Source: Allostella sp. ATCC 35155 (GTDB taxonomy: Bacteria > Pseudomonadota > Alphaproteobacteria > ATCC43930 > Allostellaceae). From it: a DNA stretch of 64,000 nucleotides. Both the position numbers and the translations under genes were made by a program. The notes under the pieces are model-generated. The model saw only the letters and a program-made list of their open reading frames with translations. It was not told where the DNA came from and did no database searches. Below are positions 1 through 64,000 of the stretch, in pieces; within the stretch, counting starts at the first letter, position 1, and every line of letters begins with the position of its first letter. The stretch covers positions 673,001 to 737,000 of the forward strand of contig AP019701.1 in NCBI GenBank assembly GCA_006738865.1, read 5' to 3'.

Positions 1-127
1 GTTCGCGGGCGAGGTAGTCGGCGACGTCCGGCATCTGGTCGGCCAGACCGTCGGCGAGACGGGACAGGGTGGCGAAATCGTCCTGCCGCACCGTGATCGG
101 CGGCAGGGGCTGGATGCCTGCATTCAT
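1..127 (-). CDS. rnk: Rnk-type nucleoside diphosphate kinase regulator (5' part only)
   Basis: The first 42 codons of a gene that runs off the left edge. The visible N-terminus (MNAGIQPLPPITVRQDDF, then LSRLADGLADQMPDVADYL) matches the start of alphaproteobacterial Rnk proteins, GreA/GreB-fold factors that bind RNA polymerase and were named for an effect on nucleoside diphosphate kinase. The ATG is preceded by GGAGACG at good spacing. The GreA C-terminal domain lies outside the window, so the family call rests on this N-terminal pattern alone. Confidence 0.6.
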   Translation of the reverse strand, partial: MNAGIQPLPPITVRQDDFATLSRLADGLADQMPDVADYLARE

Positions 128-220
128 CAATCGTCTCCGGCGCCCGTTCATCGGGGCGCGAGGCAATGGGTGTTCGGTCGGTGGTCGGCGGATGGCGCCG
201 CAATAGCAGGGCGCGATCCG

Positions 221-246
221 AAAATAGCCCCGGCGGTTCCGGGGCT
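221..246 (-). terminator. Intrinsic terminator of the carrier-protein operon
   Basis: A perfect 8-bp stem (AGCCCCGG at 226-233 with CCGGGGCT at 239-246, 5-nt loop) is followed on the minus strand by ATTTT. It lies about 130 nt past the stop codon of the last gene of the minus-strand operon (375-3517) and points the right way to end that transcript. Confidence 0.7.
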
Positions 247-374
247 GCGCGTTCTCTACGCGCCCGGGGCCGGGGCGGAATGGCCCGTCAGCAGGGCTCC
301 CGAATGGGCACTGCGGCGGACGGAACGTGCGGTCATCAACATGGTGCCCAATGTCGGGTCGATCGCGGCCGGCG

Positions 375-1439
375 TCAATGCCCCGGCTCGGCGACCAGCC
401 AGCCGAGGTGGCGGTCGAAGCTTCCGTCGGGCACGAGGTAGGGGATGACGCCGTGCCGCTCCAGGCCCGCAATCGGCACCAGTTCGACGCCCTCGATCCC
501 GGCCATGCGTTCGGCCTCCTGCCGGTCGAGGGCGTTGGCCTCGCCGTAGACGAGGCGGAGCCGGGGCCGCGCGGCGGCCTCCCGGTAGAGTCTCGCGAGA
601 TCGAGTCGCTCCGGGTCGACCGGTTCGACGACCGTTCCCTTGAGGCGCTCGCGGCGCAGGAGTTCCGGCAGGCTCCGGTCGAGGATGGTCGGGCCGGCCA
701 AGCAGAGCACGCGGGCCGCGCCGAGGTCGAGGGCATAGCGCATCGCGCCGAACGAGCCGGAGGAGCCGCCGATGCACACGATCCGCTCGCAGCCGAGGTC
801 GGCCACGAGGCGGCGCAGCGCCGCCAGCGTCGCGCCGTACCCGTCCCCCAGCGAGCGGATGCCGCCGAGGAAATGCATGCCGTGGACGTCGCGCAGGTAG
901 ATGACGGTCGCGCCCAGGCGGCGCAGCCAGGCATGGATCAGGCGCAACGGTCCGTTCAGCCGCTGGGCCCCGCCGGTGAAGACGAGAAGGGCGGTGCGGG
1001 CCCCAGGTCGACGGGTCACCTGGACGTCGGCGGCCGGATCGTCGAGCAGGTCCGTCGCCGCATCGTCCGGAACGGCCGCCGGGGCGTGGCGCGCCAGGAT
1101 GTGCAGTTCCTCGATCGCTTCCAGCACCGCCGGCTGGTCCGCGGTCGCCGCGACGAAGGCGCGGAGCAGCTCCACCCCGCCCATCGTCGCGATCGCGTTG
1201 ATCAGGACGCTGCGCTCCTTGGCGCCGTGGGCGGGCGGCAGAACGGACGGATCGCGTACGAAGCGGACGCCGTCGAGCATCAGGCGCCAGCCGATGCCGC
1301 CCTGGGCGGCCGCGAGCGCGCGTTCCACGAGGTCGTGCTCGCCCTGATGCCAGCGCCGGGTCACCTCGGAGGCGAAGCGGAGGGGACCGAGCGCGGCCGG
1401 GCAGAGCGGCTGGTCTGCGTCCTGGGGGGCAGGGGTCAT
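375..1439 (-). CDS. Alpha/beta-hydrolase-fold protein, last gene of the carrier-protein operon
   Basis: 354 residues. The C-terminal two thirds looks like an alpha/beta hydrolase: a beta-strand (TALLVFTGG, about 149-157), a nucleophile elbow GGSSG (224-228, predicted Ser226), an acid-loop candidate in YGEANALD (Asp305) and a late His in LERHG (His329). The first 120 residues are a helical region I cannot assign. There is no signal peptide, so it is cytosolic. Its start overlaps the stop of the carrier-protein gene by 4 nt (ATGA), implying translational coupling. Next to a carrier protein, thioesterase or acyltransferase release of a tethered product is the natural guess. It could equally be a hydrolase acting on a free small molecule. 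Confidence 0.75.
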   Translation of the reverse strand: MTPAPQDADQPLCPAALGPLRFASEVTRRWHQGEHDLVERALAAAQGGIGWRLMLDGVRFVRDPSVLPPAHGAKERSVLINAIATMGGVELLRAFVAATADQPAVLEAIEELHILARHAPAAVPDDAATDLLDDPAADVQVTRRPGARTALLVFTGGAQRLNGPLRLIHAWLRRLGATVIYLRDVHGMHFLGGIRSLGDGYGATLAALRRLVADLGCERIVCIGGSSGSFGAMRYALDLGAARVLCLAGPTILDRSLPELLRRERLKGTVVEPVDPERLDLARLYREAAARPRLRLVYGEANALDRQEAERMAGIEGVELVPIAGLERHGVIPYLVPDGSFDRHLGWLVAEPGH

Positions 1440-1684
1440 GGCGCTGCGAGCGGGTCCGCCTCGCGCGCGTAGGCGATGATGGCGGCGATCGAACTGCAGG
1501 TCGCGATGTCCTCGTCCGCGACGCGCAGCCCGTAGAGTTCCTCGACCTGGATCAGCACCTGGGCATGGTCGAGCGAATCCATGCCGGCGTCGCCGAAATC
1601 CGTCTCGACGCCGATGGTGGCGGCGTCCAGACGGTCGATGGCGCCGGCGATCGCGGCACGCACCTGTTCCTCGGTCAGAGTCAT
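1436..1684 (-). CDS. Stand-alone acyl/peptidyl carrier protein
   Basis: 82 residues with the classic carrier-protein signature DAGMDSLDHAQ; Ser37 is the expected 4'-phosphopantetheine attachment site. Acidic, four-helix-sized, no other domain. It is not next to fabD/fabG/fabF, so it is unlikely to be the housekeeping AcpP. It overlaps both neighbours by 4 nt (ATGA at 1681-1684 and at 1436-1439), placing it at the centre of a four-gene operon with an ATP-grasp ligase and an alpha/beta hydrolase. Inference: it carries an acyl or aminoacyl group for that pathway. No phosphopantetheinyl transferase is encoded nearby, so one would have to act from elsewhere in the genome. Confidence 0.88.
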   Translation of the reverse strand: MTLTEEQVRAAIAGAIDRLDAATIGVETDFGDAGMDSLDHAQVLIQVEELYGLRVADEDIATCSSIAAIIAYAREADPLAAP

Positions 1685-2322
1685 TCCTGCGTCCGGCTCC
1701 CGGAGGGGTTTTCCGATTCTAGCGGCCGTCGTGGCGTCGTTCCATCACCGGGACTGCGCCGCGGCTGCCCGCGCGCCATCAGGACATGGCCGAGCCGATC
1801 GCCGTCGAGCGCGACGTCGAAGCGGCAGAAGCGCCAGCCGAGGCGCGGTGCGGCCGTGATCGCGACCGCTCCGTCGGGCGGGGGCCGGCGGGCGCAGGCG
1901 ATCTCGGCGATCGACCAGTAGTCGTCGGGGTGGCTTCGTTCGAGCAGCGCCAGTCCCATGGCAACGGCCCGGTGCAGCGGCCCTGCCGGGCCGCCGGTCG
2001 GCTGGCTCGCACGACCGTCCCCCAGCGTGGCCCCGCGCAGGAGTTCGGCGTCGTCCCAGGGGCGCCGCGCGGTGATGGGCCGGTCCGGGCGGTGCCGCAG
2101 CCAGACTCGGTGCGCGCATCCGGCGCGGCGATAGCGGAACTCGCCGCAGCCGGGCTCGCCCGCCGCCGGTGCGGCGTCGAGCGTTTCGATCGCGGCGCCG
2201 CCCGCCGTGCGCAGGACAAGGACGATGTCGGACTCGGCGCCGGTGCCGGCGAGCAGCGCCTCCAGGATGTCGACCCCATGGACATAGGTCCGCTCGCCGG
2301 TCAGCGGCGGTTCGACGAGCAT
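1681..2322 (-). CDS. Uncharacterised 213-residue protein of the carrier-protein operon
   Basis: I do not recognise this family. Recognisable stretches are GERTYVHGVDILEALL near the N-terminus, RVWLRHRPDRPITARRPW in the middle and LERSHPDDYWSIAEIACARR, then GWRFCRFDVALDGDRLGHVL near the C-terminus. There is no signal peptide, membrane segment or P-loop. I start it at the ATG at 2322, 13 nt after the stop of the ATP-grasp gene; an in-frame start at 2379 would overlap that gene by 44 nt and adds an unlikely Cys/Ser-rich leader. No strong Shine-Dalgarno precedes 2322. The stop overlaps the carrier-protein start (ATGA). Position between ligase and carrier suggests it works in the same pathway, perhaps as an acyl-transfer or tailoring protein; that is a guess from context only. 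Confidence 0.7.
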   Translation of the reverse strand: MLVEPPLTGERTYVHGVDILEALLAGTGAESDIVLVLRTAGGAAIETLDAAPAAGEPGCGEFRYRRAGCAHRVWLRHRPDRPITARRPWDDAELLRGATLGDGRASQPTGGPAGPLHRAVAMGLALLERSHPDDYWSIAEIACARRPPPDGAVAITAAPRLGWRFCRFDVALDGDRLGHVLMARGQPRRSPGDGTTPRRPLESENPSGSRTQE

Positions 2323-2335
2323 CGCGGAAATTCGA

Positions 2336-3517
2336 TCATGACATGACGATATGGGGCACGAAGCGGCTCGTTGCATCATGAATCACCGGGCCGTCGGCCT
2401 CCATGATGCCAAGGCCGGCCGGCTCGCCGCCGACGATCCACCCGCCGACCGACGCGTGGCTTCGCCCGTCGCGGCGCAGGAACACGGGCAGGCGGTGGAG
2501 GGCCTGCACCACAAGACCCTCGCGCCCGTAGGTGCCACCCGTGCGGGTCTCGCCGCCGGGGAGGGCCGGGTCGCGAAGCAGGATGTTGTGGCCCTTGTTC
2601 GAGAAGAGCGGCTTCACGACCATGCGCTCGGCCGGGGCGCCGGCCTCGCCGGCGAACCAGCAGGGTAGGAGGTTCGGGTGCCCTGGAAAGAGCCGCCAGA
2701 GCCAGACGAGCAGACCCTTGGAGGAGAGAACGAGCTTCCAGGCGGGCTCGACGAGCCGCGCCTGATCCGGCCGCAGGAGCCAGGGTCCGAACGGTTCGCG
2801 CAGCAGCAGCTCCCAGCGATAGGCCTTGACCAGCCATTCGATGCGCCGGTCCCCGGCATCGGTCAGGCGCCCGGTCCCGTCGATGCCGATCGCCTCGATA
2901 TCGACGAGGGCGGTCCGAAGGCCCGCCTGTGCCGCGCAGTCCGCGAGGTAGCGCGTCCACAGGCGGTCTTCCAGGTTCCTCCGCGAGGCGGCGAAATGGA
3001 CGGGCGTCGCCGCGGGCAGTTGCGCGAAGGCGCCGACGAGAGCGAGGTGGAGGCGGTTGAACTGGTCGGCGTCGGCCGGGACCGTCGCTCCGGCAATCCG
3101 ATCCTCGAGCCACAGCCACTGGAACATCGCTGCCTCGAACAGCGCCCCCGGCATGTCGCCGTTGCACTCGTGCAGCTTGGGCGGTGCGCCGCCGTCGCAG
3201 GCGAGATCGAAGCGGGTGCAGATCGCGGGATCGCGGCGACGCCAGCTTGCTCGAACGAGATTCCAGGCCGGCTCCGGAATGCCGAGCGAGGCGAGCACCC
3301 GATCGTCGCCGCAGGCATGCTCGACGACGGCCAGCGACAGGCGCCAGAGCTCCGCGATCGCCGGTCGGAGCACCGTCTCCACGGTCGACCGCTCGATGGT
3401 GTAGCAGGCGTCGTCGGTCCAGTAGGGGCCGTCGGGATAGGTGTGGTACGCGAAGCCGAGCCGGTCGGCCGTGCGCTGCCAGCCGGCGCGGACGGGGAGT
3501 TCGATGCGGCGCATCAT
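2336..3517 (-). CDS. Glutathionylspermidine-synthase-like ATP-grasp ligase
   Basis: 393 residues, the usual length for the GSP_synth pre-ATP-grasp/ATP-grasp family. Family hallmarks are clear: RFDLACDGGAPPKLHECNGD (about 102-121), then ALFEAAMFQWLWLED, an FPGHPNLLPC motif, a KPLFSNKGHNILL strand and VGGWIVGGEPAGLGI near the end. These enzymes use ATP to activate a carboxylate and join it to an amine (glutathione plus spermidine in E. coli Gsp); no amidase domain is present here. First gene of a four-gene operon with a carrier protein, which suggests it loads or extends a carrier-bound substrate, as the ATP-grasp BtrJ does with carrier BtrI in butirosin biosynthesis. Start chosen at MMRRIELP (3517), matching family N-termini; an in-frame GTG at 3577 would read through a terminator hairpin. 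Confidence 0.8.
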   Translation of the reverse strand: MMRRIELPVRAGWQRTADRLGFAYHTYPDGPYWTDDACYTIERSTVETVLRPAIAELWRLSLAVVEHACGDDRVLASLGIPEPAWNLVRASWRRRDPAICTRFDLACDGGAPPKLHECNGDMPGALFEAAMFQWLWLEDRIAGATVPADADQFNRLHLALVGAFAQLPAATPVHFAASRRNLEDRLWTRYLADCAAQAGLRTALVDIEAIGIDGTGRLTDAGDRRIEWLVKAYRWELLLREPFGPWLLRPDQARLVEPAWKLVLSSKGLLVWLWRLFPGHPNLLPCWFAGEAGAPAERMVVKPLFSNKGHNILLRDPALPGGETRTGGTYGREGLVVQALHRLPVFLRRDGRSHASVGGWIVGGEPAGLGIMEADGPVIHDATSRFVPHIVMS

Positions 3518-3553
3518 GGCGCCGGTCGCCGTTGGCGGCAGGTCCGGGTCGGC

Positions 3554-3584
3554 AAAAAAAGGCCCCGGTGTTGCCACCGGGGCC
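3554..3584 (-). terminator. Strong intrinsic terminator in front of the ATP-grasp operon
   Basis: Perfect 10-bp stem (GGCCCCGGTG at 3561-3570 with CACCGGGGCC at 3575-3584, loop TTGC) followed on the minus strand by seven T residues (3554-3560). It ends either the small RNA described here or transcription coming from lysR/trxB. It overlaps the upstream in-frame extension of the ATP-grasp reading frame, which is why that extension was rejected. Confidence 0.85.
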
Positions 3585-3727
3585 AGTTGAACAGGGAGGC
3601 TTCACGTCTGGGAGACGTAGGATCCCGAAGGACCCCATTTCGGGCGGGGAGCCCGAAATTCCGGACCGGCAGGCCTTCCCTGGTGGCCGGCCGGTCGAAT
3701 TCCTCGGTGCTGCATTGCAGCGCCTGC
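3554..3727 (-). ncRNA. Candidate structured small RNA or attenuator leader
   Basis: On the minus strand this 170-nt stretch folds into consecutive hairpins: GACCGGC/GCCGGTC (3664-3696), a perfect 9-bp stem with a C-rich loop (3637-3659), a UUCG-capped stem (3620-3635), a perfect 6-bp stem with a CCC loop (3604-3618), then a 10-bp terminator. A TATTTAAT box at 3733-3740 could be the -10 element, putting the 5' end near 3727. C-rich loops recall anti-Shine-Dalgarno small RNAs of alphaproteobacteria. Only 37 nt separate the U-tract from the ATP-grasp start codon, so the element could instead be a cis-acting attenuator. It occupies most of the 357-nt gap between the LysR gene and the ATP-grasp gene; nothing else was seen there. 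Confidence 0.55.
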
Positions 3728-3874
3728 GGACCATTAAATAGGCACCGGCCCATTTGGCACCACAGCGATTGTCTCTTGGCGGATATGCGAAAAGCGCATG
3801 GCTCCGGGCACATAGCGGCCGCTTTTAGAGAGATGCGGAAGCGCCGGATTGATCTGGCGATCATGCTGCACTGC

Positions 3875-4771
3875 CTAAAATCGCGTCTCCGCGACCTTGG
3901 CGACGAGATAATCGCGGAAGACGGCAATCCGCTTCGAATGCCGCAGCTCCTCGGGATAGACGAAGTAGGCGTCGACCGGCGGCCCCGCGAGTTCGGGCAG
4001 GACTCGGTCGAGCGCCTTGGCCTCGCCCAGCATGTAGTCCGGCAGGGCGCCGATGCCGACGCCGCTCTGGACCGCCCGCAGGATCCCGTAGACGCTGTTG
4101 ACGGTGAAGAGGTTCGGGCGGTGACGCCCGGCATGGCCGCCGATGTCCATCAGCCAGTTGACGGACGGGGTGGGGGCATGGCCGTAGGCGCCGAAGACGA
4201 CGAGCCGGTGCTTCTCGAGGTCGGCCGTCGACTGCGGCGCGCCGTGCTCCTGCAGGTACTGCTGCGAGGCGTAGAGATGCAGCGACACGGTCACGAGATG
4301 GCGCTGGACGAGGTCGGGCTGGCGCGGCGGCGACATGCGGATGGCGACGTCGGCCTCGCGCATGCCCAGATCGAGCTCGCTCTCGTCGAGAAGCAGGCTG
4401 ACTTGGATGTCCGGGTAGCGGTCGACGAACTCCTTCATGCGCGGCGTCAGCCACATCGATCCGAAGGCGATCGGGGCGGTGACCTTGAGCGGCCCCTTGG
4501 GCCGGTCCTTGGCCTCGCTCAGCGCCGCCTCCGTCATGGAGAGCTTGGCGAAGACCTCGTGCGCGGTCCGGTACAGCAGCTCGCCCTGCTCGGTCAGGAT
4601 CAGGCCCCGCGCATGCCGATGGAACAGCGGCGTCCCGAGGCTGTCCTCGAGCGCGCTGATCTGGCGGCTGACGGCCGACTGGCTCAGATTCAGCTTTTCG
4701 CCGGCATGCGTGAAGCTTCCCGCCTCGGCGACGGCGTGGAAGACCCGCAACTTGTCCCAGTCCATTGCCAT
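3875..4771 (-). CDS. LysR-family transcriptional regulator (GcvA-like)
   Basis: 298 residues. The N-terminal winged helix-turn-helix is typical: WDKLRVFHAVAEAGSFTHAG, LNLSQSAVSRQISALEDSLG (about 5-65), followed by a two-lobed effector-binding domain beginning near GPLKVTAPIAFG. The GcvA/TrpI-like subgroup is suggested by the LKVTAP...P...YPDIQVSLLLDE pattern. It lies 61 nt downstream of trxB on the same strand and may be co-transcribed. No divergently transcribed target is adjacent, so its regulon cannot be read from context. Start at the first of two close ATGs (4771 or 4765). Confidence 0.88.
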   Translation of the reverse strand: MAMDWDKLRVFHAVAEAGSFTHAGEKLNLSQSAVSRQISALEDSLGTPLFHRHARGLILTEQGELLYRTAHEVFAKLSMTEAALSEAKDRPKGPLKVTAPIAFGSMWLTPRMKEFVDRYPDIQVSLLLDESELDLGMREADVAIRMSPPRQPDLVQRHLVTVSLHLYASQQYLQEHGAPQSTADLEKHRLVVFGAYGHAPTPSVNWLMDIGGHAGRHRPNLFTVNSVYGILRAVQSGVGIGALPDYMLGEAKALDRVLPELAGPPVDAYFVYPEELRHSKRIAVFRDYLVAKVAETRF

Positions 4772-4832
4772 GCTCGTTCACGGCCGCCGGCCTTCCCGGC
4801 CGGCGCCGCGCCCCCCAGTCGTCGGCCGCCCG

Positions 4833-7353
<2,521 letters not shown>

Positions 7354-7363
<10 letters not shown>

Positions 7364-8325
7364 CCGCGCCCGGCGAGCAGCCGCCGGACGGCATCGGCGA
7401 CGCGCCCGGCATCGTCGGGCGGCCGGTAGCGCCATTCGGCGAGGCGGCCCGTGAAGGGGCGGGAGATGCCGAGCGCGGCGAAATGGGCGTGGAAGCGGTC
7501 GAACTTCTCCGAGCCACCGGGCAGGGGCAGGACATGGACGGGCTTGCCGGTCGCGGCAGCCTCGGACGGCATCGAGACGGAATCGGCTGTCACCAGCACG
7601 GCATCGGCCAGCGCGAGATAGCCGAGATAGGGATTGTCGCCCGCGCCGTCCCAGAAGGCGATGTCGGGCCCGGCCAGCAGCTGCCGCAGCAGGGCGCCCG
7701 CGGCGAGGCCGGTGCGGCGCGATGCCGTGACCATGAGGGCCGCCCCCTCGGCCGCCTGGAGGTCGAGCACCCCGCGCGCGATGGCGCGGGCGGCGTCCTC
7801 GGTCATCCGGTAGGCGCGGCTGTTGCCGCCGATGAGCACGGCGACGCGCGGCCGCGGCAGGTGGGCGAGGCGCGGCCCCCAGACGGCAGAGGCGTGCGCC
7901 AGGGCCGCCGCCGTGACCCGGTGGATGGCGCCGTCGGTGACGACGACGTTGGGGCCGCGCAAGCGGTCGTGCTGCGGCACGGTGACCAAGTCGAACAGGG
8001 CGGGGTCGAGGCCGCAATCCTGGATCTGGACGGCCAGGCTGCGGCCGCCGGAGCGGCCGCGGACCCACAGGGCGGCCCGGCCGGTTCGCCAGCCGGCACC
8101 GACGGCGACGTCGGGCCAGCGGGCGCCGGCGGCCGGCAGGTCGCCGGCCGGGCGCGGGCCGAGGCCCCGCCGCCACAGCCGGCCGGGCAGCAGCGACCAT
8201 GGCAGCCCGACCGTCGCGCGAAAGGACCGGCCCTCGCCGAGGGCGCCGGCCAGCCCCTGCAGCTGGCTGAGATTGCCCGCCTTGCCGTCGTGCAGCAGCC
8301 AGCAATCGAGGGGCGACGCGGTCAT
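7354..8325 (-). CDS. ELM1-family (DUF1022) glycosyltransferase-like protein
   Basis: 323 residues. The N-terminal WLLHDGKAGNLSQLQGLAGAL stretch and the C-terminal VTADSVSMPSEAAATGKPVHVL motif are diagnostic of the ELM1 family (named after the plant mitochondrial fission protein), common in alphaproteobacteria. The C-terminal half has the GT-B-like pattern of a donor-binding domain (GGNSRAY, then TADSVSMPSEA). Bacterial function is not established. It sits next to a GT39-like gene, which fits a role in surface glycan metabolism, but the two genes converge, so they are not one operon. Confidence 0.85.
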
Positions 8326-8405
8326 CGGCCGCGGGACAGATTCTTGCCCGGGCCGGGCCGGACGGTAATATAGTTGCTCGGCAATCGGGGGAAGCAGACG
8401 GGAAA

Positions 8406-8897
8406 ATGCGCAGGATCAAGTTGGATCGGATCGACCGGCGCATTCTCCGCGATCTTCAGGCCGACGGCCGCATGACCAATGTCGAACTGGCACGGCGTGC
8501 CGACATCTCCGCGCCGCCCTGCCTGCGGCGGGTACGGGCGCTGGAGGAGGCCGGGTTCATCCGCGGCTACCATGCGGACATCGATCCGCAACTGCTGGGG
8601 TTCGGCGTCACCGTCTTCGCCTCGGTCGGCCTTTCCAGCCAGGCCGAAACCGATCTGCGCGCCTTCGAGCGGCTGGTGCAGGAATGGCCCGAAGTACGGG
8701 AATGCCACATGCTCGCCGGCGAGAACGATTTCCTGCTGCGCGTCGTGGCGCATGACTGGGACGCCTATCAGCGGTTCCTCACCACCCGGCTGACCGCCGC
8801 TCCCAACGTCAGCCATGTCAAATCGGCGCTCGCCATCCGCTCCAGCAAGGAACTGCCGGGCGTGCCGATCGAGCAGGAGATCGCCGAACCGGCCTGA
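8406..8897 (+). CDS. Lrp/AsnC-family transcriptional regulator
   Basis: 163 residues: N-terminal HTH (LDRIDRRILRDLQADGRMTNVELARRADIS, then CLRRVRALEEAGFIRGY) and a C-terminal RAM ligand-binding domain (VTVFASVGLS to VSHVKSALAIR). The domain order and length are typical. Such proteins form octamers that respond to amino acids. It is divergent from the ELM1-family gene with an 80-nt intergenic region, and converges with pntB. The target is unknown. Confidence 0.92.
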   Translation: MRRIKLDRIDRRILRDLQADGRMTNVELARRADISAPPCLRRVRALEEAGFIRGYHADIDPQLLGFGVTVFASVGLSSQAETDLRAFERLVQEWPEVRECHMLAGENDFLLRVVAHDWDAYQRFLTTRLTAAPNVSHVKSALAIRSSKELPGVPIEQEIAEPA

Positions 8898-8908
8898 GCG
8901 GCGACCGG

Positions 8909-10306
8909 TCAGGCGCCGAGCGCCTTCACGATCTCCTCGCACATCTTCTTGGCGTCGCCGAACAGCATCATCGTGTTGTCGCGGAAGAAGAGTTCGTTGT
9001 CGACGCCGGCATAGCCCGAACTCATCGACCGCTTGACGAACAGCACCGTCTGCGCCCGCTCGACGTCGAGGATGGGCATGCCGTAGATCGGGCTCGTGGG
9101 ATCGGTCTTGGCGGCCGGATTGGTGACGTCGTTGGCGCCGATGACGAAGGCGACGTCCGTCGCCGCGAAGTCGCGGTTGATCTCCTCCAGCTCGACGACG
9201 TCGTCGTAGGACACGTTCGCCTCGGCCAGCAGCACGTTCATGTGGCCCGGCATGCGTCCGGCCACCGGATGGATGGCATAGCGCACCTCGACCCCCTCCT
9301 TCTTCAGGAGGTCGGCCATCTCGCGCAGCGCGTGCTGCGCCTGGGCCACCGCCATGCCGTAGCCGGGGACGACGATGACCGAGCGCGCGTTCTTCATGAT
9401 GAAGGCCGCATCCTCCGCGCTGCCCGACTTCACCGCCTTGTCGCCGGCGGCGCCGGCCGGCCCGGCGGTGCCGCCGTCGGTGCCGAACCCGCCGAGGATG
9501 ACGTTGAAGATCGACCGGTTCATCCCCTTGCACATGATGTAGCTGAGGATGGCGCCGGACGCGCCGACCAGCGCGCCCGTGACGATCAGCAGGTTGTTCT
9601 GCAGCGTGAAGCCGATGCCGGCCGCGGCCCAGCCGGAATAGGAGTTCAGCATCGAGATCACGACCGGCATGTCGGCGCCGCCGATCGGCAGGATCAGCAG
9701 GAAGCCGAGCGCGAGCGCGACGAGGCACAGCAGCCAGAAGGCGGCGGGCGCCTCCGTCGCGACCAGCCACGCGCAGAGCAGCACGATGGCGACGCCGAGC
9801 CCGGCATTGAGCAGGTGCTGGCCGGCGAAGACCAGGGGCTTGCCCGTGACCAGCCCCTGCAGCTTGGCGAAGGCGACGACCGAGCCCGTGAAGGTGATGG
9901 CGCCGATCGCCAGCCCCAGGCTCATCTCGATCAGGCTGGCCGTCTTGATCGCCCCGCGCACGCCGATGCCGTAGGATTCCGGCGCGTAGAAGGCAGCGCC
10001 CGCGACGAACACGGCCGCGAGGCCGACGAGGCTGTGGAAGGCGGCGACCAGCTGCGGCAGCGCCGTCATCTCGATGCGCAGCGCGATCAGCGTGCCGATG
10101 GCGCCGCCGATCAGGATCCCGACCAGGATCATCCAGTAGCTGACGACCTCGGGCGAGGCGAGCGTCGTCGCCACCGCCACCGTCATGCCGATGATGCCGT
10201 AGAGGTTGCCGGCCCGCGAGGTCTCGGGCGAGGACAGCCCGCGCAGGGCCATGATGAAACAGACCGACGCGACGAGATAGAAGATGGCGGAGAGGTTGGC
10301 GCTCAT
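8909..10306 (-). CDS. pntB: NAD(P) transhydrogenase subunit beta
   Basis: 465 residues. The N-terminal half is a membrane domain (eight or nine hydrophobic segments from MSANLSAIFYLVASVCFIMAL). The C-terminal half is the NADP(H)-binding domain III, with VIVVPGYGMAVAQAQHALREM and a long conserved stretch ending in GDAKKMCEEIVKALGA. With the two alpha subunits it couples proton entry to hydride transfer from NADH to NADP+, supplying NADPH. Third gene of the order pntA1-pntA2-pntB, the split-alpha arrangement usual in alphaproteobacteria; 14 nt follow pntA2. Confidence 0.97.
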   Translation of the reverse strand: MSANLSAIFYLVASVCFIMALRGLSSPETSRAGNLYGIIGMTVAVATTLASPEVVSYWMILVGILIGGAIGTLIALRIEMTALPQLVAAFHSLVGLAAVFVAGAAFYAPESYGIGVRGAIKTASLIEMSLGLAIGAITFTGSVVAFAKLQGLVTGKPLVFAGQHLLNAGLGVAIVLLCAWLVATEAPAAFWLLCLVALALGFLLILPIGGADMPVVISMLNSYSGWAAAGIGFTLQNNLLIVTGALVGASGAILSYIMCKGMNRSIFNVILGGFGTDGGTAGPAGAAGDKAVKSGSAEDAAFIMKNARSVIVVPGYGMAVAQAQHALREMADLLKKEGVEVRYAIHPVAGRMPGHMNVLLAEANVSYDDVVELEEINRDFAATDVAFVIGANDVTNPAAKTDPTSPIYGMPILDVERAQTVLFVKRSMSSGYAGVDNELFFRDNTMMLFGDAKKMCEEIVKALGA

Positions 10307-10320
10307 GGTTCCGGGCCCTC

Positions 10321-10734
10321 TCAGCGCGGCTTTTTCTTGAACATCTGCAGCATCCGGTGGGTCACGATGAACCCGCCGAAGATGTTGACCGATGCCAGGA
10401 CGACCGCGAGGAAACCCATGACCTTGGCGAAGCCGAGGCCGGCCGGGCCGGCCGCGATCAGGGCGCCGACGATGATCACGCTGGAGACCGCGTTCGTGAC
10501 CGCCATCAGGGGTGAGTGCAGCGCCGGCGTCACCCGCCAGACGACATAGTAGCCGACGAAGCAGGCGAGCACGAAGACGGCCAGCGCGGCGATGGTCGGG
10601 CTCAGCTGCGCGGCCTCGGCCGTCCGCTGCGCCATCTGGCCGGCGTCGACGGCGAGCCCCCGCAGGTTGCTCGCCAGCATCTCCGCGTCCGAGGCGAGCT
10701 GCCCGGCGCGGTTCGAAACCTGATTGGCGTCCAT
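10321..10734 (-). CDS. pntA2: NAD(P) transhydrogenase subunit alpha part 2
   Basis: 137 residues: a polar N-terminal stretch of about 45 residues, then three membrane segments ([53 protein letters not shown]) ending in [10 protein letters not shown]. This is the membrane part of the alpha subunit as a separate protein. Start set at the ATG at 10734, which has AGGGGGGA upstream; the frame stays open further but would run into pntA1. Confidence 0.93.
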
Positions 10735-10771
10735 GCCGATCGTCCCCCCTGGCGTCAGCCGACTCCCGGCG

Positions 10772-11929
10772 TCAACTGGATTGGCCGGCGAAGGCCGGGT
10801 GCACGACGGCACCGTCCTTCGTCAGCAGCGAAGACTTCACGATCTCGTCGGCGGTGTCGATCTTCAGCGCCTTGGCCTCGGTGTCGACGAGCGGCGTCAG
10901 GAAGGCGACGAGGTTGCGGGCATAGAGCAGGCTGGCGTCGACCGCGATCCGGCTCGGCATGTTGGCCCAGCCGACGATGCGCACGCCGTTGTCGCTCACG
11001 GCGATCTCGTCCGGGCGGCTGCCGGCGCAGTTGCCGCCCTGCTCGACCGCGAGATCGACGATCACCGAGCCCGGACGCATGGAGGCGACCATCTCGGCCG
11101 AGACGAGCTTCGGCGCAGGCCTTCCGGGGATGAGCGCGGTGGTGATGACGATGTCCTGCTTGGCGATGTGCTGCGCGACCAGCGCCGCCTGCTTCTCGCG
11201 ATAGGCGGCCGACATCTCCTTGGCGTAGCCGCCGGCCGTCTCGGCCTGGCGGAACTCGTCGTCCTCGACGGCGACGAACTTGGCGCCCAGGCTCTCGACC
11301 TGCTCCTTGGCGGCCGGCCGCACGTCGGTCGCGGTGACGACGGCGCCGAGGCGGCGGGCGGTCGCGATGGCCTGCAGCCCGGCGACGCCGGCCCCCATCA
11401 CGAAGACGCGGGCCGCCGGCACCGTGCCGGCGGCGGTCATCATCATCGGAAAGGCGCGGCCATAGGCTTGCGCGGCCTCCAGCACGGCGCGATAGCCGGC
11501 CAGGTTCGCCTGCGAGGACAGCACGTCCATGGTCTGTGCGCGGGTGATGCGCGGCACGAATTCCAGCGCGAAGGCCGATATGCCGCGATCGGCATAGGCG
11601 CGGCAGAGTTCGGGCTCGGCATAGGGGGCCAGCATGCCGATCAGGACCGCCCCCGACTTCATCGCGGCGACTTCGTCCAGACCGGATTCGGCCGTGGTCG
11701 GCCGCTGCACCTTGAGGACGACGTCGGCGTCGAACAGCAGGGCAGCCGGATCGCTCACGATCAGCGCGCCCGCCGCCGCATAGGCTGCGTCCGGCATCGC
11801 CGCCCGTTCTCCGGCCCCGGATTCGATCGCGACGGTGAAACCGAGGGCGACGAGCCGCTTCACCGAATCCGGCGATGCGGCGACACGGGCCTCTCCCGGA
11901 CGACGCTCTTTCGTGACGGCGAGCTTCAT
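10772..11929 (-). CDS. pntA1: NAD(P) transhydrogenase subunit alpha part 1
   Basis: 385 residues, the soluble NAD(H)-binding domain I, homologous to alanine dehydrogenase. Starts [21 protein letters not shown], with [22 protein letters not shown] as the dinucleotide-binding loop (about 165-186) and [13 protein letters not shown] later. First gene of the pnt operon; 37 nt separate it from pntA2. Confidence 0.96.
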
Positions 11930-12037
11930 TGGACGTGCGCTCTCAGGGCCGCGGGGAGGCGCAGAATGACGACTCGTCCCGGCTTTGTGAAGTCCGGCCG
12001 CGCCGTGGCGGCAGCGGCCGGATGCCTCATCGCGGTC

Positions 12038-12202
12038 TCAACTGGCGCGATAGTCGCCGGTGCAGCGGAATCCGGCGATACTGTTGCCGGGCGTGGCGCT
12101 GCGGCAGTCCGGGGCATGGAGCGTGGCATCCAGCCCGTTGTCGAGGCTGGTGCAGGCGCCGGCGGCGAGAGAGAGGCAAAGGGCGATGAACAGATGTCGC
12201 AT
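12038..12202 (-). CDS. Small putative lipoprotein
   Basis: 54 residues beginning MRHLFIALCLSLAAGACTS: a basic start, a hydrophobic core and a Cys at position 17 in an AGAC context, close to a lipobox though without the usual Leu at -3. The mature part (about 38 residues) has two more Cys residues, in APDCRSAT and GFRCTGDY, that could form a disulfide. GGAAC lies nine nt before the ATG. Not recognised as a known family. It is divergent from the ECF sigma gene; the rest of the 11930-12475 gap holds only the ECF-type promoter listed separately. Confidence 0.5.
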   Translation of the reverse strand: MRHLFIALCLSLAAGACTSLDNGLDATLHAPDCRSATPGNSIAGFRCTGDYRAS

Positions 12203-12422
12203 TGGTTCCGCGTCCCGATCCGATGGCCCCCGCCGGGACGGGACGCTATCGACCTGCCGGTCGCGCGGCAAGTGGCCGTGCGGCGCGCGCCTTGACGAGG
12301 GGTATGGCCGGGCGTCACGATCGGCCCCCGCCGGGCCGTGCCCCGGACAGGATCCGATTCCCGACGTGCATCGCCCACTGAAGCATTTTTGCCACAGCCC
12401 CATCGTCTGCAGGATGCGCCCG

Positions 12423-12447
12423 GGAATATCCGAGCGGTCGACCCGTT
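12423..12447 (+). promoter_or_regulatory. Candidate ECF-sigma promoter
   Basis: GGAAT (12423-12427), a 16-nt spacer, then CGTT (12444-12447), close to the GGAAC-N16/17-CGTT pattern of alphaproteobacterial ECF promoters. It lies 28 nt upstream of the sigma gene start, so the sigma factor may activate its own operon. The -35 differs from consensus at one base, so chance cannot be excluded. Confidence 0.45.
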
Positions 12448-12475
12448 CCGGGAACAGCAGCGTGGCGACCCTGGC

Positions 12476-12997
12476 GTGACCGTTCCGATCGGTGACCAGA
12501 TTATCGCACTGCTGCCGCGGCTGCGCCGGTTTGCGCGCGGGTTGGCCCGGAGTTCGGCCGATTCGGACGATCTGGTGCAGGCCGCATGCGAGCGGGCTCT
12601 GGCGCGCGGGCATCAGTGGCAACCGGGCACCCGGTTCGACAGCTGGATGTTCCGCATCGTCCAGACTATCTGGATCGATCAGATGCGTGCGCGTGCGGTG
12701 CGGGGCGAAGGGGACGCAATCGACCCGGAGGCGCAACCGACGGACGAATCGGTACGCCGGGCCGAAGCGCGGATGTCGCTCGAGACGGTCCAGAAGGCGG
12801 TCAACCGCCTGCCGGACGAGCAGCGGGCGGTGTTGATGTTGGTGACGGTGGAAGGGTTGAGCTACAAGGAAGCAGCCGAAACTCTCGGTGTCCCGATCGG
12901 GACCGTGATGAGCCGGCTGGCCCGGGCTCGCGCTGCCGTACAGAGCATGACTGGCATGGGTGCCGGGGGGCATGGAGGTAGCAATGCGACGGTTTGA
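12476..12997 (+). CDS. ECF-family RNA polymerase sigma factor
   Basis: 173 residues from a GTG start. Region 2 (ALLPRLRRFARGLARSSADSDDLVQAACERALAR, then WMFRIVQTIWIDQMRAR) and region 4 (AVNRLPDEQRAVLMLVTVEGLSYKEAAETLGVPIGTVMSRLARARA) are both complete, with no sigma-1 or sigma-3, as in ECF factors. It overlaps the anti-sigma gene by 14 nt. The start is uncertain: the frame is open to 12338, but the upstream part does not look like a sigma factor and would cover the candidate promoter. The regulated stress is not evident from neighbours. Confidence 0.88.
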   Translation: MTVPIGDQIIALLPRLRRFARGLARSSADSDDLVQAACERALARGHQWQPGTRFDSWMFRIVQTIWIDQMRARAVRGEGDAIDPEAQPTDESVRRAEARMSLETVQKAVNRLPDEQRAVLMLVTVEGLSYKEAAETLGVPIGTVMSRLARARAAVQSMTGMGAGGHGGSNATV

Positions 12998-13835
12998 CGA
13001 CGAGACGCTGGTCGCGTTCGTCGACGGCGAGCTGGACGAAGCGAGCGCCCGGGACGTGGCCGCCGCCGTTGCGGCCGACGCCGGGTTGGCCGCGCGGGTC
13101 GAGGCGTTCCGCCAATCGGCGATGATGGTCCAGGCGGCGTTCGCCCGCGTGATCGACGAACCGGTGCCCGAGCGGCTGCTGCTGGCCGCGCGCGGGACGC
13201 CGGAGGCGGTGTCCGAGGCGCCGACCGGAACGGTCGTGCCGTTCCGCCGGCGCAGCGCGATCCCGCGCTGGATCGCCGTGCCCATCGCCGCATCGGTGGC
13301 GACGCTGGTGATCGGGGCCGGTGCCGGCTATTGGGCGGCGCGCCCGCCGGTGCTGCCGCCGGCGACCGAGATGGCTGCACTCGAGACGGCGACCCCCGGG
13401 CTGGTCGACAATCTCGCCGGCTACTACGACCTCTATTCCGTCACCGGCGCCGAGCCGCCGAACATGGATTTCGCCGACCTGCGGACGGCGGAGCGCGACG
13501 GCCTGCAGAGCTGGCTGTCCAGCCGCCTGTCGCGGGAGACGAAGGTGCCCGACCTCTCGACCTTCGGCTACAGCCTGCGCGGTGGGCGGATCGTCATTTC
13601 CGAGGGCCGTCCGGCCGGACAGATCATCTACGACAACCCCGCCGACAAGCGGCCTATCGCGATCTATGTCGGGACGACGACCAAGCGCGACGCCCAGCTG
13701 ACGCTGGACCAGCGCAAGGACGTCAATGTCGCCTACTGGCGGCGCGAGGGCCGGACGATCGCGGTGTTCGGCAAGTCGGACAAGAGCGTGATCCGCGACA
13801 TCGCGGCCAAGGTCGGCGAGGGCGGCGGCATCTGA
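12984..13835 (+). CDS. Membrane-anchored anti-sigma factor
   Basis: 283 residues. The N-terminus MRRFDDETLVAFVDGELDEA is the anti-sigma zinc-finger-like helix pattern, here without the Cys/His ligands. One membrane segment follows (about 93-116, IPRWIAVPIAASVATLVIG), then a periplasmic domain of about 165 residues with YDLYSVTG, GYSLRGGRIVISEGRPAGQI and VAYWRREGRTIAVFG. This layout is typical of transmembrane anti-sigma factors that release their ECF partner on an envelope signal. A GGAGG sequence precedes the chosen ATG, which overlaps the sigma gene. Confidence 0.85.
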   Translation: MRRFDDETLVAFVDGELDEASARDVAAAVAADAGLAARVEAFRQSAMMVQAAFARVIDEPVPERLLLAARGTPEAVSEAPTGTVVPFRRRSAIPRWIAVPIAASVATLVIGAGAGYWAARPPVLPPATEMAALETATPGLVDNLAGYYDLYSVTGAEPPNMDFADLRTAERDGLQSWLSSRLSRETKVPDLSTFGYSLRGGRIVISEGRPAGQIIYDNPADKRPIAIYVGTTTKRDAQLTLDQRKDVNVAYWRREGRTIAVFGKSDKSVIRDIAAKVGEGGGI

Positions 13836-13870
13836 CCCGCCCGCTGGGGACACTCCCCGCGCAGACACGC

Positions 13871-13896
13871 GAAAGCCCGGCTCCGGCCGGGCTTTC
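13871..13896 (+). terminator. Intrinsic terminator after the sigma/anti-sigma operon
   Basis: Perfect 11-bp stem (GAAAGCCCGGC 13871-13881, loop TCCG, GCCGGGCTTTC 13886-13896) followed by GTCTTCCTG. It sits between convergent genes and begins with GAAA, so it may also serve the minus-strand GH17 gene. Confidence 0.75.
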
Positions 13897-13908
13897 GTCT
13901 TCCTGGGG

Positions 13909-15531
13909 TCAGCCCCCGCGTACCGGCCGTGCGCCGAGGCGCATGCCGAACGCGAACGGCAGGGCGAGCGCCACACTCATGCCGGCCCAGACCAGGGCTT
14001 CGCGATTGGCCAGCGTCTCGCCGATGGCGACCGCGATCGCGGTCGCCAGCGCGGCGCCGAAGAGGATGGCGCGGCCGTCGCCGCCCAGGACGGTACCGCT
14101 GTCCGGCGCGAACAGCCCGTCGATCGCCAGCCGCGGCCGCCAGCCGAGCGCCCAGCGGGCCGCGAGGAAGAGGGCGGCACCGGCGAGCGGCAGGGCGAAG
14201 AGCGCGTTGGGAAAGTCGCGGTAGCGCCCGTCGAAGGCGATGGCGAAGCTGTGCGCGACCGCGAGCACCGCCCAGAAGGCATAGAGGCGGGCGGCGCGGC
14301 GCGCCCAGGGCGGGCCGGCCGTCTCGGGCCGGCCGAGGCTGCGGAAAGCCATGGCCAGGGCCGCCGCCGTCAGCAGGGTGAGGAGGCCAGCGATCGCCGT
14401 CCAGCCCAGCCGCCAGGCGGAGTAGGCGACGGACCACTCCGCCAGCACGGCCGCGGTTCCGGCGGTCGCGATCGCCTGGGTGCCGAGGGCCGCCCAGATG
14501 GCCCCGTGGGCGGACAGTCCGGGCGCCGACCAGGCGATCCAGGCGAGGAGCGCCAGGGCGATCGCCGTCGTCGCGAGGAAATGCGCCCGCCAGTGCGGGT
14601 TCTCGATCACCTTGCCGTCGGCGCCCCACTTGGCGACGCGATCGGTCGAGAACAGGCCCCAGTTGGCGCCGACGGTGCCTTCGAGCTTCTGCTTCCAGCC
14701 CTGGTCGAACGCTTCGATCAGGTTGTAGTCGACACCCCGTTCGGCGGCGAGCGCCCGGAAGCCGTTGATGAAGCGCGCCTTGTTGACGAGCGACGGCACC
14801 GCCGGCCCGCGCTGCCGTCCGGCACTGGGCCAGCCCGCCTCGCCGATCAGCAGCGGCTTTCCGGGGAACGCCTCCGCGATCTCGTCGTAGGCGGCCATGA
14901 CGTGCGGCTCCAGGTCCTCGACGGCGGAGGGGTGATTCTCCCAGTAGGGCAGGATGTGGATGGTGATGAAGTCGACCTCTTCGGCCAGCTTCGGGTTGCG
15001 CTTCCAGAACTCCCAGACGTCGGCATAGCTGACCGGCTGCTGCACCGCCGCCCGCACCCGGCGGATATAGCCGGCCAGCGCCTCCGGCTTCTGCTCCTTG
15101 CGCAGCAGCACCTCGTTGCCGACGATGACGCGCCGGATGACGTCGGGATAGGCGTTGGCCAGCCGGATCAGGGCCTCGACCTCGCGGTCGTTGACGTCGG
15201 CCTCGCCGCCGATCCAGGCGGACATGGTGACCTCGATGCCGAGCCGCCGGGCGATCTCCGGCACGACCTCCAGCCCCTCGCGGCTGGTGTAGGTGCGCAC
15301 GCCCGCGACGCGGCCCTTCAGCAGCGTCAGATCCTCTTCGATCTCGGCCGCGCTGGGATATTGCTTGGTCAGCGGGCTCTGGCCGTCGCGGAAGGGCGCG
15401 AAGGAGACGCTGCGGATGATGCCGAGCGGGCGCGCCTCCAGATCGTAGGGGCGGTTCGGCAGGCTCCAGAAGAGCCAGTTGGCGCCGAGCGCGAGCAGCG
15501 CCCCGACGACGAGAGCGGCCAGACGCAGCAC
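13909..15531 (-). CDS. GH17-family beta-glucan enzyme with C-terminal membrane domain
   Basis: 540 residues. One N-terminal membrane segment, then a TIM-barrel GH17 domain (about 35-310): GVRTYTSREG, the acid/base VGNEVLLRKEQ (Glu140), DFITIHILPYW and the nucleophile motif LLIGEAGWPSAGRQ (Glu231). The last 220 residues contain about seven hydrophobic segments. GH17 proteins fused to membrane domains in proteobacteria remodel beta-(1,3)/(1,6)-glucans, such as periplasmic glucans. It follows a polytopic membrane gene by 31 nt on the same strand, probably one operon. No GT2 glucan synthase is in the window. Confidence 0.82.
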   Translation of the reverse strand: MLRLAALVVGALLALGANWLFWSLPNRPYDLEARPLGIIRSVSFAPFRDGQSPLTKQYPSAAEIEEDLTLLKGRVAGVRTYTSREGLEVVPEIARRLGIEVTMSAWIGGEADVNDREVEALIRLANAYPDVIRRVIVGNEVLLRKEQKPEALAGYIRRVRAAVQQPVSYADVWEFWKRNPKLAEEVDFITIHILPYWENHPSAVEDLEPHVMAAYDEIAEAFPGKPLLIGEAGWPSAGRQRGPAVPSLVNKARFINGFRALAAERGVDYNLIEAFDQGWKQKLEGTVGANWGLFSTDRVAKWGADGKVIENPHWRAHFLATTAIALALLAWIAWSAPGLSAHGAIWAALGTQAIATAGTAAVLAEWSVAYSAWRLGWTAIAGLLTLLTAAALAMAFRSLGRPETAGPPWARRAARLYAFWAVLAVAHSFAIAFDGRYRDFPNALFALPLAGAALFLAARWALGWRPRLAIDGLFAPDSGTVLGGDGRAILFGAALATAIAVAIGETLANREALVWAGMSVALALPFAFGMRLGARPVRGG

Positions 15532-15562
15532 GGTACCTCGGGGGCGGGTGGCGGAAGGGCCG

Positions 15563-17212
15563 TCAGCGACGGCGGTAGACGACGTAGCGGTCGAACACCT
15601 TGTACATGTCGTAATTGACGAACTCGGCCGCGAACTTCGAATTCTGCATGAAATAGGCGAGGTAGTCGAAGACCTTGCCGTCGCAGGTCGGCATCCCGGG
15701 GATGCGGTCGACGACGACGATCGGCGGCTTGTGCCGGACCAGCCCGTCGGAGACGCTCTCGAAGACGTGGCGTTCGGCGGCCGGCATCGCAGCGGGCGGA
15801 TTGAAGACCTGGGGGCCGCTCTCGGGGCAGAACTTGTAGACGCCCTGCAGCACCCACATGCTCATATAGGGCATGGCCATGCGGGCACCGGTGTAGTTCA
15901 GCATCGGGAAGAAGGGATAGATCCCGGGCGACAGCGCCAGGAAGGAGGTGCGGTTCGGTTCTTCCTCCACCAGGGCGATCTGGCGGCCGAGATGGCCGTC
16001 CGGCCCCATCCGGTCGGCCCGGAACCAGGGCGGCGCGTCGTTGTTGGCGGCGACGTAGGAGAAGGCGAGCATGCTGACGACGAGGGTGGCGCCGAGGCGC
16101 CGGCGCCGCATCGCGTCCGTGGGACCGTACTGTTCGGCGGCGGCCGCCAGCACGGCCGCGCCCAGCAGCACGAAGCCGAGATCGGCATGGAGCCACTGGT
16201 GCGACCAGCCCTTGCCCTGGACGATGGTGGTGATGGCGGCGCCGACGGCGAAGAGCGCCAGGACCTGGCAGAGGCGCGAGCGCACCATCAGCAGGGTCAC
16301 GCCGCCCAGCACCAGGATCCCGATCTCGGTCGGCAGGAAACCGCGGCCGAACGCCACCATCGGGCTCGAGTCGCCGAGCCGCGAGTAGTACTCGAACGTC
16401 CAAGGGACGATGGTGCTGCCATATTCCGGGAATGCCGCCAGGGTCAGGCCGGCATAGCCGACCCAGAACGCGGCCATCGCCCACGGCACCGGGTCGCGGA
16501 ACGCGCGGCCCCGCCGGGTCAGCAGCACGAAGCCTTCGATCAGCGCCGGAACGAGGAGGAAGAACGGTTTCAGGGCGAAGCCGGCAGCAGCCAGCATCGC
16601 AATCGCCACGGCGACCGGCATCGCCACCGGTCGCTCCTCGAGCCGGAGCGCGGTGAGCACGAGGTAGGGCAGCGTCAGCACGACCATCAGATGCTCGCGC
16701 TGGCCAAGCTCGCCCGGCGTCAGCAGGGCGAAGAGCATCGCCAGCGGCACCAGCGTTGCCGTGAGGGTGCCGGTGCGGCCCTGGCCGATCTGCTGCGCCC
16801 GCCAGACGAGCAGACGCCAGGCGACGGCGGTCGAAAGCATCCCCGCGGCGAGCACGCAGGCGATCAGGGCGGCGGGTTCCGTCAGCCCCGTCCATTGGCG
16901 GATCAGGACCGGGACCAGGCCGAGGATGAAGACCAGCGGCGGGTTGACGTCGATCAGGTCGACATAGAGGCGGTCGCCGGCCCACCAGCGGTCGGAAAAA
17001 TAGAGGATGGCGCCGGTGTCATGGTCGATCGATGCGGAAAACTGGGCGATGACCCACACCATCGGTACGGTCAGCCCCAGGGCTATGGCGCCCGCGAATG
17101 CCAGACGGCCGGCGAGGTCGCCGGTCCGTGTCGCCTGTCGCCAGCCTTCCAGGGGGGTGTCGCGCGGCGCGACGGCGTCTCCGGGCATTTTGCCGGGTTC
17201 CAGGATGGTCAT
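15563..17212 (-). CDS. Polytopic membrane protein, glycosyltransferase-like
   Basis: 549 residues. A soluble 40-residue N-terminus is followed by roughly ten membrane segments and a C-terminal periplasmic domain of about 150 residues. The first large loop has SIDHDTGAILYFSDRWWAGDRLYVDLIDVNPP, the acidic-pair position seen in GT-C membrane glycosyltransferases. No specific family is recognised; the fold class is inferred from topology and this loop. Followed after 31 nt by the GH17 gene, so a shared role in glucan or surface-sugar metabolism is likely. Confidence 0.65.
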   Translation of the reverse strand: MTILEPGKMPGDAVAPRDTPLEGWRQATRTGDLAGRLAFAGAIALGLTVPMVWVIAQFSASIDHDTGAILYFSDRWWAGDRLYVDLIDVNPPLVFILGLVPVLIRQWTGLTEPAALIACVLAAGMLSTAVAWRLLVWRAQQIGQGRTGTLTATLVPLAMLFALLTPGELGQREHLMVVLTLPYLVLTALRLEERPVAMPVAVAIAMLAAAGFALKPFFLLVPALIEGFVLLTRRGRAFRDPVPWAMAAFWVGYAGLTLAAFPEYGSTIVPWTFEYYSRLGDSSPMVAFGRGFLPTEIGILVLGGVTLLMVRSRLCQVLALFAVGAAITTIVQGKGWSHQWLHADLGFVLLGAAVLAAAAEQYGPTDAMRRRRLGATLVVSMLAFSYVAANNDAPPWFRADRMGPDGHLGRQIALVEEEPNRTSFLALSPGIYPFFPMLNYTGARMAMPYMSMWVLQGVYKFCPESGPQVFNPPAAMPAAERHVFESVSDGLVRHKPPIVVVDRIPGMPTCDGKVFDYLAYFMQNSKFAAEFVNYDMYKVFDRYVVYRRR

Positions 17213-17367
17213 CGAGATTGCCGTCGCGCGCCGGATGGTTGAGTGGAAGGTGCCTGCGACACCCTATCGGCGGACAACGCGCGGGGCCACCGGCTATTCC
17301 ACGCAACGGCGCTCGTCGCCGAGAATCGGCGATCCGCCGACCGCTACCGACTACGGGTGGCGACCGG

Positions 17368-18912
17368 CTACGGGGACAGCTGCGCCAAGCTGGCGATCTG
17401 GGTGACGTGCTCGCGGAAGGCGACGAGTTCGGGGCCGCGCAGGTCGCGCGGCGCCGGCATCAGCGCGTGCATCGGGTTGACCGGCCGGCCGTCGACCAGG
17501 ACCGAGAAGTCGAGGTGCGGGCCGGTCGAGCGGCCGGAGGAGCCGACATAGCCGATGACCTCGCCCTGGCGGACCGTGGCGCCTTCGGTGACACCCGGCG
17601 CATAGTCGCTGAGGTGCCCGTATCCGGTCGAGAGCCCGGCCCCATGGGCGAGGCGGACATAGCGGCCATAGGCGCCGCGCCAGCCGGCCCACTCGACGGT
17701 GCCGTCGGCCGAAGCGACGATCGGGGTGCCGACCGGGGCCGCCAGATCGACGCCGCGATGGAACATGCGCCGCTTCAGGGTCGGATGCCGCCGCCAGCCG
17801 AATTCGGAGGTCAGCCTGGCATCGGCAACCGGGGTCGCCAGCGACAGCGGGGCGACGCTGCGCCCGCGCTCGTCGAAATAGCCGGCGGCACCGTCCTGCG
17901 GCATGTAGCGGTAGATGCGATGATCGTATCCGGCGACCCGGACCCCGATATAGCGCACGATGTGGCGCGTCGGGCCGCCGCTGCCGTCGCGGCGCTCGGC
18001 CAGGATCTCGAAGGAGGCGTCGGCCGGGGCGGGCTGGGGCAGGTCGGTGTCGAGCGACAGCAGGCGCTCGATCTCGACCGCGAGGTCGGCCGGCACGTCG
18101 GCCCGGGTCAGGGCGCTGTGCCACTGGCCCGAGACCGTGCCGGTCATCGTCACCAGCGTCGCCGCCCGTGCATCCCGCCCTTCCGAGGCGGTGAAGCTGC
18201 CGTTGGCGGCGCGCGCCAGCGTGACGTCGCCGCCCTGGCTGCGGATGACGCGCAGCGCGGTCAGGTTGTGTTCGCCGACGGCATTGGCGCCGTCCAGGAC
18301 CAGCTCGATGCGGTCGCCGCGGACGAGGCGCTGGCGCTCCTCGATATCCTCGAAGGCGTCGATGGCGGCGATCAGGTCGTCGATGTCGACCTTCTCGCGC
18401 ACCAGCACGTCGATCAGCGTCTCGTCCTCCTCGACCAGCGCCACGACCCGGCGATCCTGGGTGGCGGCGGGCGCCGTGGCCAGGGTGCGGTGGACGGCCG
18501 GGGCGGCCGCCGCGGGCAGGCTGAGGAAGCCGGAGGTGCGGGTGGCGACGGGCTTGGCGGCAGGGGGCGCCGCGGCCGCCTTGCGGACGATCCGGGCCGG
18601 GGCCGTCGGCTTGCTCGGAACCTTCGCCGCCGGCAGCGTGACGGGTTGTCCGCGGAAGGTCAGGGGCTTGGCGGTCGGCACTGCCGCCAGGGTGCGCGGC
18701 GCGGCCGGCTTGGCGGCGGGAACGGCACGGGGTGCGGCCTTCGCCGCGACGGGCGGTGCCGGCTTCTTCTGCGGTGTGGAGGAGGGCTTGGCGGGGGCGG
18801 CGAGGGGTGGAGGACCGGAAGGAACGACGGCGGCGATGGCAGCGGCCAGTACGAACGCGCTGGCCTTGCCGAAGAACGACGAAAAGGCCTTCTGCGGCAC
18901 CGCTCTACGCAT
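17368..18912 (-). CDS. M23-family cell-wall metallopeptidase
   Basis: 514 residues. Signal or anchor segment near 10-30, an Ala/Pro/Lys-rich linker to about 115, a helical and LysM-like middle part, then the LytM/M23 domain. The zinc motif FHRGVDLAAP and the GYGHLSDYAPGV motif are intact. The last motif reads GPHLDFSV, with Asp where most M23 enzymes have the zinc-binding second His (HLHF). This Asp variant occurs in some M23 proteins, so activity is possible but not assured. Predicted periplasmic endopeptidase or an activator of amidases. Start at the ATG preceded by GGAGGGGGGC; an ATG nine codons earlier is less likely. Confidence 0.87.
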   Translation of the reverse strand: MRRAVPQKAFSSFFGKASAFVLAAAIAAVVPSGPPPLAAPAKPSSTPQKKPAPPVAAKAAPRAVPAAKPAAPRTLAAVPTAKPLTFRGQPVTLPAAKVPSKPTAPARIVRKAAAAPPAAKPVATRTSGFLSLPAAAAPAVHRTLATAPAATQDRRVVALVEEDETLIDVLVREKVDIDDLIAAIDAFEDIEERQRLVRGDRIELVLDGANAVGEHNLTALRVIRSQGGDVTLARAANGSFTASEGRDARAATLVTMTGTVSGQWHSALTRADVPADLAVEIERLLSLDTDLPQPAPADASFEILAERRDGSGGPTRHIVRYIGVRVAGYDHRIYRYMPQDGAAGYFDERGRSVAPLSLATPVADARLTSEFGWRRHPTLKRRMFHRGVDLAAPVGTPIVASADGTVEWAGWRGAYGRYVRLAHGAGLSTGYGHLSDYAPGVTEGATVRQGEVIGYVGSSGRSTGPHLDFSVLVDGRPVNPMHALMPAPRDLRGPELVAFREHVTQIASLAQLSP

Positions 18913-19154
18913 GCCCCCCTCCAAACCCGGTGAACCCACTCGACCGGCGGGCCCCCACCCGCCTTTGTTAACGATTGTTACGGAGCGGTTCGACGCCTGT
19001 CAAACAGGCAGTCTCGGCATCTCTGCGACAATGACGCGGCTTGACGATCGCGCGACGCGCGGAAAATCGGGTGATTCCGGGGCGGCGGCGTGCGCTGCGA
19101 AAGGCGCGCGGGCGGCGTCCGCCGTCGCCCGCACGCATCCTTCCGAATCGCGAA

Positions 19155-20732
19155 TCAGTCGCGAGCGAGCGCCGAGCGGACCAGCGCCACCGTCTCTGGC
19201 ACGCCGAACAGCGCCACGAAGGAGCCCATGCGCGGCCCCTCGCTCTGCCCGAACAGCACCTCGTAGAGCGCCTTGAACCAGTCGCGCAGGTTGGCGAAGG
19301 GGTGCCGCTTGCCGACCTCGTAGACCGCGTTCTGCAGGGCGGTGGCGTCGCTGCCGGCCGGCATCGCCTCCAGGGTGGCGGCCAGATCCTCCATCGCCGC
19401 CCGCTCGACCGCGGTCGGTGCCCGCGGCACCTGGCGCGGCTTCACGAAGTCCTGGTAGTAGCGGATGGCATAGCCGGCCATGCGGTCGAGCATCGGCGCA
19501 TTGTCCGGCGTCGTGCCAGGGGCATAGCGGCTGATGAAGCCCCACAGCACATCCTTGCTCTCGGCATGGGCGACGCCGACGAGATTGAGCAGCAGCCCGA
19601 AGGTGAGCGGCACCTCGGCGGGCGGCGGCTCGCCGCCATGGATGTGCCAGGCCGGGTTCTCCAGGCGGGCGGCCGCCGTCTCGGCCGGGAACTTCTCGAC
19701 GAAGCCGAGATACTCGTCGACCGCGCGCGGGATGACGTCGAAATAGAGGCGCTTGGCCCGGCGCGGCTGCTGGTACATGAACAGCGACAGCGATTCCGGC
19801 GGCGCATAGGCGAGCCAGTCCTCGACCGACAGGCCGTTGCCCTTGGACTTGGAGATCTTCTCGCCGGCCTCGTCGAGGAAGAGCTCGTAATTGAAGCCCT
19901 CGGGCGGGCGGCCGCCCAGGATCTGCGCGATCCGGCTCGACAGGCGCACGCTGTCGATGAGGTCCTTGCCGGCCATCTCGTAGTCGACCTCGAGCGCGAC
20001 CCAGCGCATCGCCCAGTCGCACTTCCATTGCAGCTTGCAGTGGCCGCCGGTCACCGGCAGCTCGACCGTCTTCCCGTCCTCGTCGCGGAAGGCGATGGTG
20101 CCGGCATCGGCGTCGCGGTGGAGGAGCGGCACCTGCAGCACCCGGCCGGTCGCCGGGCTGACCGGCAGGAACGGGCTGTAGGTCGACTGCCGCTCGGCGC
20201 CGAGGCTGGGCAGCATCACCGCCATGACCTCGTCGTAGCGCTCCAGCACCGTGCGCAGCGCCGCGTCGAAGCGGCCGGAGCGATAGCAGTCGGTCGCGCT
20301 CTGGAACTCGTAGTCGAAGCCGAACGCGTCGAGGAAGGCACGCAGGCGGGCGTTGTTGTGGGCGCCGAAGCTGTCGTGCGTGCCGAACGGGTCGGGCACC
20401 GCCGTCAGCGGCTTGCCGAGATGCGGGCGCACCAGTTCCGGGTTCGGGATGTTGTCCGGAACCTTGCGCAGCCCGTCCATGTCGTCGGAGAAGGCGAAGA
20501 GCCGCGTCGGCAGGTCGCTCAGCATCGCGAAGGCGCGGCGCACCATCGTCGTGCGCACGACCTCGCCGAAGGTGCCGATATGCGGCAGCCCCGACGGTCC
20601 GTAGCCCGTCTCGAACAGGACATAGCCCTTGTCGGGCGTTTTGCCGGCGAAGCGCTCCTGGAGCCGTCGTGCCTCCTCGAAAGGCCACGCCTTCGCCGCC
20701 TGCGCGAGGCTGCGCTGCTCCGGATCGGTCAC
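19155..20732 (-). CDS. lysK: Class I lysyl-tRNA synthetase
   Basis: 525 residues. This is the archaeal-type class I enzyme, not the class II LysS: it has the Rossmann-fold signature [20 protein letters not shown] (HIGT in place of HIGH) and the [11 protein letters not shown] form of the KMSKS loop. Class I LysRS is common in alphaproteobacteria. The GTG at 20732 has AGGAGAC upstream and starts [20 protein letters not shown], matching family N-termini; the open frame extends 23 codons further without support. Essential unless a class II copy exists elsewhere. Confidence 0.94.
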
Positions 20733-20842
20733 CGTCGGTCTCCTGCTCTGGGTCGTGAAAAAGGGAGGGCGGAAGCTAGGCGCTGGCCGGGACAGCGTCA
20801 ACGGCGGCTCCCGCCGGCCCTCTCACCTTATATAAGGGACCG

Positions 20843-23623
20843 ATGACCGAGTCCCCCGACGCCGCGCTGCCCGTGGCGCCCAGCCTCGTGGTCGGCCTGC
20901 GCGAGGCGGCGTGGGTGTCGGCCGGCGCCGCCACGGCCGAGGTGCTGGGCCTGGATGCCGTGCGCCGCCGCGTCGAGGCCGCCGCGCCCTTCGTCGTCCA
21001 TGGCCGCGCCACGGCTCGCCGCCTCGGCCTGGAATCCTTCCCCTGCCTCGACCTGCTCGAGCTCTATGCCTTCTGCCGTCCGGCGACCTTTTGCGTGCCG
21101 ACGCCGCGGGGCCTCGCGCAGGCGCTGGGCTTCCGGCCGCCGGAGGGGCGGGAGGAGGCGGCGCTGCTGCTGCCCGAACTGGCCCGGCGCCTCCTCTCCG
21201 AACTCGCCGAAGAGGGCGATGCGGATGCCCGCGCGGTCGCCCGCTCGATGGGGCGCGGCGGCTGGATCTGGGCGCCCGCGGTGCTCGCCGCCTTCGGCGA
21301 CACGGCCGAGCCGACCCATGCCAGCCCGGCCGCCCTCCAGGTGTGGGAGCGCCTCGGCGAATGGTCCGAGCACGCACCCGAGCCGCCTTCGGGCTCCCTG
21401 CCGGTCCTGCCCGAGGAGGCCGAGGCGCGGCTCGCCGAACTGCTCGGCACCACCTCCGAGCGGCGGCCGCAGCAGGCGGAATATGCGGCGGCGGCCTCGC
21501 ACGCCTTCGTCCCGCGCGAGCGCGTGGGCGAGCCCGCCGTCGTCCTCGCCGAGGCCGGCACCGGTGTCGGCAAGACGCTCGGCTATCTCGCGCCGGCGAC
21601 CCTCTGGGCCGAGCGCAACGGCGGCGCGGTCTGGGTCTCGACCTACACCCGCAACCTGCAGCGCCAGATCGACGACGAGCTCGACCGCCTGCATGCCGAC
21701 CCGATCCTGAAGGCGCGGCGGGTCGTCGTCCGCAAGGGGCGCGAGAACTATCTCTGCCTGCTCAACTTCGCCGAGGCGGTCGACGCGACGCGCGGCCGTC
21801 CTGCCGATGCGATCCCGCTCGGCCTGATGGCGCGCTGGGCGGCCGCCTCGCGCGACGGCGACATGGTCGGCGGCGACTTCCCGGCCTGGCTGGCGCAGCT
21901 CGTCGGCCGCGGCCGCACGCTGGGGCTGACCGACCGGCGCGGCGAGTGCGTCTATTCGGCCTGCCCGCACTACCACAAATGCTTCATCGAGCGGTCGATC
22001 CGGCGCGCCCGGCGGGCCGAGATCGTCATCGCCAACCACGCCCTGGTGATGGTGCAGGCGGCCCTCGGCGGCATGGACGACACGGCCCTGCCGACGCGGA
22101 TGGTCTTCGACGAGGGGCATCACGTCTTCGAGGCGGCCGACGGCGCCTTTGCCGCCCACCTCTCGGGCCAGGAGGCGGCCGACCTGCGCCGCTGGCTGCG
22201 CGGGGCGGAGGCCGGCCGGCGCAGCCGGGCGCGCGGCCTGCGCCGGCGGGTCGAGGATCTGGTCGCGGGCGACGCTGCCGCCGAGCGCGCGCTGGAGGAC
22301 ATCCTCATCGCCGCCGCTGCGCTGCCGGGTGAAGGCTGGCTGCCGCGCCTCGCCGGCGGCAGTCCAGACGGCCCGATCGAGGCGTTCCTGACCCTGGTCC
22401 GCCAGCAGGTCCATGCCCGCTCGCCCGAGCGCGACCAGTCGAACTACGGCAAGGAGGCGGCGGTCTGGCCGCCGGTCGACGGGCTGCTCGAGGCGGCCGA
22501 GGCGCTGGAGGCGGCGCTGGGCCGGCTGGCGCGGCCGATGCGCAGCCTCGTCGAGCGGCTGAAGGCGCTGCGCGACGACGAGGCCGAGGAGGTCGACACC
22601 GCCACGCGGATGCGCATCGAGGCGGTGATCCGCGGCCTCGCCCGCCGCGCCGAGGGCGAGGTCGCCGGCTGGCAGGCGATGCTGCGCGACCTCAAGCGGG
22701 AGACCCCGCCCGAATTCGTCGACTGGCTGGCGGTCGAGCGGTTCGAGGGTCACGACCTCGATGTCGGCATGTACCGCCACTGGATCGACCCGACGGTGCC
22801 CTTCGCCGAGGCGGTGGTGAAGCCGGCCCACGGCGTCCTCGTCACCTCGGCGACCCTGACCGACGGCGCGGGCGACCCCGACGCCGACTGGTCCGCGGCC
22901 GAGGAGCGCACGGGCGCCCGCCATCTGGCACGGCCCGCCCTCCGCGCCAGCCTGCCGTCACCCTTCGACTATGCCGCCCAGACGCGGGTGCTGGTCGTGA
23001 CCGACCTGCGCAAGGACGACCCGGACCAGGTGGCGGCGGCCTATCGCGCGCTCTTCCTGGCGTCCGGCGGCGGCGCGCTCGGCCTCTTCACCGCCGTCAG
23101 CCGGCTGCGCCAGGTGCATCACCGCATCGCGCCGGCGCTCGATGCCGCCGGCCTGCCGCTCTATGCCCAGCATGTCGACGGCCTCGACACGACGACGCTG
23201 GTCGACATCTTCCGGGCGGAGGAGGAGAGCTGCCTGCTCGGAACCGACGCGGTGCGCGACGGGGTCGACGTGCCCGGCCGCTCGCTGCGCCTCATCGTCT
23301 TCGACCGGGTGCCGTGGCCGCGCCCCGACATCCTGCACAAGGCCCGCCGGGCGGCCTTCGGCGCCGCCGCCTACGACGAGCGGCTGACCCGCTTCCGCCT
23401 GCGCCAGGCCTTCGGCCGGCTGGTGCGGCGGGCGGACGATCACGGCGTCTTCGTCCTGCTCGACCGCGCCTTCCCGTCCCGCCTCCATGGCGCCTTTCCG
23501 CCCGGCGTCACCGTCGAGCGGATCGGGCTCGCCGACGCCGTGCAGGCGACGCGCGACTTCCTGCTGCCGCCCCGGGCGTCAGCCGAGCAGGGCCAGCGTG
23601 ATGGAGAGCGTGACGAAGGATAG
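20843..23623 (+). CDS. DinG/XPD-like ATP-dependent DNA helicase
   Basis: 926 residues. Walker A AEAGTGVGKT, DEGHH as the Walker B/DEAH box, and helicase motif VI LTRFRLRQAFGRLVRR near the C-terminus. Four cysteines between motifs Ia and II (ENYLC, then ECVYSACPHYHKC) fit the Fe-S cluster of XPD/DinG helicases. The first 180 residues lack the exonuclease domain found in some DinG proteins and are of unknown role. Probably unwinds DNA in repair or R-loop removal. Its last 45 nt overlap the convergent AEC transporter gene. Confidence 0.9.
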   Translation: MTESPDAALPVAPSLVVGLREAAWVSAGAATAEVLGLDAVRRRVEAAAPFVVHGRATARRLGLESFPCLDLLELYAFCRPATFCVPTPRGLAQALGFRPPEGREEAALLLPELARRLLSELAEEGDADARAVARSMGRGGWIWAPAVLAAFGDTAEPTHASPAALQVWERLGEWSEHAPEPPSGSLPVLPEEAEARLAELLGTTSERRPQQAEYAAAASHAFVPRERVGEPAVVLAEAGTGVGKTLGYLAPATLWAERNGGAVWVSTYTRNLQRQIDDELDRLHADPILKARRVVVRKGRENYLCLLNFAEAVDATRGRPADAIPLGLMARWAAASRDGDMVGGDFPAWLAQLVGRGRTLGLTDRRGECVYSACPHYHKCFIERSIRRARRAEIVIANHALVMVQAALGGMDDTALPTRMVFDEGHHVFEAADGAFAAHLSGQEAADLRRWLRGAEAGRRSRARGLRRRVEDLVAGDAAAERALEDILIAAAALPGEGWLPRLAGGSPDGPIEAFLTLVRQQVHARSPERDQSNYGKEAAVWPPVDGLLEAAEALEAALGRLARPMRSLVERLKALRDDEAEEVDTATRMRIEAVIRGLARRAEGEVAGWQAMLRDLKRETPPEFVDWLAVERFEGHDLDVGMYRHWIDPTVPFAEAVVKPAHGVLVTSATLTDGAGDPDADWSAAEERTGARHLARPALRASLPSPFDYAAQTRVLVVTDLRKDDPDQVAAAYRALFLASGGGALGLFTAVSRLRQVHHRIAPALDAAGLPLYAQHVDGLDTTTLVDIFRAEEESCLLGTDAVRDGVDVPGRSLRLIVFDRVPWPRPDILHKARRAAFGAAAYDERLTRFRLRQAFGRLVRRADDHGVFVLLDRAFPSRLHGAFPPGVTVERIGLADAVQATRDFLLPPRASAEQGQRDGERDEG

Positions 23624-24508
23624 GACGGTCGTCGCCAGGATCGCCGTCGACGTGCCTGCGACATAGATGCCGTAGCGGAGCGCGATGACGAAGGCGAGCG
23701 CGCCCGTCGGCAGCGCCGACATGATGACGGCGGCGGCCGCCCATTCCGCCTCCATGGCGAAGACGCGGTAGGCGAGCCAGGCCGCGAGCAGGGGCTGCAG
23801 CACCAGCTTGCACAGGCAGACCCAGGTGAGTTCCGGCAGGTTGCCGGCGAGCGGCTTGCCGACCATGAAGAGGCCGACCGCGAAGAGCGCGCCGGGGCCG
23901 GCCGTCGCCCCCATCAGGTCGAGATATGTGGCGACCGGCTTCGGCAGGCCGAGGCCCGTCGCCGACCAGGCGAGCCCGGCCGCCGGCGCCAGCAGCAGCG
24001 GATTGGTCAGCAGCGCCCGCAGCGTGTCGCGCACGACGAGACGGCCCGAGCGTTCCGACCGCCCGATCTCGGTCACGATCAGGGCCAGCGCGACCGCGAC
24101 GGCGGCGTTGAACACGGTCGCCACCACCGCCGGCAGCATGCCGCCCGCGCCATAGGCGGTGACGTAGAGCGGCAGGCCCATATAGCCCGTGTTGGCGAAG
24201 CTGGCGGCCAGCCCCTGCAGCCCCTGATAGGCGAGGTTGGGCCGGGCGAAGAGCAGCCCAGCGGCCATGCCGGCGAGGTATGTGGCGATGAAGGCGCCGC
24301 CGAAGGCGGCCAGGAACGGCAGGTGGAAGACGTCGGCCACGGGCACCCGGGCCATCGCGTGGAACAGCAGCGCCGGCAGCGCGAACCAGTAGACGAAGGC
24401 GTTCAGCGCCTCGCTGGCGGCCGCGCCGAGGACGCGGAGCCGGCCGGCGGCATAGCCCGACGCCATGATGGCGAAGACCGGCAGGACGACATCGACGACC
24501 GCGTTCAT
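23579..24508 (-). CDS. AEC-family (auxin efflux carrier-like) transporter
   Basis: 309 residues, about ten membrane segments in two halves. FANTGYMGLPLYVTAYG and the C-terminal PTGALAFVIALRYGIYV motifs are typical of the AEC family, which exports or imports small organic acids such as malonate or malate in bacteria. Substrate unknown. I start at MNAVVDVVLPVFAIM, since the earlier in-frame stretch is basic and unlike family N-termini. The 3' end overlaps that of the DinG-like gene. Confidence 0.88.
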   Translation of the reverse strand: MNAVVDVVLPVFAIMASGYAAGRLRVLGAAASEALNAFVYWFALPALLFHAMARVPVADVFHLPFLAAFGGAFIATYLAGMAAGLLFARPNLAYQGLQGLAASFANTGYMGLPLYVTAYGAGGMLPAVVATVFNAAVAVALALIVTEIGRSERSGRLVVRDTLRALLTNPLLLAPAAGLAWSATGLGLPKPVATYLDLMGATAGPGALFAVGLFMVGKPLAGNLPELTWVCLCKLVLQPLLAAWLAYRVFAMEAEWAAAAVIMSALPTGALAFVIALRYGIYVAGTSTAILATTVLSFVTLSITLALLG

Positions 24509-24612
24509 CGGCCGCAGGTCCCGCCCGCCCGGCGGCGGCCGGCTTGACAAGGCGCGCGCCGTTCTTCCACATCCGCGCCCACTCCCGCCAAGCTCAGGAA
24601 CCGGATCGCCCG

Positions 24613-25017
24613 ATGCTCAACCACCAGGACGCGCTGATCTACACGATGGTGCTGGCCGCCGCGGCGGACCGCGACATGACCGATCCGGAGGTCTCGACCA
24701 TCGGCGAGATCGTCGGCCACCTGCCCATCTTTGCCGAGTTCGAGCGGGGGCGCCTGCCGCAGCTCGCCTCGGCCTGCGTCGACTTGCTGCAGCAGGAGGA
24801 CGGGCTCGACGTCGCGCTGAAGCAGATCCGGGAGGCGCTGCCGTCCAAGCTGCGCGAAACCGCGTATGCGTTGGCCTGCGACGTCGTCGCCGCCGACGTC
24901 AAGGCGAGCCAGGAGGAGCTGCGCCTGCTGGAGATGATCCGCCACCGCCTCGAAGTCGACCGCCTGACTGCCGCCGCCATCGAGCGCGGCGCCCGCGCCC
25001 GCTACTCCCGCGGGTAG
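24613..25017 (+). CDS. TerB-family tellurite-resistance-like protein
   Basis: 134 residues, all helical: LNHQDALIYTMVLAAAADRDMTD, then ISTIGEIVGHLP-like and YALACDVVAADVKASQEELRLLEMIRHRLEVD. The DRDMTDPE and DVKASQEE acidic motifs match the TerB domain, which binds metal in the tellurite-resistance protein. Single-domain TerB proteins are widespread and mostly unstudied. Start set at MLNHQDAL (24613). There are no other ter genes nearby, so tellurite resistance should not be assumed. Confidence 0.8.
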   Translation: MLNHQDALIYTMVLAAAADRDMTDPEVSTIGEIVGHLPIFAEFERGRLPQLASACVDLLQQEDGLDVALKQIREALPSKLRETAYALACDVVAADVKASQEELRLLEMIRHRLEVDRLTAAAIERGARARYSRG

Positions 25018-25041
25018 CCGGACGCGCATGCGGGCGGAATC

Positions 25042-25119
25042 GCGTCCCTCGACTTCGCTCGGGATGAGGAAGGTCCGAGAATGCCGGCGTCCCTCATCCC
25101 GAGCGAAGTCGAGGGACGC
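25042..25119. repeat. Long palindromic repeat, copy 1
   Basis: Perfect 28-bp inverted arms (25042-25069 and 25092-25119) beginning GCGTCCCTCGACTTCGCTCG, with a 22-nt loop. The same arms recur at 33276-33359 and 36782-36865 with unrelated loops. It lies between the convergent TerB-like and M20 peptidase genes and would form a very stable hairpin at the 3' end of either transcript. Confidence 0.92.
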
Positions 25120-25148
25120 ATCGGCAGCCGCGGCAGCGCCTCCGACCG

Positions 25149-26294
25149 TCAGGTCAGCGTCTCCAGGAGCCGCAGCATCAGCTTCGCCCGCGGCTCGAAG
25201 GACGAGTAGTAGGCCTGCTCGTAGTCGGTGTGGGCGCCCTTGCCGTCGACGCCGAGGCCGTCGAGGGTCGGCACGCCGACGGCGGCCGTGAAGTTGCCGT
25301 CGCTGCCGCCGCCGGTGATCGGGCAGTCCTCAAGCTCGAAGCCGATCTCGGCCGCCAGCATCTTCGCGTGGTCGAAGAGCCGGGCGATCTTCTCGTCCTT
25401 GACGTAGGGCGGGCGGTTCATGCCGCCGGTGACGCGCACCTGCACGTCGGGCTCGTCGGTCGAGAGCGCCAGGATGCGCTCCACCATCTCCTCGCCGGTG
25501 GCCGCGTCGGGCACGCGCAGGTCGACCTCGGCGGAGGCGAACTGCGGCACGACGTTGACCCCGGTGCCGCCCGTGATCAGGCCGACATTGGTGGTGATGC
25601 CGCGGGCATAGTCGGTCATCCCCTCGATCTCGAGGATCAGCTTCGCCAGCGCGCGCACCGCGCTGCGCCCGTCCTCGTGGCGCGCCCCGGCATGGGCCGG
25701 CCGGCCCTCGACCGTGACGACGAAGCGGCCGACGCCCTTGCGCGAGGTGACGATCTTGCCGCCGTCGCGCGCCGGCTCGGTCACCAGGACGTACTTGTTC
25801 TTCCGCGCCTCGGCCTCGATCATCTCGCGCGAGGTCGGGCTGCCGACCTCCTCCTCCGGCACGAACATGAAGGTGACGGGCAGGGGCGTCTGGCGCCCGG
25901 CGCGGACGAGGTGCTGGTAGGCGTAGTAGGCGAGATAGGCCCCGCCCTTCATGTCGTAGATGCCGGGACCGAACACGACGTCGCCCTGCCGCTCGAACTT
26001 CAGCGTCCGGATCATCCCGATCGGGTGGACGGTGTCGATGTGCGACAGCACCAGGATGCCGGGCCCGTCGCCGCCCCACTGCGTGCGCGCCTTGAGGATG
26101 TCGCCGAAGCCGTCGCGGCCGGGCGTGCGGTCGATGACGGCGCCGAGCCGGGCCAGCCCCGCCTGGACATGATCGGCCATGCGGTTGACGGCGGCGGCGT
26201 CGCCCGACGGGCTCTCGATCGCCACCCAGTCCCGGATGCCCTCGAAGATCTCCTCGGCGCGGATGACGGGTTCGTTGCGCGGCTGTTCGTTCAT
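25149..26294 (-). CDS. M20-family metallopeptidase (carboxypeptidase G2-like)
   Basis: 381 residues. Zinc-site motifs are all visible: LSHIDTVHP (His and Asp), YDMKGGAYLAYYA (bridging Asp), the EEEVGSP pair of acidic residues, and GGGSDGNFTAAVGVPTLDGLG near the end. The dimerisation domain (VVTVEGRPAHAGARHEDGRSAV) sits in the middle. There is no signal peptide, so a cytosolic amino-acyl or peptide hydrolase of the CPG2/ArgE/DapE group is likely; the substrate is open. Start at MNEQPRNEP (26294). Divergent from the PadR-type gene, with a palindromic operator between them that could also control this gene. Confidence 0.88.
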   Translation of the reverse strand: MNEQPRNEPVIRAEEIFEGIRDWVAIESPSGDAAAVNRMADHVQAGLARLGAVIDRTPGRDGFGDILKARTQWGGDGPGILVLSHIDTVHPIGMIRTLKFERQGDVVFGPGIYDMKGGAYLAYYAYQHLVRAGRQTPLPVTFMFVPEEEVGSPTSREMIEAEARKNKYVLVTEPARDGGKIVTSRKGVGRFVVTVEGRPAHAGARHEDGRSAVRALAKLILEIEGMTDYARGITTNVGLITGGTGVNVVPQFASAEVDLRVPDAATGEEMVERILALSTDEPDVQVRVTGGMNRPPYVKDEKIARLFDHAKMLAAEIGFELEDCPITGGGSDGNFTAAVGVPTLDGLGVDGKGAHTDYEQAYYSSFEPRAKLMLRLLETLT

Positions 26295-26399
26295 GGCTCG
26301 GCAGGCTCTCGGGGGCAGTGGCGGACAGGTTCGGGCCGCCACAATACCGGCAATCGCCGAATGCCGCATGTGCGACGCGCCTCTTGAAATTCGATGGCG

Positions 26400-26415
26400 C
26401 TTAGATATATCTAAG
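26400..26415. promoter_or_regulatory. Perfect 16-bp palindromic operator
   Basis: CTTAGATATATCTAAG, a perfect palindrome in otherwise GC-rich DNA, 25 nt upstream of the PadR/YqjI-like start codon. It resembles the AT-rich inverted repeats bound by PadR-family repressors and is most likely the autoregulatory site of the adjacent regulator. It may also act on the divergent M20 gene, whose start is 106 nt away. Confidence 0.75.
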
Positions 26416-26439
26416 TGCGTACATAGAAGGAGTTCGTAC

Positions 26440-27072
26440 ATGCGTTTCGATCATCACCCCAACGATCATCATTCCACGGGCCGCGGTCATGGCGGCCCCG
26501 ACCATCGCCACGCCATGCGCGGCCCCGGCCGTGGCGACGGCTTTCCCGGCGGCCGTCACGGGCATGGCCCCGGCCCCGGCCGCGGCGGCCGCGGCGGCCG
26601 GGACGGCGGCGGCCGGCGCGCGCTCGATTCCGGCGACCTGCGGCTCGTCCTGCTGCAGCTGCTGGAGGGCGAATCGCGCCACGGCTACGACCTGATCCGC
26701 GAGATCGAGGCCCGCACCGGCGGCGCCTATGCGCCGAGCCCCGGCGTCGTCTATCCGACGCTGACCCTGCTCGACGAGCTCGGCCACATCGCGGAGGCGC
26801 GCACCGAGGGCACCCGCCGCAGCTTCTCGCTGACCGACGACGGCCGCGCCCATCTCGACGCCCACCGCGCCGAGACGGAGGCGGCGCTCGCCCGGCTCGA
26901 CGCGCTCGGCCGCGACCGCGACCGCCTCGACACCGGGCCCGTCAGCCGGGCCATGGCCAACCTGCACACGGTCCTGCGCGACCGCCTGGCGGGCGAGACC
27001 GTGGAGCGGGAGACGCTGCTCGCGGTCGCCGCCGTCCTCGACGAGGCGGCGCAGAAGATCGAGCGGCTGTAG
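26440..27072 (+). CDS. PadR-family regulator with His-rich N-terminus (YqjI-like)
   Basis: 210 residues. The first 60 are low-complexity His/Gly/Arg (nine His, no Cys), as in E. coli YqjI, whose His-rich leader binds nickel. A PadR winged helix follows: LRLVLLQLLEGESRHGYDLI, REIEARTGGAYAPSPGVVYP, TLTLLDELGHIAEARTEGTR, SFSLTDDGRAHLDAHR, then a helical dimerisation tail. Start at the ATG at 26440, preceded by AAGGAG. A perfect palindrome lies just upstream. YqjI represses a siderophore-reductase gene in response to nickel and iron; here no yqjH homologue is adjacent and the divergent gene is an M20 peptidase. Metal sensing is inferred from the leader. Confidence 0.85.
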   Translation: MRFDHHPNDHHSTGRGHGGPDHRHAMRGPGRGDGFPGGRHGHGPGPGRGGRGGRDGGGRRALDSGDLRLVLLQLLEGESRHGYDLIREIEARTGGAYAPSPGVVYPTLTLLDELGHIAEARTEGTRRSFSLTDDGRAHLDAHRAETEAALARLDALGRDRDRLDTGPVSRAMANLHTVLRDRLAGETVERETLLAVAAVLDEAAQKIERL

Positions 27073-27140
27073 GGGGCAGGCTTGCGGGGTGCATCGCTGC
27101 GGCCTATGAGCAGGGTGGAATTGCATCCGGCAGCCGGAGT

Positions 27141-27264
27141 TGCGTCCTTCGACCGCTCCGCTTCGCTTCGCGCTCAGGACAAGGTTCGTCCGTGGTTCCG
27201 GAAGGAACCATCCTCGTCCTGAGCGCGCAGTGGAGCGCAGCGCAACGCGCAGTCGAAGGACGCA
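27141..27264. repeat. Nested palindromic repeat, unlike the other copies
   Basis: Outer arms begin TGCGTCCTTCGAC (27141) and end GTCGAAGGACGCA (27264); a second pairing region is GCGCTCAGGAC with GTCCTGAGCGC. The interior holds a perfect hairpin TGGTTCC-GGAA-GGAACCA (27193-27210). The arms are imperfect in the middle, with CGCTTCG-type repeats on one side. It fills the gap between the YqjI-like gene and pyrD; nothing else was seen in that 249-nt region. Confidence 0.8.
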
Positions 27265-27321
27265 CAGGCGTATCAGCCGGATCGACCGTGTCATCAACCG
27301 GCTGCCGAGCGCTCTCCCCCT

Positions 27322-28380
27322 ATGGACCTCTATCGCGCGGCCCTGCCGCTCATCCGTGCCCTGCCGGCGGAGACGGCGCACGACCTGACCCTGCGGCTGC
27401 TCGAGAGCGGGCTGGCGCCGGCGCCGCGCGCCGAGGCGGACCCGCCCGCGCTCGCCGTCGACCTCTGGGGGCGGCGCTTCCCCAACCCCATCGGACTGGC
27501 CGCCGGCTTCGACAAGGATGCCCGGGTGCCGGACGCGATGCTGCGCTTCGGCTTCGGCTTCGTCGAGGCAGGCACGGTGACGCCGCTGCCGCAGGCCGGC
27601 AATGCCCGGCCGCGGCTCTTTCGCCTGCCCGAGGACCGGGCGGTCATCAACCGCTTCGGCTTCAACAATCGCGGCCTCGACGCCTATGCCGCGCGCCTGG
27701 CGGCGCGGCCGCGGGCCGGCATCGTCGGCGCCAATGTCGGCAAGAACAAGGACCAGGCGGACGCCGTCGCCGACTATGTCGCCGGCATCGCGCGGGTGGC
27801 GCCGCTCGCCGACTATCTCGTCGTCAACGTCTCCTCGCCCAACACGCCGGGCCTGCGCGACCTCCAGCGGCGGGGGCCGCTGCTGGCGCTGGCGACGGCG
27901 GTGCTGGCGGCTCGCGCCCGCGCCGTGCCGCAGGGCGCGCCGCCGCTCCTCCTCAAGGTCGCGCCGGACCTGTCGGAGGAGGATCGCGACGACATCGCCC
28001 ATGTCGCGCTGGAGAGCGGGGTCGACGGGCTCATCGTCGGCAACACCACCGTCTCGCGCCCGCCCGGCCTTGCCGGGGCGGAGCGCGGGCAGGCGGGGGG
28101 CCTCAGCGGCCGGCCGCTCTTCACGCTCTCGACCGCGGTCCTGGGCGACCTCTGGCGCCGCACGAACGGCCGCATCCCGATCCTGGGCGCGGGCGGCATC
28201 GCCAGCGGCGCCGACGCCTACGCCAAGATCCGCGCCGGCGCCTCGCTGGTGCAGCTCTATACCGCGCTGGTCTATGAGGGGCCGGGGCTGGTCCGCCGCA
28301 TCAAGGCCGAGCTGGCGGCGCTGCTCGCCCGCGACGGCTTCGCCCGCGTCGCCGACGCCGTCGGCGCCGATCACCGCTGA
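27322..28380 (+). CDS. pyrD: Dihydroorotate dehydrogenase (quinone), class 2
   Basis: 352 residues. Oxidises dihydroorotate to orotate and reduces quinone in pyrimidine synthesis, at the inner membrane. Class 2 features: N-terminal membrane-associating helix (MDLYRAALPLIRALPAETAH), NPIGLAAGFDKDA, GFVEAGTVTPLPQ, NRFGFNNRG, the catalytic Ser region NVSSPNTPGLRDLQ, and the FMN-phosphate loop GAGGIASGADAYAKIRAGASLVQLYTALVYEGPGLV. Length is normal. Confidence 0.96.
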   Translation: MDLYRAALPLIRALPAETAHDLTLRLLESGLAPAPRAEADPPALAVDLWGRRFPNPIGLAAGFDKDARVPDAMLRFGFGFVEAGTVTPLPQAGNARPRLFRLPEDRAVINRFGFNNRGLDAYAARLAARPRAGIVGANVGKNKDQADAVADYVAGIARVAPLADYLVVNVSSPNTPGLRDLQRRGPLLALATAVLAARARAVPQGAPPLLLKVAPDLSEEDRDDIAHVALESGVDGLIVGNTTVSRPPGLAGAERGQAGGLSGRPLFTLSTAVLGDLWRRTNGRIPILGAGGIASGADAYAKIRAGASLVQLYTALVYEGPGLVRRIKAELAALLARDGFARVADAVGADHR

Positions 28381-28403
28381 GGCCGGGCGAAGGTGCACTG
28401 GCC

Positions 28404-28928
28404 ATGGACCCCGCCCCCCATCCCCCCGCCCTCGCCGACGCGCTGAAGCGCCGGCCGCAGCGCATCGTCATCCTCGGCCGCTCGGGCAGCGGCAAGTCGA
28501 CGCTCGCCCGCCGCCTGGGGGCGGAACTCGACCTGCCGGTCGTCCATCTCGATCGGCTCTTCTGGCAACCCGGCTGGGTCGCCTCCGACCGCGACACGTT
28601 CCGCGCCCGCGTCACCGAGGCGCTGGCGGGCGACCGCTGGATCACCGACGGCAACTTCTCCAACAGCTTCGACCTGCGCCTGCCCAGGGCCGAACTCGTC
28701 ATCTGGTTCGAGGTGCCGCGCCTGGTCTGCATCCGCCGCGCCCTCCTGCGCGTCTGGCGCTACCGCGGCCGCTCGCGCCCCGACCTCGCACCCGGCTGCC
28801 CCGAGCGCCTCGACTGGGAGTTCCTCCGCTACATCTGGAACTTCGACCGGGACACGAAGCCGAGGATCATGGCGGGGATCGCGGAGCACGGGGTGGAGGA
28901 GCGGATCGTTGTGCTTTCGCCTCGATAG
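28404..28928 (+). CDS. P-loop kinase-like protein (FlaR/adenylate-kinase-like)
   Basis: 174 residues. Walker A GRSGSGKST (about 25-33), then HLDRLFWQPGWVASDRDTFR and WITDGNFSNSFDLRLPRAELVIWFEVPR, the pattern of small P-loop proteins annotated as adenylate kinase-like or DNA-topology modulator FlaR-related. Probably phosphorylates a small molecule; substrate unknown. It begins 23 nt after pyrD on the same strand and may be co-transcribed. Confidence 0.82.
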   Translation: MDPAPHPPALADALKRRPQRIVILGRSGSGKSTLARRLGAELDLPVVHLDRLFWQPGWVASDRDTFRARVTEALAGDRWITDGNFSNSFDLRLPRAELVIWFEVPRLVCIRRALLRVWRYRGRSRPDLAPGCPERLDWEFLRYIWNFDRDTKPRIMAGIAEHGVEERIVVLSPR

Positions 28929-28961
28929 CAGCCGGACGGACGGGGGCGGCGGTCTTTCCGA

Positions 28962-29582
28962 CTAACTGGGAGGATGCGCGGATATCCACTCGCGGATGCA
29001 GGGGAGGAGTTCCCGTATCGGCAAGTTCTCGATGTCGCGCGGGGAGAAGCCTCGCGCCGTCAGGGCATCGTAGTTGTCCGCCATGAAGTCGGTAAATCGC
29101 CCCCATAGCGTCGAGGGGCCCGGCGCGCGGATTCCCGCTTCTCCAGCCAGCCAGTGACGCACCTCTGTCAGCACGGTCAGAGGGTTGTTGGCATGGACCG
29201 CGATATCCGAGTTCGACAGGTCCGAGATGGCGGCCTGATAGCGATAGCGCTCCGCCTCCGGGATCAGGCAGCGCTTCTCGGCGAAGCGCCCGTTACCGAA
29301 TATCCGGCAGCCGACATCGAGCCCCAGCTCGAATGGCATGTTGAGCCTGAAGAACTGGCCCTTCCTTTCTGCCTTCAGACGGGACAGATCGTGGATCGCG
29401 TACTTCGACGCCGCAATCAGCTCCAGGATCTTGTCGACCCTCGGCTCGGCCGAGTTCAGCCGCTCCAGGGCGATGCGCGGCTCGAAGCCCAGGTCGCTGA
29501 CGCAGAACAGTATCGGGCGAAGGAGCGGAAGATATTCGTCATCGAACGGACAATTGATGAAGACGGACGTGTCGAACGGCAC
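28962..29582 (-). CDS. TIR-like protein, partner of a DUF2188 gene
   Basis: 206 residues. The start, DTSVFINCPFDDEYLPLLRP, with DLGFEPRIALERLNSAEPRVDK, YAIHDLSRLK, FRLNMPFELGLDVG and SDIAVHANNP, matches a widespread uncharacterised family whose pattern resembles a TIR nucleotide-binding fold (beta-strand, acidic loop, conserved FELG helix). TIR-type folds in bacteria often cleave NAD in immunity, but I cannot confirm a catalytic Glu from sequence alone; the Glu in MPFELG is the candidate. It begins 6 nt after the stop of the DUF2188 gene on the same strand, so the two form one unit. Base composition is slightly less GC-rich than its neighbours. Confidence 0.7.
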   Translation of the reverse strand: MPFDTSVFINCPFDDEYLPLLRPILFCVSDLGFEPRIALERLNSAEPRVDKILELIAASKYAIHDLSRLKAERKGQFFRLNMPFELGLDVGCRIFGNGRFAEKRCLIPEAERYRYQAAISDLSNSDIAVHANNPLTVLTEVRHWLAGEAGIRAPGPSTLWGRFTDFMADNYDALTARGFSPRDIENLPIRELLPCIREWISAHPPS

Positions 29583-29588
29583 GTCGCA

Positions 29589-29822
29589 TCACCGTTTGGC
29601 CGCTGAAGGCTGCGCCTCGACTCCATAGCTGGCTCGATCGCGTACTGTCCCGTCAGAACGATGCACATAGAGTTCGCCGCTGGACTTCTTGGCTTCGCCT
29701 CGGGCGAAAACGATTGCAGCGTCCTGCGTCTCGAAGGTCCGAGTGGCTCTGCTCGCTCCGGAATGGCGGACCGCCCACCCACCGCGTGGGCTGGGAACGA
29801 CATGAAGTCCCTTCTTGGCCAT
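29589..29822 (-). CDS. DUF2188-domain small protein
   Basis: 77 residues: HVVPSPRGGWAVRHSGASRA, TRTFETQDAAIVFARGEAKK, ELYVHRSDGTVRDRASYG. This is the complete DUF2188 pattern (a small fold with a conserved GGW and an IxHxxDGxIRDxxSYG ending). Function unknown. First gene of a two-gene unit with the TIR-like protein, 6 nt apart. A weak promoter may lie around 29850-29880, an AT-richer patch (actatactacacgatag). Confidence 0.8.
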   Translation of the reverse strand: MAKKGLHVVPSPRGGWAVRHSGASRATRTFETQDAAIVFARGEAKKSSGELYVHRSDGTVRDRASYGVEAQPSAAKR

Positions 29823-29981
29823 GACTGTTTCCCAAAGACACTGCGTACTCGACGACGCACTATACTACACGATAGATCGGCAGGTCGCGCGCCCGTGTCG
29901 AGAGGGTCGGGCCACGTCGGTTGCTCCGCCGCCGTCGCCGTGGCAAAAGGCAGTGCCTCCCGCCTCCCGCTCCAGGCTCCC

Positions 29982-30848
29982 ATGATCCACATCCACGACG
30001 ACATCTCCGCGCTCGTCGAGCGCTATGACGGCTTCATCCTCGATCTCTGGGGGGTGCTGCATGACGGTACGCGCGCCTATCCCGGCGTGCCGGAGGCGCT
30101 GACGCGGCTGCACGACGCCGGCAAGAAGATCGCGCTGCTGTCGAACGCGCCGCGGCGGGCGGTGCATGCGGAATCGCGCATGGTCGAGCTCGGCGTGCCC
30201 AAGGGGAAGTACGACTTCGTCATGACCTCGGGCGAGGACACCTGGCACCATCTGCGCGACCGGCCCGACGCCTTCTACCAGGGGCTGGGGCGGCGCTGCT
30301 TCCATATCGGGCCGGCGCGCGACGTCAACCTCTTCGAGGGCGTCGACATCGAGCGCGTCGAGCAGGTGGAGGATGCGGAGTTCATCCTGAATTCCGGCCC
30401 CTGGGGCCATGACGAGACGCTGGCAGACCATGAGGAGCGGCTGGCCAAGGGCGCGGCGCGCGGCCTGCCGATGATCTGCGCCAACCCCGACCTCGTCGTC
30501 ATGATCGGGCCGCGCATCGTCATCTGCGCCGGCATGCTCGCCCGCCGCTACGAGGAGCTGGGCGGCATGGTGCGCTATCACGGCAAGCCGCACCGCGGCG
30601 TCTATGACCGCATCATGCACATGTTCGAAGGCCTGCCGCGCGACCGCGTCTGCGCCATCGGCGACACGCTGCGCACCGATGTCGCCGGCGCCAACACGAT
30701 CGGCATTCACTCCTTCCTGGTGACGGGCGGCGTCCATGCCGAGGAGTTCGGCGCCCCGGTCGGCGAGCGCCCGGACCCGGCCCTGGTCGAGGCGGCCTGC
30801 GTCCGTGAGGGCATCCGCCCGACGGCGGCACTGATCGGCTTCCGGTAG
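29982..30848 (+). CDS. HAD-IIA family phosphatase (TIGR01459 type)
   Basis: 288 residues. HAD motif I is altered: DGFILDLWGVLHDGTRAYPG (Asp nucleophile in DLWGV); motif II is LLSNAPRR; motif III and IV are HGKPHRGVYDRI and AIGDTLRTDVAGAN. The DLWGVLHDG form is typical of this alphaproteobacterial subfamily. It dephosphorylates an unidentified small metabolite. Start at MIHIHDDI (29982). Confidence 0.9.
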   Translation: MIHIHDDISALVERYDGFILDLWGVLHDGTRAYPGVPEALTRLHDAGKKIALLSNAPRRAVHAESRMVELGVPKGKYDFVMTSGEDTWHHLRDRPDAFYQGLGRRCFHIGPARDVNLFEGVDIERVEQVEDAEFILNSGPWGHDETLADHEERLAKGAARGLPMICANPDLVVMIGPRIVICAGMLARRYEELGGMVRYHGKPHRGVYDRIMHMFEGLPRDRVCAIGDTLRTDVAGANTIGIHSFLVTGGVHAEEFGAPVGERPDPALVEAACVREGIRPTAALIGFR

Positions 30849-30886
30849 GGGACGGGCCGGCGCCCCTGGTGCTAAGCAGGCGGGCG

Positions 30887-32656
30887 ATGCGTCGCCTCCT
30901 GCTCGCGCTGCCGTTCCTGCTGCCGCTGCCGACGGCCGCGGCCGACCATGCCATCGCCATGCATGGCGAGCCGGCGCTGGCCGCCGGCTTCGCGCACCTG
31001 CCCTATGCCGACCCGGCGGCGCCGCGGGGCGGGCGGCTGACGGTCGCCGCCTTCGGCAGCTACGACAGCCTCAACCCCTTCGTCATCAAGGGCGTGCCGG
31101 CCCGCGGCATCCGCGGCTATGTCTTCGAGAGCCTGCTGGCCCGCAACGAGGACGAGCCCTTCACCCTCTACGGCCTCCTCGCCGAGCGGGTCGAGACGCC
31201 GCCCGACCGCTCCTGGGTCGCCTTCACGATCGACCCGGACGCCCGCTTCCAGACGGGCGAGCCGGTGACGGTCGAGGACGTCCTCTTCTCGCTCGACCTG
31301 CTGCGCCGCCAGGGCCGGCCCAACCACCGCTTCTACTATTCCAAGGTGACGGCGACCGAGCGCCTCGGCGAGCGCACGGTCAAGCTGGTGTTCGACGGCT
31401 CGGGCGACCGCGAGCTGCCGCTCATCCTGGGGCTGATGCCGGTGCTGCCGCGCTCGGTCTATGGCGGGCGCGACTTCGCGCAGGGCACGCTGGAGCCGCC
31501 GGTTGGCTCCGGCCCCTACCGCGTCGCCGAGGCCGAGCCGGGGCGCCATGTCACCTACCGCCGCGATCCCGACTGGTGGGGGCGCGACCGGCCGGTCAAC
31601 CGCGGGCGGTTCAATTTCGACGAGATCCGCTACGACTATTTCCGCGACGCCAACGTCGCCTTCGAGGCCTTCAAGGCGGGCCTGCTCGACGCCCGCGTCG
31701 AGACGAGCCCGGCGCGCTGGGCCGCGGGGTACGACTTCCCGGCGATGGCGGACGGCCGCGTCATGCGCGCCGAGATCGCGCATGGCCGCCCGTCCGGCAT
31801 GTTCGGCTTCGTCCTTAACGCCCGCCGGCCGGTGCTGGCCGACCGCGGCGTGCGCGCGGCGCTGGTCGATTCCTTCGACTTCGAATGGGCGAACCGCGTC
31901 CTCTTCCACGGCGCCTATCGCCGCACGACGGGCTATTTCGACAATTCGCCGCTGGCCGCGACGGGCCCGGCGTCGCCGGCCGAGCGGGCGTTGCTCGCCC
32001 CCTTTCTCGACCGCCTGTCGCCCGACATCCTGGAGGCGCCACCCGTGCCGCTGTCGGGCGACGGCACCGGCCAGGACCGGGCGCAGCTGCGCGCCGTCTT
32101 CGACCGGCTGGCGGCGGCCGGCTGGCGCATCCGCGACGGCCGCATGACCGAGACGGCGACGGGCCGGCCGCTCGCCTTCGAGATCCTGCTGGTCCAGCCC
32201 GAGCAGGAGCGCTTCGCGCTGCACTGGGCGCGGACGCTGAAACGCCTCGGCATCGAGGCGTCGGTGCGCACCGTCGACAGCGCCCAGTACCAGGGGCGTC
32301 TGGAGAGCTTCGACTTCGACGTGATCCTCAACCTCTGGGCCAACTCGCTGTCGCCCGGCAACGAGCAGTCCTTCTACTGGGGGCAGGAGGCGGCCGGCCA
32401 GCCCGGCAGCCGCAACTATCCCGGCGTCGCCGAGCCGGCGGTCGACGCCGCCATCGCCGCCCTGGTCGAAAGCCGCACGCGCGAGGAGCTGGCGACGGCC
32501 GCCCGCACGCTGGACCGCCTGCTGCGCGCCGGCCGCCACGTCGTCCCGCTGTGGTACGAGCCGGTCGACCGCGTCGCCTGGTGGACCCGCCTCGGCCGCC
32601 CCGCCCGCTCGCCCGCGACCGGCGTCGACTTCGACAGCTGGTGGCAGGCTCGGTAG
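30887..32656 (+). CDS. Peptide-type ABC transporter substrate-binding protein (SBP family 5)
   Basis: 589 residues. Sec signal peptide (MRRLLLALPFLLPLPTAAA). The body follows the extracellular solute-binding family 5 pattern: GGRLTVAAFGSYDSLNPFV, VFESLLARNEDEPFTLYGLLAERVE, FTIDPDARFQTGEPVTVEDVLFS, and a late INLWANSLSPGNEQSFYW-like stretch typical of YejA-type proteins. It binds oligopeptides or similar solutes in the periplasm. No permease or ATPase gene is adjacent, so its transporter must be encoded elsewhere. Start at the ATG at 30887, since the earlier ATG adds a non-signal leader. Confidence 0.9.
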   Translation: MRRLLLALPFLLPLPTAAADHAIAMHGEPALAAGFAHLPYADPAAPRGGRLTVAAFGSYDSLNPFVIKGVPARGIRGYVFESLLARNEDEPFTLYGLLAERVETPPDRSWVAFTIDPDARFQTGEPVTVEDVLFSLDLLRRQGRPNHRFYYSKVTATERLGERTVKLVFDGSGDRELPLILGLMPVLPRSVYGGRDFAQGTLEPPVGSGPYRVAEAEPGRHVTYRRDPDWWGRDRPVNRGRFNFDEIRYDYFRDANVAFEAFKAGLLDARVETSPARWAAGYDFPAMADGRVMRAEIAHGRPSGMFGFVLNARRPVLADRGVRAALVDSFDFEWANRVLFHGAYRRTTGYFDNSPLAATGPASPAERALLAPFLDRLSPDILEAPPVPLSGDGTGQDRAQLRAVFDRLAAAGWRIRDGRMTETATGRPLAFEILLVQPEQERFALHWARTLKRLGIEASVRTVDSAQYQGRLESFDFDVILNLWANSLSPGNEQSFYWGQEAAGQPGSRNYPGVAEPAVDAAIAALVESRTREELATAARTLDRLLRAGRHVVPLWYEPVDRVAWWTRLGRPARSPATGVDFDSWWQAR

Positions 32657-32759
32657 GGCGGCCGAGGCGGTCTTGGCGCATTCTCGTGGTGGCGAATTCC
32701 GAGCGGCCTCCCATCTGGGCAAGGGGACACGCCCTGCACCGCATGGAAAGGACCGGAAG

Positions 32760-33233
32760 ATGGCCAAGAACACGATCTGCCTGTGGTTCGACAAGGACGC
32801 CGAGACGGCCGCCCGCTTCTACGCGGAGACCTTTCCCGACAGCGCCGTCGGCGCGGTCCATCGCGCGCCGGCCGACTATCCGTCCGGCAAGGCGGGCGAC
32901 GTCCTGACGGTCGAGTTCACCGTCGCGGGGATCCCCTGCCTCGGCCTCAACGGCGGCCCCGCGTTCCAGCACAACGAGAGCTTCTCGTTCCAGATCGCCA
33001 CCGACGACCAGGCGGAGACGGACCGCTACTGGAACGCCATCGTCGACAATGGCGGGCAGGAGAGCGCCTGCGGCTGGTGCAAGGACCGCTGGGGGATCTC
33101 CTGGCAGATCACGCCGCGCGCGCTGACCGAGGCCATGAAGGCCGGTGGCGCCGAAGCCAAGCGCGCCTTCGAGGCGATGCTGACCATGCGCAAGATCGAC
33201 GTCGCCGCCATCGAGGCCGCCCGCCGCGGCTGA
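32760..33233 (+). CDS. VOC-family protein (PhnB/3-demethylubiquinone methyltransferase-like)
   Basis: 157 residues in two beta-alpha-beta-beta-beta modules: NTICLWFDKDAETAARFYAE and IPCLGLNGGPAFQHNESFSF, then DRYWNAIVDNGGQESACGWCKDRWGISWQ. This matches the PhnB-like glyoxalase subgroup, whose members are often misnamed as methyltransferases; no methyltransferase motif is present. AAAGGA precedes the ATG at 32760. Function unknown. Confidence 0.88.
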   Translation: MAKNTICLWFDKDAETAARFYAETFPDSAVGAVHRAPADYPSGKAGDVLTVEFTVAGIPCLGLNGGPAFQHNESFSFQIATDDQAETDRYWNAIVDNGGQESACGWCKDRWGISWQITPRALTEAMKAGGAEAKRAFEAMLTMRKIDVAAIEAARRG

Positions 33234-33275
33234 GCGCGTTCCGTTCCGACAGCGCTTCGGGCGGCCGGTGCCGTC

Positions 33276-33359
33276 GCGTCCCTCGACTTCGCTCGGGATG
33301 AGGAATGTCCTTGTTCTAATTAAAGAATTCTGCTCATCCCGAGCGAAGTCGAGGGACGC
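33276..33359. repeat. Long palindromic repeat, copy 2
   Basis: Left arm 33276-33303, right arm 33333-33359, identical to those of the copies at 25042 and 36782. The 29-nt interior is AT-rich (ttctaattaaagaattc), unusual here. It lies between the VOC gene and the MazE-like gene, exactly where a MazF toxin would be expected downstream of the antitoxin. Confidence 0.92.
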
Positions 33360-33405
33360 ACTGTAGCCGGCCAGCGCCACCAGTCATGGTGCGTCCGACT
33401 TGGAT

Positions 33406-33627
33406 TCAGTCTTCCGTGTCGTGGTCGGCGGTGCAGCACAGAGAGCTGACGAATGCCAGATCGTCGGCCTCCTGGCTGCTTGCGGCGATCAGGCGGGATT
33501 GTCGGCGCGCCTCAGCCCGAAACTCCGGCGAGCCGACATCCGGCAGCCCCGCCCAAGACAACTTCACCGCGTGCGGGTCGACTGTCTCTCGCCTGGATGC
33601 CCTGTCGACTTCCGGCGTGTGAGCCAT
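33406..33627 (-). CDS. MazE-like (DUF3018) antitoxin, orphan and divergent
   Basis: 73 residues. The stretch VGSPEFRAEARRQSRLIAAS matches the C-terminal half of DUF3018/MazE-type antitoxins (usual form APGFAEEARRQSRLVA), followed by an acidic tail ADDLAF. The N-terminal half that should hold the DNA-binding GLRPVQIWVPDT motif is poorly conserved (VKLSWAGLPDV). GGGAGTG precedes the ATG, so it may still be expressed. No toxin gene follows; a palindromic repeat occupies that position. It could be a decayed antitoxin. Confidence 0.55.
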   Translation of the reverse strand: MAHTPEVDRASRRETVDPHAVKLSWAGLPDVGSPEFRAEARRQSRLIAASSQEADDLAFVSSLCCTADHDTED

Positions 33628-33737
33628 TGATGGGCACTCCCAAGATCGCCGACATCATGATCGGGCCCCCAGCGGTTTGACCATCCCGCCGCGCAGGGCG
33701 ATATTGATCGGCACATATCCTCACCAACGCCCGAGCC

Positions 33738-35884
<2,147 letters not shown>

Positions 35885-35888
<4 letters not shown>

Positions 35889-36739
35889 GCAGCCCAATCG
35901 TCTCGACCGACTGGCTCGCCGATCATCTCGGCGATCCGGACCTGCGCCTCTTCGACTGCACGCTCCTGACCCGGCCCGCACCCGACGGGTCGGACCTCGT
36001 GTCGGAGAGCGGGCGCGAGACTTGGCTCGCGGGCCACCTTCCGGGCGCGGCGCACATCGACATCCTGGCGCTGTCCGACCCGGACCAGCCCTTCCGCTAT
36101 GCCCTGCCGCCGCCCGAGCGCTTTGCCGCCGCTGCCGGCGCGCTCGGCATCGGCCAGGGCGTGCGGCCGGTGCTCTATTGCCGCAACCACCACATGTGGG
36201 CGGCGCGCATCTGGAACACGCTGCGCCATTACGGCTTCGACGATGCGCGGGTGCTCGACGGCGGCTGGGCCAAATGGACCGCCGAGGGGCGGCCGGTTGA
36301 AACCGGTCCGGTCCGGCATCCTCCGGCGGGCTTCGTCGCCCGGCCGCGCGCCGGCATCTTCGTCGATGCCGACGCGGCGTCCGCCGCGATCGGCGATCCG
36401 GCGACGGTCCTCGTCAATGCGCTGTCGCCCGAGCAGCATGCGGGGCGCGGCGGCGTCCACTACGGCCGGCCGGGCCGCATTCCGGGCAGCGTCAACGTGC
36501 CCGCGCGCGCGCTGACCGACCCGGTGACGACGGCCTACCTGCCGCCCGACCGGCTGGAGGCTCTGTTCCGTGCCGCCGGCGTCCTCGAGGGCGGGCGGAT
36601 CGTCGTCTATTGCGGCGGCGGGGTGGCGGCGTCGAGCGACGCCCTGGCGCTGGCGATCATCGGGCGCGCGGCGGCGGTCTATGGCCGCTCGTTGCAGGAA
36701 TGGGCCCGCGACCCGGCCCGCCCGCTAGTCACGGACTGA
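35885..36739 (+). CDS. Two-domain rhodanese-family sulfurtransferase
   Basis: 284 residues from a GTG overlapping the scpA stop (GTGA). Two rhodanese domains: the inactive N-terminal one ([50 protein letters not shown]) and the C-terminal one with [28 protein letters not shown] and the catalytic loop [16 protein letters not shown] (Cys). Relation to thiosulfate or 3-mercaptopyruvate sulfurtransferases is clear; donor specificity is not. Overlap with scpA implies co-translation, with no obvious metabolic link. Confidence 0.88.
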
Positions 36740-36781
36740 TGTCGGGCCGACCGGCCGGCGACGCCACTAGCTCATGCCCGT

Positions 36782-36865
36782 GCGTCCCTCGACTTCGCTC
36801 GGGATGAGGAACATTCTCCAATCCGAACAATGACTTCACTCATCCCGAGCGAAGTCGAGGGACGC
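36782..36865. repeat. Long palindromic repeat, copy 3
   Basis: Left arm 36782-36809 and right arm 36839-36865, identical in sequence to the copies at 25042 and 33276; the 29-nt interior (acattctccaatccgaac region) is unrelated. It follows the sulfurtransferase stop by 42 nt and faces the convergent small secreted-protein gene. Confidence 0.92.
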
Positions 36866-36901
36866 AACGGTATCGGCTGCGCTTCGATTCTTGAGCAGAA
36901 G

Positions 36902-36931
36902 CCGCCGCCGCCCGCAACCGGGCGGCGGCGG
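36902..36931 (-). terminator. GC-rich terminator hairpin after the small secreted-protein gene
   Basis: Perfect 13-bp stem (36902-36914 with 36919-36931, loop CAAC) immediately downstream of the minus-strand gene at 36943-37098. The following minus-strand bases are TTCTGCTC, a weak U-tract, so efficiency is uncertain. Confidence 0.55.
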
Positions 36932-36942
36932 AGGTGACCGGA

Positions 36943-37098
36943 TCAGCCGCCTGGCTGGGTGGCCGGGGCGGACGCGCTGGCGACCGGCACCGACGTCATC
37001 GGCGCGGCCGCGGTCTTGGCCTTGGTGTATTCGCAGGCGACGCCGGCGGTGGCGGCGAAGACGCCGGCCGCGGCAACGAGGGAGAGCAGTACGCGCAT
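36943..37098 (-). CDS. Small secreted protein with conserved Cys
   Basis: 51 residues. Signal peptide MRVLLSLVAAAGVFAATAGVA, then CEYTKAKTAAAP and an Ala/Pro/Ser tail. The Cys follows the likely cleavage point. Similar tiny ECxFxKTKT-type proteins occur in alphaproteobacteria without known function. AGGAG precedes the ATG. It could be a lipoprotein, but the -3 residue (Gly) does not fit a lipobox well. Confidence 0.6.
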   Translation of the reverse strand: MRVLLSLVAAAGVFAATAGVACEYTKAKTAAAPMTSVPVASASAPATQPGG

Positions 37099-37222
37099 GT
37101 CGTATTCTCCTGTTCCCGGTGGGGCAGGATCAGGCTGCGCGCGCCGGCACGGCCGGGTCAATCGGGCCTCGCGGGATCGTGATCGAGGAGTAGCGGGCGT
37201 GACCCGGGGAGACGCGGGTCGC

Positions 37223-38140
37223 TCAGCGCGGGCCGGGCGGCATCTTCGGCAGGGTGGTGGCGCGCCACGCCCAGTCGGCCGCCCAGGCGCCGGCGACGCC
37301 TGTGGCGATGACGTAGAAGCGGCTCGCCGCCTGCGAGGTCGCCGAGGCGAAGCCGGCGGCCGTGCTCGCCATCTGTCCGGCGCCCGGATAGTAGGGCAGG
37401 GTGCCGAGCGTGCCGGTCAGCACGTTGCCGACGGCGATGCCGCCCAGCGCGCCCGCCGCCAGCACCGAGGCGCGGGCATAGTCGCTGGTGTGGCCCGTCA
37501 CCCAGTCATAGACGGCGGTGGCGCCGATGGCGCCCGCCGCGCCGGAGAGGCCGGCGACGAGCCGGCTGCCGAGGGCGGTCTCGAGCGGCACCGCGGCGAG
37601 CGCCCCGCCGGCCCACGGCACCGTCGCGAAGGGTGCGGCCAGGATGTTGAACGCCGCGACGCCGGCGACGGCGCCCGCGCCGGCCCACAGCAGTTCCGGT
37701 TCGACCGGCGGCCACCAGGACTTCACCGTCTCCGCGGCGCCGGCTGCGGCGGCGCTCCATTCCCGGCCCCATTCCCGATAGGCGAAATGGCCGGCAAGGC
37801 CGCCGGCGACGGCGCTGGTGATGGCATAGACCCGGCTCATCGCCACCGACATCTCGGCCGCGACGACCGATCCCGCGCCGTAGGCGAGCCCGCCCGGCAG
37901 CGCCTGCAGTCCCAGCGCCGCGACGTTGAATCCGACGACGCCGGCGATCGCGCCGAGGCCGGCGACCACCGGCAGCCAGCGGTCGCTCTGCGGCGCCTCG
38001 GCCGGCGGCGCCGGTGCGGCGGGAGTCGCGGCGGGTGCCGGAACGACCGGCGCGAGCGACGGCGCGCCCGGCGCCTGGGCCAGCACCGCGGTCGGCAGCC
38101 ACACAGCCAGCAGGAAGATCGCCGCGATCCGTCGCGCCAT
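37223..38140 (-). CDS. Repetitive multi-pass membrane protein of unknown function
   Basis: 305 residues. Signal peptide (MARRIAAIFLLAVWLPTAVL), a Pro/Ala-rich stretch to about 52, then three diverged repeats of about 62 residues each (about 60-122, 152-214, 229-292). Each begins with a GAGAxAGVxxFN-like hydrophobic segment and ends SRxYxIATxVAGxxAxxxxY/W. The repeats look like membrane helical hairpins rich in Ala and Gly. No family recognised. Gly/Ala-rich hairpin pairs suggest an oligomerising or channel-like membrane protein, but this is speculative. Start at the ATG at 38140. Confidence 0.7.
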   Translation of the reverse strand: MARRIAAIFLLAVWLPTAVLAQAPGAPSLAPVVPAPAATPAAPAPPAEAPQSDRWLPVVAGLGAIAGVVGFNVAALGLQALPGGLAYGAGSVVAAEMSVAMSRVYAITSAVAGGLAGHFAYREWGREWSAAAAGAAETVKSWWPPVEPELLWAGAGAVAGVAAFNILAAPFATVPWAGGALAAVPLETALGSRLVAGLSGAAGAIGATAVYDWVTGHTSDYARASVLAAGALGGIAVGNVLTGTLGTLPYYPGAGQMASTAAGFASATSQAASRFYVIATGVAGAWAADWAWRATTLPKMPPGPR

Positions 38141-38311
38141 GCCCCACCCCTTGGATTCGTCGGACCCTAAATCCAGGATAGCGGCAACGGACGGGCGGAA
38201 GAAGCCCCCCAGGCGCCCGGACGCCGCCCGGCGGACGGGGTGCGGCGGCCATGCCCCTGTCGGGCGGCGGCGAAGCAGGCTATCTAGGCCGGCCATGCCC
38301 GCCCGCCCTGC

Positions 38312-39478
38312 ATGCCCACGCTTTTCCTGATCGTCTTCGTCGATCTCGTCGGCTTCGGCATCGTCATCCCCCTCCTGCCGTTCTACGCCGAGCATTTCGG
38401 CGCCGGGCCGGAGGTGGTGACGATGGTGATGGCGAGCTATTCGCTGGCCCAGCTCGTGACGGCGCCGCTCTGGGGCCGCCTCAGCGACCGCATCGGCCGG
38501 CGCCCGGTGCTGATGGCGAGCATGGCGGGCTCGGTCGTCTCCTATCTCCTGCTCGCCTGGGCGCCGTCGCTGGCGATCCTCATCGTCGCGCGCTTCGCCG
38601 CCGGCGCGATGGCGGGCAACATCGCCGCCGCCCAGGCCTACGTCGCGGACGTCACTCCGCCCGAGCGGCGGGCCCAGGGCATGGGGCTGATCGGCGCCGC
38701 CTTCGGCCTCGGCTTCATCCTGGGGCCGGCGATCGGCGGCCTGCTCGCCGGGCACGATCCCGCGAACGTCGACTTCATGGCGCCGGCGCTGGCGGCGGCC
38801 GCGCTCTCCGCCGTCGCCTTCCTCGGCACCGTGCTGCTGCTGCGCGAGAGCCTGGATCCGAACGCCCCGCCGCCGCCGCGGATCGCCCGGATCGTCGCCG
38901 TGCGCCGGGTGCTGACGGGCGGCGGCGTCGCCCGCTTCATTCTCATCGGTTTCGCGACCATCGCCGTGTTCGCCGGCATGGAGACGACCTTCGCCCTCTG
39001 GTCGTCGCGCACCTTCGGCTGGGGGCCGGCGCAGAACGGCTATCTCTTCGCCTTCGTCGGGGTGATCGGCGCCATCCTGCAGGGCGCGGCGATCGGCCCG
39101 CTGACGCGGCGCTTCGGCGAGGCCCGCCTGCTCGCAGCGGGGCTGCTGCTGATCGCGGCCGGCCTCCTCGGCATCGCCGCCACCACCACCGTCGTGATGC
39201 TGTTCGCCAGCGCCGCCCTGCTCGGCCTCGGCTTCGGCATGGCCAATCCCAGCCTCGCCGCGCTGGTGTCGCGCGGGGCGGGGCCCGCCGACCAGGGGAT
39301 GGTGCTGGGGGTCAACCAGTCGGCCGGCAGCCTCGCGCGTGTCCTGGGGCCGCTCGCGGCCGGCGTCGCCTTCGCCCATCTCGGCAAGTCGGCGCCCTTC
39401 CTGCTCGGCGCCATCGCCATCCTGCCGGTGGCGCTGATCGTGCTGGCCATCGCCCGCGAAGCGGGGCGGCGGCGATGA
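38312..39478 (+). CDS. MFS exporter, tetracycline-resistance (TetA) type
   Basis: 388 residues, 12 membrane segments. The MFS motif A is clear after the second helix: GRLSDRIGRRPVLMASM, and the N-terminus DLVGFGIVIPLLPFYAEHFGAG is diagnostic of the DHA1/TetA group. Exports drugs or unknown metabolites using the proton gradient. Its stop overlaps the start of the ABC exporter gene (ATGA), suggesting one transcript. No tetR-like gene is adjacent, so a resistance role is not shown by context. Confidence 0.88.
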   Translation: MPTLFLIVFVDLVGFGIVIPLLPFYAEHFGAGPEVVTMVMASYSLAQLVTAPLWGRLSDRIGRRPVLMASMAGSVVSYLLLAWAPSLAILIVARFAAGAMAGNIAAAQAYVADVTPPERRAQGMGLIGAAFGLGFILGPAIGGLLAGHDPANVDFMAPALAAAALSAVAFLGTVLLLRESLDPNAPPPPRIARIVAVRRVLTGGGVARFILIGFATIAVFAGMETTFALWSSRTFGWGPAQNGYLFAFVGVIGAILQGAAIGPLTRRFGEARLLAAGLLLIAAGLLGIAATTTVVMLFASAALLGLGFGMANPSLAALVSRGAGPADQGMVLGVNQSAGSLARVLGPLAAGVAFAHLGKSAPFLLGAIAILPVALIVLAIAREAGRRR

Positions 39479-41331
39479 GGGAGCGGCGTCCCGTCACCGA
39501 CCGCACGGCGGAGAACCGGCGCCGCCCGCTGGCGACCCTGGCCGCGCTGCTGCCCTATCTCTGGCCGCGCGGGGAGACGGAACTGCGCGTGCGCGTCGCG
39601 GCCGCGCTGGCGTGCCTGCTCCTCGCCAAGCTCGTCAACGTCACCGTCCCGCTCTTCTACAAGGGGGCGGTCGATGCGCTGACGCCGCAGGGCGCGGGCG
39701 CGGCGATCGCCCTGCCGGTGGCGCTGGTGGTCGGCTACGGCCTCGTCCGGGTCCTGGCCCAGGCGTTCGGCGAGCTGCGCGACACCATCTTCGCCAAGGT
39801 CGCGGTGCGGGCCGTCCGGCGGATCGCGCGCGAGACGTTCGAGCATCTCCACCGGCTCAGCCTGCGCTTCCATCTCGAGCGGCGCACCGGCGGCCTCAGC
39901 CGCGCGATCGAGCGCGGGATGGAGGGAACCAGCTTCCTGCTCAACCTTCTGCTCTTCAGCATCGTGCCGACGATGCTGGAAATCGGCCTGGTGACGGCGA
40001 TCCTCTGGGGTCTCTACGACATCGAGTTCGCGCTCGCCACGATCGCCACTATCGCCGTCTACGTCGCCTTCACCACCACCGTCAGCGAGTGGCGGGTCAA
40101 GTTCCGGCGCGAGAAGAACGAGCGCGACAGCGAGGCCAACGGCCGCGCGATCGACAGCCTCTTGAACTACGAGACGGTGAAGTATTTCGGCAACGAGGCG
40201 ATGGAGGCGCGCCGCTACGACGCCTCGCTGGCGCTCTACGAGCGCGCATCGCTGCGCACCCAGGCCTCGCTCTCCTTCCTCAATGTCGGGCAGGGCCTGA
40301 TCATCGCGACCGGCCTCACGGTCATGATGCTGCTCGCCGGCAGCCGTGTCGTCGCCGGCACGATGACGGTCGGCGACTTCGTGCTCGTCAACGCCTACCT
40401 GCTGCAGCTCTATGTCCCGCTCAACGCGCTGGGCTTCGTCTACCGCAACCTGCGCCAGTCGCTGATCGACCTGGAGCAGCTCTTCGCGCTGCTCGACGTC
40501 GCCGTCGACGTGCGCGACCGGCCCGGCGCGCCGCCGCTGCCGGACGGGCCGGGGCATCTCGCCTTCCGCGGCGTCTCCTTCGCCTACGATCCGCGCCGGC
40601 CGATCCTGCGCGACGTCTCCTTCGAGGCGCCGCCCGGCGCGCGCATCGCCATCGTCGGCCCCAGCGGCGCCGGCAAGTCGACGGTCGCGCGCCTGCTCTT
40701 CCGCTTCTACGACGCCGGCGAGGGGGCGATCGAGATCGAGGGGCGGGACGTCCGCGCGGTGACCCAGGCCAGCGTGCGCGCGGCCATCGGCGTCGTGCCG
40801 CAGGACACCGTGCTCTTCAACGACACCATCTTCTACAACATCGCCTATGGTCGCCCCGAGGCCAGCCGCGAGGAGGTCGAGGAGGCCGCCCGCCTGGCGC
40901 AGCTGCACGACTTCATCGCCCGCCTGCCCGACGGCTACGCGACCCAGGTGGGCGAGCGCGGCCTCAAGCTGTCCGGCGGCGAGAAGCAGCGCGTCGCCAT
41001 CGCCCGCGTCATCCTGAAGCGTCCGCGCATCCTCCTCTTCGACGAGGCGACCTCGGCGCTGGACACCAACACCGAGCGCGAGATCCAGGCGGCGCTCGAC
41101 CGGGTGGCCGCCGGCCACACGACCATCGTCATCGCCCACCGGCTCTCGACCGTCGTCGACGCGGACGAGATTCTGGTGCTGGAGGCGGGTCGCATCATCG
41201 AGCGCGGCCGCCACGGCGAACTCGTCGCCCGCGACGGACTCTATGCCGGCATGTGGCGCCGCCAGTCGGAGGCGGCGCGGCTGGCCGACGAACTGGCGCG
41301 TGTCGCCGCGGAGTCCCCGCCCCCCGGCTGA
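39475..41331 (+). CDS. Atm1/HMT-type ABC half-exporter
   Basis: 618 residues: six-helix membrane domain, then a nucleotide-binding domain with Walker A GPSGAGKST, signature LSGGEKQRVAIARVIL, Walker B ILLFDEATSALD and H-loop IVIAHRLSTV. Atm1-like features include LLNYETVKYFGNEAMEARRYD and SFLNVGQGLIIATGL, which belong to the glutathione/Fe-S-precursor and heavy-metal exporter group. It works as a homodimer. It overlaps the MFS gene by 4 nt. Confidence 0.92.
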   Translation: MRERRPVTDRTAENRRRPLATLAALLPYLWPRGETELRVRVAAALACLLLAKLVNVTVPLFYKGAVDALTPQGAGAAIALPVALVVGYGLVRVLAQAFGELRDTIFAKVAVRAVRRIARETFEHLHRLSLRFHLERRTGGLSRAIERGMEGTSFLLNLLLFSIVPTMLEIGLVTAILWGLYDIEFALATIATIAVYVAFTTTVSEWRVKFRREKNERDSEANGRAIDSLLNYETVKYFGNEAMEARRYDASLALYERASLRTQASLSFLNVGQGLIIATGLTVMMLLAGSRVVAGTMTVGDFVLVNAYLLQLYVPLNALGFVYRNLRQSLIDLEQLFALLDVAVDVRDRPGAPPLPDGPGHLAFRGVSFAYDPRRPILRDVSFEAPPGARIAIVGPSGAGKSTVARLLFRFYDAGEGAIEIEGRDVRAVTQASVRAAIGVVPQDTVLFNDTIFYNIAYGRPEASREEVEEAARLAQLHDFIARLPDGYATQVGERGLKLSGGEKQRVAIARVILKRPRILLFDEATSALDTNTEREIQAALDRVAAGHTTIVIAHRLSTVVDADEILVLEAGRIIERGRHGELVARDGLYAGMWRRQSEAARLADELARVAAESPPPG

Positions 41332-41422
41332 GGTGCCCATTCCGCAGACCCGGCCGACGCCGGTCCGCGATATGATGCCGCCGTCCTGAACCCTGCCGCC
41401 GCCATCGGGAGCCCGGAGCGCC

Positions 41423-42442
41423 GTGTCCGACAGCCCAGACGTGGAGACCCTAGCCGCCGGCGTGCTGGCGGGCCAGCGGCGGGCGCTGGCCCGCGCCATC
41501 ACCCTGGTCGAATCGGCCCGCGACGACGACCGGCCGGCGGCCGAGGCGCTGCTCGCGCGGGTCATGCCGGGTGCGGGCCGGTCGATCCGCGTCGGCATCT
41601 CGGGCGTCCCCGGCGTCGGCAAGTCGACCTTCATCGAGGCGTTCGGGCTGCATGTCGTCGGGCGCGGCCACAAGGTGGCGGTGCTGGCGGTCGATCCCTC
41701 CTCCAAGGTCAGCGGCGGCTCCATCCTCGGCGACAAGACCCGGATGGAGGTGCTGTCGCGCAATCCGGCAGCCTTCATCCGGCCATCGCCGGCCGGGCGC
41801 ACGCTGGGCGGCGTCGCCCGGCGCACGCGCGAGGCGATGGTGCTGGTCGAGGCGGCGGGCTTCGACGTCGTCTTCGTCGAGACGGTCGGCGTCGGCCAGT
41901 CGGAGACGGCGGTCGCCGAGATGGTGGACATGTTCCTGCTGCTGCTGCTGCCGGCGGGCGGCGACGAGCTGCAGGGGCTGAAGAAGGGCATCGTCGAGAT
42001 CGCCGACCTCCTGCTCGTCAACAAGGCCGACGGCGACCTCGCGGCGGCGGCCAGGCGGACCGCGGCCGACTATCGCGGCGCCGTCCGCATGCTGCGTCCC
42101 GCCAATCCGCCCTGGAAGCCGGTGGTCGAGCCGGTGTCCGCGCAGACCGGCGCCGGGCTGGCGGAGGCCTGGGAGACGGTCGAGCGCTACCGCCGCACCA
42201 TGACCGAGGCGGGTGCCCTGCAGCGCCGCCGCGCTGCGCAGGCGCGGGCGGCGCTGTGGACGGAGATCGAGGAGGGGCTGCGGGCGGCCTTCCGCGACGA
42301 TCCCGCCGTCGCCGGGGCGCTGGACGATGCCGAGCGGCGGGTGGCGGCCGGCCGGGCGCCCCCGGCGGCGGCGGCGCGACGGCTCGTCGCCCGCTTCCTG
42401 GCCGGACCCCGCTTCCTGGCCGGACAAGGAGATCCCCGGTGA
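41423..42442 (+). CDS. meaB: MeaB GTPase, chaperone of methylmalonyl-CoA mutase
   Basis: 339 residues from a GTG start with GGAG upstream. G-protein motifs: Walker A GVPGVGKS, PSSKVSGGSILGDKTRM, FVETVGVGQSE (switch III region) and LLVNKADGD. MeaB protects and reloads the B12 mutase. The scpA gene lies 5.5 kb upstream. The stop overlaps the nhaA start. Confidence 0.94.
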   Translation: MSDSPDVETLAAGVLAGQRRALARAITLVESARDDDRPAAEALLARVMPGAGRSIRVGISGVPGVGKSTFIEAFGLHVVGRGHKVAVLAVDPSSKVSGGSILGDKTRMEVLSRNPAAFIRPSPAGRTLGGVARRTREAMVLVEAAGFDVVFVETVGVGQSETAVAEMVDMFLLLLLPAGGDELQGLKKGIVEIADLLLVNKADGDLAAAARRTAADYRGAVRMLRPANPPWKPVVEPVSAQTGAGLAEAWETVERYRRTMTEAGALQRRRAAQARAALWTEIEEGLRAAFRDDPAVAGALDDAERRVAAGRAPPAAAARRLVARFLAGPRFLAGQGDPR

Positions 42443-43623
42443 TGACCCTGTCCCGCCTGCCGATCGAGGCGCGCAGCGGCCTGCTGCTCGCGGCGGCCGC
42501 CCTGGCAGCCATGCTGGCGGCCAACATCCCCGTGCTGGACCGGCTCTACGCCCTGTTGCTCGAGGTGCCCCTCGTCGTCCAGGTCGGCGCGCTGGGGATC
42601 GCCAAGCCGCTGCTGCTCTGGATCAACGACGGGCTGATGGCGCTGTTCTTCCTCTTCGTCGGCCTGGAGCTGAAGCGCGAAGCCGTGGAAGGCGCGCTGC
42701 GCGACCCGCGCGTCGCGGCGCTGCCGGTCGCCGGGGCCGTCGGCGGCGTCGTCCTGCCGACGGCGATCTTTCTCGCGGTCGCCTGGGGCGAGCCCGGGAT
42801 CCTGCGCGGCTGGGCCATCCCGGCCGCCACCGACATCGCCTTCGCCATGGGCGTCGCGGCCCTGCTCGGGCGCCATTTTCCGCCCGCGCTGCGCATCTTT
42901 CTGCTGACGCTGGCGATCGTCGACGACCTCGTGGCCATCGTCATCATCGCGATCTTCTACACGGTCGAACTGTCGGGCGTGGCGCTGACGGTCGCCGGCC
43001 TGGCGCTCGCCACCCTGCTCGTGCTCAACCGCCTGGGCTGCGTGCGGGTGGCGGCCTATGTGGTGGTCGGGGTCGTGCTCTGGGTGTCCGTCCTCAAGTC
43101 GGGGGTTCATGCCACGCTCGGCGGGGTCGCCCTCGGACTGGCGATTCCGCTCACCGACCGGCGCGGTCGCGAAGGCCCCGCCCATGCCTTCGAACACGCG
43201 CTGGCGCCGTGGGTCAACTTCGCCATCCTGCCCATCTTCGCCTTCGCGAACGCCGGAGTCGCGCTGACCGGCATGTCGTTCGCGACCCTGGCCGAACCGC
43301 TGCCGGCGGCGATCGCGCTCGGGCTCTTCCTCGGCAAGCAGGCCGGCGTGACACTTGCCGTCGCGCTCGCCGTGGCCATCGGCGCGGCGCGGCTGCCGGC
43401 AGGCATTTCCTGGGCGCAGCTGCACGGCGCGGCGATCCTGACGGGGATCGGGTTCACGATGAGCCTGTTCATCGGCGGCCTCGCCTTCCCCGGCGACGCC
43501 ATGCTCGACCAGATGCGGATCGGCGTGCTCGTGGGCTCCCTGGCCTCGATTCTGGCCGCCACGGTCTGGCTGCGCGGGTGCCGGCCGCGGGCCGGCCTTG
43601 ACGCCGTGGCCGCGGTCGCGTAG
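42442..43623 (+). CDS. nhaA: Na+/H+ antiporter NhaA
   Basis: 393 residues, 12 membrane segments. The key NhaA motifs are intact: LKREAVEGALRDPR, WAIPAATDIAFAMGVAALLG, and the ion-binding pair in LTLAIVDDLVAIVIIAIFY. Exports sodium in exchange for two protons. Overlaps meaB by one base; a GTG three nt earlier is an alternative start. Confidence 0.95.
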   Translation: MTLSRLPIEARSGLLLAAAALAAMLAANIPVLDRLYALLLEVPLVVQVGALGIAKPLLLWINDGLMALFFLFVGLELKREAVEGALRDPRVAALPVAGAVGGVVLPTAIFLAVAWGEPGILRGWAIPAATDIAFAMGVAALLGRHFPPALRIFLLTLAIVDDLVAIVIIAIFYTVELSGVALTVAGLALATLLVLNRLGCVRVAAYVVVGVVLWVSVLKSGVHATLGGVALGLAIPLTDRRGREGPAHAFEHALAPWVNFAILPIFAFANAGVALTGMSFATLAEPLPAAIALGLFLGKQAGVTLAVALAVAIGAARLPAGISWAQLHGAAILTGIGFTMSLFIGGLAFPGDAMLDQMRIGVLVGSLASILAATVWLRGCRPRAGLDAVAAVA

Positions 43624-43692
43624 AAGCCCCGACTTCCGCGGACGGCCCCTGGCGCGCCCGCCCTGCAATATGCCCCGAAGGATGCGAGTTCG

Positions 43693-43998
43693 ATGGCCCG
43701 TCGCTGCCCCATGACCGGCAAGGCCGTGCAGTCCGGTCACCATGTCAGCCACGCGAACAACAAGACGAAGCGTCGTTTCCTGCCGAACATGCAGGTGACC
43801 TCGCTGATGTCCGACGTGCTGGGAACTACGATCCGCATGCGCGTCACGACGCATGGCCTGCGCACCATCGAGCACAATGGCGGCATCGACGCCTTCCTGC
43901 TCGGCACCAGCGACGCCAAGCTCCCGGTCGAGGCGGTTCGCCTCAAGCGCCGGATCGAGAAGGCGCAGGAGAAGCGCACGGCCGCCGCGGCCGCCTGA
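43693..43998 (+). CDS. rpmB: 50S ribosomal protein L28
   Basis: 101 residues, the long form usual in alphaproteobacteria. [33 protein letters not shown] and [20 protein letters not shown] are typical L28. A C-terminal Lys/Ala tail extends past the core. Followed by a strong terminator. Confidence 0.98.
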
Positions 43999-44024
43999 CG
44001 CGCTTCCGGGTTCGCCCGAACGCA

Positions 44025-44052
44025 GAACGGCCCGCCATCCGGCGGGCCGTTC
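44025..44052 (+). terminator. Intrinsic terminator after rpmB
   Basis: Perfect 12-bp stem GAACGGCCCGCC (44025-44036), loop ATCC, GGCGGGCCGTTC (44041-44052), followed by GCGTTTCGG. It begins 27 nt after the rpmB stop and lies between convergent genes. Confidence 0.78.
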
Positions 44053-44096
44053 GCGTTTCGGGAGGGGGCGTTTCGGGAGGGCGCCGCGGCCGTGCC

Positions 44097-44681
44097 TCAG
44101 TCCCGCTTCTCCTTGTAGATGTTGCCGGCGAAGTCGATGTGCACCTCGACCTTCTCGCCGAAGCGGTTGCGCGCCTCGACCTCGTAGTGGCGGCCCTTGC
44201 GGTCGACATCGTCGAGGTCGCGATAGCCGGCCTGGCGCAGGATCTCGAGCAGCTCCGCCCGCGGCTTCTCCTCCTGCGGCGCGACATGGCGCGGGCCGCG
44301 GTCGTCACGCGGGCCGCGGCCGTCGCGCGGGCCGGCCCAGGGCGGCGGCCCGCCGGCCGGGCGGATCTCGATGCGGCTGCCGTCGGCCCGGGTGATCGCG
44401 AAGGCCTCGAAGCTGCCGCCGTCGGGGCGGCCGGTCACCGTCAGCTTCTCGCCCGGCTGGATGTCGAGGCGCCGGTGCCACTCCGGTCCGCTTTCGACCA
44501 GCACCTTGCCGCTGGTATCCTCCAGCACGAACTTGTTGCCGAAGACGTCGGTGACGGTGCCGGCGATGCGGATTCCCTCCGGCGACAGAACGTCCCCGAT
44601 CGGCGTCTGGGCGACGGCCGCGCCGGCGACGGCGAGGCCGAGGACTCCGGCGGCGACCAGCGACTTGCGGGTGAAGCGCAT
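44097..44681 (-). CDS. Periplasmic OB-fold/PepSY protein
   Basis: 194 residues. Signal peptide (MRFTRKSLVAAGVLGLAVAGAAVAQ). A BOF/YgiW-like OB-fold region (about 30-105: GTVTDVFGNKFVLEDTSGKV, GEKLTVTGRPDGG), a charged linker with GPRDGRGPRDD repeats, then a C-terminal PepSY domain (ELLEILRQAGYRDLDDVDRK, GRHYEVEARNRFGEKVEVHID). AAAGGAGAA precedes the ATG. Divergent from a second PepSY protein and a two-component system, which probably regulate it. Confidence 0.78.
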   Translation of the reverse strand: MRFTRKSLVAAGVLGLAVAGAAVAQTPIGDVLSPEGIRIAGTVTDVFGNKFVLEDTSGKVLVESGPEWHRRLDIQPGEKLTVTGRPDGGSFEAFAITRADGSRIEIRPAGGPPPWAGPRDGRGPRDDRGPRHVAPQEEKPRAELLEILRQAGYRDLDDVDRKGRHYEVEARNRFGEKVEVHIDFAGNIYKEKRD

Positions 44682-44780
44682 GGCGATTTCTCCTTTCGTT
44701 GCGGCTGCGGGCGGGATGCCCGGCGCCGTCGATGGAGACGAGGGATACCGATTCGCCCCTGAACGACCTCCAAACCATCC

Positions 44781-44796
44781 GTTCAGCTTCGGTTCA
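44781..44796. promoter_or_regulatory. Candidate OmpR/PhoP-type direct repeat
   Basis: GTTCA at 44781-44785 and again at 44792-44796, exactly 11 bp apart, in the divergent region between the OB-fold/PepSY gene and the pepSY-response regulator-kinase operon. The spacing and sequence fit the tandem half-sites bound by OmpR/PhoP-family dimers. The adjacent response regulator is the obvious candidate. It lies just upstream of the small PepSY gene, so it may repress that operon and activate the opposite gene. Confidence 0.4.
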
Positions 44797-44810
44797 AGGA
44801 AATCCGGGCA

Positions 44811-45137
44811 GTGTCCGCCGCAGCGATGATCAGCCGCCGCAGCTTCCTCGCCGTCCTCGCGGCCCTGCCCGCCGCGACGATATCGCGCGCGGACGACCGG
44901 CCGCGCCGCGGTCTGCTGCCGCTCGCCGCCGTGCTGGCCCGGGTCAATGCGCGCTACGACGGCACGGTGCTCGACGCCGACATGCGCGGCGAGCGCGACG
45001 GCCGCCTCGTCTACGAGATCCGTTTCCTCACCCGCCGCGGCAACGTCATCCGGATCCGGCTGGACGCCGTCGACGGCGCGTTCGTCGAGGTCGAGGGCCA
45101 CGGCTTCGTCGACGCCCTGAAGCCGGACGGGCGCTAG
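44811..45137 (+). CDS. Small secreted PepSY-domain protein upstream of a two-component system
   Basis: 108 residues. ISRRSFLAVLAALPAATISRA resembles a twin-arginine or Sec signal. The rest is a single PepSY domain (LLPLAAVLARVNARYDGTVLDADM, LVYEIRFLTRRGNVIRIRLDAVDG). Start uncertain: GTG at 44811 (AAGGA ten nt upstream) or ATG at 44826. Small PepSY proteins before FeuPQ-type systems (FeuN in Sinorhizobium) modulate the kinase in the periplasm; a similar role is inferred from position. Confidence 0.75.
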   Translation: MSAAAMISRRSFLAVLAALPAATISRADDRPRRGLLPLAAVLARVNARYDGTVLDADMRGERDGRLVYEIRFLTRRGNVIRIRLDAVDGAFVEVEGHGFVDALKPDGR

Positions 45138-45141
45138 GGCG

Positions 45142-45834
45142 ATGCGCATCCTGCTGGTCGAGGACGACCTGCGGCTCGCGACCGCGCTCGCCGACACGCT
45201 GCGCCGTGCCGGCTATGCCGTCGATGTCGCCGGCGACGGCGAGACCGCCGCCGCCCAGGGCGAGACGGAGCCCTACGACGCGGTGGTCCTGGACCTCGGC
45301 CTGCCCGGCCGCGACGGCATCGCGGTCCTGCAGGGCTGGCGCCGGGCGGGCCGGGCGATGCCCGTGCTGATCCTGACGGCGCGCGACGCCTGGGCCGACA
45401 AGGTCGAGGGCTTCAAGGCCGGTGCCGACGACTTCCTCGTCAAGCCGTTCCGGGCGGAGGAGGTGGTGCTGCGGCTGCGCGCGCTGGTCCGGCGCGCGAA
45501 CGGGCATGCCGATCCGGTGCTGCGCTGCGGCGCGCTCGCCTTCGACACGCTGCTCGGCGTCTTCACGCTGGACGGCGCCGCCCTGTCGCTCACCGCCTTC
45601 GAGTGGCGCATCCTCGCCGTGCTGATGCACCGCCGCGACCAGGTCGTCTCCCGCACCGAACTCAGCGAGCATGTCTACGAGGATCATGTCGAGCGCGATC
45701 ACAACTCGCTCGAGGTCATGATCGGCCGGCTGCGCCGCAAGGTCGGCCGCGACCGCATCCGGACGGTGCGCGGCCAGGGCTATCGCCTCACGGATGGGGG
45801 AGAGGAGGGCGGTGCGGACGCTCGTCTCCCTTAG
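45142..45834 (+). CDS. OmpR-family response regulator (FeuP/PhoP-like)
   Basis: 230 residues. Receiver domain MRILLVEDDL with acceptor Asp51 in VVLDLGLPG and Lys in FLVKPF; C-terminal winged helix (LTAFEWRILAVLMHRRDQVV, SRTELSEHVYEDHVERDHNS, RKVGRDRIRTVRGQGYRL). The order PepSY protein, regulator, kinase matches feuNPQ-like operons. It overlaps the kinase gene by 23 nt. Confidence 0.92.
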   Translation: MRILLVEDDLRLATALADTLRRAGYAVDVAGDGETAAAQGETEPYDAVVLDLGLPGRDGIAVLQGWRRAGRAMPVLILTARDAWADKVEGFKAGADDFLVKPFRAEEVVLRLRALVRRANGHADPVLRCGALAFDTLLGVFTLDGAALSLTAFEWRILAVLMHRRDQVVSRTELSEHVYEDHVERDHNSLEVMIGRLRRKVGRDRIRTVRGQGYRLTDGGEEGGADARLP

Positions 45835-47116
45835 GTCGCGACTGCTGGCCGGTGCGGCGCTGTGGATCGCAGCGGCCCTGCTGGTCGCCTGGTTCTGGAT
45901 CGGCGACCTGCTGCGCGGGACGCTGGAGCACGCCTTCGACCAGCGCCTCGAGGCGACGCTGACGGCGCTGCTCGCGACCGTCGAGGTCGCCCGCGACGGC
46001 TCGGTCGCCCTGGACCGGCCGCTGGCCGATCCGGCCTTCGACCGTGCCTTCTCCGGCTGGTACTGGCAGGTCGCCGACGCCAATGCGGTGCGCCTGCGCT
46101 CGCGCTCGCTCTGGACGGAACAGATCGCGGTCGCCGACGGCGCGGCGCGGGGGCCGGACGGGCGTCTCCTGCGCCTCGTCCGGCGGACGGCGACCGTGCC
46201 GGGTTCGCCCGGCCCGCTCGTCATCAGCGTCGCCGGGCCCCAGGACGAGATCGACGTCGAGGCGGCGCATATCGGGCGGACGCTGGCGATCGCGCTGGCC
46301 GTGCTCGGGGCGGGGCTCGCGCTGGCCGTCCTGCTGCAGACGACGATCGGGCTGGCGCCGTTTCGCCGCCTCGGCCGGCAGCTCGGCGAGATCCGGCGCG
46401 GTCGCCGCGATGCCCTCGACCACGACACCTTTGCCGAGGTCGCGCCGCTGGTGCGCGAGGTCAACGCGCTGCTGCGCCACAATCAGGAGGTCGTGGCGCG
46501 GGCGCGCACCCACGCCGGCAACCTCGCGCATGCGCTGAAGACGCCGCTGTCCGTGGCGACGCTGGAGGCTGCGCGCCTGGATGCCCCGCAGCTGGCCGAG
46601 GCGGCGGCCCAGATGGACCGCATGATCCGCCACCACCTGCGCCGGGCCCGCGCCGCCGCGTCGCACGGCGTCCTCGGCGCGCGGGTCGAACTGGCGCCGG
46701 TGGTCGCCGATCTGCTGGCCGTGCTGGAACGCATCCATGCCGGGCGCCCCGTCGGCGTCGCCGTCGCGATCGCCGAGGGAACCGCCTTTGCCGGCGAGCG
46801 CCAGGATCTGGAGGAGATGGCCGGCAACCTCCTGGACAACGCGTTCAAGTGGGCCGCCGGCCGGATCGCGATCTCTGCGGCGGTCGAGGGCGGCCGCCTG
46901 GTGCTGACGATCGCCGATGACGGCCCCGGCCTCTCGCCGGCGGAGATGGCGCGGGCGATCCAGCCGGGCACGCGGCTGGACGGCGGCACCGCGGGCGACG
47001 GGTTCGGCCTCGCCATCGCCGCCGACCTCGCCGGACTCTATGGCGGGCGGCTGGCCCTGGAGCGGTCGCATCTCGGCGGCCTGGCGGTTCGGCTGGAACT
47101 GCCGGCGGCGCCCTGA
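45812..47116 (+). CDS. Sensor histidine kinase (FeuQ/PhoQ-like)
   Basis: 434 residues from a GTG with AGAGGAGGG upstream. Two membrane segments flank a periplasmic sensor domain of about 125 residues (from GDLLRGTLEHAFDQRLEATL). The dimerisation helix has GNLAHALKTPLSV (phospho-acceptor His240), and the ATPase has EEMAGNLLDNAFKWA (N box), DDGPGL (G1) and GDGFGLAIA (G2). Partner of the preceding response regulator. The signal is unknown; the upstream PepSY protein may modulate it. Confidence 0.92.
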   Translation: MRTLVSLRSRLLAGAALWIAAALLVAWFWIGDLLRGTLEHAFDQRLEATLTALLATVEVARDGSVALDRPLADPAFDRAFSGWYWQVADANAVRLRSRSLWTEQIAVADGAARGPDGRLLRLVRRTATVPGSPGPLVISVAGPQDEIDVEAAHIGRTLAIALAVLGAGLALAVLLQTTIGLAPFRRLGRQLGEIRRGRRDALDHDTFAEVAPLVREVNALLRHNQEVVARARTHAGNLAHALKTPLSVATLEAARLDAPQLAEAAAQMDRMIRHHLRRARAAASHGVLGARVELAPVVADLLAVLERIHAGRPVGVAVAIAEGTAFAGERQDLEEMAGNLLDNAFKWAAGRIAISAAVEGGRLVLTIADDGPGLSPAEMARAIQPGTRLDGGTAGDGFGLAIAADLAGLYGGRLALERSHLGGLAVRLELPAAP

Positions 47117-47276
47117 CCGGGATCACGGCTGCAGGATCGGCCACTGCCTCGCATTGACAGCACCGCGCCGTCCTGCCACGCTTCGGTATCGAGCGTTCGA
47201 TCAATCCGCCGCGCGCTCCGGCGACCGGAAGACCGCCCCGCCTGCGCCGCCAGCCACCGGAGCGGGGAGCAGGATC

Positions 47277-48374
47277 ATGACCATCGACCCCAAGCCGATC
47301 GCATCCCGGGCCTCCTGGAAGGGCTCGACCCTCGACTGGCGCGCCGACGCGCTGCACGTCTTCCGGCCCGACGAGATCGAGGAGATCGATGCCGGGCTGC
47401 AGCACCTCCGGGGCCTGGGCGACCTCGACCTGCCGGAGATCACGCCGGAGACCTTTCCGCTGCCGACGGTCGGTGCCTACTTCGCGCGCCTGCGCGACGA
47501 GTTGCGATGGGGCAGGGGGTTCGTGCTGCTGCGCGGCCTGCCGCGCGAGCGCTATTCGGCCGACGACATGGCGCGCATCTATTACGGGTTCGGCGCCCAT
47601 CTCGGTGCGCCGGGGCCGCAGAGCTGGCAGGGCGAGTTGCTGGGCAACGTCATCGACGTCAGCGACATCGAGGCCGATCCGCGCGGCTATCACAAGGGCG
47701 GGCGGCAGAACTTCCACACCGATTCGTCCGACGTCGTGGCGCTGCTCTGCCTGCGCCGCGCCAAGGCCGGCGGCAAGAGCCGCATCGCCTCGTCGGTGGG
47801 CATCCACGACGCCATCTGCGAGCGCCGGCCGGACATCGCGCGCCGCCTCTACGAGGGGTTCCGCTACCGGCGGATGGAACTCGACGCCCGCTTCGGCGAA
47901 GGCGTCCAGGTGAGCGAGCAGCCGGTGCCGATCTATGTCGCGCGGGACGGCGAACTCTCGTCCTACTACATGCTCAACTACGCCAAGATGGCCGCCGAGC
48001 ACGGCTTCTCGACGCTGTCGGACTTCGACCTCGAGGCGCTGGAGGAGATCCAGCGGCTGGCCAATTCGGAGGAGTTCCACCTCGACATGAGCATCGAGGA
48101 AGGGGACATCCAGTTCCTCAACAACCGCATCATGCTGCACAGCCGCACCCACTACGAGGACTGGCCCGAGGTCTCGCAGCGCCGGCACATGCTGCGCCTG
48201 TGGCTGCAGATGCCGAGCTGGCCGGCGATGCCGGCGGAGCAGGTGCTGCATACCGCCGGCGACCGGTTGCTGTGGCGGCGCCAGCGTCGCCCGGGGATGG
48301 AATTCCCGACCGCCTATATCGAAGACATGGCACAATATCTGCGGGAGGGACGGAAGCTGGTCGCCGCGGCCTGA
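47277..48374 (+). CDS. TauD/TfdA-family Fe(II)/2-oxoglutarate dioxygenase-like protein
   Basis: 365 residues. Iron ligands are visible as FHTDSSD (HxD) and a distal His in IMLHSRTHYED, with the 2-oxoglutarate-binding Arg in RRHMLRLWLQM. WGRGFVLLRGLPRERYS is the family N-terminal motif. Such enzymes hydroxylate small acids or amines. A TTGACA at 47154-47159 could be the -35 of its promoter, though no good -10 is evident. The dipeptide-type ABC transporter genes follow on the same strand after 77 nt, which suggests import of the substrate. Confidence 0.85.
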   Translation: MTIDPKPIASRASWKGSTLDWRADALHVFRPDEIEEIDAGLQHLRGLGDLDLPEITPETFPLPTVGAYFARLRDELRWGRGFVLLRGLPRERYSADDMARIYYGFGAHLGAPGPQSWQGELLGNVIDVSDIEADPRGYHKGGRQNFHTDSSDVVALLCLRRAKAGGKSRIASSVGIHDAICERRPDIARRLYEGFRYRRMELDARFGEGVQVSEQPVPIYVARDGELSSYYMLNYAKMAAEHGFSTLSDFDLEALEEIQRLANSEEFHLDMSIEEGDIQFLNNRIMLHSRTHYEDWPEVSQRRHMLRLWLQMPSWPAMPAEQVLHTAGDRLLWRRQRRPGMEFPTAYIEDMAQYLREGRKLVAAA

Positions 48375-48451
48375 GCGGCTGCGCAATTGCGGGGGGTACC
48401 GTCCGAAGGCTCCCCGGGTTAGGGTTGCACGAGAACAGGGAGTAGAAAACG

Positions 48452-50008
48452 ATGACGCATATCGGATCCGCCGCACGCGCGGCGGTGCTGGGAATCGTAT
48501 TGGCAGCGGGCGTAACGGCGCCGGCGGCCTCGGAGATGGTCCTGAATGCGGCGATGGGGGCGGCCGACCTCGGCTCGCTCGATCCGCATCGCACCGCGTC
48601 CACCCAGGACAAGGCGATCATCGGCTGGATGTTCAACGGCCTGGTGCGCTTCAAGCCCGGCAGCCTCAATCCGGCCGACATCGAGCCGGATATCGCGGAG
48701 CGCTGGGAAAGCTCGCCCGACAAGAAGACCTGGAAGTTCTTCCTGCGCAAGGGCGTGATGTTCCACGGCGGCTACGGCGAACTCACCGCCGAGGACGTCG
48801 TGTTCTCGATCGAGCGCGCGGCCAACCCGAAGACCTCCGCCTTCTCGTCCGACTTCCGCGCGATCGAGTCGATCACCGCCATCGATCCCTATACGGTCGA
48901 GGTGAAGTTCAAGAACAACGTGCCGAGCCCGCTCGGCATCTTCACGAACTTCCAGGGCGGCAACATCGTCAGCAAGAAGGCGGTCGAGAAGCTGGGCGAC
49001 GAGTTCCGTTCCAAGGCCGTCGGCACCGGGCCGTTCGCCTATTCGGAATACCAGCGCAACCAGGCCGTCACGCTGGTCGGCCACAAGGAATATTTCCGCG
49101 GCAAGCCGAAGCTGGACAAGGTCGTCTATCGCTACATCCCGTCCGACGCGAGCCGCGACCTCGCCTATCAGAACGGTGAGGTCGATCTCATCTACGGACG
49201 CGCCGACCAGCGCTGGGTCGAGCGCATGAAGAGCCAGCCCAAGACGGTGCTGCAGATCTTCGGCCCGGGCGAACTCGGCCACCTGCATCTCAACATGACC
49301 AAGAAGCCGCTCGACGATCTGCGCGTGCGGCAGGCGATCGCCCACGCCGTCGACCGCGGCCAGCTCGTCAAGTTCCGCGGCGCCAGCGTCTTCCGCCCGG
49401 CCGTCTCGATCGTGCCCGAGGGCTATCTCGGCACCGACGAGAATGCGCCGTTGCTCCAGCACGACCTGGCGAAGGCCAAGGCCCTGCTGGCGGAGGCCGG
49501 CCACAAGGACGGGGTCACCATCAAGGCGATCCAGACCTCCCAGCCCAGCATGCTGACGCTGATGGAGGTGGTGCAGGCGCAGCTCAAGCGGGCCGGCATC
49601 AACCTGCAGTTCGAGGTCGTCGACCATCCGACCTTCCATGCGCAGATCCGCAAGGATCTCAGCGACCTCGTCTACTACTCGTCGGCGCGCTTCCCCATCG
49701 CCGACATGCACCTGACGCAGTATTTCCACTCGCGCAGCATCGTCGGCACGCCGACGGGCGTGACCAACTTCTCGCACTGCAACGTCGCCGACGCCGAGAT
49801 CGACGCCGCCCGCGTCGAGACCGACCCGGCCAAGCAGCTCGAGCTGTGGAAGGTGGCGCAGCGCAAGGTGATCGAGGCGGTCTGCGGCGTGCCGCTCGTC
49901 GCCAACACCCAGGTCTGGGCCCATCGGGCCAATTTCGACCTCGGCTACGAGCTGAAGGGCTCGCTCAGCCTCGGGCCGATGCTGACCGAGAACTCGACCT
50001 TCAAGTGA
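48452..50008 (+). CDS. Dipeptide-type ABC transporter substrate-binding protein
   Basis: 518 residues. Signal peptide (VLGIVLAAGVTAPAASE), then SBP family 5: ADLGSLDPHRTASTQDKAII, GWMFNGLVRFKPGS, LTAEDVVFSIERAANP, DLAYQNGEVDLIYGR, RVRQAIAHAVDRGQLVK-like, and a C-terminal VCGVPLVANTQVWAHRANFD. It captures peptides or another amide-containing solute for the permeases encoded directly downstream. Confidence 0.93.
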   Translation: MTHIGSAARAAVLGIVLAAGVTAPAASEMVLNAAMGAADLGSLDPHRTASTQDKAIIGWMFNGLVRFKPGSLNPADIEPDIAERWESSPDKKTWKFFLRKGVMFHGGYGELTAEDVVFSIERAANPKTSAFSSDFRAIESITAIDPYTVEVKFKNNVPSPLGIFTNFQGGNIVSKKAVEKLGDEFRSKAVGTGPFAYSEYQRNQAVTLVGHKEYFRGKPKLDKVVYRYIPSDASRDLAYQNGEVDLIYGRADQRWVERMKSQPKTVLQIFGPGELGHLHLNMTKKPLDDLRVRQAIAHAVDRGQLVKFRGASVFRPAVSIVPEGYLGTDENAPLLQHDLAKAKALLAEAGHKDGVTIKAIQTSQPSMLTLMEVVQAQLKRAGINLQFEVVDHPTFHAQIRKDLSDLVYYSSARFPIADMHLTQYFHSRSIVGTPTGVTNFSHCNVADAEIDAARVETDPAKQLELWKVAQRKVIEAVCGVPLVANTQVWAHRANFDLGYELKGSLSLGPMLTENSTFK

Positions 50009-50086
50009 CGGTAGTCCCGTGACCTTGCGGCTGAACGTCGTCCTTCGGCTGCGGTCCGCGACCGGAGCGATCGGCAGAGCGACTTC

Positions 50087-51028
50087 ATGATCGGTTTCAT
50101 CCTGAAGCGCCTGCTGGTCGCCCTGCCGACCCTGCTCGCCGTGCTCACCATCGTGTTCCTGTTCGTTCGGGTCGCCCCCGGCGATCCGGCGCTGGTGATT
50201 CTCGGCGACAGCGCCACCCAGGAGGCGCTGGAGGCTCTGCGCGAGCAACTCGGCCTGAACAAGCCGCTGCTGGCGCAGTATCTCGACTTCATGGGCATGG
50301 TGCTGTCGGGCCACCTCGGCATCTCCATGCTGTCGGGACGGCCGATCCTCGACGAGGTGTGGGAGGTCCTGCCCTACACGGTCGAGCTCACCGTCGCCTC
50401 GCTGACGATCGGCGTGGTCGTCGGCGTGCCGCTGGGGATCGTCTCGGCCCGCCGCCGCAACGGCTGGGCGGATTATGTCGCCCGGGTGATCTCGCTGGTC
50501 GGCCTCAGCTTTCCCGCCTTCGTCTCGGCGGTGCTGCTGCTGCTGGTGTTCGCGATCCAGCTGCGCTGGTTCCCGGTGATCAGCTCCGCCTCGCTGGAAG
50601 ATCCCGCCGAGCGGCTGCGCAGCCTCGCGTTGCCGGCCTTCAACCTCGGCCTCATCATGCTGGCCTATATCACCCGCGTGACGCGCTCCAGCATGCTGGG
50701 CGTGCTGTCCGAGGACTATATCCGCACCGCGCGCGCCAAGGGCGTGCCGGGCCGGATGGTCGTCTGGCGCCACGCGCTGCGCAACGCCCTCATTCCCGTC
50801 GTCACCGTCGTCGGCCTCTATCTCGGGGTGCTGATCGGCAATTCGGTGCTGACGGAGATCGTCTTCAACCGCCCGGGCCTGGGCAAGCTCATCGTCGGCG
50901 CGCTCAACCAGCGCGACTACACGATGCTGCAGGGGCTGATGGTCATCTATGCCTTCATCATCGTGCTCTGCAATCTGCTGACGGACATGACCTACGGGCT
51001 CATCGATCCGCGGGTGAAGCGCCAATGA
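50087..51028 (+). CDS. Dipeptide-type ABC permease, DppB family
   Basis: 313 residues, six membrane segments. Starts [20 protein letters not shown] with the [17 protein letters not shown] loop, and has the EAA-type loop [26 protein letters not shown]. Inner-membrane channel half, paired with the DppC-type protein whose start codon overlaps its stop. Confidence 0.94.
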
Positions 51029-51897
51029 CCGCCGTCCACATGACGACCCGCCCGCCCGGCGCGTTCGCCCTCTTCTGGGGCCGCGCGCGGCGCAACAAGG
51101 CGACCGCCATCGGCGCCAGCCTCGTGCTGATCATGGTGGCGAGTGCGATCCTGGCGCCCTGGATCGCGCCGTACGACCCGCTGGAGCAGGACATCATCGC
51201 GCGGCTGGAGCCGCCGTCGGAGACCTACTGGCTCGGCACCGACCCCTATGGCCGCGATATCCTCTCGCGCATCCTGTGGGGCGGGCAGGTGTCCCTCTTC
51301 GTCAGCACCTCGGCGGTGCTGATGGCGATGCTCGTCGGCAGCACCATCGGCATCGTGTCGGGCTATGTCGGCGGACGCTTCGACCGCGTCGTCATGGCCG
51401 GCATGGATGTGCTGCTGTCGTTTCCCAGTCTCATCATGGGCCTGCTCGTCGTCGCCATGCTGGGGCCGAGCGTCATCAACCTTATCCTCGCGATCGGCCT
51501 GACCGCCATCGCGCCCTTCGCCCGCATCGCGCGCGCGCCGACGCTCGTCATCAAGGAGCGGGAGTTCGTCGAGGCCGGCCGCGCCATGGGCTTCTCGCAC
51601 GGGCGCATCATGGGCGTGCACATCCTGCCCAATGTCGCCTCGGAAGTGATGGTCATGGGCTCGCTGTGGCTGGCGACCGCGATCCGCACCGAGGCTTCCC
51701 TCAGCTTCATCGGCCTCGGTGTGCGGCCGCCGACGCCGACCTGGGGCAGCATGATCCGCGAGGGCTTCGAGAACATCCTCGATGCGCCGTGGCTGTCGGT
51801 CTTCCCCTCGATCGCGATCCTGGTCGTCATGCTCGGCCTCAACCTGCTGGGCGACGGCCTGCGCGACGCGACCGACCCGAGGCTGCGCCATGAGTGA
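51025..51897 (+). CDS. Dipeptide-type ABC permease, DppC family
   Basis: 290 residues. N-terminal helix, then the [23 protein letters not shown] motif and an EAA loop ([25 protein letters not shown]). Ends with [13 protein letters not shown] and [15 protein letters not shown], typical of DppC. Second half of the membrane channel. Overlaps the upstream gene by 4 nt and the downstream ATPase gene by 8 nt. Confidence 0.94.
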
Positions 51898-52888
51898 TGC
51901 CGAGCCCGTCCTGCGCGTCGAGAAGCTGAGGACCGAGTTCCGCATCCATGGCGAGTGGCATGCGGCCGTCCAGGACGTGTCCTTCGAGCTCGCCCGCGGC
52001 GAGACGCTGGCGATCGTCGGCGAATCCGGCTGCGGCAAGAGCATCACCGCCCTGTCGGTGATGGGGCTGGTGCCGCCGGGGGCCGGTCGGATCGCCAGCG
52101 GACGAATCCTTCTCGAGGGCCAGGATCTCGTGCCGCTCTCCGAGCCGGAAATGGAGAAGGTCCGGGGCAATCGCGTCTCGATGATCTTCCAGGAGCCGAT
52201 GACCTCGCTGAACCCGGTGCTGCCGGTCGGCTTCCAGGTCGCCGAGAGCCTGCACTATCACCGCAACCTGGGTCGCGCCGAGGCGCGGCGGCAGGCGCTG
52301 GCACTCTTCGAGCAGGTCAAGATCCCGTCGGCGGCGCGCCGGTTCGACGATTTCCCGCACCAGTTCTCCGGCGGCATGCGCCAGCGCGTCATGATCGCGA
52401 TGGCGCTCGCCTGCAACCCGGCGGTGCTGCTGGCGGACGAGCCGACGACGGCGCTCGACGTCACCATCCAGGCGCAGGTCCTGGCCCTCCTCGCCGAGGT
52501 GCGTGAGGCCTTCGGCATGTCGATGGTGTTCATCACCCACAATCTCGGCGTCGTGGCCTCGATCGCCGACCGGGTGATGGTGATGTATGCGGGCCAGGTG
52601 GTCGAGATGGCGCCGATCGACACCGCCTTCGCGCGCCCGACGCATCCCTATACCGAGGCGCTGCTGCGCTCGATCCCGCGCGTCGACCGTGCGACGAACG
52701 AACTGCAGGCGATCGGCGGGCAGGTGCCGCCGATCACCGCCATGCCGGCCGGCTGCCGCTTCGCCGACCGCTGCCGCTATGTCGAGCCGCGCTGCCGCGT
52801 CGAAACCCCGCCCCTGACCCGGCTGCCGGACGATCCGGCCCACCATGTGCGCTGCTGGGTGCGTGGCGGCAGCGAGGCCGTGCAATGA
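51890..52888 (+). CDS. Dipeptide-type ABC ATPase, DppD family
   Basis: 332 residues. Walker A GESGCGKS, signature [15 protein letters not shown], Walker [12 protein letters not shown], and the C-terminal Fe-S-type Cys-rich motif of oligopeptide ATPases ([15 protein letters not shown]). Energises the transporter with the DppF protein. Confidence 0.95.
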
Positions 52889-53862
52889 CCACCCCCCTGC
52901 TCGAGGTCTCCGACCTCCGCAAGACCTTCACCGTCCGCCGCGGTTTTCCTCGGACCGAAACCGTCCATGTCAAGGCGCTCGCCGGCATCAGCTTCGAGAT
53001 CGCCGAGGGCGAGGCGTTCGGCCTGGTCGGGGAGTCGGGCTGCGGCAAGTCGACGGCCGGCCGGGCACTGCTGCGGCTGATCGAGCCGGACGGCGGCCGC
53101 GTCGCCTACCGCAACGAGGATTTCCTGGCGGCGTCGGGCGCCCGCCTGCGGCAGCTGCGGCAGAAGCTGCAGATCGTCTTCCAGGATCCCTTCGCTTCGC
53201 TCAACCCGCGTCGCACGGTCGGGCAGACCCTGGCCGAGCCGATGCAGGTGCACCGGCTGGGCAGCCGCGATGCCATCTCGGCCCGCATCGCCGCGGTGCT
53301 GGACGAGGTCGGGTTGCCGCGCGCCGCCCTCGAGAAATATCCGCACGAATTCTCGGGCGGGCAGCGCCAGCGCATCGGCATCGCCCGCGCGCTCGTGCTG
53401 GAGCCCGAGCTGATCGTCGCGGACGAGCCGGTGTCTGCGCTCGACGTCTCGATCCAGGCGCAGATCCTGCTGCTGCTCGACGGGCTGAAGGAGCGCCGCG
53501 GCCTCAGCTTCCTCTTCATCTCCCACGATCTCGGCGTCGTCCGGCACTTCTGCAAGCGCGTCGCGGTCATGTATCTCGGCCGCATCGTCGAGGACGGCCC
53601 GACCGACCGCATCTTCGACGAGCCGCTGCACCCCTACACCAAGGCCCTGCGCGATGCCTCGCCGGTTCCCGATCCCCGGGCCAAGGTGACGATGGCGCGG
53701 CTGGAAGGGGAGGTGGCGTCCGCCATCAACCCGCCTTCGGGGTGCCACTTCCATCCGCGCTGCCCGCACGCCATGGACCGCTGCCGCGTCGAGTATCCGG
53801 AACTGAAGGCCGTCGCGCCGGGCCGCCGCGTCGCCTGCCACCTGCACGACCAGGCGGCCTGA
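52885..53862 (+). CDS. Dipeptide-type ABC ATPase, DppF family
   Basis: 325 residues. Walker [36 protein letters not shown], signature FSGGQRQRIGIARAL, Walker B LIVADEPVSALD, and C-terminal GCHFHPRCPHAMDRC. Last gene of a complete five-gene transporter operon (binding protein, two permeases, two ATPases). Confidence 0.95.
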   Translation: MTTPLLEVSDLRKTFTVRRGFPRTETVHVKALAGISFEIAEGEAFGLVGESGCGKSTAGRALLRLIEPDGGRVAYRNEDFLAASGARLRQLRQKLQIVFQDPFASLNPRRTVGQTLAEPMQVHRLGSRDAISARIAAVLDEVGLPRAALEKYPHEFSGGQRQRIGIARALVLEPELIVADEPVSALDVSIQAQILLLLDGLKERRGLSFLFISHDLGVVRHFCKRVAVMYLGRIVEDGPTDRIFDEPLHPYTKALRDASPVPDPRAKVTMARLEGEVASAINPPSGCHFHPRCPHAMDRCRVEYPELKAVAPGRRVACHLHDQAA

Positions 53863-53878
53863 GGGCGGTGGCCCCGGC

Positions 53879-54781
53879 CTAGAGGTCGGGTTCGGACCAG
53901 CCGCGGCGGCGGGCCGCGGCGATCAACGTGTTGCGCAGCAGGCAGGCGATGGTCATCGGGCCGACGCCGCCCGGCACCGGCGTGATCGCGCCGGCGACGG
54001 TCGCCGCCTCGGCATAGGCGACGTCGCCGACGAGGCGGGATCGTCCGTCCGCGGTGGCGACCCGGTTGATCCCGACGTCGATCACCGTGGCTCCGGGCCG
54101 GATCCAGTCGCCCCGCACCATCTCCGGCCGACCGACCGCCGCCACCAGGATGTCGGCGCTGCGGCACAGCGCCGGCAGGTCGCGGCTGCGCGAATGGGCC
54201 ACCGTCACCGTGCAGTCGGCGCCGAGCAGCAGCGCGGCCATCGGCTTGCCGACGATCTGCGAGCGGCCCAGCACGACGGCGTTCGCGCCGGCGAGGCGGT
54301 CGCGGGCGCCGCGCAGCAGGATCATGCAGCCCTGCGGCGTGCAGGGAACGAGGCCCCCGCCGTCGCCCCACAGGCGCCCGGCATTGACCGGATGGAACCC
54401 GTCGACATCCTTGGCCGGATCGATCGCCGCGGTCACGGCGGCGGCCGAGATGCCGGCCGGAAGCGGCAGCTGGACGAGGATGCCGTCGATGTCGGGGTCG
54501 CGGTTGAGGGATGCGACCAGGGCCAGCAGCTCGGCCTCGGTCGTCGTCGCCGGCAGGCGATGCTCGAAGGAGGCGAGGCCGGCCGCGCGCGTCGCCGCCG
54601 CCTTGTTCCGGACATAGACCTGGCTAGCGGGATCCTCGCCGACCAGGACGACCGCCAGCCCGGCGATCGTTCCGTGCCGGGCGGTGAGCCGGGCCGCCTC
54701 CGTCGCGATGCGGGCGCGCAGCGCCTCCGCGGCGGCCTTGCCGTCGATCCGCGTTGCCATCGCCTGGGTCGTGTCACTCAT
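53879..54781 (-). CDS. folD: Bifunctional methylenetetrahydrofolate dehydrogenase/cyclohydrolase
   Basis: 300 residues. [20 protein letters not shown] with catalytic Tyr/Lys, [43 protein letters not shown], and [19 protein letters not shown] near the end. Converts methylene-THF to formyl-THF using NADP+. Its start overlaps the stop of the yggU gene by 8 nt; third gene of yggT-yggU-folD. Confidence 0.96.
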
Positions 54782-55115
54782 TCCTGGTCATCGCCTCCCG
54801 GATCCGGGCCGCCAGGGCGTCGGGCGGCCCCTCGATATGCACCAGCTTGCGGCGCGCGGTCTGCCCCTGCACCACCGCGATGGTCGATTTCGGCAGGCGC
54901 CAGGTCCTGGCGAGGAGCGCGACTAGGGCCGCGTTGGCCCGGCCGGCCTCGGGCACGGCGGTGACCTGGGCCCGCAGCACGGCCTGGCCCGCTTCGTCCA
55001 GCGCGACGCCGAGGAGCCGGTCGGCGGCGGCCTTGGGGGTCAGGCGAATGGCGATCCGCACGCCGTCGCGGACGACGGTCAGCGGGGACGGCGGATCACC
55101 GGGGGAAGTACTCAA
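54774..55115 (-). CDS. yggU: DUF167/YggU-family protein
   Basis: 113 residues. [40 protein letters not shown] and [20 protein letters not shown] are the YggU/DUF167 pattern. Small alpha/beta protein of unknown function. It starts with TTG and overlaps the yggT stop by 20 nt, so it is translationally coupled. Confidence 0.9.
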
Positions 55116-55377
55116 AGATCAGGTTTTTCACGAAGACCAGCAGCAGGATCAGGACCACCGGCGACAGGTCGACCCCGCCGAACATCGGCAGGACGCGCCG
55201 GATCGGCGCCAGCAGCGGCTCGGTCAGGCGATAGAGCACCTCGCCGATCATCGCCACCGCACGGTTGTAGGTGTTGACGACCTTGAGCGCGACCAGCCAG
55301 CTCAGGATGGCCGACGCGATCAGCACCCAGATGTAGAGGTCGATGACGGTGGTGATCAGGAGGACGAGTGAATTCAT
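55096..55377 (-). CDS. yggT: YggT-family membrane protein
   Basis: 93 residues, two membrane segments with the family motif LIASAILSWLVALKVVNTYN and LTEPLLAPIRRVLPMFGGVDLSPVV. Short YggT proteins influence osmotic tolerance in some bacteria and often sit beside yggU. First gene of the yggT-yggU-folD operon. Confidence 0.93.
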   Translation of the reverse strand: MNSLVLLITTVIDLYIWVLIASAILSWLVALKVVNTYNRAVAMIGEVLYRLTEPLLAPIRRVLPMFGGVDLSPVVLILLLVFVKNLIFEYFPR

Positions 55378-55552
55378 CGGCGGCTATCGGCTTCCAGCAT
55401 GGCAGGAGGACACTAGCCGCCGGCCGGCGATGCGGCAAGCCGGCGGTGGTCTGGGGACCGGTACGGACCCCGAGGGTTTGCCTTGACTTCCCGCCTGCAG
55501 ATTCCCATTATCCGCGCCGCTTCGGACGCCAGCGGCGGCCCGGGGCGACTGT

Positions 55553-55628
<76 letters not shown>

Positions 55629-55650
55629 TTGCCTTTCCAGGACGAATAAT

Positions 55651-55686
55651 GACGACGGCGCGGGACGATTGCCCGCGCCCGTCGTC
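55651..55686 (+). terminator. Hairpin terminator after tRNA-Ala
   Basis: Stem GACGACGGCGCGGG (55651-55664) with CCCGCGCCCGTCGTC (55672-55686), one bulged base, 7-nt loop, followed by GTTCTCGG. It also lies at the end of the convergent methyltransferase gene, so it may act in both directions. Confidence 0.6.
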
Positions 55687-55709
55687 GTTCTCGGTCGCCG
55701 AGCGGGCTC

Positions 55710-56522
55710 TCAGCCACCGGCCGGGCGGGTGCCCCAGACCTGGAATATGCGGGGCAGGCCGATCATGCTGTCGCGCCGGACGGTAAAGGCGTCGAGCGCA
55801 TCGATCGTCGCCCTCAGCTCGTGCTGGTCGGCCAGCCCCTCCGCCCGGACGGCCGGCGCGATGCGCCGCAGGGTGACGAGGGAGAGCAGCTTGGCGCGGC
55901 CGCGCTCGTGCAGGTGCTGGACCGCCCGCGGATTGACGCGCGGGATCCCGGCCGCGCGCAGCAGCGTCGGCAGGCGCCGTCCGATATCGGGGTCGCCGCC
56001 CTTGCGCAGGACGACCTCGCGATAGAGGCGCAGATAGGTGGCGAAGGCCGGGCATTCCGGCTCGCAGAATTGGCCGGAAAAGTCGATGTCCTCGACCACG
56101 ACGACCCCGCCCGGCCGCACGGCGGTCACCATGGCGGCGAGCGCCGCTTCGGGCCGGGGCAGATGGGTCAGCAGGAACCGGGCATAGACGAGGTCGAACT
56201 GTCCCGCGAGGTCGAGCGCCATGGCGTTGCCGGTGCGGAACTCGACATTGTCCAGGCCCCTCGAAGCCGCGTCGGCCCGGGCGAGCGCCAGGACGGCCGG
56301 ATCGAAATCGAGGCCGACCACCCGGCCCTCGGGCCCGACCCGCCGCGCGAGATCGAGCGTCACGCCGCCGCCGCCGCAGCCGACGTCCAGGCAGCGCATG
56401 CCCGGTGCGAGCCCGGCCCGTTCCAGCAGCCGGCGCGTGGTCGGGCGGAAGACGTCGCTCAGCAGATCGAGGCGCTCCTTGCCCGGGCGACCGCCCTCGA
56501 TGGCATAGTCTTCCTGGTGCAT
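55710..56522 (-). CDS. Class I SAM-dependent methyltransferase
   Basis: 270 residues. Motif I CLDVGCGGGGVTLDLARRVG, acidic loop VVGLDFDPAVL, NVEFRTGNAMALDL, and FDLVYARFLLTHLPRPEAAL. Methyltransferase fold complete; the C-terminal part (IDFSGQFCEPEC) is variable and may bind the substrate. Substrate unknown; Cys-containing stretches do not prove metal methylation. Start at MHQEDYAIEGG (56522). Confidence 0.88.
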   Translation of the reverse strand: MHQEDYAIEGGRPGKERLDLLSDVFRPTTRRLLERAGLAPGMRCLDVGCGGGGVTLDLARRVGPEGRVVGLDFDPAVLALARADAASRGLDNVEFRTGNAMALDLAGQFDLVYARFLLTHLPRPEAALAAMVTAVRPGGVVVVEDIDFSGQFCEPECPAFATYLRLYREVVLRKGGDPDIGRRLPTLLRAAGIPRVNPRAVQHLHERGRAKLLSLVTLRRIAPAVRAEGLADQHELRATIDALDAFTVRRDSMIGLPRIFQVWGTRPAGG

Positions 56523-56622
56523 CCGCCGCCTTTCCGAGCTTGCGGTTGCGTGCTGGCGTGACAGACGGCGTGGGCCGCCGTCAACCGGTTTCCGGGCGTG
56601 CCCGGCAGTCCGAAACGAAAAC

Positions 56623-56645
56623 GGCGCGGGATTGACTCCCGCGCC
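56623..56645 (-). terminator. Intrinsic terminator after gcrA
   Basis: Stem GGCGCGGG (56623-56630) with CCCGCGCC (56638-56645), followed on the minus strand by GTTTTCGTTT. It lies 66 nt beyond the gcrA stop and between gcrA and the next minus-strand gene. Confidence 0.75.
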
Positions 56646-56710
56646 GCCTGGTTCTCCGTTCCGGCCGAGGCGGTGGACCAGGCCACCCCGGCGCGGGTAT
56701 CGGCCCGCGA

Positions 56711-57196
56711 TCAGGCGGCCGCGTCGTCCGTCTTGCGGTACGCGACCTGGCAATGGGCATGGCAATAGGGCCGCCCGGAGGAGGCCGGCGCGCCGCAGAA
56801 ATGGAAACCGGGCTCGTTCGGGTGGCCGATCGGCCAGTGGCAATGCCGGTCGCTGAGGGTGAGCGCCGAGCTGTAGTCGATCGGGCCGGCGCGGAAATTC
56901 TTGGGCGGCGGCGGGGCGGATGCCTTCGCCACGGCCGGCGGTGGCGGTGCCGTGCGCACCGCTTCGGCCGGTGCCACGCGCATGGCGGCCGGGCGGACCG
57001 ACGGCCGGGCACGCTGGCGACGCTCCCCGATCTGACGCTGGATCGGCGAAGGGCGGCTCGCCAGATGCAGCCGGTGCGCCTTGCCGATCACCGCATTGCG
57101 GGTGATGCCGCCGAGGCGCTCGGCGATCTGGCTGGCCGAAAACCCTTCGGACCAGAGCCGCTTCAGTTCGGTGATGCGCTCTTCGGTCCAATCCAT
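56711..57196 (-). CDS. gcrA: GcrA cell-cycle regulator
   Basis: 161 residues. N-terminal DNA-binding region MDWTEERITELKRLWSEGFS, QIAERLGGITRNAVIGKAHRL, a Pro/Ala-rich middle and the conserved C-terminal CHWPIGHPNEPGFHFCGAP, PYCHAHCQVAYR with four Cys and several His. GcrA acts with CcrM-methylated DNA and sigma-70 to time cell-cycle genes in alphaproteobacteria. Normal length. Confidence 0.95.
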   Translation of the reverse strand: MDWTEERITELKRLWSEGFSASQIAERLGGITRNAVIGKAHRLHLASRPSPIQRQIGERRQRARPSVRPAAMRVAPAEAVRTAPPPPAVAKASAPPPPKNFRAGPIDYSSALTLSDRHCHWPIGHPNEPGFHFCGAPASSGRPYCHAHCQVAYRKTDDAAA

Positions 57197-57394
57197 GGAA
57201 TCCCCCACATCTGGTGGGCCACGACCTGCGGCCGCACACATCTTGATAGGAAGCGGATAAGCCGTCAAACGATTAGTGGCTGGATCTGGTCGACCTACAA
57301 GATCAGGTGTGCCCGTCCCGGCCCTTTCCCGCACGACGAGAGTGCAGCAGGCCGCCAAACCATGGCAAAGTGATGGCAGCCAAAGGGAAATGCC

Positions 57395-58585
57395 ATGTCG
57401 CACAATATGATCGCTTCCGACCTTGATGCAGCAACCGAACTTCGCGAAGGCGCTGCGATCCGTGAGGCCTTCTGGCTCGATCCGGCGGCGACCTATCTCA
57501 ATCACGGTTCCTATGGTGCGGTGCCGCGCATGGTCAGCGAGGCGGCCGAAGCGTGGCGACGGCGCATGGAGCGCCAGCCCGTGCTGTTCTTCCAGGAGAC
57601 GCTTCCGGCTGCGCTGCGGGATGCGGCCGGGGTGATCGCGCCATTCCTGGGCGCGGCGGACGAGGACATGGTGTTCGTCGAGAACGCGACCAGCGGCGCC
57701 AATGCCATCCTGCGCTCGCTGCGGCTCGGACCGGGCGACACGATCGTGGGAACCGACCACGGCTATGGCGCCGTCCGCAACACGGCGCGGCATGTCGCCG
57801 CCGTGGCGGGAGCGGCGCTGGTCGAGGCGAAGCTGCCGTTCCCGGGGACGACGCCCGGCGCGGTCGTGCGAGCCCTCGAAGAGGCCATTGACGCGCGGAC
57901 CCGCCTCGTCATCATCGACCATGTCACCTCGCCGACGGCGCTGGTTCTGCCGGTGGAAGACGTCGCGCGACTGTGCCGGCGCCGCGGCGTGCCGCTGCTC
58001 GTGGACGGCGCCCATGCACCGGGGATGCTCGACCTCGACATTCAGGCGGTCGGCGCCGACTGGTATGTCGGCAATCCCCACAAATGGCTGTTTGCCGCCC
58101 GCGGCTGTGCGGTCCTGTGGCGGGCGCCGGGCGCACGCGGCGAACTCGATCTGCATCCGCCCGTGATCTCGCACGGCTACGGCAGCGGCTACCATGCGGA
58201 GTTCGACTGGACGGGAACGCGCGACTGCTCGCCCTACCTGGCGGTCGATGCCGCCCTGGCCTTCTATCGCGCGCTGGGGCCGGCGCGGCTGCGCGCCCGC
58301 AACGTGGCGCTGGCGGCGGAAGGGGCCGCCATGGTGGCGGCGGGTTGGGGTACCGAGGTGCTGACGCCGGCGGCGATGGCCGGTTCCATGGCGCTGGTGG
58401 CGCTGCCCTTCGCGGTCGAGCCCACGCGCGAGGCCGCCCGCGCGACGCGCACCCGCATCTGGCACGAGCATGGGGTGGAGGTGCCGGTCATGGCCTTCGG
58501 CGGCGCCTGCCATGTCCGCGTCTCGGCCCAGATATACAACGAGCCGGCGGATTACCGCCGGCTCGCGAACATCTTTGCCCGATAG
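57395..58585 (+). CDS. Class V aminotransferase-fold PLP enzyme (isopenicillin-N epimerase-like)
   Basis: 396 residues. Starts with YLNHGSYGAVPRMV, the family N-terminus; PLP-binding ENATSGANAILRSL and VDGAHAPGMLDLDIQAVGADWYVGNPHKW, in which the Lys of NPHKW forms the internal aldimine. The isopenicillin-N epimerase-like subgroup has varied desulfurase, lyase or epimerase roles. Substrate unknown. AAGGGAAA precedes the ATG. Divergent from gcrA with about 200 nt between. Confidence 0.88.
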   Translation: MSHNMIASDLDAATELREGAAIREAFWLDPAATYLNHGSYGAVPRMVSEAAEAWRRRMERQPVLFFQETLPAALRDAAGVIAPFLGAADEDMVFVENATSGANAILRSLRLGPGDTIVGTDHGYGAVRNTARHVAAVAGAALVEAKLPFPGTTPGAVVRALEEAIDARTRLVIIDHVTSPTALVLPVEDVARLCRRRGVPLLVDGAHAPGMLDLDIQAVGADWYVGNPHKWLFAARGCAVLWRAPGARGELDLHPPVISHGYGSGYHAEFDWTGTRDCSPYLAVDAALAFYRALGPARLRARNVALAAEGAAMVAAGWGTEVLTPAAMAGSMALVALPFAVEPTREAARATRTRIWHEHGVEVPVMAFGGACHVRVSAQIYNEPADYRRLANIFAR

Positions 58586-58591
58586 GGGAGA

Positions 58592-59308
58592 CTACCAGTA
58601 GCGGACCGGGCCGGTGTCGATGTGCAGGAAGTTGCCGCTGCCGTAGGTGCCGACGCCGCCCCGGCGCATCGCCTTGGCCATGCGGCTGAGCTGCGAGATG
58701 CGGAAGCCGGGCACGCGGATATCCACCGCCTTGCCGACGAGATGATAGCTGTGCTCGGCGACGCCGTATCCGGCCTGCCGCAGCATCTCGTTGGTGTGCG
58801 GCGAGCGATAGGCGGATACGATCTCCAGCGGCTTCTGCTGCCCAACCCGCATCTGGATGGCGTGCATGAGTTCGATCAGCTTCGGGTCGATGCGATGGAC
58901 CCGGTTGGCGCGATGGTCGCGCATCATGCGGGTGATCTGCCGCATGGTCTCGCCGACATAGCGCCCGTCCTGCCAGAACGGAGCCCGCACGCGCTCGCCG
59001 GTATGAACATTGTAGAGGTGCAGCACCTTGGCGCGGCGGCCGACCTTGGGCGCCCGCGCCGCCACCTGCTGGACCTCGGGCTTGCGCCCCGGCAACTGAT
59101 GCGTCTGGCTCGGCTTCTGCCCGGGAAGCTGCCAGTCCACATCGTCGTCGGCCAGCCCGAGCAAGCCGTCCGGCTTGCGCATCGGCACCGGCACGCTCCA
59201 GGCGACCGGCACCAGAGTGGTCACTGCGGCGAGCGCGGCGAATGCGCCCAGTAGCCCGCGACGGCCGACGGAAGACCCGTCCTGCCCGACCTCGCTACGG
59301 TCGTCCAT
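58592..59308 (-). CDS. DUF882 (MepK/YcbK-like) L,D-endopeptidase
   Basis: 238 residues. Twin-arginine-type signal (SSVGRRGLLGAFAALAAVT), a Pro/Gln-rich linker, then the M15-like DUF882 domain: VHTGERVRAPFWQDGRYV, VSAYRSPHTNEMLRQ, EHSYHLVGKAVDIRVPG (His189, Asp196 zinc ligands) and FLHIDTGPVRYW (His229). E. coli MepK of this family cleaves 3-3 cross-links made by L,D-transpeptidases. Start at the ATG preceded by GAGGGGG. It lies divergent to an L,D-transpeptidase gene. Confidence 0.88.
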   Translation of the reverse strand: MDDRSEVGQDGSSVGRRGLLGAFAALAAVTTLVPVAWSVPVPMRKPDGLLGLADDDVDWQLPGQKPSQTHQLPGRKPEVQQVAARAPKVGRRAKVLHLYNVHTGERVRAPFWQDGRYVGETMRQITRMMRDHRANRVHRIDPKLIELMHAIQMRVGQQKPLEIVSAYRSPHTNEMLRQAGYGVAEHSYHLVGKAVDIRVPGFRISQLSRMAKAMRRGGVGTYGSGNFLHIDTGPVRYW

Positions 59309-59463
59309 TTCCCCCTCGATCCCCAATACCCACGACCCCAAAACTCCGATCCGCCGCGCCGACCCGATCCCCATCGGGCGTCCGGGGTGACCCGGACCTG
59401 TGGCGCAGCAGCATCGCTTGCTTCCGATACTTCACGGAATGTGAACCACGGCATTGGCGAAAA

Positions 59464-59491
59464 CAACAGCAAAATCACGGACTTGCTGTTG
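59464..59491. promoter_or_regulatory. Inverted repeat in the DUF882/L,D-transpeptidase divergent region
   Basis: CAACAGCAA (59464-59472) and TTGCTGTTG (59483-59491) form a perfect 9-bp inverted repeat with a 10-nt spacer, in an AT-richer patch within the 320-nt divergent gap. It could be an operator or a hairpin. A tatata stretch near 59589-59596 may be the -10 of the transpeptidase gene. Nothing else was recognised in this gap. Confidence 0.4.
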
Positions 59492-59628
59492 CAAATCGGT
59501 CCGCCACACTGTGGCTTTGGCGCACCGTAGAAGCGGTTTCTGCCCCGCCCGATGTGATGGCGGCACCATATTTCGGCCACGACTCGCCTATATATCGCGG
59601 AAAGCCCAGCTGCGGAGCCCAACTGACC

Positions 59629-60660
59629 GTGTCCGACCACCATTCCGCCCCGTCCCGCCGCGCCATCCTGGCCGGCATGGCCGCGAGCCTCGTCAGTGCG
59701 CTGGCCCCCTCGCAACTGGCCGCGCAGAATGCCGCCCGGCCACGTCCGCGGGGAGGTGCCCCGCGGCGCAACGACGTCGTCGGCGAGTTGCTGGTCTATT
59801 CGGCGCGCTACGAAGACACGCTGATGGACATCGCCCGGACCTACAATCTCGGCTACGCGGAGCTGATCGCAGCCAATCCGGGCGTCGATCCGTGGCTGCC
59901 CGGACTGGGAACCCGGATCCTGCTGCCGACGGCCCATGTGCTGCCCGACGCGCCGCGCCAGGGCGTCGTCGTCAACCTGTCGGACCAGCGCATCTACTGG
60001 TTCGCGGGTGGGGGACAGCCGATCCGGACCTTCGCCATCGGCATCGGGCAGGAAGGGCTGGGCACGCCCATCGGCTCGACCTCGGTCGTGCGGAAGAAGG
60101 AAAACCCGACCTGGACGCCGACGCCCGAGAAGCGGAAGGAGGATCCGACCCTGCCGACGGTGGTTCCGGCCGGTCCGGACAATCCGATGGGTGCCTTCGC
60201 CATGTATCTCGGCTGGCCGCTCTACGCCATCCACGGCACCAACGAGCCCGACGCGATCGGCCGGCGGGTGACGCGCGGCTGCATCCGGCTCTATCCCGAG
60301 GGGATCGAGGAACTCTACCGCATGGTGCCCATCGGCACCCGGGTGACGGTCGTCGCCCAGGAGGCGAAGATGGGCTGGATCGGCGACGATCTCTTCGTCG
60401 AACTCCATCCCACGCGCGAAGACGTCGACATGCTGGAGGAGGAGCGGACGTTCCACCCCAAGCCCATTCCCGGCCTGCGGGAGCGGGTCGAGAAGTTCGC
60501 CGGGGTTGCCGTCTCGCGGGTCGACTGGCCCACCCTGGAAGCGGCCGAAAGCCGCCGCGACGGTGTGCCGGTGCGAGTGACGCGCGCGCTCGCCGTGCCG
60601 TCGGCGGAAGCCTCGCCCGGATCGCGGCCGCGGGAAGGGGTCTCCCACACCGCGCTGTGA
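59629..60660 (+). CDS. LysM-YkuD L,D-transpeptidase
   Basis: 343 residues from a GTG. Twin-arginine-like signal (SRRAILAGMAASLVSALAPS), a LysM-like domain (about 53-103: YSARYEDTLMDIARTYNLGY, LIAANPGVDPWLPG), and a YkuD catalytic domain: IHGTNEPDAIGRRVTRGCIR with His202 and Cys218. Forms 3-3 cross-links or attaches proteins to peptidoglycan through meso-diaminopimelate. It is followed on the opposite strand by a Braun-lipoprotein-like gene and preceded by a DUF882 endopeptidase gene. Confidence 0.92.
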   Translation: MSDHHSAPSRRAILAGMAASLVSALAPSQLAAQNAARPRPRGGAPRRNDVVGELLVYSARYEDTLMDIARTYNLGYAELIAANPGVDPWLPGLGTRILLPTAHVLPDAPRQGVVVNLSDQRIYWFAGGGQPIRTFAIGIGQEGLGTPIGSTSVVRKKENPTWTPTPEKRKEDPTLPTVVPAGPDNPMGAFAMYLGWPLYAIHGTNEPDAIGRRVTRGCIRLYPEGIEELYRMVPIGTRVTVVAQEAKMGWIGDDLFVELHPTREDVDMLEEERTFHPKPIPGLRERVEKFAGVAVSRVDWPTLEAAESRRDGVPVRVTRALAVPSAEASPGSRPREGVSHTAL

Positions 60661-60699
60661 GGTGGAGCCGCGGAGGCCGCGGCTCCACCCTTCGCAATC

Positions 60700-61005
60700 T
60701 TACTTGCGCATTCCCCGGCGGAAGGCGCGGTCGAACTTCTCGTTCGCCGCACGGGCATCCGCCTGGGCCGCCTGGGCGGCCTGCAGCGCCTGCTGCGAGG
60801 TCGCCTGCGCCTGACGGGCCGCGGCCAGCGCCTGGGCCGAGTTGTCGGAGGCCTTGCGCGCCTCGACGAGCGCCGCCTCGGAATTGGCGGCCGTCTTCTG
60901 CAGCAGCGCCTTGTCGTCGGAACCCATGGTCTCGCACGCGCCGAGGAGGACGACGGGGGCGAGGACGATGGCGATCTTGCCGAGACGGCGGAAGTTGGTG
61001 GACAT
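60700..61005 (-). CDS. Braun-lipoprotein (Lpp)-like alanine-zipper lipoprotein
   Basis: 101 residues, mature part 78. Lipobox LLGAC (Cys24), then a single long Ala-rich heptad helix (NSEAALVEARKASDNSAQAL, AAARQAQATSQQALQAAQAA) and a C-terminus RAANEKFDRAFRRGMRK. E. coli Lpp ends RANQRLDNMATKYRK, and the last Lys is cross-linked to peptidoglycan. GGAG lies seven nt before the chosen ATG. The gene converges with the L,D-transpeptidase gene, 39 nt apart, which suggests that the enzyme attaches this lipoprotein. Confidence 0.75.
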   Translation of the reverse strand: MSTNFRRLGKIAIVLAPVVLLGACETMGSDDKALLQKTAANSEAALVEARKASDNSAQALAAARQAQATSQQALQAAQAAQADARAANEKFDRAFRRGMRK

Positions 61006-61179
61006 CGGAAACTCCATTGAAACGGTCGAACACGACGAGATCCGGCCGGGGCAGGACCGGTCGCTCGTCCGGGGCGGAACTTAGCGAATGCCCGGAAGGC
61101 TCACCACAATCCGCAGGGCCGGGTGCCGAATGCCCGGCGCCTGTGGCGGTTGCGTCACGAACCCGTGCGCCTTGCCACT

Positions 61180-62730
61180 TTACCGCCGCAATATGGACCC
61201 GAGAACGCCACGAACGATCTGCCGGCCGAGCGAATTGCCGACGCTGCGCGCCAGGCTGTCGATGAAGACCGCCTCCGCCGACTCGCGCGGGCGAGAGGTG
61301 CGGCCGGGCGTGCGCGTCCCTTGCGCCGGCCGCCGCGTCGTCCGTCGGTACGGCTCGGAGGTCGGTCCCGAGCTCCGCTCCGGTTCGCTCCAGGGGCCGC
61401 CCCGTCCGGGCGCCGGGCGCTGGACCGGTGCATCCGCGGGGGCATCGGCCTCCAGCCGATGGGCCAGGCGTTCGAAGGCGGATTCGCGGTCGATCGTCCG
61501 GTCGTAGCGGCGGCCGACGGGGCTGGCCGCCAGGATCTCCGCCCGTTCGCCGTCCGAGATCGGCCCGAGCCGCGAATCCGGGGGGCGGATCAGCGCCCGC
61601 TCCACGATCCCCGGCCGTCCCTTCTCGTCGAGGAGGGAGACCAGGGCTTCGCCGACGCCGAGTTCGGTAATCGCGGCGGCCGTGTCGATCCGCGGGTTGG
61701 GCCGGAAGGTCTCGGCCGCCGCCCGCACCGCCCGCTGGTCGCGCGGGCTGAAGGCGCGCAGCGCGTGCTGCACCCGGTTGCCCAGCTGGCCGAGGACGCG
61801 CTCGGGGATGTCGAGCGGGTTCTGGGTGACGAAATAGACGCCGACCCCTTTCGAGCGGATCAGCCGGACCACCTGCTCGACCTTGTCGACCAGGACGTCG
61901 GGGGCGTCGTCGAACAGGAGATGCGCCTCGTCGAAGAAGAAGACGAGGCGCGGCTTTTCCGGGTCGCCGACCTCCGGCAGCTGCTCGAACAGCTCGGACA
62001 GCAGCCACAGCAGGAAGGTGCCGTAGAGCTTGGGCTGCTGCATCAGGCGGTCGGCGGCGAGGATGCCGATGCGGCCGCGCCCGTCGGCCTCGACCTGCAG
62101 CAGGTCGGCGACCTCCAGCATCGGCTCGCCGAAGAAGCGGTCCGCCCCCTGGGTCTCGAGCGCCAGCAGGGCGCGCTGGATGGCCCCGACGGATGCCGAC
62201 GAGACGCTGCCGTAGCGCAGCGTCAGCGCCCGGGCATTGTCGGCGACGAAGACCAGCATCGCCCGCAGATCCTTGAGGTCGAGCAGCAGCAGCCCCTCGT
62301 CGTCGGCGAGCTTGAAGGCGAGGTTGAGGACGCCGGTCTGGACCTCGTTCAGCCCCATGAGGCGCGCCAGCAGCAGCGGGCCGAGGTCGGAGATCGTCGC
62401 CCGGACGGGGTGGCCCTTGCGCCCCTCCAGATCCCAGAAGACGACGGGGAAGCCGCGATGGTCGAGGCGGATGCCGAGCTGGGCCGCCCGTTCGTCGAGC
62501 CGCGGCCGCGACTCGCCCGGCCGGGCGAGGCCGGCGAGGTCGCCCTTCACGTCGGCCAGGAACACGGGCACCCCGATGCGCGAGAAGCCTTCCGCCAGGA
62601 TCTGCAGCGTCACCGTCTTGCCGGTGCCGGTGGCGCCGGCGACGAGGCCGTGGCGGTTGGCCAGCCGCGGCAGCAGCTCCAGCTCGACGCTTCCCGCCTT
62701 GCCGACGAAGATCCCGTTGCCCGCCACCAT
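61180..62730 (-). CDS. HerA-like ATPase (DUF853)
   Basis: 516 residues. Walker A GATGTGKT (about 32), PVFLADVKGDLAGLARPGE, Walker B LVFFFDEAHLLFDD, VYFVTQNPLDIPERVLGQLG and AFSPRDQRAVRAAAETFR. These are the DUF853/HerA-related helicase-like motifs found in bacteria without a NurA partner. The C-terminus has a disordered Pro/Arg-rich stretch, then a hydrophobic end. Cellular role unknown. Start at MVAGNGIFVGKAGS with AGGGGGAA upstream. Confidence 0.88.
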   Translation of the reverse strand: MVAGNGIFVGKAGSVELELLPRLANRHGLVAGATGTGKTVTLQILAEGFSRIGVPVFLADVKGDLAGLARPGESRPRLDERAAQLGIRLDHRGFPVVFWDLEGRKGHPVRATISDLGPLLLARLMGLNEVQTGVLNLAFKLADDEGLLLLDLKDLRAMLVFVADNARALTLRYGSVSSASVGAIQRALLALETQGADRFFGEPMLEVADLLQVEADGRGRIGILAADRLMQQPKLYGTFLLWLLSELFEQLPEVGDPEKPRLVFFFDEAHLLFDDAPDVLVDKVEQVVRLIRSKGVGVYFVTQNPLDIPERVLGQLGNRVQHALRAFSPRDQRAVRAAAETFRPNPRIDTAAAITELGVGEALVSLLDEKGRPGIVERALIRPPDSRLGPISDGERAEILAASPVGRRYDRTIDRESAFERLAHRLEADAPADAPVQRPAPGRGGPWSEPERSSGPTSEPYRRTTRRPAQGTRTPGRTSRPRESAEAVFIDSLARSVGNSLGRQIVRGVLGSILRR

Positions 62731-62846
62731 CGTTCCCCCTGCCGTGCCCCGCGCGACGCCAGCTAAGGAGGGTGCGGCGCCGCCGGTCAAGATCATGCTG
62801 CGGGATGGGCTTGCGCCGGGCGGCCGGCCGCGCCAACTAGCGGCCC

Positions 62847-63389
62847 ATGCGATCCGCCGCCCCCTTCATCGCCGCCGCCGCGCTGGCCGCCCTCTTCGCC
62901 GCCGCGCCCGCCGACGCCCAGCAGAAGGGCCGGGGAAAAGGAGCCCAGCCCGAGGCGACGCAGCGCTTCGAGGATTGGCGGCTCGGCTGCGAGCGACGTC
63001 CGGGAAGCGAGCGGGAAACCTGCTTCGTCGAGCAGCGCCTCAGCCCCAAGGACGATCCCGAGCGCCTGGCGATCGCCGTTGCGATCGGCTATTTCGCGCC
63101 CGACGGCAAGCCGGCGATGATCATGAAGCTGCCGCCGTCCGCCATCCAGGAGGCCGGCATCATCATTCGCGTCGACGAGCGGCCGGTGCGCGAGGTCGCG
63201 ATCCGCCATTGCGGCCCCGACAGCTGCGCGGTCATGGCGCTGCTCGACGACGTCATGCTGGGCGACCTGCGCGCCGGGCGCACCGCCGTCGTCGCCTATT
63301 CGCGCAAGGACAGCGAGGAGATCGCCCGGGTGCCGGTCTCGCTGCGCGGCCTGACCCGCGGCCTGGCCGCGCTGCGCAAGCGGGGGTGA
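62847..63389 (+). CDS. Invasion-associated locus B (IalB) family protein
   Basis: 180 residues. Signal peptide (PFIAAAALAALFAAAPADA), then FEDWRLGCERRPGSERETCF, FVEQRLSPKDD and VRHC-like CGPDSCAVMALLDD, the IalB pattern with paired Cys. Named for Bartonella erythrocyte invasion, but it is common in free-living alphaproteobacteria and probably has a general periplasmic role. Confidence 0.88.
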   Translation: MRSAAPFIAAAALAALFAAAPADAQQKGRGKGAQPEATQRFEDWRLGCERRPGSERETCFVEQRLSPKDDPERLAIAVAIGYFAPDGKPAMIMKLPPSAIQEAGIIIRVDERPVREVAIRHCGPDSCAVMALLDDVMLGDLRAGRTAVVAYSRKDSEEIARVPVSLRGLTRGLAALRKRG

Positions 63390-63430
63390 GGCGCCGTCGC
63401 CGGCGCCGCACCCGCGCGTCGCGTCCGGCG

Positions 63431-64000
63431 TCAGACGCCCTTGAAGGCGGGCTTGCGCTTTTCCATGAAGGCCGTGCGGCCTTCCTTGTAGTCGGCGCTG
63501 TTGAAGCAGGCCTTGACCATCTGGTCGCACAGCTCGAGATCGACGTGGCCCGGAACCTTGCCGGCGATCTCCTCCACCTCGCGCTTCACCGCGAGGATGG
63601 TGAGCGGCGCGTTGGCGGCGATCGTCGCGCAATATTCGCGGACGTAGGTCTCGAGTTCGGCGGCCGGCACGACGCGGTTGACGAGGCCCATCTTCTCCGC
63701 CTCGGCGGCCGAGAAGGCGCGCGCGGTGAAGAAGATCTCCTTGGCGAAGGCCGGGCCGACGATCGAGACCAGCTTGTTGATGCCGCTGACGCGATATCCC
63801 AGGCCGAGCTTGGCGGCCGGGATGGCGAAGCGGCTGTCGTCCGAGCAGATGCGGATGTCGGTGTTGAGCGTGATGGCGACGCCGCCGCCGACGCACCAGC
63901 CGCGGATCATCGCGATCGTGGGCTTGGCGACATGGCGCAGCCGGTCGCTGCTGTTCTCGACGAAGCGCTCGTAGGCGGCGACCTGCTCGGGCGTGTTGCG
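63431..64000 (-). CDS. Enoyl-CoA hydratase/isomerase family protein (5' end outside window)
   Basis: 190 codons visible; the gene runs off the right edge. Crotonase-fold motifs: AMIRGWCVGGGVAITLNTDI, RFAIPAAKLGLGY, and SADYKEGRTAFMEKRKPAFKG at the C-terminus. The catalytic pair region is partly outside. Acts on acyl-CoA thioesters, probably in fatty-acid or amino-acid breakdown. Confidence 0.88.
   Translation of the reverse strand, partial: RNTPEQVAAYERFVENSSDRLRHVAKPTIAMIRGWCVGGGVAITLNTDIRICSDDSRFAIPAAKLGLGYRVSGINKLVSIVGPAFAKEIFFTARAFSAAEAEKMGLVNRVVPAAELETYVREYCATIAANAPLTILAVKREVEEIAGKVPGHVDLELCDQMVKACFNSADYKEGRTAFMEKRKPAFKGV

What the first reader, a model, noticed from the sequence alone, without database searches (positions are those of the whole stretch)
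375..3517. Four-gene ATP-grasp / unknown / carrier protein / hydrolase operon
A glutathionylspermidine-synthase-like ATP-grasp ligase, an unrecognised 213-residue protein, a stand-alone carrier protein (Ser37 in GMDSLDHAQ) and an alpha/beta hydrolase (Ser226, Asp305, His329) are encoded in this order. The last three genes overlap by ATGA, and the unit ends in an intrinsic terminator at 221-246. ATP-grasp enzymes that load amino acids onto a carrier protein are known (BtrJ with BtrI in butirosin biosynthesis), but I know of no GSP_synth-family enzyme paired with a carrier. Inference: activation of a substrate by the ATP-grasp enzyme, tethering on the carrier, modification by the unknown protein and release by the hydrolase. 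It would be a minimal non-NRPS route to an amide or peptide-like product.
Basis: partly seen in the sequence, partly recalled or inferred. Interest (0 to 1): 0.75.

Follow-up and report, generated by a model that had tools for sequence, protein, structure and literature searches.

The report
Carrier-protein operon with unusual activating enzyme
A rare bacterial four-gene unit appears to activate a small acid, hold it on a dedicated carrier protein, alter it and release it; its activating enzyme is an altered relative of enzymes that join peptides to polyamines, and sister units use other activating enzymes or none.

Summary
The four genes are real, correctly placed and under purifying selection. 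The ATP-grasp protein belongs to the GSP_synth family; its closest solved relatives are E. coli YgiC and YjfC. The "unknown" protein has a predicted hotdog-like C-terminal half, the fold of acyl-thioester dehydratases and thioesterases. The carrier is not the fatty-acid AcpP. The hydrolase keeps Ser226/Asp305/His329.

The recurrent core is carrier plus hydrolase: 13 of 25 examined loci of this hydrolase family have an adjacent carrier. The neighbouring acid-activating enzyme varies: GSP_synth (this window and one congener), other ATP-grasps (three loci), AMP-forming ligases (six loci), none seen (two loci).

But the two carrier-linked copies form their own clade and lack motifs that the carrier-free copies aligned here keep (DTPT, KLYPWE, the lid Arg), while the putative ATP/Mg residues remain.

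Best reading: an accessory carrier pathway with an exchangeable activating enzyme. ATP-grasp loading of the carrier is the leading model but is unproven; substrate and product are unknown. Verdict: new variant of a known kind.

The parts
2336..3517 (-). ATP-grasp ligase, GSP_synth family, carrier-linked subclade (P0001, 393 aa)
   Evidence: PF03738 357.8 bits over model positions 1-371 of 371; YgiC 7uk8 E 3.8e-90; altered pocket and lid motifs; own clade with the L030 copy
1681..2322 (-). Unknown protein, predicted hotdog-fold acyl-thioester enzyme, possibly a double hotdog (P0002, 213 aa)
   Evidence: No Pfam match even at E 10; two low-confidence AF2 models agree on a helix plus four strands in the C-terminal half; Foldseek hits mostly hotdog enzymes; within about 1 kb of a carrier in all 5 clear members
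1436..1684 (-). Stand-alone carrier protein, Ser37 in GMDSLDHAQ (P0003, 82 aa)
   Evidence: PF00550; not AcpP; Asp36-Ser37-Leu38 invariant in 4 rows
375..1439 (-). Alpha/beta hydrolase, carrier-associated family, Ser226/Asp305/His329 (P0004, 354 aa)
   Evidence: Triad invariant in 9 rows; 13 of 25 examined loci of the family have an adjacent carrier
221..246 (-). Weak intrinsic-terminator-like hairpin after the hydrolase gene
   Evidence: 8-bp stem, -17 kcal/mol, z -2.1, tail ATTTT; not listed by the scan

Best explanation
An accessory four-gene carrier-protein pathway. The holo-carrier holds a small carboxylic acid as a thioester. The GSP_synth-type ATP-grasp enzyme activates that acid as an acyl phosphate and, in this subclade, most likely passes it to the carrier; it stands where sister loci have an AMP-forming ligase or an unrelated ATP-grasp. 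The hotdog protein changes the carrier-bound acyl group (dehydration, decarboxylation or editing). The Ser-His-Asp hydrolase, the carrier's constant partner, releases it or transfers it to an acceptor. Shown: the genes, their families, the recurrent carrier-hydrolase pairing, the variable activating enzyme, the changed motifs of the ATP-grasp. Inferred: every reaction step, substrate and product.
For: Carrier next to hydrolase at 13 of 25 examined loci of the family, in three supported hydrolase clades plus two single rows. Near 11 of these 13 an acid-activating enzyme is seen: GSP_synth at 2; other ATP-grasp at 3 (Azospirillum x2 directly upstream of the carrier; G498 a convergent YheC/D type); AMP-binding at 6. 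The two carrier-linked ATP-grasps form one clade (SH-aLRT 100, stem 0.76) and alone among 37 aligned rows lack DTPT and KLYPWE, and the lid Arg, while R102/D104/E117/N119/K302 stay. Hotdog-like fold. In G106 the hotdog homologue lies between LpxD-like and FabH-like genes, then a carrier. One PPTase (PF01648) match in the genome. dN below dS for all four genes.
Against: G001 and G319 keep hotdog-carrier-hydrolase without an ATP-grasp beside it, and no GSP_synth match was listed for G319, so the ATP-grasp is not obligatory. YgiC/YjfC are cited as peptide-spermidine ligases (reference title seen). The loss of a lid Arg kept across the family could also mean reduced or altered catalysis. Both hotdog models have mean pLDDT 54 and no Foldseek hit at or below 1e-3; the N-terminal half is unresolved. 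The carrier-linked ATP-grasp is known from only two genomes of one genus.
Confidence: 0.45

Rival explanations
1. The ATP-grasp is an ordinary acid-amine ligase like YgiC/YjfC and never touches the carrier. The carrier is loaded elsewhere (fatty-acid synthesis, a CoA or ACP ligase, or direct acyl-phosphopantetheinyl transfer); the hotdog and hydrolase make and free an acid, which the ATP-grasp then joins to an amine.
For: Closest solved relatives are YgiC (E 3.8e-90) and YjfC (E 4.7e-85). Core units without the ATP-grasp exist (G001, G319). 0 of the 29 other best class homologues have a carrier in the flanks read. FabH-like and LpxD-like neighbours in G106 suggest fatty-acid-type supply of the acyl group.
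Against: Other activating enzymes stand in the same neighbourhood in sister carrier-hydrolase loci, and the acid-pocket and lid motifs changed only in the two carrier-linked copies of those aligned.
Confidence: 0.33
2. The hydrolase is an acyltransferase rather than a thioesterase: the unit decorates a surface glycan, lipid or amine with the carrier-bound acyl group, in the manner of the Dlt system (activating enzyme, carrier, transfer).
For: Some carrier-free relatives of the hydrolase sit near glycosyltransferase- and sulfotransferase-like genes (L033 with sub-threshold Pfam matches; L036 and L038 by eye; L098 annotated); the G106 hotdog homologue sits in a NeuB/LpxD/PIG-L/ABC cluster; the TSH100 unit sits beside an annotated glycosyltransferase and a weakly sulfotransferase-like gene.
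Against: No glycan genes recognised by eye within the mapped flanks of the window unit and G319; in G001 only a polysaccharide-deacetylase-like gene (by eye); no membrane acyltransferase in the unit.
Confidence: 0.15
3. The ATP-grasp is a chance neighbour or a decaying duplicate; only hotdog, carrier and hydrolase form the system.
For: Absent from the G001 and G319 units; loss of family-conserved residues.
Against: The same four-gene order occurs at a different place in G002, ATP-grasp dN 0.32 versus dS 0.84, and putative ATP/Mg residues are kept.
Confidence: 0.06

Closest known systems
E. coli YgiC / YjfC peptide-spermidine ligases (Pederick et al. 2023, seen only as reference 48 and one sentence of PMC12568646; structures 7uk8, 7uk6)
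   Same: Same PF03738 family over full length; ATP/Mg motif residues kept
   Different: Nothing about a carrier in what I saw; DTPT, KLYPWE and the lid Arg replaced in the window enzyme
BtrJ-BtrI of butirosin biosynthesis (ATP-grasp loading of a carrier; the loading reaction is recalled, passages of PMC4431377 and PMC11405602 name the proteins only)
   Same: ATP-grasp enzyme plus stand-alone carrier
   Different: Another ATP-grasp clade (PMC4431377 passage puts BtrJ with carbamoyl-phosphate synthases and DUF3182); no hotdog; release by other enzymes (recalled)
Dlt D-alanylation system (recalled)
   Same: Activating enzyme, small carrier, downstream transfer or hydrolase-like protein
   Different: AMP-forming DltA and membrane acyltransferase DltB; neither among the four genes here
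Hotdog dehydratases/thioesterases: PKS DH domains, FabZ, ApeI/P, MadB
   Same: Predicted fold of the C-terminal half; genomic link to a carrier
   Different: No sequence match; the HxxxG(x4)P dehydratase motif (recalled) is not seen at the corresponding place in the five members
AMP-ligase / carrier / hydrolase loci found here (G000 5.27 Mb, G001 5.78 Mb, G304, G208)
   Same: Same hydrolase family beside a carrier and an acid-activating enzyme
   Different: AMP-forming ligase instead of ATP-grasp; TauD-like oxygenase instead of hotdog in the two congeners

Membership tests
GSP_synth (PF03738) ATP-grasp family | Full-length profile match above the curated cut-off | tested here: met
   357.8 bits versus cut-off 29.3, positions 1-371 of 371
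GSP_synth (PF03738) ATP-grasp family | Putative ATP/Mg and catalytic residues (R102, D104, E117, N119, K302) | tested here: met
   Aligned with YgiC, YjfC, GspS and trypanothione synthetase and in the family alignment. Catalytic roles recalled
YgiC/YjfC-type peptide-polyamine ligase (function) | Conserved motifs DTPT, KLYPWE and lid Arg of the carrier-free copies | tested here: not met
   Window NGDMPGA, KAYRWE, SNKG; DTPT and KLYPWE in 35 of 35 carrier-free rows, lid Arg in 34 of 34 with that stretch. That these motifs define the function is inference
YgiC/YjfC-type peptide-polyamine ligase (function) | Amide formation between peptide carboxylate and spermidine | not testable with these tools
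   Needs enzyme assay
Acyl/peptidyl carrier protein | PP-binding profile with DSL serine | tested here: met
   44.9 bits versus 20.8; Asp36-Ser37-Leu38 invariant in 4 rows
Fatty-acid AcpP | Gene between fabG and fabF; TIGR00517 above cut-off | tested here: not met
   28.8 bits versus 70.45; the AcpP-like gene is elsewhere
Alpha/beta hydrolase (Ser-Asp-His) | Nucleophile elbow GxSxG and conserved Asp and His | tested here: met
   G224, S226, G228, D305, H329 invariant in 9 rows
Alpha/beta hydrolase (Ser-Asp-His) | Pfam profile over cut-off | tested here: not met
   Abhydrolase_1 14.1 bits versus 25.8: a divergent family; fold not modelled
Hotdog-fold enzyme | Long helix packed by an antiparallel sheet | tested here: inconclusive
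   Two AF2 models agree for residues about 90-185 (block pLDDT about 56-89); by title about 45 of 50 and 41 of 50 listed hits are hotdog proteins, probability up to 1.00, but best E 1.1e-3 and 1.3e-2 and mean pLDDT 54
PKS DH / FabZ dehydratase | Catalytic His motif HxxxG(x4)P (recalled) | tested here: not met
   At the place matched by eye the five members read RTYVHG, RSYIHG, RRYAHG, RTYLHG, RTYLRG; N-terminal half poorly modelled, so the match of place is unsure
NRPS | AMP-forming adenylation and condensation domains | tested here: not met
   None among the four proteins
BtrJ-like carrier-loading ATP-grasp (function) | ATP-dependent acylation of a carrier | not testable with these tools
   Needs intact-protein mass spectrometry

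The most novel reading that the evidence does not exclude
A subclade of the glutathionylspermidine-synthase family has been recruited from making amides to loading a carrier protein, plugging into a recurrent carrier-hydrolase module whose loading enzyme is exchangeable between unrelated activating-enzyme families (GSP_synth, other ATP-grasps, AMP-forming ligases), with a new hotdog family as the tailoring enzyme.
Probability: 0.38. Interest if true: 0.7.

Novelty: new variant of a known kind. Interest (0 to 1): 0.52.

Why it matters
If right, it adds an ATP-grasp family to the enzymes that can charge carrier proteins and shows a minimal, portable carrier-hydrolase module in which the activating enzyme is swapped while the release enzyme stays. 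It names two unannotated families (hotdog and hydrolase) that mark such units, and gives a simple test: does a GSP_synth enzyme with altered DTPT and lid motifs acylate a carrier?

Tried and rejected
The unknown protein has no sequence relative in Pfam, NCBIfam, PDB sequences (0 at E 10), plasmids or viral contigs. It is rare: 4 of 385 class genomes (one of them, G045, is a 20-bit hit with three stops that I discard); of 398 phylum genomes 8 matched at E 0.01, but only the window's own genome strongly, and the 7 others (E 0.0015-0.0072) are dropped. One named contig in genome contigs, the same contig as in G002 (same length and match place).

A defence-system reading: no PADLOC match for the four proteins. 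AcpP identity of the carrier: rejected. Chance neighbourhood of carrier and hydrolase: rejected, given 13 of 25 examined loci against 3-8 PP-binding matches per genome in the ten genomes counted.

Hydrolase tally, rows dropped and weak points: 17 weak rows (E above 1e-8); 3 of 6 plasmid records not fetched. The 12 loci counted as without a carrier: L033, L034, L036, L037, L038, L040, L098, L126, L137, L138, L139, L140. Of these, L040 (G025) has a cut-off, divergent PP-binding piece at its contig end (E 3e-4), so it may be a fourteenth; L126 (G064) ends 0.9 kb upstream of the hydrolase frame.

Riboswitch upstream of the operon: Rfam gave only matches below gathering scores. Literature: no report of a GSP_synth enzyme with a carrier in the listings of searches of the open library (passages read only in the papers); the YgiC/YjfC paper is not in those listings. 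My first gene caller was mis-trained and its maps were replaced. My notebook says 36 carrier-free ATP-grasps; the printed rows count 35.
Full report
What is there. Protein 1 matches PF03738 (GSP_synth) over its whole length with 357.8 bits; protein 3 matches PF00550; protein 4 has only a sub-threshold alpha/beta-hydrolase match; protein 2 has none. The two ATGA overlaps are real; genes 1 and 2 are 13 bases apart. The hairpin at 221-246 folds at -17 kcal/mol but has a short T tail. All four genes have counterparts in G002 (identity 52-60%) with dN below dS.

The ATP-grasp. Its best solved relatives are YgiC (7uk8, E 3.8e-90) and YjfC (7uk6, E 4.7e-85), then GspS and trypanothione synthetase. 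YgiC and YjfC are cited as peptide-spermidine ligases (Pederick et al. 2023; I saw the reference title and the phrase 'peptidylpolyamine synthetases' in passages of PMC12568646). The family is common: 68 of 385 class genomes match P0001. Among the 30 best-matching loci, the window's own included, only the window has a carrier, hotdog or hydrolase in the 1.5 kb flanks (carriers rechecked with a broader profile at E 1; two loci are shortened by contig ends). 12 of the other 29 were read with wider flanks where the contig allowed, again none. Two neighbours checked by Pfam are DUF1190 (L090) and DUF350 (L092) proteins. The remaining matching genomes were not examined for neighbours.

A distinct subclade. 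The window and G002 copies form one clade (SH-aLRT 100, stem length 0.76), with G383 as sister (98); G383 has no carrier nearby and keeps the usual motifs. Of the 37 rows aligned, all 35 carrier-free copies read DTPT where the window reads DMPG and G002 DAPG; all 35 read KLYPWE where the two read KAYRWE; and the Arg of [SG]R[EQ]G, in 34 of 34 that cover it and also in GspS and trypanothione synthetase, is Asn or Val in the two. R102, D104, E117, N119 and K302 stay. By recall, the first motif corresponds to GspS residues that contact glutathione; I did not test that. The pattern suggests that the acid or acceptor site changed in the carrier-linked pair.

The 'unknown' protein. It is very rare: clear members in G000, G001, G002, G319 (same class, another order) and G106 (23% identity), and all five have a carrier within about 1 kb. 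Two AlphaFold2 jobs, limited to two sequences, gave poor overall models (mean pLDDT 54) that agree on residues about 90-185: a long helix followed by four strands. The N-terminal half was modelled differently in the two and is unresolved. A dehydratase His motif is not seen. In G106 the gene lies in a NeuB, LpxD-like, FabH-like, carrier, PIG-L, ABC cluster, which fits an enzyme acting on acyl-carrier.

The carrier-hydrolase pair is the constant part. At 25 examined loci of this hydrolase family (E 1e-8 or better, or fetched plasmid records) a carrier is adjacent at 13: window, G002 C388, G001 0.71 Mb, G319, G000 5.27 Mb, G001 5.78 Mb, G002 C175 (fused to an AMP-binding protein), Azospirillum lipoferum 4B, Azospirillum sp. 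TSH100, G304, G208, G287, G498. A fourteenth, G025, has a cut-off divergent piece at its contig end. Of the 12 counted as without, 4 (L033, L036, L038, L098) lie near glycosyltransferase- or sulfotransferase-like genes. In the hydrolase tree carrier-linked rows fall into three supported clades, each with its own kind of activating enzyme: hotdog type (GSP_synth in 2 of 4, none in 2), AMP-ligase type (4 of 4), and ATP-grasp type (Azospirillum x2 with an ATP-grasp directly upstream, its Pfam matches below cut-off, plus a divergent YheC/D one; G498 with a convergent YheC/D one). G002 C175 and G287, placed singly on long branches, have AMP-binding/carrier proteins, G287 in a polyketide-synthase-type cluster. 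In all, 11 of 13 have an acid-activating enzyme nearby.

Where the evidence cuts the other way. G001 has the hotdog-carrier-hydrolase unit at the same chromosomal site without the ATP-grasp (its one GSP_synth gene lies far off), and G319 has it without any GSP_synth match listed (searches used the same settings and both examined 385 genomes, so I take G319 to be in both). A carrier loader elsewhere must be assumed there. The ATP-grasp could therefore act beside the carrier, as a plain ligase, rather than on it.

Mobility. In G003 the same site (trxB, LysR gene, non-coding RNA, then the Rnk/GreA-like gene) has no operon; in G002 the operon is at another place, beside an SBP_bac_5 solute-binding protein gene. 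The unit is accessory within the genus.

Judgement. The operon and its module are real, and I found no description of this combination in the searches I ran (62, 63, 67, 71, 93, 103, 104; listings, with passages of a few papers). Each component kind is known; the combination and the subclade appear new. I put 0.45 on the activation-carrier-tailoring-release model with the ATP-grasp as probable loader, 0.33 on the plain-ligase rival. Substrate and product are unknown.

Noticed in passing
window 3545-3700, - strand: Conserved non-coding RNA-like stretch with a strong terminator (3584-3561), 90-99% identical over the matched part in three congeners, in the trxB-LysR(vtlR/lsrB)-sRNA position where AbcR1/2 lie in Agrobacterium (PMC7486931, passages); Rfam matches stay below gathering scores.
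   Followed up: partly
L032 8065-11751 (G000 5.27 Mb) and L035 8503-12208 (G001): Second carrier unit in the same genome: AMP-binding ligase divergent from TauD-like oxygenase, carrier and a hydrolase of the same family.
   Followed up: partly
L097 2947-6615 and L099 2915-6603 (Azospirillum plasmids): ATP-grasp, acyl carrier and hydrolase in a row with a divergent YheC/D ATP-grasp; in L099 beside an annotated glycosyltransferase gene.
   Followed up: partly
L047 3-6979 (G106): NeuB, LpxD-like, hotdog homologue, FabH-like, carrier, weakly ATP-grasp-like pieces in different frames, PIG-L and ABC transporter: a possible sugar N-acylation cluster.
   Followed up: partly
L001 607-2968 (G000 1.58 Mb): Another small carrier beside a cytochrome P450 gene and a TauD-like gene: the genome has several miniature carrier systems.
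   Followed up: no
L030 5299-5996 (G002): Phd/YefM-type antitoxin and PIN-domain genes directly downstream of the G002 operon.
   Followed up: no
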